From a virus: DNA of 21,251 bases. Both the position numbers and the translations under genes were made by a program. The stretch is from positions 1 to 21,251 of the IMG/VR virus record IMGVR_UViG_3300020420_000070; one strand, written 5' to 3'. Under the pieces are notes generated by a model. It did not search any database. It had not been told where the DNA came from and saw only the letters and a list, made by a program, of their open reading frames with translations. Positions within the stretch are counted from its first letter, which is position 1. Each line of letters begins with the position of its first letter. This document shows, piece after piece, positions 1 to 21,251 of the stretch.

Positions 1-309
1 TTGATGAAAGGCCCTGCCTTCAAAGACTATGAATACTTTGACCGATATACACATGAAACTAAAACTGGTACTTTGAATGAAGGACATCATCAAATCAATC
101 AGTTCCACCTTGAGAATTTTTACGGAAAAGAAAATGCGAAAATCTTGGACAAGATTCATGTTATCGCAAAAACTGCTCCTGCTAAGAATGGTGGAAAAGT
201 CTGGTACAATGACTCAGATGCAATGATTGACTACTTTGACATTGCTTACTACATTCACATTAATGTTGGTAAGTGGAATAAACAATATGAAATAGTGGAG
301 GCTGCATAA
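1..309 (+). CDS. Hypothetical protein, possibly 5'-truncated by the window edge
   Basis: The frame is open from the first base and reads TTG-ATG at 1-6, so the true start may lie upstream; the ATG at 4 would give 101 residues. The product is a polar, Tyr-rich soluble protein with no signal peptide or membrane segment. A Lys/Gly-rich stretch (APAKNGGKVWYND) precedes a Tyr/Ile-rich C-terminal part (DYFDIAYYIHINVGKW). I do not recognise the family. Its stop codon TAA (307-309) overlaps the ATG of the next gene by one base, so the two are probably translated in a coupled way. It belongs to the small accessory gene block that precedes the late genes. Confidence 0.6.
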   Translation: MMKGPAFKDYEYFDRYTHETKTGTLNEGHHQINQFHLENFYGKENAKILDKIHVIAKTAPAKNGGKVWYNDSDAMIDYFDIAYYIHINVGKWNKQYEIVEAA

Positions 310-494
310 TGGATGAAATAACACAATTACAAAATCGACACAAGTACTTCACCGATGCGTTGAAGAAACTTGAACGAATAAAAAAGAAAACCCCTGGCAC
401 TGGATTTGCAAAAATCAAGTGTCGAGAAAAGATTGCAGAAATAGAAGCAATCTTTGAAAAAATTGATTATGCAACTCAAATAACTTTTGATTGA
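309..494 (+). CDS. Small hypothetical coiled-coil-like protein (61 aa)
   Basis: The ATG at 309 shares its A with the preceding stop codon (TAATG arrangement). The product is short and highly charged. It has a Lys-rich helix (ALKKLERIKKKTP) and a second helix (REKIAEIEAIFEKIDY) with a heptad-like pattern of Ile, Leu and Phe, which suggests a helical hairpin or coiled coil. No catalytic motif or membrane segment is visible and the function is unknown. The next gene begins 9 nt after its stop, consistent with one transcript for the three genes from 1 to 737. Confidence 0.6.
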   Translation: MDEITQLQNRHKYFTDALKKLERIKKKTPGTGFAKIKCREKIAEIEAIFEKIDYATQITFD

Positions 495-503
495 AAGAGA
501 GGA

Positions 504-737
504 ATGATGAAAGATATATGTGAAGAATTTTATAACTATGTGTTTTCGTTTTATAATGAGATTGATGGTATTTATCCCATCAAAGGACTCACCAAAAAAA
601 TGATTGTTGGTGCAACAGACAAATACTTAACAAGTGTTGATGAAAATACTACATGGGGTGATGGTGACTCCTTGGATAGAGAAAGAGTTTTTAGGATAAT
701 TCTTGCAGATAATAAATCCTTACTAAATCCATATTAA
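504..737 (+). CDS. Small hypothetical phage protein (77 aa)
   Basis: Two in-frame ATGs occur at 504 and 507. A purine-rich ribosome-binding stretch (AAAGAGAGGA, 494-503) abuts the first, so the ATG at 507 is the better-spaced start. The protein is acidic and probably all-helical with an aromatic N-terminus. The central IYPIKGLTKKMIVGATDKYL and the later WGDGDSLDRERVFRII resemble a pattern I loosely associate with short hypothetical proteins of marine T4-like phages, but I cannot name a family. The promoter at 741-769 begins 4 nt after its stop, so a new transcription unit starts immediately downstream. Confidence 0.6.
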   Translation: MMKDICEEFYNYVFSFYNEIDGIYPIKGLTKKMIVGATDKYLTSVDENTTWGDGDSLDRERVFRIILADNKSLLNPY

Positions 738-740
738 TAC

Positions 741-769
741 TTGACAATGTTCTCAGAACATGGTATAGT
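741..769 (+). promoter_or_regulatory. Strong sigma70-type promoter with palindromic spacer
   Basis: The -35 element is TTGACA (741-746), the spacer is exactly 17 bp (747-763) and the -10 element is TATAGT (764-769). Transcription would start near 776, giving a leader of about 24 nt before the ATG at 800. A perfect inverted repeat with one central base (ATGTTCT-C-AGAACAT, 747-761) fills almost the whole spacer and looks like an operator for a dimeric regulator. Promoter confidence is high. The operator role is an inference from symmetry and position. Confidence 0.8.
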
Positions 770-799
770 GATTCGTAACAATAAAGAAAGAGAGAGAAT

Positions 800-1000
800 A
801 TGAAAACATTTTTCGCAACATCAATTGAACATCTTGTGACCACTAAAGATGGTGACAAGTTCATTGTGAGTTCTAATTTTGTTGGTAGTGATGGCGACAC
901 TGCAAAAGAATCAGTTGACAATGCAATCGCTAGTTATGAAAAAGCTGGTCACACCGCTGACGATTTGATGTCTATCACCACAGTTGAGTTGGATGCGTAA
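800..1000 (+). CDS. Small hypothetical protein (66 aa)
   Basis: This is the first gene after the promoter at 741-769, with a purine-rich ribosome-binding site (AAAGAGAGAGAA, about 785-797) before the ATG. The product is a small acidic soluble protein. Two beta-strand-like stretches (IEHLVTTKDGDKFIVSSNFV) are followed by an amphipathic helix (AKESVDNAIASYEKAG) and a short acidic tail. No known motif is recognised. Its TAA stop (998-1000) overlaps by one base the ATG of a 51-codon membrane ORF, so it heads a tightly overlapping cluster of four small genes ending at 1596. Confidence 0.65.
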   Translation: MKTFFATSIEHLVTTKDGDKFIVSSNFVGSDGDTAKESVDNAIASYEKAGHTADDLMSITTVELDA

Positions 1001-1155
1001 TGAATTCTTGGTTAGGTGAAATAATCGGATACATCTTTATCGCTGTATTCGCATTTGGTTGGATGGACACATTGTGGATATTTGGTGTAGAAAACTCCAA
1101 GGAATATACTTGGTGGTTTTTAATTCAACAACTAGGAGAGTATTTTAATGCCTAG
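1000..1155 (+). CDS. 51-aa single-pass membrane protein (small ORF)
   Basis: This frame runs from the ATG at 1000-1002, which shares a base with the preceding stop, to TAG at 1153-1155. The peptide starts MNSWLGEIIGYIFIAVFAFG and has one convincing hydrophobic segment at about residues 7-29, followed by a Trp-rich amphipathic tail (YTWWFLIQQLGEYF). It would be an inner-membrane protein of unknown role; superinfection exclusion or host-envelope modulation are possibilities only. Without it, 147 bases would lie empty in an otherwise packed cluster. It overlaps the next ATG by 8 nt. The overlap at both ends and the coherent membrane segment support it as real. Confidence 0.6.
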   Translation: MNSWLGEIIGYIFIAVFAFGWMDTLWIFGVENSKEYTWWFLIQQLGEYFNA

Positions 1156-1420
1156 GATATGGGAAACAAATCCAAATATGTTGATACCATATTATTTGAT
1201 GTTCTCATATCTTTACTATGAAAAGAATATTTCCTTGGTTGATGATGGAGAGTTTGATGCTATGTGTAAGACACTACTAGAAAAATTAGATTCTCTTACA
1301 CATATGCACAAACATCTAATTACAAAAGAATCCTTGACAGCAGGAACAGGCTATGATATAAAGTATACAAATCTAATTAAAGATAGTGCAGAGAGATTGA
1401 GGAGTACATGGAAGAATTAA
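1148..1420 (+). CDS. Small hypothetical protein, weak DNA-ligase domain Ia-like pattern (90 aa)
   Basis: The start at ATG 1148 is supported by AGGAG at 1133-1137, which lies inside the overlapping membrane ORF. The protein is mainly helical. Residues about 15-45 (YYLMFSYLYYEKNISLVDDG, then EFDAMCKTLLEKLD) loosely resemble the N-terminal Ia segment of NAD-dependent DNA ligases, where a Tyr-Tyr helix is followed by a Ser-Asp-x-Glu-Tyr-Asp turn. No adenylation-domain lysine motif follows, so it cannot be a ligase by itself. The resemblance is from memory of the family pattern and may be coincidental. It overlaps the next ORF by 13 nt. Confidence 0.6.
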   Translation: MPRIWETNPNMLIPYYLMFSYLYYEKNISLVDDGEFDAMCKTLLEKLDSLTHMHKHLITKESLTAGTGYDIKYTNLIKDSAERLRSTWKN

Positions 1421-1596
1421 AAGTTACATATGAGTGGTATACGCCTGGCGGAAGGTGTAGAAGATTTTGGGATACTGCAAGGGGTGAAACTCAAATGATT
1501 GCAATTGATAATATCAAGAAAGTAATCAAGAGAAGAATACGACATGAGTATTACAAAGTATTAGAAATGAAATTTGAAAAAGGTATTGACAAATAA
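1408..1596 (+). CDS. Small basic hypothetical protein (62 aa)
   Basis: The ATG at 1408 lies inside the end of the preceding gene and is preceded by GAGG at about 1398-1401. The product is basic and begins with a strand-rich segment (ELKVTYEWYTPGGRCRRFWD). A helix loaded with Lys and Arg follows (NIKKVIKRRIRHEYYKVLEM), so nucleic-acid binding is possible but unproven. No family is recognised. The -35 box of the downstream promoter (1586-1591) lies within its last codons, so this gene's 3' end and the small RNA unit downstream overlap physically. Confidence 0.6.
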   Translation: MEELKVTYEWYTPGGRCRRFWDTARGETQMIAIDNIKKVIKRRIRHEYYKVLEMKFEKGIDK

Positions 1597-1614
1597 AACG
1601 AATCAGTATATACT
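1586..1614 (+). promoter_or_regulatory. Sigma70-type promoter of a putative small RNA
   Basis: TTGACA (1586-1591), a 17-bp spacer (1592-1608) and TATACT (1609-1614) form a near-consensus promoter. A perfect 12-bp palindrome, CAGTATATACTG (1604-1615), covers the -10 box, where a bound regulator would block transcription. The predicted start is near 1621. No convincing gene follows before the terminator at 1670-1698. Confidence 0.75.
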
Positions 1615-1620
1615 GTAAGT

Positions 1621-1698
1621 ATAGTCAAGAGTGGGTGTCCGAAACTTGAATATTAAAAAACGAGGACTCAAGAGGAAACTTCGGTTTCCTCTTTTTTT
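1621..1698 (+). ncRNA. Putative small non-coding RNA, about 78 nt
   Basis: The element is bounded by a near-consensus promoter (1586-1614) and an intrinsic terminator (1670-1698), with no supported reading frame between. Short complementary segments suggest structure. CTTGA (1645-1649) can pair with either of two copies of TCAAG (1625-1629 and 1668-1672), the copies being part of a TCAAGAG direct repeat. GTCC (1637-1640) can pair with GGAC (1664-1667). Pairing 1625-1629 with 1645-1649 together with 1637-1640 with 1664-1667 would make an H-type pseudoknot. It matches no RNA family that I can name and is not a tRNA. It could be a trans-acting small RNA or a 3' UTR product shared with the upstream operon. 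All structure statements are by eye. Confidence 0.55.
1670..1698 (+). terminator. Rho-independent terminator
   Basis: A perfect 10-bp stem (AAGAGGAAAC, 1670-1679, with GTTTCCTCTT, 1684-1693) closes a TTCG tetraloop (1680-1683) and runs into seven T residues (1692-1698). It would end both the small RNA and any read-through from the promoter at 741-769, insulating the late genes from the accessory block. Confidence 0.9.
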
Positions 1699-3981
1699 AT
1701 GTGCGAACTAAATATACGCATGATAAATTACTTTCAAGGACATGATGGATTCGTATGGTTCACTGGAGTTGTTGAGGACAGAAATGACCCAACAAAACTA
1801 GGTCGTGTGCGAGTGCGTTGTGTCGGTTACCACACAGATGATAAAATAAAAATACCCACAGAAGATTTACCTTGGGCATGGGTATTACAAACAGTTCACA
1901 CACCATCAATGAATGGAATGGGTCATACGCCTGGCTTTCTTGTAGAAGGAACATGGGTAGTAGGATTCTTTCGTGACCCAGAAATGTTACAAGAACCAAT
2001 TATACTTGGTTCACTGCCTGGAGTTCCAGAAGAATTAGGTGACCCTAATACTGGATTTCATGACCCCAATCGCAGAGAAACAAATCCAGAACTTTCTGGA
2101 TATAATACTTCTGTCTATCCACGCACGACTGGAGAACCAGATACAAATCGTCTTGCACGAAACTTTGAAGTACAAGATACAATTGTCGGTGATAAAAAGG
2201 CTGGTGTGATTGAAGGTATTCGTAGTGCAGATGGAACTACCTACGATGAACCCACAACAACATATAATGCAACATATCCAAAGAATCATGTATTTGAATC
2301 TGAGGTAGGACACACTACAGAATTTGATGATACGTCTGGTGCAGAAAGAGTAAGTCAATACGCACACTCTGGAACATTCTATGAGATTGACGCTGTAGGA
2401 AATCGTGTAGACAAAGTTGTATCAAATGATTATCATCTTGTCAAGGGAGATAATTTTGAACACGTTCAAGGCGATATGCATCTTACAGTTGAAGGAACTC
2501 TGAATATAAAATGTAAGAAACTAAACGTAGAAGTTCTTGAAGATTATAATGAAGATGTAGGACAAAACAAAACAATTAAGATTGAAGGAACATTATCTAA
2601 CGATATTAATGGTGATGTTCTAGAAACATTCAATGCATCATATACACAAAGTATTCATGGAAATATAGATTTACGATTTGGTGCAGAAGATGGTACGTTC
2701 TCAGAACATATTAAATCAGATATCACAAGAAACTATAGTGCAAAGGTTCAAGAGTTTCTAAAAGAAACATATGAACAAAACATTACAGAGTCATCTACCA
2801 TTCGTATTGGTACGACTCTCGACATGGATATTACTGGAGATGTAACTCTAGATGGTTCTACTGTAAAAATAAACCAACCAAGTGGAACACAAAACGCAGC
2901 TCGTAAAGGCGACTCTGCTGATACTGGTGATGACCCACCAGGCACTTCTGGAACTGATGGTTCTAACGTAATTGAGTCTGGTTCTGGAACTGTTTTCATT
3001 GGTGACACAAGTGATGTTACAGAACCAACAGAAGTTACAGAGACAGATTTAGTGGACGTTATTCTTCCAGAGATATTAACCTCTGAACCTAAGTCATCAA
3101 CAGTCGGTGGTGCTGGTGATGATGACCCAGAAGAAGAGGATGATGACGGAGTTACAAGAAGTCTTTCTCCTACTGCTGGAAGAAGTGGTGGTGCAGTTTC
3201 CGCTGGTGGTTCTGGTGCAGAGAGTGGTGCAATTCCAGAAAATGCGATTACAACGCCAGGCGATTGTACAAGACCAGACTTAGGTTCACAATCAGAACGA
3301 TATGAGTCAAATGGTAACCCAGGCGCAATCAATACAAAGTCTGCATCAAAAGATAGAGGTGGTTGGTCATATGGTTCTTATCAGATTGCAACAAAGGTTG
3401 GAACATTTAAAAGTTTTATGTCTTTTCTTGCAAAAGAAGATAATGGATATACGGACTTTAATACGAGTTTAACTAATGTTGGTGGTAATGCAGCTGCAAC
3501 AAGGGGTGATGTTAGTTTCCGAAACAAATGGAAAGAACTTGCAAAGAGTGATGCAACTGCAACAAGGTTCAAACAAGCACAACATGACTTTATTCAAAGA
3601 ACACATCATGACCCAGCAGTTCGTGCAATTGCAAAAGATACTGGAATAGATGTTTGTGATGGTTCACACAGTAATGGATTACAAGATACAGTATGGAGTA
3701 CAGCAGTTCAGTTTGGGCCAGGCGGTGCAAGAAAAATATTCAGAGAAGCACATACAAGTCTAAAACAAAAGAACGCAAGAAAAGACCCACCAGTTACAGT
3801 TATAACAGATGCAGACTTAATTAACGAGATACATGATATTAAGATTAATACAGTTCCAACTAGATTTAGAAGTAGTCCAGCACTTCATGGTGGATTAATA
3901 AGTAGATTTAAATCTGAAAGAGGTGTCGCACTTGCGAATGCTGGAACTGGAAGTACCACTGCATCCAGTACGATTGTATAA
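1699..3981 (+). CDS. 5: Baseplate hub/tail spike protein, gp5-like, with C-terminal lysozyme-like domain
   Basis: This is the central spike of the contractile-tail baseplate, which pierces the outer membrane and locally opens peptidoglycan. Residues about 18-108 (FVWFTGVVEDRNDPTKLGRV through EPIILGSLPG) form the gp5 OB-fold. Residues about 190-400 have the short regular strands of the trimeric beta-helix needle. An acidic Gly/Ser linker spans about 400-525. Residues about 526-740 look lysozyme-like: RYESNGNPGAIN includes E536, a plausible catalytic acid, and DRGGWSYGSYQIA (552-564) follows. T4 gp5 is 575 aa with its lysozyme between OB-fold and needle; here the enzyme is C-terminal. Coordinates use the longest frame, but ATG 1699 follows the terminator T-tract without a ribosome-binding site, so ATG 1720 is at least as likely. 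The hub assignment is firm; the enzyme class is inferred. Confidence 0.88.
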   Translation: MCELNIRMINYFQGHDGFVWFTGVVEDRNDPTKLGRVRVRCVGYHTDDKIKIPTEDLPWAWVLQTVHTPSMNGMGHTPGFLVEGTWVVGFFRDPEMLQEPIILGSLPGVPEELGDPNTGFHDPNRRETNPELSGYNTSVYPRTTGEPDTNRLARNFEVQDTIVGDKKAGVIEGIRSADGTTYDEPTTTYNATYPKNHVFESEVGHTTEFDDTSGAERVSQYAHSGTFYEIDAVGNRVDKVVSNDYHLVKGDNFEHVQGDMHLTVEGTLNIKCKKLNVEVLEDYNEDVGQNKTIKIEGTLSNDINGDVLETFNASYTQSIHGNIDLRFGAEDGTFSEHIKSDITRNYSAKVQEFLKETYEQNITESSTIRIGTTLDMDITGDVTLDGSTVKINQPSGTQNAARKGDSADTGDDPPGTSGTDGSNVIESGSGTVFIGDTSDVTEPTEVTETDLVDVILPEILTSEPKSSTVGGAGDDDPEEEDDDGVTRSLSPTAGRSGGAVSAGGSGAESGAIPENAITTPGDCTRPDLGSQSERYESNGNPGAINTKSASKDRGGWSYGSYQIATKVGTFKSFMSFLAKEDNGYTDFNTSLTNVGGNAAATRGDVSFRNKWKELAKSDATATRFKQAQHDFIQRTHHDPAVRAIAKDTGIDVCDGSHSNGLQDTVWSTAVQFGPGGARKIFREAHTSLKQKNARKDPPVTVITDADLINEIHDIKINTVPTRFRSSPALHGGLISRFKSERGVALANAGTGSTTASSTIV
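1707..1714 (+). promoter_or_regulatory. Late-promoter-like motif near the gp5 start
   Basis: ACTAAATA resembles the CTAAATA variant of the T4-type late promoter core TATAAATA. It ends only 5 nt before the in-frame ATG at 1720. If used, the transcript would start at or very near that ATG. This is motif evidence only. Confidence 0.35.
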
Positions 3982-3984
3982 ATA
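3977..3984 (+). promoter_or_regulatory. T4-type late promoter before gp25
   Basis: A perfect TATAAATA octamer overlaps the gp5 stop codon (TAA at 3979-3981) and precedes the gp25 ATG by 16 nt, with AGAGAGGT (3988-3995) as the ribosome-binding site. It is the best late-promoter candidate in the window. Confidence 0.6.
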
Positions 3985-4000
3985 AACAGAGAGGTGTAAC

Positions 4001-4441
4001 ATGGCAGTACAACCAGCATACAGAGATGCAGAAAGAACAAACGACTCCCCTCGTTCTGCACGAATATATAAAGATTTAAATCTGAACTTTGGTATCCATC
4101 CAGTTACCAAACAGATTAATACTTTGACTGATGCAGCTGCTGTAAAAAGAAGTGTTCGTAATTTAGTTCAGTATGGTTTCTATGAAAAACCTTTTCATCC
4201 AGAGATAGGTTCTGGAGTTCGTGATTTATTATTTGAAAATATGACACCCTTTGTTGCAAACAATCTATCAAAACAAATAGAAGAAATAATTACTAACTAT
4301 GAACCAAGAGCATTACTTGCTGGAGTAGAAGTAATACCAAGATTTGATAATAATCAATATGAGGTAATCGTTGAGTTTTATATTCAAAACGCACCAGCAG
4401 AACTTGTTGATTTATCATTTTCATTAGAGAGACTACGATAA
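4001..4441 (+). CDS. 25: Baseplate wedge subunit gp25
   Basis: This is a gp25-like (GPW_gp25 family) protein. In contractile injection systems it forms the conserved core of the baseplate wedge with gp6 and gp7 and links the baseplate to the sheath. The family pattern is clear: an N-terminal NFGIHPVTKQI (29-39), a helix with VRNL, and the hallmark YEKPFHPEIGSGVRDLLFE (61-79), ending in beta strands. At 146 aa it is close to the usual length (T4 gp25 is 132 aa). AGAGAGGT gives a good ribosome-binding site. Its stop overlaps the gp6 start by one base (TAATG at 4439-4443), so gp25 and gp6, which assemble together, are probably translationally coupled. Confidence 0.95.
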   Translation: MAVQPAYRDAERTNDSPRSARIYKDLNLNFGIHPVTKQINTLTDAAAVKRSVRNLVQYGFYEKPFHPEIGSGVRDLLFENMTPFVANNLSKQIEEIITNYEPRALLAGVEVIPRFDNNQYEVIVEFYIQNAPAELVDLSFSLERLR

Positions 4442-6396
4442 TGGCAACCACAGAAAAAAGATTAGACGTAACAGATTTAGACTTCGATACTATTAAAGAT
4501 AATCTAAAAACCTTTATGAGAAATCAATCTGATTTTACAGACTATGATTTTGAGGGTTCTGGTTTATCTGCACTTCTAGATGTTCTTTCTTATAATACTC
4601 ATTATCTTGCAATGAATATGAATATGGTTGCAAACGAATCTTTTCTTGATACTGCATCTGTTCGTTCCTCTGTGGTATCTCATGCAAAGACGTTAGGGTA
4701 TACTCCTAACTCTGCAAGAGCTCCAATCGCAAATGTGAATGTAACATTAAATGGTGCAATCGATTCATTAAGTAGTGCAATCATTCCTATAGGTACAGTT
4801 TTTACAACACAGATAGATGATGTTAATTATCAATTTGTCACAGTTTCAGAACATACAACAAATAAAGTAAATGGTGTCTTATCTTTTTCAAACATACCAA
4901 TTCATGAAGGAACATATGTAACAAATCGTTACACAGTTGATACACAAAACGTAGACCAAAAGTTTTTATTAAATGATAATCGTTCTGATACTACAACCTT
5001 GACAGTAGATGTATTTGATACTGCATCATCTACAGACTCTACAACCTTTACTCTTGCAACAGATACTACTCTAACAGATTCAACATCTAATGTTTATTTC
5101 CTACAAGAAAGTGCTGATGGTAAATTTGAAATATACTTTGGTGATGGTATTATAGGTAAAGCACTATCGGATGGTAATGTTGTTCGTATGCGATATGTTG
5201 TTACAAATAAATCTGCAGCTAATGGTGCAAGTTCTTTTTCTACAACTGCAACAATTTCTACAATTACCGATATTACAACTGCAACAGTTTCAAATGCATC
5301 TGGTGGTGCAGAGCCAGAAAGTATTCAGTCAATTAAATTTAATGCACCTCTTGATTTTGCAGCTCAAGGTCGTGCAGTTACAATCAATGATTTCAAAACA
5401 ATAGTTCCCAAAGTATATGCAAATACAAAATCAGTACAAATATATGGTGGTGAAGATAATGATGTTCCAGTTTATGGACGAGTTTACATCTCAATTGTTC
5501 CAACAGCAGGAATTATTACAGCATCTGCAAAAGATAAAATTATAACTGACTTGAAGAACACATATACAATCGCATCTGTTACTCCAGTTATTATTGACCC
5601 AGAGTATACAAAGTTACGACTTGGTATTTCATTTACATATAATTCAAAGAATACAACTAAGACACAAGAAACCCTAGTATCTAATGTAAATACGACTATT
5701 AATAATTTTAATACAAATAGTTTGACACGATTTGATAGTGCATTTAGACACTCACAATTTACAAAACTTATAGATGATACTGACACAGCAATTACTTCAA
5801 ATATTACAACTGTCAAATTAAGTAAAGACTTTACTCCTACATTAAACACATCTGTAAAATATACGATACCATTCAATAATGCATTGTACAATCCACACTC
5901 TGGTCATGATGCTGACTCTGGTGGTATATTATCTTCATCTGGATTTTTTATTAATGGTAATACAAATGAAATGTTTTTAAATGATGATGGTCAAGGGAAT
6001 ATTAGATTATTCTATATTGTTGGTGGTACAACAAATACATATGAAAACAACACTCAAGGAACTATTGATTATTTAACTGGACTGGTGACTTTGAATAGTT
6101 TGAATATAAGTAGTATTTCAGATGTAGATGGAGCAACTTCAACACAAGTACGATTAATTGTTCAACCAGACTCAAATGATATTATTGCAGTTCGTAATCA
6201 AGTTCTTGAAATTGATTTAACTAACTCAACAATAAGTGCAAATGTCGATACAGTTGCTACTGGAAGTTCTGGTGCTGGGGTTGGTGTGGCAACAACAAGT
6301 TCATATACTGGCACAACAAACACAACTGGTTCGACATCAACATCATCTACTTCAACAAGTTCAAGTAGTAGTTCAAGTAGCTCTAGTGGATATTAA
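4441..6396 (+). CDS. 6: Baseplate wedge subunit gp6
   Basis: This is a gp6-like (J-type) wedge protein that dimerises to form the inner ring of the baseplate. The N-terminal helical region at about 20-90 is characteristic of T4-like gp6: DFEGSGLSALLDVLSYNTHY and MVANESFLDTASVR. A middle beta-rich domain with FEIYFGDGIIGKALSDGNVV (about 227-246) is typical of J-type proteins, and a wedge domain around 290-390 follows. At 651 aa it matches T4 gp6 (660 aa). The last 21 residues (631-651) are almost entirely Ser and Thr, including ten consecutive serines, which T4 gp6 does not have to my knowledge. A ribosome-binding stretch (AGAGAG, about 4426-4431) lies in the end of gp25. Confidence 0.93.
   Translation: MATTEKRLDVTDLDFDTIKDNLKTFMRNQSDFTDYDFEGSGLSALLDVLSYNTHYLAMNMNMVANESFLDTASVRSSVVSHAKTLGYTPNSARAPIANVNVTLNGAIDSLSSAIIPIGTVFTTQIDDVNYQFVTVSEHTTNKVNGVLSFSNIPIHEGTYVTNRYTVDTQNVDQKFLLNDNRSDTTTLTVDVFDTASSTDSTTFTLATDTTLTDSTSNVYFLQESADGKFEIYFGDGIIGKALSDGNVVRMRYVVTNKSAANGASSFSTTATISTITDITTATVSNASGGAEPESIQSIKFNAPLDFAAQGRAVTINDFKTIVPKVYANTKSVQIYGGEDNDVPVYGRVYISIVPTAGIITASAKDKIITDLKNTYTIASVTPVIIDPEYTKLRLGISFTYNSKNTTKTQETLVSNVNTTINNFNTNSLTRFDSAFRHSQFTKLIDDTDTAITSNITTVKLSKDFTPTLNTSVKYTIPFNNALYNPHSGHDADSGGILSSSGFFINGNTNEMFLNDDGQGNIRLFYIVGGTTNTYENNTQGTIDYLTGLVTLNSLNISSISDVDGATSTQVRLIVQPDSNDIIAVRNQVLEIDLTNSTISANVDTVATGSSGAGVGVATTSSYTGTTNTTGSTSTSSTSTSSSSSSSSSSGY
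6331..6390 (+). repeat. Ser/Thr low-complexity tail of gp6
   Basis: The DNA alternates TCA, ACA, AGT, TCT and AGC codons and encodes residues 631-650 of gp6, which are all Ser or Thr apart from the final Gly. Mixed codons mean this is not a simple slippage run, suggesting the amino-acid composition itself is kept. Confidence 0.8.
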
Positions 6397-6398
6397 AA

Positions 6399-9293
6399 AT
6401 GTTAGATGGTGGTAATGTATTAAACAATAAAGTTTCTACACACATTGACGCACAACTGCCTGAATTTATTCAAGCAGACCATCCACTATTTTCTAAATTT
6501 GTAAAAGCATATTATCAGTTTCTTGAAAGTGCAGAAATTACTTTTAGTGAAACAAATAATTATGTTAGACAAGAAACACAATCTGTAAATTTTCTTCTTG
6601 ATGAAAATGAAGACCAGATTGTTCTTGAAGACTCAGAATCTAAATTTACTGTAGGTGAAATACTTACTGGACAAACATCTGGTGCAACTGCAACTATTCT
6701 TGTTGATGATATAGATAATAACAAAAGATTATTTGTAACCTCTCAAAATCAATTTATATTAGGTGAGAATGTTTCTGGTGGAACATCCAATTCTTCTGGT
6801 ACTATTCAAACATATAGGCCTAACCCAGTTTCATCAATTCAACAACTTCTTAATTATACAAATGTTGACTCTACTATATTTCAATTCTTAGATAATTTTA
6901 GAGATGCATTTCTAGAAGGAGTTGTAGACAATCTTGCAGACGGAGTAGATAAAAGAAAACTTATTAAAAATATTCGTGACCTTTATATTTCAAAAGGAAC
7001 AAGAAAAGGACATGAATTATTTTTTAGATTACTTCTAAATGAAGAACCTATTATCGAATACCCAACAGACCAAATGTTGCGTGTGTCTGATGGTCGATGG
7101 AGTATAAGAGATATAATGAGAGCAAAACCAGTAAATGGTAGTGCGTCAGAATTGGTAGGACAAACAATAACTGGTCAGTCATCTTCTGCAACTGCAATTG
7201 TTACTTCATCTGTTTCATTTAGAGAGGCAAGTAAAGATGTTATCGAACTAGAACTAGACCCAGCAACTATCACTGGTACGTTTCAAGAGAACGAAAATAT
7301 TTTTGGAACATCTACTTTAACAGACCAAATAGTTTCATTTCAACCATACAGTATTATTACTGGTTCAACTGTTTCAAGTGGTGGTGCGTATTATACTGCT
7401 GACCAAGTTGTTAATCTATCTGCAACTGGTAGTCAAACAGCGACTGCAAAAGTTCAGACTGTATCAAGAGGTGTAGTTGATGAAATTATTATTGATGATG
7501 CTGGGCAAAATTATAAAGTAGGAGATAACTTAACTTTAGACAATTCAAACACAGACGGAGCTGGTGCAGCTGCCACTGTTGCAGTTATTGGTGGTGGTAT
7601 TGCACCAGAGAGTGGAAGTATAACAGAGTATGGGATGGAAGAAAATGACCACATCACACTTGAGGAAACAAGTCAAAATTTTTACAATGATACTTATGAA
7701 GGTATAAAGATTGTTTTGGAAACAGGCACATTTGCAAATCTTAGTGTTGCGTCTGAGGCTGGTGAAATTACAGATGTGAGAATGGTCGCAAGAGGTTCTG
7801 GCTATTCTAAACTTCCAGTAGTAACTGGTATTACAACTGCAAATGGTAGTGGTGCAAAATTACTTGCAGCTTCTAACTCTGGTGTCGGTGCAATTAATTC
7901 TTTTGAATTTACAAACCAAGGTGTTGAATATTCTACTGCACCATCAATCATACCTTTTAGACACGCAATTATAAAAGACATAACTGGTGTGTTTGCAGCT
8001 GGTGATACACTTGATATACCAGAGGGAATATCTTTAGAAGATGATACTGGTCAAATAGATTTAGAAAGTGCAACTGGAACTGGTTTACTCTTGACAGAAG
8101 AGACATTAAGTGGTATTGTGACTGCATTTGATACTTCAAGACAATTAATCTCTATTAATACAACAGCCGGTCTTGAAAAAGATAATACTATTGCAGTTGG
8201 TGGTTCTAAGTCTGGAACAATCGCAAACATATCAACAGCAGTTGGTACTGCACAAATAGGTCAAGTTGCGAAAACTGCTGGTAAGTTTATTACATCTTCT
8301 AGTCTAGTATCTGAAGTGAATATAAGAGTTCAAGATAGTTTTTATTATCAAGATTATTCATATGTTGTTCGTGTAGGTGAATCAATTACTACTTGGAGAG
8401 ATGCGATAAAATCAACAGTCCACCCAGCTGGTTGGGCAGTCTTTGGTCAAGTTGATGTCGTAGGTCGTGCAGACGCAAGAATATCTGCACAAACTCTAGA
8501 GTCATTTACACCAGAACTTGCATCAACATTTAGAGGTATATTCACAACTGTATTTGGACGTAGACTTGGAACGATTGATGATGGAACTGCACTCAAGGCC
8601 TCTCCACAAGTTGGTTCAGATGATTTAACAAGTTTTCCAAATACTAATCGTGACATTACATTAGAAAGAATTAATACATTATTTGTTGGTGTTGCAAGAA
8701 CAACAGATAAAAGTCATGGACATACTTTGGACTCTTTACCAAAGTATGCATTTAGTATTGGTGGAACTACATCTGAATCAATACCAAATTATCCAAGTTT
8801 GATAAGAACACAGAGTTTAGATGGTATAAATGACCAATCATTTACTATAGGACAATTTGCAAATTTTCGTATTGACCAAGTTTCAGATAGTAATGGTAGT
8901 ATACCTCTAGATGCATTTAAAACTAAAATTAATGTACCACCTCCAGGCGAGATACAAATCTCTGGAACTGCAAGAGCTAATGCATTTGATAATAACTTTA
9001 TTACATTTGATAGTAGTACAGAAACATTTGACGAGTCTGTTCTGACTACAAACTTCAGTAGTACAACATTGAAGTTTGACAGTTCGTCTGTTAAGTTTGA
9101 TGGTGCTGGTGGTGTATCAGTTCCAAGAGATGACGCTGGTAAATACAATGTAGACTTTAGTGACACAACAACATCATTTGACAGTGGTATAAATAAGTTT
9201 GATAACTCTTTTGACTTACCAGTATTTGAAAGATTTGACTCAACCAGTTTCAGATTTGATAATACAAACAAAAAATTTGATATAGGTGCGTAA
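6399..9293 (+). CDS. Large baseplate/tail structural protein in the gp7 position (964 aa)
   Basis: It starts 2 nt after gp6 with no strong ribosome-binding site, so coupling to gp6 is likely. The N-terminus (20-43, LPEFIQADHPLFSKFVKAYY) and residues 183-240 (KLIKNIRDLYISKGTRKG, then RVSDGRWSIRDI) match a conserved module of large virion proteins in marine T4-like phages. Residues about 646-690 (YYQDYSYVVRVGESITTWRD, then HPAGWAVFGQ) are another typical segment. Between them lie Gly/Ser/Thr-rich beta repeats, including GEILTGQTSGATATI near residue 86. The C-terminus (863-961) carries eleven Phe-Asp motifs. T4 gp7 (1032 aa) lies between gp6 and gp8 and bridges the wedge, so order and size suggest a gp7 analogue; I see no direct sequence similarity to T4 gp7. 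Confidence 0.85.
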   Translation: MLDGGNVLNNKVSTHIDAQLPEFIQADHPLFSKFVKAYYQFLESAEITFSETNNYVRQETQSVNFLLDENEDQIVLEDSESKFTVGEILTGQTSGATATILVDDIDNNKRLFVTSQNQFILGENVSGGTSNSSGTIQTYRPNPVSSIQQLLNYTNVDSTIFQFLDNFRDAFLEGVVDNLADGVDKRKLIKNIRDLYISKGTRKGHELFFRLLLNEEPIIEYPTDQMLRVSDGRWSIRDIMRAKPVNGSASELVGQTITGQSSSATAIVTSSVSFREASKDVIELELDPATITGTFQENENIFGTSTLTDQIVSFQPYSIITGSTVSSGGAYYTADQVVNLSATGSQTATAKVQTVSRGVVDEIIIDDAGQNYKVGDNLTLDNSNTDGAGAAATVAVIGGGIAPESGSITEYGMEENDHITLEETSQNFYNDTYEGIKIVLETGTFANLSVASEAGEITDVRMVARGSGYSKLPVVTGITTANGSGAKLLAASNSGVGAINSFEFTNQGVEYSTAPSIIPFRHAIIKDITGVFAAGDTLDIPEGISLEDDTGQIDLESATGTGLLLTEETLSGIVTAFDTSRQLISINTTAGLEKDNTIAVGGSKSGTIANISTAVGTAQIGQVAKTAGKFITSSSLVSEVNIRVQDSFYYQDYSYVVRVGESITTWRDAIKSTVHPAGWAVFGQVDVVGRADARISAQTLESFTPELASTFRGIFTTVFGRRLGTIDDGTALKASPQVGSDDLTSFPNTNRDITLERINTLFVGVARTTDKSHGHTLDSLPKYAFSIGGTTSESIPNYPSLIRTQSLDGINDQSFTIGQFANFRIDQVSDSNGSIPLDAFKTKINVPPPGEIQISGTARANAFDNNFITFDSSTETFDESVLTTNFSSTTLKFDSSSVKFDGAGGVSVPRDDAGKYNVDFSDTTTSFDSGINKFDNSFDLPVFERFDSTSFRFDNTNKKFDIGA
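8985..9281 (+). repeat. Phe-Asp repeat region at the C-terminus of the 964-aa protein
   Basis: Eleven FD dipeptides, mostly followed by Ser, Asn or Glu (FDNN, FDSS, FDES, FDSG, FDST, FDNT), recur every 5-15 residues over residues 863-961. The irregular spacing fits a short-turn beta solenoid or a multivalent docking strip. Confidence 0.75.
9188..9195 (+). promoter_or_regulatory. Internal TATAAATA, possible late promoter
   Basis: A perfect late-promoter octamer lies inside the Phe-Asp repeat region, about 140 bp before the fibre cassette. It may be a chance result of Ile-Asn codons, but together with the motif at 9298 it could form a tandem pair. Confidence 0.3.
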
Positions 9294-9297
9294 CCTA

Positions 9298-9305
9298 CAT
9301 AAATA
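9298..9305 (+). promoter_or_regulatory. Late-promoter-like motif before the tail-fibre cassette
   Basis: CATAAATA differs from the T4 late core at one base. It lies in the 42-nt intergenic gap, 30 nt before the ATG at 9336, with AGGAG (9322-9326) as ribosome-binding site. Confidence 0.5.
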
Positions 9306-9335
9306 AATGAAAGAATCTAATAGGAGATAACTAAC

Positions 9336-10349
9336 ATGGCATATCAATCCCTTGGTCTTGGTTCTTCCGCTAATGACGGCACTGGTGATGACCTCAGAAC
9401 TGGTGGAGACAAGATTAACGATAACTTTGTAGAACTATATACTAAACTTGGTAATGGTTCTGCATTATCCAATCTTACTTTTCCAACTGGAACTGATACG
9501 ATTGTAGGAAGAGCAACGACTGACACTCTTACTAATAAAACTTTAACTTCACCAACTATCGCAACTATTACAAATGGTGGAACTGTAACAATTCCATCTG
9601 GTGCAGACACACTTGTTGCAAGAACATCCACAGATACACTTACAAATAAAACTTTGACTGCACCTAAGTTTGCAGATGCTGGTTTTATTGCAGACGCAAA
9701 TGGTGCTGAACAAGTAATCTTTCAAACAACTGCAAGTGCAGTAAACGAAATTGAAATTACAAACGCAGCTACTGGTGGTTCTGCTGTCGCAGCTACATCT
9801 ACTGCACCTATTATTGGTGCATCTGGTGAAACCAATGTTGACCTTGCATTACTTCCAAAGGGAACTGGTCATGTTACAATTCGTTCAACTGGTGGTTCAA
9901 ATAACCAAGGTGCAGTTAAACTAAACTGTGAAAACAATACTCATGGTCAAACCCTAATGGGTCAACCACACTCTGCTGGTGATAGTGGTTTCTTCCAGTT
10001 ACCTTTAGATGGTGGTTCTGCAAGGGCAACTCCAAACGTATTGTTGAGTGGTGCAAAAACTATTGCTGGTGTTCAAGCACTATCTGGTGCTGGTGCAGTA
10101 TCACTGAATACATTACATACACAGTTGACAACAACTGGTGCTCAAGCACAAACACTTGCAAATGGTGTAAACGGACAAATTAAAATAATCACAATGGTTG
10201 CAGATGGTGGTGATGGTACTCTAACCCCAGCAACTTTTGCAAATGGTTCAACTATTACATTCAATGATGTTGGTGATAGTGTATTATTAATTTATAACAC
10301 AACTGGTGGTTGGGCTCTAGTTTCAAATACTGGATGTACGATTGCTTAA
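9336..10349 (+). CDS. Tail-fibre-like virion protein (337 aa)
   Basis: The N-terminus (LGLGSSANDGTGDDLRTGGD, then KINDNFVELYTKLG, about 6-39) is a common virion-attachment motif of phage fibre and appendage proteins. Two 22-residue repeats follow (52-73 and 89-110, core TDTLTNKTLT), of the type that forms elongated beta shafts. The C-terminal third (about 250-337, with TLANGVNGQIKIITMVADGG) looks like a compact beta domain seen in marine phage structural proteins. It is probably a fibre or its baseplate-proximal part, with the next gene supplying the tip. AGGAG lies 9 nt before the start. Exact location on the particle and receptor are not predictable from sequence. Confidence 0.75.
   Translation: MAYQSLGLGSSANDGTGDDLRTGGDKINDNFVELYTKLGNGSALSNLTFPTGTDTIVGRATTDTLTNKTLTSPTIATITNGGTVTIPSGADTLVARTSTDTLTNKTLTAPKFADAGFIADANGAEQVIFQTTASAVNEIEITNAATGGSAVAATSTAPIIGASGETNVDLALLPKGTGHVTIRSTGGSNNQGAVKLNCENNTHGQTLMGQPHSAGDSGFFQLPLDGGSARATPNVLLSGAKTIAGVQALSGAGAVSLNTLHTQLTTTGAQAQTLANGVNGQIKIITMVADGGDGTLTPATFANGSTITFNDVGDSVLLIYNTTGGWALVSNTGCTIA
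9489..9665 (+). repeat. Two-copy 22-residue fibre repeat
   Basis: Copies at 9489-9554 and 9600-9665 share the pattern G-x-D-T-[IL]-V-x-R followed by TDTLTNKTLT and Pro. Codons differ between copies, so the duplication is old or the protein pattern is under selection. Confidence 0.75.
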
Positions 10350-10362
10350 TAAGGAGTAGTCA

Positions 10363-11244
10363 ATGGCTATTGATACATTAGGAGCAAACGCTCTCGCAAG
10401 TAACTCTGTAACTTCTGCAAAAATTGTTGATGGAGCAGTAGTTGCCGCTGATGTTGCTGATGGTTCAGTAACAACTGCAAAGTTAGGAGCAGATGCCGTA
10501 ACAGCTGCAAAACTCGCTGATAATGCTGTAGTAACTGCAAATATTACTGATAATAATATAACTGTTGGAAAACTTGCAACTTCTGGAACACTCCCAGCAT
10601 TAAATGGTTCTGCGATAACTCACACTGGTGGTCTAAAATCTATTCAAGTATTTACCTCAAGTGGAACATATACAAAACCAGCTGGAATCAGAACAGTGAA
10701 AGTCACTGTTACTGGTGGTGGGGGTCAAGGTGGTGGTTATGGTGCTAGTAACGATTTTGGTGCTGGTGGCGGTGCTGGTGGAACTGCGATTGAAGTTATA
10801 GATATTTCTGGTGTATCAACTGTTGCTGTAACAGTTGGTGCTGGAGGTACTGGAGGAGGTGCTGGTGCTGATGGTAATGCTGGTGGCGGTTCTTCTTTTG
10901 GTTCTTATTGCACTGGAAATGGTGGTGCTGGTGGTAGACATGGAAATCGTGGTGATACTTATGGTGGTGCTGGTGGCTCTGCAACTGGTGGAGATATAAA
11001 TCTTGAAGGTGGTTCTGGAAATAATGGAATTGATAACATGGTAACTAATGGTACTGATTATCGTCCTACTTGGGGTATAGGTGGTGCATCTTTTTGGGGT
11101 GGTGGCGGTAGAGGTGGCGTTTTTAATATTACCCCTGCTACTGGAAAAGCATTTGGTTCTGGTGGTGGTGGTGGAGCTGCTGCTTCAACCACTGCCGGAG
11201 CAAACGGAAAAGCTGGTGTTGTTTACGTTGAGGAGTTCGCATAA
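10363..11244 (+). CDS. Glycine-rich putative receptor-binding adhesin (293 aa)
   Basis: Residues 16-75 are six ten-residue repeats of the form V-T-x-A-K-[IL]-x-D-x-A, a thin fibre shaft. Residues about 92-120 (IQVFTSSGTYTKPAGIRTVK) form a strand motif that commonly introduces glycine-rich phage fibre tips. Residues about 118-280 are very Gly-rich, with runs such as GGAGG and GGGGG, like the polyglycine sandwich tips of gp38-type adhesins. It likely contacts the host receptor and sets host range. AAGGAG (about 10350-10355) is a good ribosome-binding site. A chaperone-like gene follows with a one-base overlap, the usual order of fibre then assembly factor. Adhesin function is inferred from composition and context. 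Confidence 0.75.
   Translation: MAIDTLGANALASNSVTSAKIVDGAVVAADVADGSVTTAKLGADAVTAAKLADNAVVTANITDNNITVGKLATSGTLPALNGSAITHTGGLKSIQVFTSSGTYTKPAGIRTVKVTVTGGGGQGGGYGASNDFGAGGGAGGTAIEVIDISGVSTVAVTVGAGGTGGGAGADGNAGGGSSFGSYCTGNGGAGGRHGNRGDTYGGAGGSATGGDINLEGGSGNNGIDNMVTNGTDYRPTWGIGGASFWGGGGRGGVFNITPATGKAFGSGGGGGAAASTTAGANGKAGVVYVEEFA
10408..10587 (+). repeat. Six tandem 30-bp (ten-residue) repeats in the adhesin shaft
   Basis: Six consecutive decapeptides occupy residues 16-75 of the adhesin: VTSAKIVDGA, VVAADVADGS, VTTAKLGADA, VTAAKLADNA, VVTANITDNN and ITVGKLATSG. Residues 6-15 (LGANALASNS) look like a degenerate additional copy. Confidence 0.8.
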
Positions 11245-11588
11245 TGAAAGCTGCAGTTCAAAACGGAGTAGTTGTAGATACTCATCCAGAAAATGGATAT
11301 GAGTGTCATCCTTCAATCACATGGGTAGATTGTGATGATAAGGTAAAACATGGTTGGACTTATGATGGTAAATCATTTAAGACTAATGAGGTTGCACTTA
11401 CATCAGAAGAAGAGTTAGATAGACTACGAGCAAAAAGAAATGTTTTTTTAATAGAAACAGATTGGATGAGTCTACCAGATGCACCAACGATGTCTAATGC
11501 ATGGAAAAAATATCGTCAAGAACTTCGTGACATAACTAAAACATACAAAACATTAGATGAAGTAAAGTGGCCCACTAAACCATCTTAA
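11244..11588 (+). CDS. Tail-fibre assembly chaperone-like protein (114 aa)
   Basis: The C-terminal half carries a pattern typical of phage tail assembly chaperone proteins encoded after fibre genes: RLRAKRNVFLIETDWMSLPD, then SNAWKKYRQELRDITKTYKT (about 53-100). The N-terminal half has conserved-looking Trp and Asp residues (ITWVDCDDKVKHGWTYDG) as in other small fibre-assembly proteins. It is expected to be non-structural, aiding folding or attachment of the adhesin encoded just upstream. Its ATG overlaps the adhesin stop (TAATG) and GAGGAG precedes it. The length is at the short end of such proteins. Confidence 0.75.
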   Translation: MKAAVQNGVVVDTHPENGYECHPSITWVDCDDKVKHGWTYDGKSFKTNEVALTSEEELDRLRAKRNVFLIETDWMSLPDAPTMSNAWKKYRQELRDITKTYKTLDEVKWPTKPS

Positions 11589-11603
11589 CAGTTAAAGATG
11601 CAT

Positions 11604-11611
11604 AATAAATA
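11604..11611 (+). promoter_or_regulatory. Late-promoter-like motif before gp8
   Basis: AATAAATA lies in the 41-nt gap, 18 nt before the gp8 ATG, at a position similar to the octamer before gp25. The ribosome-binding site here is weak (TAGGA, about 11618-11622). Confidence 0.45.
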
Positions 11612-11629
11612 AGATTATAGGAAAAAACA

Positions 11630-13141
11630 ATGGCAGCAATAATCACAGAAAAATTTAGACAGTCAAACGCAGATGCATTTTCTGCTGACATTGCGTCTAG
11701 TAAATACTATATGTTCGTAGGTAAATCACAACCTTGGACTTCAGAGGGTGCGACTTCAGATAGTGCTCCTCCAACACCAGTAGATAGTGTCGCACCAGAA
11801 TCATATTACTGGGATGATATGTTGGCTGCAAAATTAATCTCTTCAAAATCATTTGTAATACCTCGCAGAGATTGGTCAGCATCATCTGCATTTGATATGT
11901 ACAGACATGATATCGGTGGAGTGTCTACTGGAAACTATGGAACAACTAAAACTACGAGTTCAAGTGGTGCGACTAATCTATTTGATTCAACATTTTATTT
12001 TAAAACTTCCACACACAATGTTTATAAAGTCCTTTATAATGCTGACCCATTACAAACTGGTGCAAGTAATATAGGTGGTTCTGAACCTACCAATACAGGC
12101 AACGCACCCTTTTTTAGTGGTAGTTATCTTTTAAAATATATGTATACCATGTCAACAACAGAAGTTGTTAATTACTTGACAACTGACTTTATGCCTGTTA
12201 AAGTAAATGCAAACTCAGCTGCAAATAGGGGGGTGTATGTATTCATGGTGACATCTGGTGGTTCATCATATCCAAATGGAACATATTATACTAAACTTAA
12301 AGGTGATGGTTCTGGTGCTATTGCAAAGATAGTGGTATCTGGTGGTTCAATACAAGTGTTTGGGGAAAATGCCTCAACTGCATCACAGATGCAAGCGAAT
12401 GGAACTGGATATTCTTTTGCAACCTTTGACCTTACTGGTTCAACAAATATCTTTACTGATGCAAGTGCGTCAACATTAATATCTAGTACAACTTTAACAA
12501 ATTGGAATAATGCAACCGCTGGTACAATCAAAGCAATCATTGACCCTGCTAGTGGACATGGTGCTGATGATATAGAAGAATTAGGTGGACATTTTGTAAT
12601 GTTGCAATCAAAGTTTGAACCAGGCGATGCTGATGCAGTTCAAGTAAATGATTTTAGACGAGTAGGTATTGTTAAGAATCCAATTGACTCTGCAACAAGT
12701 TCAGTAGCTGCACTCGCAACTGCAAGAACAACAAATGCAATACACATGGCATCTGGTGGTTCTGGAACTTATCAAGTTGATGAAAAGATTACACAAGCGT
12801 CTACTCTTGCAGAAGGAAGAGTTGTAGAATGGGATGCAACAAATAGAATACTTTATTATGTTCAAGAAAAATATTCAACTTATGGGGTACTTAATACTGG
12901 TGTGAATAAAGGTAATTTAGTTTTATTCTCTGGACTAAATGCTGTTTCTGGTGCGACCTCTGGTGCAGCCTTTACTCCAAATGATACTGATACTACTGTA
13001 AATGGAGTTTCATTTACAGATGGGTACGCAAACCCAGAACTTTCAAGGGATACTGGTGAGATTATCTATGTAGAAAACAGACGAGCGATATCAAGAGCCT
13101 CAGACCAAACAGAGGATATTAAAGTAGTAGTGGAATTCTAA
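11630..13141 (+). CDS. 8: Baseplate wedge subunit gp8
   Basis: The opening MAAIITEKFRQSNADAF and KYYMFVGKSQPW (25-36), then PPTPVDS, a conserved PRRDW, and HNVYKVLYN, with SYLLKYMYTMSTTEVVNY further on, are the signature of gp8-type wedge proteins in marine T4-like phages. gp8 joins the gp6-gp7 complex on the periphery of the wedge. At 503 aa it is longer than T4 gp8 (334 aa). The extra C-terminal part (about 200-480) is Gly/Ser/Thr-rich and contains strand repeats (QVDEKITQASTLAEGRVVEW and SGLNAVSGATSGAAF) resembling modules in the neighbouring giant proteins. The next gene begins 3 nt after its stop, suggesting one transcript. Confidence 0.88.
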   Translation: MAAIITEKFRQSNADAFSADIASSKYYMFVGKSQPWTSEGATSDSAPPTPVDSVAPESYYWDDMLAAKLISSKSFVIPRRDWSASSAFDMYRHDIGGVSTGNYGTTKTTSSSGATNLFDSTFYFKTSTHNVYKVLYNADPLQTGASNIGGSEPTNTGNAPFFSGSYLLKYMYTMSTTEVVNYLTTDFMPVKVNANSAANRGVYVFMVTSGGSSYPNGTYYTKLKGDGSGAIAKIVVSGGSIQVFGENASTASQMQANGTGYSFATFDLTGSTNIFTDASASTLISSTTLTNWNNATAGTIKAIIDPASGHGADDIEELGGHFVMLQSKFEPGDADAVQVNDFRRVGIVKNPIDSATSSVAALATARTTNAIHMASGGSGTYQVDEKITQASTLAEGRVVEWDATNRILYYVQEKYSTYGVLNTGVNKGNLVLFSGLNAVSGATSGAAFTPNDTDTTVNGVSFTDGYANPELSRDTGEIIYVENRRAISRASDQTEDIKVVVEF

Positions 13142-13144
13142 ACA

Positions 13145-16100
13145 ATGCAAAAAACTGATTTAAATGTATCACCTTATTATGATGACTTTGACCCAAATGA
13201 TAAATTTCATAGAGTGTTATTTCGGCCGGGCTTTGCTGTCCAAGCAAGAGAATTAACAACTCTACAATCTATTCTTCAAAATCAAGTTGAAAAACATGGA
13301 AGACACTTTTTTAAAGAAGGTGCAATGGTCATTCCTGGCCAGATATCATTTGATATTAGATACTACGCAGTTAAATTACAAACAAGTATTGGTGGCAATA
13401 ATATTGCTGGATATCTTGCAGATTATGTTGATGGTATTATAACTGGTGATACTTCTGGTGTTACTGCAAGAGTTGTTGGGTATTCAGACGCAACTACAAC
13501 CGATGAACCAACTCTTTATGTAAAATATATTAGTACTGCGACTGCGACTGTAAGTGCAGCTGGTACTATTGGTGCATCAACTGCTGGTCTTACGAATAGA
13601 TTTGTTGTTGGTGAAAGTATTTCCGTAGATAAAGCAATCAATAGTGGTACAATTGTCTCTGGTGCTTTATCCGCTATTCTTTTAACATCTAATGCAATTG
13701 AGACTGGTTCAGCCGCAGCTATTGAAGAGGGTGTATATTTTATTCGTGGACAATTTGTTAAAGTTGATGCACAAAGAATTATCTTAGACAAATATAGTAA
13801 TACTCCATCATATCGTATTGGTCTTGCTATATCAGAAACTTTAATTACACCAGAAGCAGATAATACCCTATTAGATAATGCAACTGGTTCTTCTAATGTA
13901 AATGCAAAAGGTGGTCATAGATTAAAATTTAGCCTTACTCTTTCAAAACTACCATTGGGTTCTGCTGACGATGAGGAATTTGTTGAACTCATGAGAGTTA
14001 AAAATGGTTCTATTCAAAAGATTGTAGATAGAACTGATTATAATATCTTCCAAGAAAATATTGCAAGAAGAACATTTGATGAATCTGGAAACTATTCAGT
14101 AAGACCTTATGCAATTGAGATTAAAGAAACATTAGATGATGGTTCTAATAATGGTGTGTATGCATCCAATCAAGTTACAGATGGTGGTAATACTGCTGCT
14201 GAAGCTTCCTTAACAATTCAAGTATCGCCTGGAAAAGCATATGTTCGTGGATACGAGATTGACCATGTTGTTCCTTCATTTATTGATTTACCAAAACCCA
14301 GAACAACAGAAAATTTTGACTCTGCAATTACTAACGTAGAAGTAGGAAATTTTACAAGAGTAACAAATGTTAAAGGTACTCCAGACCTATCACCTTTTAT
14401 TTCTGGTGATGTTGCAGAACCATATCGTGAAATTCAATTACATTCTGTACAGAAAACAAACTATAGCACAGCTGCAAACGCACAAATTGGTGTTGCAAGA
14501 GCTCGTGCATTTGAACATTCCTCTGGTAATACATCAAACGACACACTATCAAACTCATCTGATAATGATGCAGAATTTAACTTATATCTTTTTGATATTC
14601 GTATGTTTACACAAATTCAACTTAGTGCAAACTTTGGTGGAAGTCCAAATGGAGTAGCACAAGGTTCAAAAATAACTGGACAAACTTCTGGTGCAACTGG
14701 ATTTGTTCATAGTGCTGTTAATAACTTAGTTCAATTAATTACTGTCTCTGGTAATTTTAACGTGGGTGAAAAACTTATTTCATCTGCACAAACAACTTCT
14801 AATAACGCAAATCAACTTATAGAAGATGCAAGTAACAATGAACTTACAGTTGCAGTTATTACTTCAAGAAACTTTGACGATGTAAAGTCTGTGTTTATGA
14901 ATTCACCAAACACTGGTCAAGATTTTACTGCGAACTTAGTATTAAGTTCTAACCTTACACTTGGTGGTACTGTTTCTATAAATCACTCATCTGCATCTAC
15001 CACTATTAATGGATTTAATACTACATTTACTCTTGACCTAAAGGTAGGTGATTTTGTTACTGTGCCTGGTGCTGGTTCTGGTGGTGCAGACTTAACTACA
15101 AGAGTAACTGCTGTAACTAATAATACAACATTAACAATTGCAACTGGAGCTTCAACTACTGTAACTTCAGTTCCCATAGTTAGAAATAGAAATCAACTTC
15201 GTGACCAAGAGAAAAATCTTCTTCTAAGAAAGTTAAGAAAAGATACTATTAAAACCTTGAAGACTGATACAAACGATGGTGTATCCCAAACAGTTCAAAC
15301 ATTTAGACGAACATTTGTTGTGACAACAACTGCAGCTGGTGAGATTAACTTAACTGCTGGTTCTAACGAAACATTTTCTGCAAAGTCAAATACAGATTGT
15401 GTAGTAACGATTATTACTGCCGGTTCTGCGATTGGTGGTAGTTCAAATACTGCAGCTGCTGGAGATATTATTAACCTTGATGCAAGTACAACTCCTGCTC
15501 AAACATATGTGGTAAGTGGTAATCAGTTAACAATTACAAACCCAGAGATTTTAGGTAATGGTGCAAAGGTTAAAGTGATTGCAACATTAACAAGAACTGT
15601 TGCAGCTGAAAAGACAAAAACAAAACAACCAGCACATCTAGTTCTAGTCGATGCTGACTCAAGTGCCGGCCCTGCATATGGAACTGCATCTCAACACAAA
15701 GAGATTTCATTAGGTCGTGCAGATGTATATAAAATCTATGCAGTATTAGATTCTGAAGATACAAGTACAACTCCAAAACTTCCAGAGTTTACAGTTACAA
15801 GTGTATCTGGTACTTTTCAAAAAGGTGAAACAATTCAAGGTGCATCAAGTGGTGCAAATGCTGTTATTGTTAATACCACGAACCCAATTACATTTATAAC
15901 TACAAATGGTAAAAGTCTTATTGCAAATGAAACTATTACTGGTGTTACGTCAACTGCAACTGCAACCACTGGTACATTTACTGCTGGCTCAAAAGATATT
16001 ACCAGTAGGTTTACTCTTGATACTGGACAAAGAGATAACTTTTATGATATTTCAAGACTGGTAAGAAAAGGTGGTAAACCAACTCCAATAGGTAAACTTC

Positions 16101-19100
16101 TTATTGTGTGTGATTATTTTGCACATGGTACTGGTGATTTCTTCTCAGTAGACTCTTATGGTGCGATTGATTATAAAGAGATACCAACTTATACTGCAAC
16201 AAGAGTTGACCCAGAAGTAAAAACCCCCTCTGGTGAGTTTGACCTTAGAGATACAGTTGATTTTAGACCAAGAGTTGCAGATGCAACTATTGATACAACA
16301 ACTACAAGTCAAAGCCAGACACTTCACAAAGTTACATCAAAGTCTTTTGACTTTAGTTCAAGAACTTTTGCTGGAACTGGTGCATCTGAAATACTAATTC
16401 CAAAAGATAATTCACAATTTCAATATGATTTTGATTTCTTCCTTGGAAGAGTTGATATGTTATTTTTAACTGAATATGGTACGTTTAAGATTGTTGAAGG
16501 TGAACCAGCAGAAAATCCCTTTATTGGTAAGAGAATTGAAAAGGCGATGTTACTTGCTACAATTCAACTTCCACCATATGTTTTAGATATTGATGATACA
16601 TCTTTTGAAAAGACTGATAATCGTAGATTTACTATGAGAGATATTGGTTCAATTGAAAGAAGGTTGAATCAAGTAGAATATTATACTGCACTGAATCTTT
16701 TAGAAAAAGACGCACAGTCTTTTCAAGTTCAAGACGAAAATGGACTTGACAGATTTAAATCTGGTTTTGTTGTAGATAATTTCTCTGGACACTCAGTTGG
16801 AGATGTTCAAAATGCTGACTATAGAAATGCAATAGACTATGAGAATAACGAACTTCGTCCTAAGTTTACTATGAAAGGTATATCTCTCATTGAAGAAAAT
16901 ACAACGGACACTCAAAGAACAGCTGACAATTATCAAAAAACTGGTGACATAATTACATTACCATATTCAGATGTCGTATCTGTCCAACAACCATATGCAA
17001 CGAGAGTTGAAAATTTAAATCCAGTTTTATCTTTCTCATGGACAGGCATATGTTCTCTTGACCCATCTGGTGATGAGTGGTTTGAGGTCAATAGACTTCC
17101 TGCTCTAATTATTAACAGAGATGGTAACTTTGACCAATTAGTTGCACAAGTTGGAAATGCGATGGGAACTATTTGGAACTCATGGCAGACACAATGGACT
17201 GGAACTTCTCAGTCAGAACGAGTGATTAGTACAAGCGGTGCTTTTCAAGAAGGTAATGCATTGTTTAGTAATGTAGTCACTAGGGTTACAACAACTACAA
17301 CTCGTAGACAGAGAAGAGATGGTATAAACACAAGGGTTATTGCACAGATTGATAGAGAGTCACTAGGTGATAGATTACGCTCTACTGCATTAATACCATT
17401 TATGAGAAGTAAAAATGTTAACTTTGTGGTTGATGGTTTAAAACCGAATACAAGAATGTATCCTTTCTTTGATAAAGTAGACGTATCAAGATTTGTTACT
17501 CCAGCTACTGGTGGTGTTGGAACAGTAACTTCTATTAATGGTGCGATATTTTCAGATGGTGGTGGAAGTTGTACTGGATTATTTACTATTCCAGACCCAA
17601 ATGTTGCTGGTAATCCACAGTTCCAAACTGGTGAGAGATTATTCAGATTAACATCTTCAAGCACAAATGCAACTAATCCAGAACCAGAGACATTTGCACA
17701 AGCACTCTTTTCTTCAACTGGTATTCTTAGAAATATTCAAGAAGAAATTCTTGCAACAAGAAACGGAAGAATTGAAGTTCAAAATGTAAACGATACAAGA
17801 ATTATATCAAATGAAACATCAACAAATAGAGTTGACAGAAACTTTCTAAATCTTATAAGGGAAGATGATGATGATAATGAAAATGAAGATGGTAGTCGTG
17901 ACCCAGGCAGTAATAATTTTAGTGGTTGGGATGACCCACTTGCACAAACTATCTTATCAAGTGAAACTGGTGGTGAGTTTGTAACTAAGATTGATGTTTT
18001 CTTTCAAAGAAAAGACCCAGATATTCCAGTTCTATGTCAGATAAGGGAAGTCGTAAATGGTTTTCCAACTAGAAAACAATTACCTTTCGCACAAAGATGG
18101 TTACAACCATATATGAAAGGTACAGTTGAAATGAGTAATGGTGGAACAACTGTCACTGGAACAAACACTGATTTTTTAACTGGTGCTCATAATCTTAAAG
18201 TTGGTGATACAATTACAATTCAAGGTCTTGGTAATCAAACCTCTGGTGTTACTAACGATACTGGTAACTATGATGCAACAGCACTTGTTGCAAAAGTAAC
18301 TGCAATTGCATCCGATACGTCACTTACTGTAGATACTGCAGCTGCGAGAGGTGATAGTGGTAAGAAGATTAGTAACGTAAACTTATCGTCAACTGCTGCT
18401 ACTCCCACTACTTTTAGATTTGACTCTCCAGTTTATCTACAAGAAAATCAAGAAGTTTGTATTGTATTATTCACACCTTGTGAAAGATATTTTGCGTGGA
18501 TTTCAAGAATGGGTGAACAAGAGATTAATGGAACACGAATGATATCAAAACAGCCACACTTAGGTGTATTGTTCAAATCACAAAATAACTCTACTTGGAC
18601 TGCATATGATTATGAAGACTTAAAGTTTACAGTGCATAGAGCAAGTTTTGATATTGAGGGTGGAAGAGGTACATTAACTCTTACCAACGATGTTGTCGAG
18701 TCAAAAACATTAGGTGCAGACCCAATCAGAACTATTAGTGGTTCGTCTTTTGTACAAGTATCGCATCCAGACCACCATATGTATTCTGCATCTAACAATG
18801 TGACAGTTAGTGGAGTTACATCTGGTATTACTACAACACTAGGAGCTGCGATTAGTTCTACGACACAGACAGCAATTACTATCACTGCAAACTCAGATTT
18901 TGTTGCTGACTCTGGTGGGTCAAATATTACAATTAAGATTGGTGATGAAATTATTCAAGGTGCAAAAACAAATGCAACTACAATCACTGCGAGTACTAGA
19001 GGATATGATAGTACAACAGCTGCAACTCATGCTAATGGTGCGACTGTTGAACTTTATCAAATTAATGGTATTCCACTTGACCAAGTAAATAAGACACATC

Positions 19101-19978
19101 CTGCTCTTGCAAATATTGGAATTGATAGTTATACAGTTGTAACTTCTAATAGTGCAAATGCATCTTCTAACCAAGGTGGAAGTGCAGTGGTTGTTACTGA
19201 AAACGCAATGATGGATGGTATGCAAACTTTACTTCCAACTATACTATATCCAGAGACAGGCATTAATTCAACAATAAGAACTACAACTGCAACATCTCCA
19301 AATGGCACAGAGACATCATTTAGTCTTGCTGGAACTACTTTTGCAAAACCTATTACTTTAGGAGAAAACTTTATATTTGATAAACCTAGAATGGTTGCAA
19401 GTCAAATTAATGAAACTAACGAAATCGCTGGTCAAAAATCATTTTATCTAGATTTAGAATTAAGAAGTAGTAGAGAAAACTTATCGCCTGTTGTTGACTT
19501 AGATAGAAAGTCAATTGTTGCATTTTCAAATAGATTGAATAAAATTGATAGTGCATCAGATATGGGTGTCACTGCATTACATGGTGATTACGTTTCATCT
19601 GAACAACCACAAGGTGATGTCAACGAAGCAATCTACATGACAAGAAGAGTTGCACTTGATACTCCTGCTACTGGAATTAAAGTATTCTTAGATATGAATA
19701 GATTTGCAAGTGCAAATGTAAAAGTAATGTTTAAGATACTTCGTTCTGATGATGCATCTGATTTTGATGAGATAGGATATAATTTCTTCAATACAGATGG
19801 TAGTCCAGACTCAGTAGTAAATGCATCACTATCTGCAACTGACTTTAAAGAATATGAATATACTGCAAATAATCTAGATGAGTTTATTGCGTTTTCAATT
19901 AAAATTGTGATGCAAGGAACTAATTCATCTGAACCACCAAGATTAAAGGACTTGCGAGCACTCGCATTAGCAACATAA
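13145..19978 (+). CDS. Giant DUF4815-type virion protein (2277 aa)
   Basis: This is the largest gene here, about a third of the window. Residues 5-60 (LNVSPYYDDFDPNDKFHRVL, RPGFAVQARELTTLQSILQN), the block ending VSPGKAYVRGYEIDHV (360-375), and FIRGQFVKVDAQRI between them match the DUF4815 pattern of large phage tail or baseplate proteins. The middle contains GQTSGATA-type strand modules (near 510 and 900). An acidic run (REDDDDNENEDG, about 1570-1582) marks a linker. Near 1759 the FRFDSPVYLQENQEVCIVLF region with WISRMGE and QPHLGVLFKSQNNSTW forms a second conserved domain, and residues about 2080-2277 form a beta-rich end. It probably replaces T4 gp9-gp12-type peripheral proteins, or carries the fibres. 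Role is inferred; structural nature is well supported. Confidence 0.85.
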   Translation: MQKTDLNVSPYYDDFDPNDKFHRVLFRPGFAVQARELTTLQSILQNQVEKHGRHFFKEGAMVIPGQISFDIRYYAVKLQTSIGGNNIAGYLADYVDGIITGDTSGVTARVVGYSDATTTDEPTLYVKYISTATATVSAAGTIGASTAGLTNRFVVGESISVDKAINSGTIVSGALSAILLTSNAIETGSAAAIEEGVYFIRGQFVKVDAQRIILDKYSNTPSYRIGLAISETLITPEADNTLLDNATGSSNVNAKGGHRLKFSLTLSKLPLGSADDEEFVELMRVKNGSIQKIVDRTDYNIFQENIARRTFDESGNYSVRPYAIEIKETLDDGSNNGVYASNQVTDGGNTAAEASLTIQVSPGKAYVRGYEIDHVVPSFIDLPKPRTTENFDSAITNVEVGNFTRVTNVKGTPDLSPFISGDVAEPYREIQLHSVQKTNYSTAANAQIGVARARAFEHSSGNTSNDTLSNSSDNDAEFNLYLFDIRMFTQIQLSANFGGSPNGVAQGSKITGQTSGATGFVHSAVNNLVQLITVSGNFNVGEKLISSAQTTSNNANQLIEDASNNELTVAVITSRNFDDVKSVFMNSPNTGQDFTANLVLSSNLTLGGTVSINHSSASTTINGFNTTFTLDLKVGDFVTVPGAGSGGADLTTRVTAVTNNTTLTIATGASTTVTSVPIVRNRNQLRDQEKNLLLRKLRKDTIKTLKTDTNDGVSQTVQTFRRTFVVTTTAAGEINLTAGSNETFSAKSNTDCVVTIITAGSAIGGSSNTAAAGDIINLDASTTPAQTYVVSGNQLTITNPEILGNGAKVKVIATLTRTVAAEKTKTKQPAHLVLVDADSSAGPAYGTASQHKEISLGRADVYKIYAVLDSEDTSTTPKLPEFTVTSVSGTFQKGETIQGASSGANAVIVNTTNPITFITTNGKSLIANETITGVTSTATATTGTFTAGSKDITSRFTLDTGQRDNFYDISRLVRKGGKPTPIGKLLIVCDYFAHGTGDFFSVDSYGAIDYKEIPTYTATRVDPEVKTPSGEFDLRDTVDFRPRVADATIDTTTTSQSQTLHKVTSKSFDFSSRTFAGTGASEILIPKDNSQFQYDFDFFLGRVDMLFLTEYGTFKIVEGEPAENPFIGKRIEKAMLLATIQLPPYVLDIDDTSFEKTDNRRFTMRDIGSIERRLNQVEYYTALNLLEKDAQSFQVQDENGLDRFKSGFVVDNFSGHSVGDVQNADYRNAIDYENNELRPKFTMKGISLIEENTTDTQRTADNYQKTGDIITLPYSDVVSVQQPYATRVENLNPVLSFSWTGICSLDPSGDEWFEVNRLPALIINRDGNFDQLVAQVGNAMGTIWNSWQTQWTGTSQSERVISTSGAFQEGNALFSNVVTRVTTTTTRRQRRDGINTRVIAQIDRESLGDRLRSTALIPFMRSKNVNFVVDGLKPNTRMYPFFDKVDVSRFVTPATGGVGTVTSINGAIFSDGGGSCTGLFTIPDPNVAGNPQFQTGERLFRLTSSSTNATNPEPETFAQALFSSTGILRNIQEEILATRNGRIEVQNVNDTRIISNETSTNRVDRNFLNLIREDDDDNENEDGSRDPGSNNFSGWDDPLAQTILSSETGGEFVTKIDVFFQRKDPDIPVLCQIREVVNGFPTRKQLPFAQRWLQPYMKGTVEMSNGGTTVTGTNTDFLTGAHNLKVGDTITIQGLGNQTSGVTNDTGNYDATALVAKVTAIASDTSLTVDTAAARGDSGKKISNVNLSSTAATPTTFRFDSPVYLQENQEVCIVLFTPCERYFAWISRMGEQEINGTRMISKQPHLGVLFKSQNNSTWTAYDYEDLKFTVHRASFDIEGGRGTLTLTNDVVESKTLGADPIRTISGSSFVQVSHPDHHMYSASNNVTVSGVTSGITTTLGAAISSTTQTAITITANSDFVADSGGSNITIKIGDEIIQGAKTNATTITASTRGYDSTTAATHANGATVELYQINGIPLDQVNKTHPALANIGIDSYTVVTSNSANASSNQGGSAVVVTENAMMDGMQTLLPTILYPETGINSTIRTTTATSPNGTETSFSLAGTTFAKPITLGENFIFDKPRMVASQINETNEIAGQKSFYLDLELRSSRENLSPVVDLDRKSIVAFSNRLNKIDSASDMGVTALHGDYVSSEQPQGDVNEAIYMTRRVALDTPATGIKVFLDMNRFASANVKVMFKILRSDDASDFDEIGYNFFNTDGSPDSVVNASLSATDFKEYEYTANNLDEFIAFSIKIVMQGTNSSEPPRLKDLRALALAT

Positions 19979-19979
19979 A

Positions 19980-20210
19980 ATGTCAGATTATAAAAACATA
20001 GAAGGACATTCAGACCTAATAAAAGATATGCACTCAAAGGCAGTGATAAATACAAATAGAAGTGCATACCTCGCTGCTGTGCAAAGAAAGAAAAATATTC
20101 TTGCACAAAAAGATGAATTAAGGGATGCAACAAGAGAGATAAATATATTAAAATCAGAAATGCATGAGATTAAATCACTCTTAATAAAATTGGTAGATAG
20201 AGATGGCTGA
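19980..20210 (+). CDS. Small coiled-coil phage protein (76 aa)
   Basis: It starts 1 nt after the giant gene's stop. The N-terminus (SDYKNIEGHSDLIKDMHSKA, then VINTNRSAYLAAVQRKK) resembles small proteins found next to structural genes in many T4-like phages. The C-terminal half (ELRDATREINILKSEMHEIK, then SLLIKLV) is a clear amphipathic helix with heptad spacing, so a coiled coil is likely. It may be a minor virion or assembly protein; the function is unknown. It overlaps the next gene by 8 nt, indicating translational coupling. Two GATAAATA sequences (20045-20052 and 20138-20145) lie inside it and could serve the following gene. Confidence 0.75.
   Translation: MSDYKNIEGHSDLIKDMHSKAVINTNRSAYLAAVQRKKNILAQKDELRDATREINILKSEMHEIKSLLIKLVDRDG
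20138..20145 (+). promoter_or_regulatory. Possible late promoter inside the 76-aa gene
   Basis: GATAAATA lies 57 nt before the ATG at 20203; a second copy is at 20045-20052. Both match the late core except at the first base. They may simply reflect coding sequence. Confidence 0.25.
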
Positions 20211-20649
20211 TAGAAGTGTAGTTGCAAGTAATACTTTTGAACAGTTTCGTGTAGAGTTTAACGAACTCGCAACGGATGTCGGAGATATTGCAAGTATTAC
20301 TGGTGCGTCTGGAACTATTGCATCTGCAACCGATGTAATTGAAGCAGTAGTACAAATCAACAATGCATTAGACGCTGCTGATTTGGATGGTGCTGGTGAT
20401 AGTGGAACATTTGCAGTTGACCTAGATACACAATCTTTAACAATCGCTGGTACGACAAATGAGATTGAAACTGTTGCAAGTGGACAGACACTTACAATTG
20501 GTTTACCAAACAATGTAACTATTTCTGGTAATGCAACGATTGGTGGTAACATATCAAATGGTTCTGGTATTAACTTAACATTCCCTACAGTTGGGGGAAC
20601 AATCTCGACAGAGGGATTTTCAATTGCATTAGCAACTGCTTTAGGATAA
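20203..20649 (+). CDS. Fibre-like structural protein (148 aa)
   Basis: The N-terminus (VVASNTFEQFRVEFNELATD, about 5-24) is a common opening of marine phage fibre or appendage proteins, likely an attachment helix. Alternating short strands with Thr, Gly, Asn and Ile follow (TNEIETVASGQTLTIGLPNN, then ISGNATIGGNISNGSG), typical of beta-structured fibre shafts. Being only 148 aa, it may be a short fibre base or capping protein. The ATG lies within the end of the 76-aa gene. The next gene starts 10 nt after its stop behind AAGGAAAG. Confidence 0.65.
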   Translation: MADRSVVASNTFEQFRVEFNELATDVGDIASITGASGTIASATDVIEAVVQINNALDAADLDGAGDSGTFAVDLDTQSLTIAGTTNEIETVASGQTLTIGLPNNVTISGNATIGGNISNGSGINLTFPTVGGTISTEGFSIALATALG

Positions 20650-20659
20650 GGAAAGAAAT

Positions 20660-21251
20660 ATGGCAAATAACTTTAAAAACGCTTTTGCATCAATCGTAAC
20701 TGCTGGAGAGTTTTATCAATCGACTGGTAGTGCGACTGATAACCATACTGGGCCGCAGAATGTATATACTGCAAACAATGGTTCTAGTGGTGTGAACTCA
20801 ATCCTTGTCGAACTTGATGCATCAAATACTGGAAGTGCTGGTATAACACTCACTGCATTTATTCAAGATGTGAGTTCAACACTTGGGTCGATTACAAGTA
20901 TTGTATCATCTAGTGATGTTGCAACTGTAACGACTGGTTCTGCACATGGACTGCAAGTTGGAATGTATGTTCATGTAACTGGTTCAACAACTGCATATGT
21001 CAATGGAATATATAAGGTTGCATCCGTACCAAGTTCAACAACATTTACATATGCACAAAACTCAAGTGCAGCTAATGGAACTGCGGCTGGAACAAAGGTA
21101 ATCTACAAAGCATATCACATTGTAAAAGATGTGTCCATACCAGCAAACTCAACACTAAAAATTGTTTCTGGACAAAAGATAATCCTAAACGCAAATGATA
21201 AACTTTATGCATATGCAAGTGCAGCTACTTGTGATGTAATCGGTGGTATTC
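20660..21251 (+). CDS. Virion structural protein, 3'-truncated by the window end
   Basis: The ATG at 20660 follows AAGGAAAG (about 20648-20655), and the frame stays open for 197 codons to the window end. Residues about 45-70 and 150-197 are strand-rich (SILVELDASNTGSAGITLTA; HIVKDVSIPANSTLKIVSGQ, then NDKLYAYASAATCDVIGGI) and resemble a small beta-sandwich virion protein common in marine phages. Those usually end only a few residues after this point. Inserted between these halves, residues about 78-135 carry a motif with AHGLQVGMYVHVTGS and NGIYKVASVPSSTTFTYA, a repeat-type domain widespread in phage particle proteins. The exact role is unknown. Confidence 0.7.
   Translation, partial: MANNFKNAFASIVTAGEFYQSTGSATDNHTGPQNVYTANNGSSGVNSILVELDASNTGSAGITLTAFIQDVSSTLGSITSIVSSSDVATVTTGSAHGLQVGMYVHVTGSTTAYVNGIYKVASVPSSTTFTYAQNSSAANGTAAGTKVIYKAYHIVKDVSIPANSTLKIVSGQKIILNANDKLYAYASAATCDVIGGI

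Follow-up and report, generated by a model that had tools for sequence, protein, structure and literature searches.

On the stretch of viral DNA analyzed here (a 21-kb virus-record fragment of 21,251 nt, hereafter the window), a consensus early-type promoter upstream of the gp5 baseplate gene runs into an intrinsic terminator with no gene between them, which raises the question of what this unit (1586-1698) encodes. The window genes were those of a T4-like marine myovirus, comprising the gp5 hub, gp25, gp6, and more tail genes; the nearest isolates by gp6, namely Methylophilales phage Melnitz (56% identity) and the Pelagibacter phages HTVC008M and Mosig, infect abundant streamlined marine bacteria. 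The initial annotation had placed the unit at the boundary of the late genes, and it does lie with the small ORFs of an early operon on one side and gp5 on the other. We favor, with confidence slightly above even, the reading that it is an autonomous early gene for a small non-coding RNA (herein type A), carried by a limited set of marine T4-like phages.

Inspection of the sequence placed the -35 hexamer TTGACA at 1586-1591 and the -10 hexamer TATACT at 1609-1614, separated by a 17-nt spacer. The terminator stem (1670-1693) begins 55 bp beyond the -10 element, reads AAGAGGAAAC-TTCG-GTTTCCTCTT with perfect pairing, and is followed by a U-run ending at 1698. The proposal of a promoter-terminator unit without a gene and with a product of about 78 nt held up when the coordinates were verified, 1621-1698 being exactly 78 nt; the unit's own promoter and intrinsic terminator bound a predicted product within the 50-250 nt range considered for an autonomous phage small RNA. 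In pattern scans of 20 kb, this promoter was one of only two 11/12 matches and the terminator was the best present (10 pairs, U7). However, the site totals equaled those of shuffled sequence (81 vs 76 promoter-like and 10 vs 9.2 terminator-like), so that the unit is weak by pattern score alone and it is conservation that settles it. By sequence, the RNA has no translated and no credible ORF; no start codon had a spaced Shine-Dalgarno sequence, and only frame 2, with GTG or TTG starts, stays open over the length of the element, running through the terminator. Additionally, no likely gene was present opposite the 78-nt RNA.

Table 1. Coordinates of the promoter-terminator unit and neighboring features in the window.
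Feature	Position	Strand	Remarks
Early operon of small ORFs (800, 1000, 1148, 1408)	800..1596	+	Driven from consensus promoter TTGACA-17-TATAGT at 741-769
Sigma70-type early promoter TTGACA-17-TATACT	1586..1614	+	11/12 match; 29/29 same in L013, 28/29 in L014
Predicted 78-nt non-coding RNA, type A	1621..1698	+	Putative start 7 nt past the -10
Hairpin S1, TCAAG (1625-1629) / CTTGA (1645-1649)	1625..1649	+	Predicted fold
Possible pseudoknot GTCC (1637-1640) / GGAC (1664-1667)	1637..1667	+	Invariant in 3 sequences; unproven
A-rich linker, sole variable part of the RNA	1649..1656	+	Holds all 5 variable columns
Intrinsic terminator: 10-bp stem, UUCG loop, U7	1670..1698	+	Unchanged in L013 and L014
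CTAAATA, T4-type late promoter motif of gp5	1708..1714	+	5 nt before ATG 1720
gp5 baseplate hub	1720..3981	+	Listed ORF opens at 1699; conserved start 1720

With gp5 as query, a relatives search recovered L013 and L014, both of them contigs of marine viruses, in which the whole unit was present at the same genomic site. All 113 of its 113 columns aligned without gaps, at 94.7% (L013) and 95.6% (L014) identity, bearing out the expectation that the unit would be conserved in related phages and bringing the genomes that keep it to three; over 1620-1698, identity was 74/79 and 76/79, respectively. The five variable columns of the RNA cluster within 8 nt, and random draws of five positions from its 78 do so with p about 1e-4. 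Fourfold-degenerate sites of the two flanking genes were 75% (L013) and 70% (L014) identical, versus 94% and 96% for the RNA, which therefore diverges less than they do (Fisher p = 0.005 and 9e-5). When only the 49-nt body was compared with fourfold sites, the difference was significant for L014 (p = 0.005) but not for L013 (p = 0.097). No column varied outside the 8-nt linker (p = 0.0005 for L013 and 9e-5 for L014 against fourfold sites), in a test that is generous because the linker boundaries were set after seeing the data. That the RNA diverges less than nearby fourfold sites makes a constrained RNA gene likelier than debris, on the basis of three related phages and hence few independent events. 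Moreover, the upstream ORF at 1408-1596 was missing from L013 and L014 while the unit was kept, so conservation of the promoter is not owed to that gene. Anatomy, synteny, conservation, and the lack of coding capacity are direct observations for this unit.

The minimum-energy fold of the RNA consisted of S1 and the terminator hairpin, and the whole RNA folded only slightly better than shuffles (z = -1.36). The closing pair of S1 changes from U-A to U-G in L013, for which the favored fold of the RNA body also differs from that of the window, and no covariation was found among the three type A sequences known. Two TCAAGAG repeats had been proposed to compete for one CTTGA. Both copies (1625-1631 and 1668-1674) and the CTTGA are present, but in the window sequence the 5′ TCAAG paired with CTTGA at P = 0.96 and the 3′ TCAAG at P = 0.00, and the competing folds were rejected. 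The pseudoknot suggested between GTCC and GGAC survived in part; its bases are present and invariant and it is a possible element of the modeled structure, while an equally good one arose in 136/1000 dinucleotide shuffles of the body, which is not above chance, and covariation did not accompany it.

Database searches gave the type A RNA no known family. Rfam 15 returned none above the gathering threshold for the window, and at permissive thresholds the best sub-threshold score (GibS, 30 of 115 bits, E 0.023) was driven by the U-tailed hairpin and AT-rich text. The GenBank phage search did not find the RNA and returned only gp5 protein-coding similarity, while the GTDB genome scan had no match to it. 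Among IMG/VR contigs there was no other exact copy; an exact 16-mer scan recovered L013, L014, and two chance matches, and a looser pseudoknot pattern scan yielded 10 stretches, 8 of them chance and the only real ones those in the two known contigs. The RNA is of a form already known, with a sequence that has no match in the Rfam, GenBank phage, and GTDB searches.

The promoter itself belongs to a recognizable family. In a pattern search of viral contigs, a recurrent start consisted of TTGACA...TATAGTCAAGAG, then a purine-rich ribosome site, and then ATG, and the 1586 promoter shares the initial sequence TATAGTCAAGAG. Behind most of the other family promoters checked stood a ribosome site with its ORF, as for one in L006 (151-215), whereas the 1586 promoter leads to a terminator. 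Similarly, among promoters with an 11/12 match in the early region of the 51-kb contig of L013, those at 2597 and 3362 precede ORFs and that at 4048 leads to a terminator. Given these different outcomes, the 1586 unit appears to be an early-type promoter of the clade driving an RNA rather than a protein. For Melnitz, promoters of sigma70 type were assigned to the early class and TATAAAT to the late one (PMC9004378), and early timing of the type A RNA would follow from promoter type in the same way.

Two further features of this promoter family were observed. A palindrome, in its best form ATGTTCTCAGAACAT, lies inside the 17-nt spacer of early promoters of the clade in about 20 viral contigs (window 747-763; L190:2597 and 3362; L006:151-175; L225-L243) and is likely an operator for a regulator; the 1586 promoter is without it. 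In L119 (3096-3215) and L147 (reverse strand, about 7490), the TATAGTCAAGAG start leads to a long structured leader closed by GAGAGAC...GTCTCTC, for which Rfam had no match.

The early operon, in which a ribosome site precedes the ATG at 800, ends with a stop codon (1594-1596) that overlaps the RNA promoter. In the terminator scan, the 1670-1698 terminator was the only good one 3′ of this operon and likely ends it as well, so the suggestion that the RNA is a 3′ UTR product is partly true. Directly after the terminator comes the late motif of gp5, such that the terminator would split early from late transcription and gp5, having its own motif, would be independent of the 1586 promoter. The CTAAATA-N5-ATG spacing ahead of gp5 was constant in L001, L002, L006, L013, and L014, and gp25 and other genes had TAAATA upstream. 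This arrangement has no ribosome site, either in the window (1708-1722) or in those five contigs, and an identical layout occurred ahead of another gene in L027 and L031. For such an arrangement, T4 late promoter geometry puts the transcription start at the ATG itself, and the gp5 late mRNA may be leaderless.

These boundary features also underlie the main rival to an autonomous small RNA, namely that the unit is punctuation, the terminator closing the early operon, the promoter and leader being relics of a lost or replaced early gene, and the RNA a by-product. The first transcribed bases match the leaders of protein-driving sister early promoters (L006 151-215), the early ORFs lack another good terminator, and the terminator and CTAAATA region is common to phages with an unrelated RNA body. 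A relic should drift, however, and both the promoter spacer and the RNA body come close to the terminator in conservation and exceed fourfold sites. We consider punctuation with a relic promoter a tenable but rather unlikely account.

The unrelated body just mentioned came from sister phages. In L001, L002, L005, and L006, whose gp5 is 84-87% identical, the same place held a longer, different RNA-like unit with a UUCG terminator (type B). Searches with the upstream ORF and motif gave a set of 18 distinct type B versions, with carriers comprising L002, L006, L169-L186, and L197-L214 (examples are L002:20-150, L006:1715-1850, L173:3330-3560, L186, L197, and L209). Besides the terminator and a CAATC-TTCG-GATTG hairpin, this undescribed structured RNA has two helices (P1 and P2) and a loop-to-downstream pairing. 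Stems drawn for each sequence varied on both sides for P1 (TAGGC/GCCTA, TAGGTC/GGCCTA, TACGCAT/GTGCGTA), P2 (CTGAAT/ATTCGG, CTGAG/CTCGG), and the loop pairing (CACCC/GGGTG, ACCAAC/GTTGGT, GTCAAC/GTTGAT). In the imperfect alignment, 91% of cells pair and 4 pairs changed on both sides, a covariation score reached by 0/500 shuffles and by no slid control; these counts are conservative because MAFFT puts P1 wrongly in two sequences, for which reason the per-sequence stems were used as a complement. No Rfam family matched the type B stretches. Type B often had no promoter of its own nearby, although TTGACA-17-TATAAA precedes a version of about 280 nt in L005 and L178.

The two types are alike in their slot, for those type B units that precede gp5, in a UUCG-type U-tailed terminator, and in a hairpin loop that can pair downstream. 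In contrast to type A, type B is longer and unrelated in sequence, with extra hairpins and compensatory changes. With the terminator and late-motif flank in common and the bodies unrelated, one type probably replaced the other, and because sister phages keep a different, clearly structured RNA there, the slot repeatedly holds an RNA, which favors the autonomous small RNA. A doubtful extension of this is that RNAs are exchanged in the gap ahead of gp5, each lineage keeping one structured RNA, with both types forming an undescribed class of early phage RNA that acts on a common host partner. Type B was not adjacent to gp5 in L182, L186, and L197, where an opposite-strand glutamine riboswitch lay downstream. 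Riboswitches of this kind (RF01739) were located on the opposite strand near type B at L199:8954-9004, L186:3709-3760, L197:3238-3290, and L209:10400-10452; one in the window was rejected, the real instances being confined to some sister phages. A tmRNA reading was considered because Melnitz has a permuted tmRNA, and ARAGORN found no tRNA or tmRNA in the type A or type B stretches.

For the autonomous small RNA, we infer transcription, early timing, and action. The host polymerase, carrying the main sigma factor, would start at the 1586 promoter, as the consensus match of this promoter and its sister promoters suggest, and the terminator would stop it and set free an RNA of about 78 nt. In this RNA, an A-rich linker and perhaps a pseudoknot would lie between a 5′ hairpin and a stable 3′ hairpin with a U-tail. 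The same terminator would end the early operon and keep early transcription out of gp5 with its own late motif, while the freed RNA would act in trans in early infection on host or phage RNA or protein. Lambda OOP RNA and P22 sar RNA each have their own promoter and intrinsic terminator. At 77 nt and 68/69 nt, respectively, both regulate phage genes, and sar pairs with ant mRNA (PMC12197685). Type A resembles them as a short phage RNA with such a promoter and terminator but, unlike them, is in sense orientation with its neighbors, and the search for pairing at phage ORF starts gave no target; the complementarity to phage mRNAs raised in the initial annotation did not emerge, as duplex energies with ORF starts of the window and L013 were no better than those of shuffled RNAs. 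Few small RNAs of strictly lytic phages have been described, some of which are listed in a review, for example CfrI of cyanophage S-PM2 (PMC12197685). If the autonomous reading is true, a conserved early RNA with a structured replacement in relatives would offer a concrete handle on how such phages take over streamlined marine hosts at the RNA level.

Three other alternatives are unlikely. A short early-promoter transcript could form an R-loop and prime the leading strand, as at T4 origins, and the early promoter does lie in AT-rich DNA beside gene 5. T4 oriE is positioned near gene 5. It depends on an early promoter (PMC3016281) but, in contrast to oriE, the unit has no iterons, and there was neither a strand switch at the site nor, in either the window or the 51-kb relative, a change in GC skew, rendering a replication primer very improbable. 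We give still less credence to a gate in the manner of lambda pR′-6S-tR′, at which a phage antiterminator would override a constitutive promoter-terminator to transcribe gp5 onward. Lambda 6S RNA from pR′ is 194 nt and is overridden by Q, and the unit is similar in that a constitutive promoter, an early terminator, and late structural genes follow in one direction. However, such a gate supposes late genes that lack their own promoter, while gp5 has a conserved CTAAATA at fixed distance from its ATG, gp25 and others have TAAATA, and T4-like phages read late genes with gp55/gp33. Least probable is a leader peptide or non-stop mini-ORF within the transcript, as frame 2 is open across the element in L013 and L014 too (by eye) but its GTG/TTG start has no ribosome site at a suitable spacing, its stop codon is found only past the terminator, and the linker substitutions are not silent but change amino acids.

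Finally, we noted domains in two proteins of the window. In the listed gp5 ORF (1699-3981), an OB domain is accompanied by a VgrG3-like C-terminal domain (PF21277, E 7e-37), and the 90-aa ORF at 1148-1420 in the early operon matches the NAD+-binding Ia domain of NAD-dependent DNA ligase in stand-alone form (PF22745, E 3e-11).
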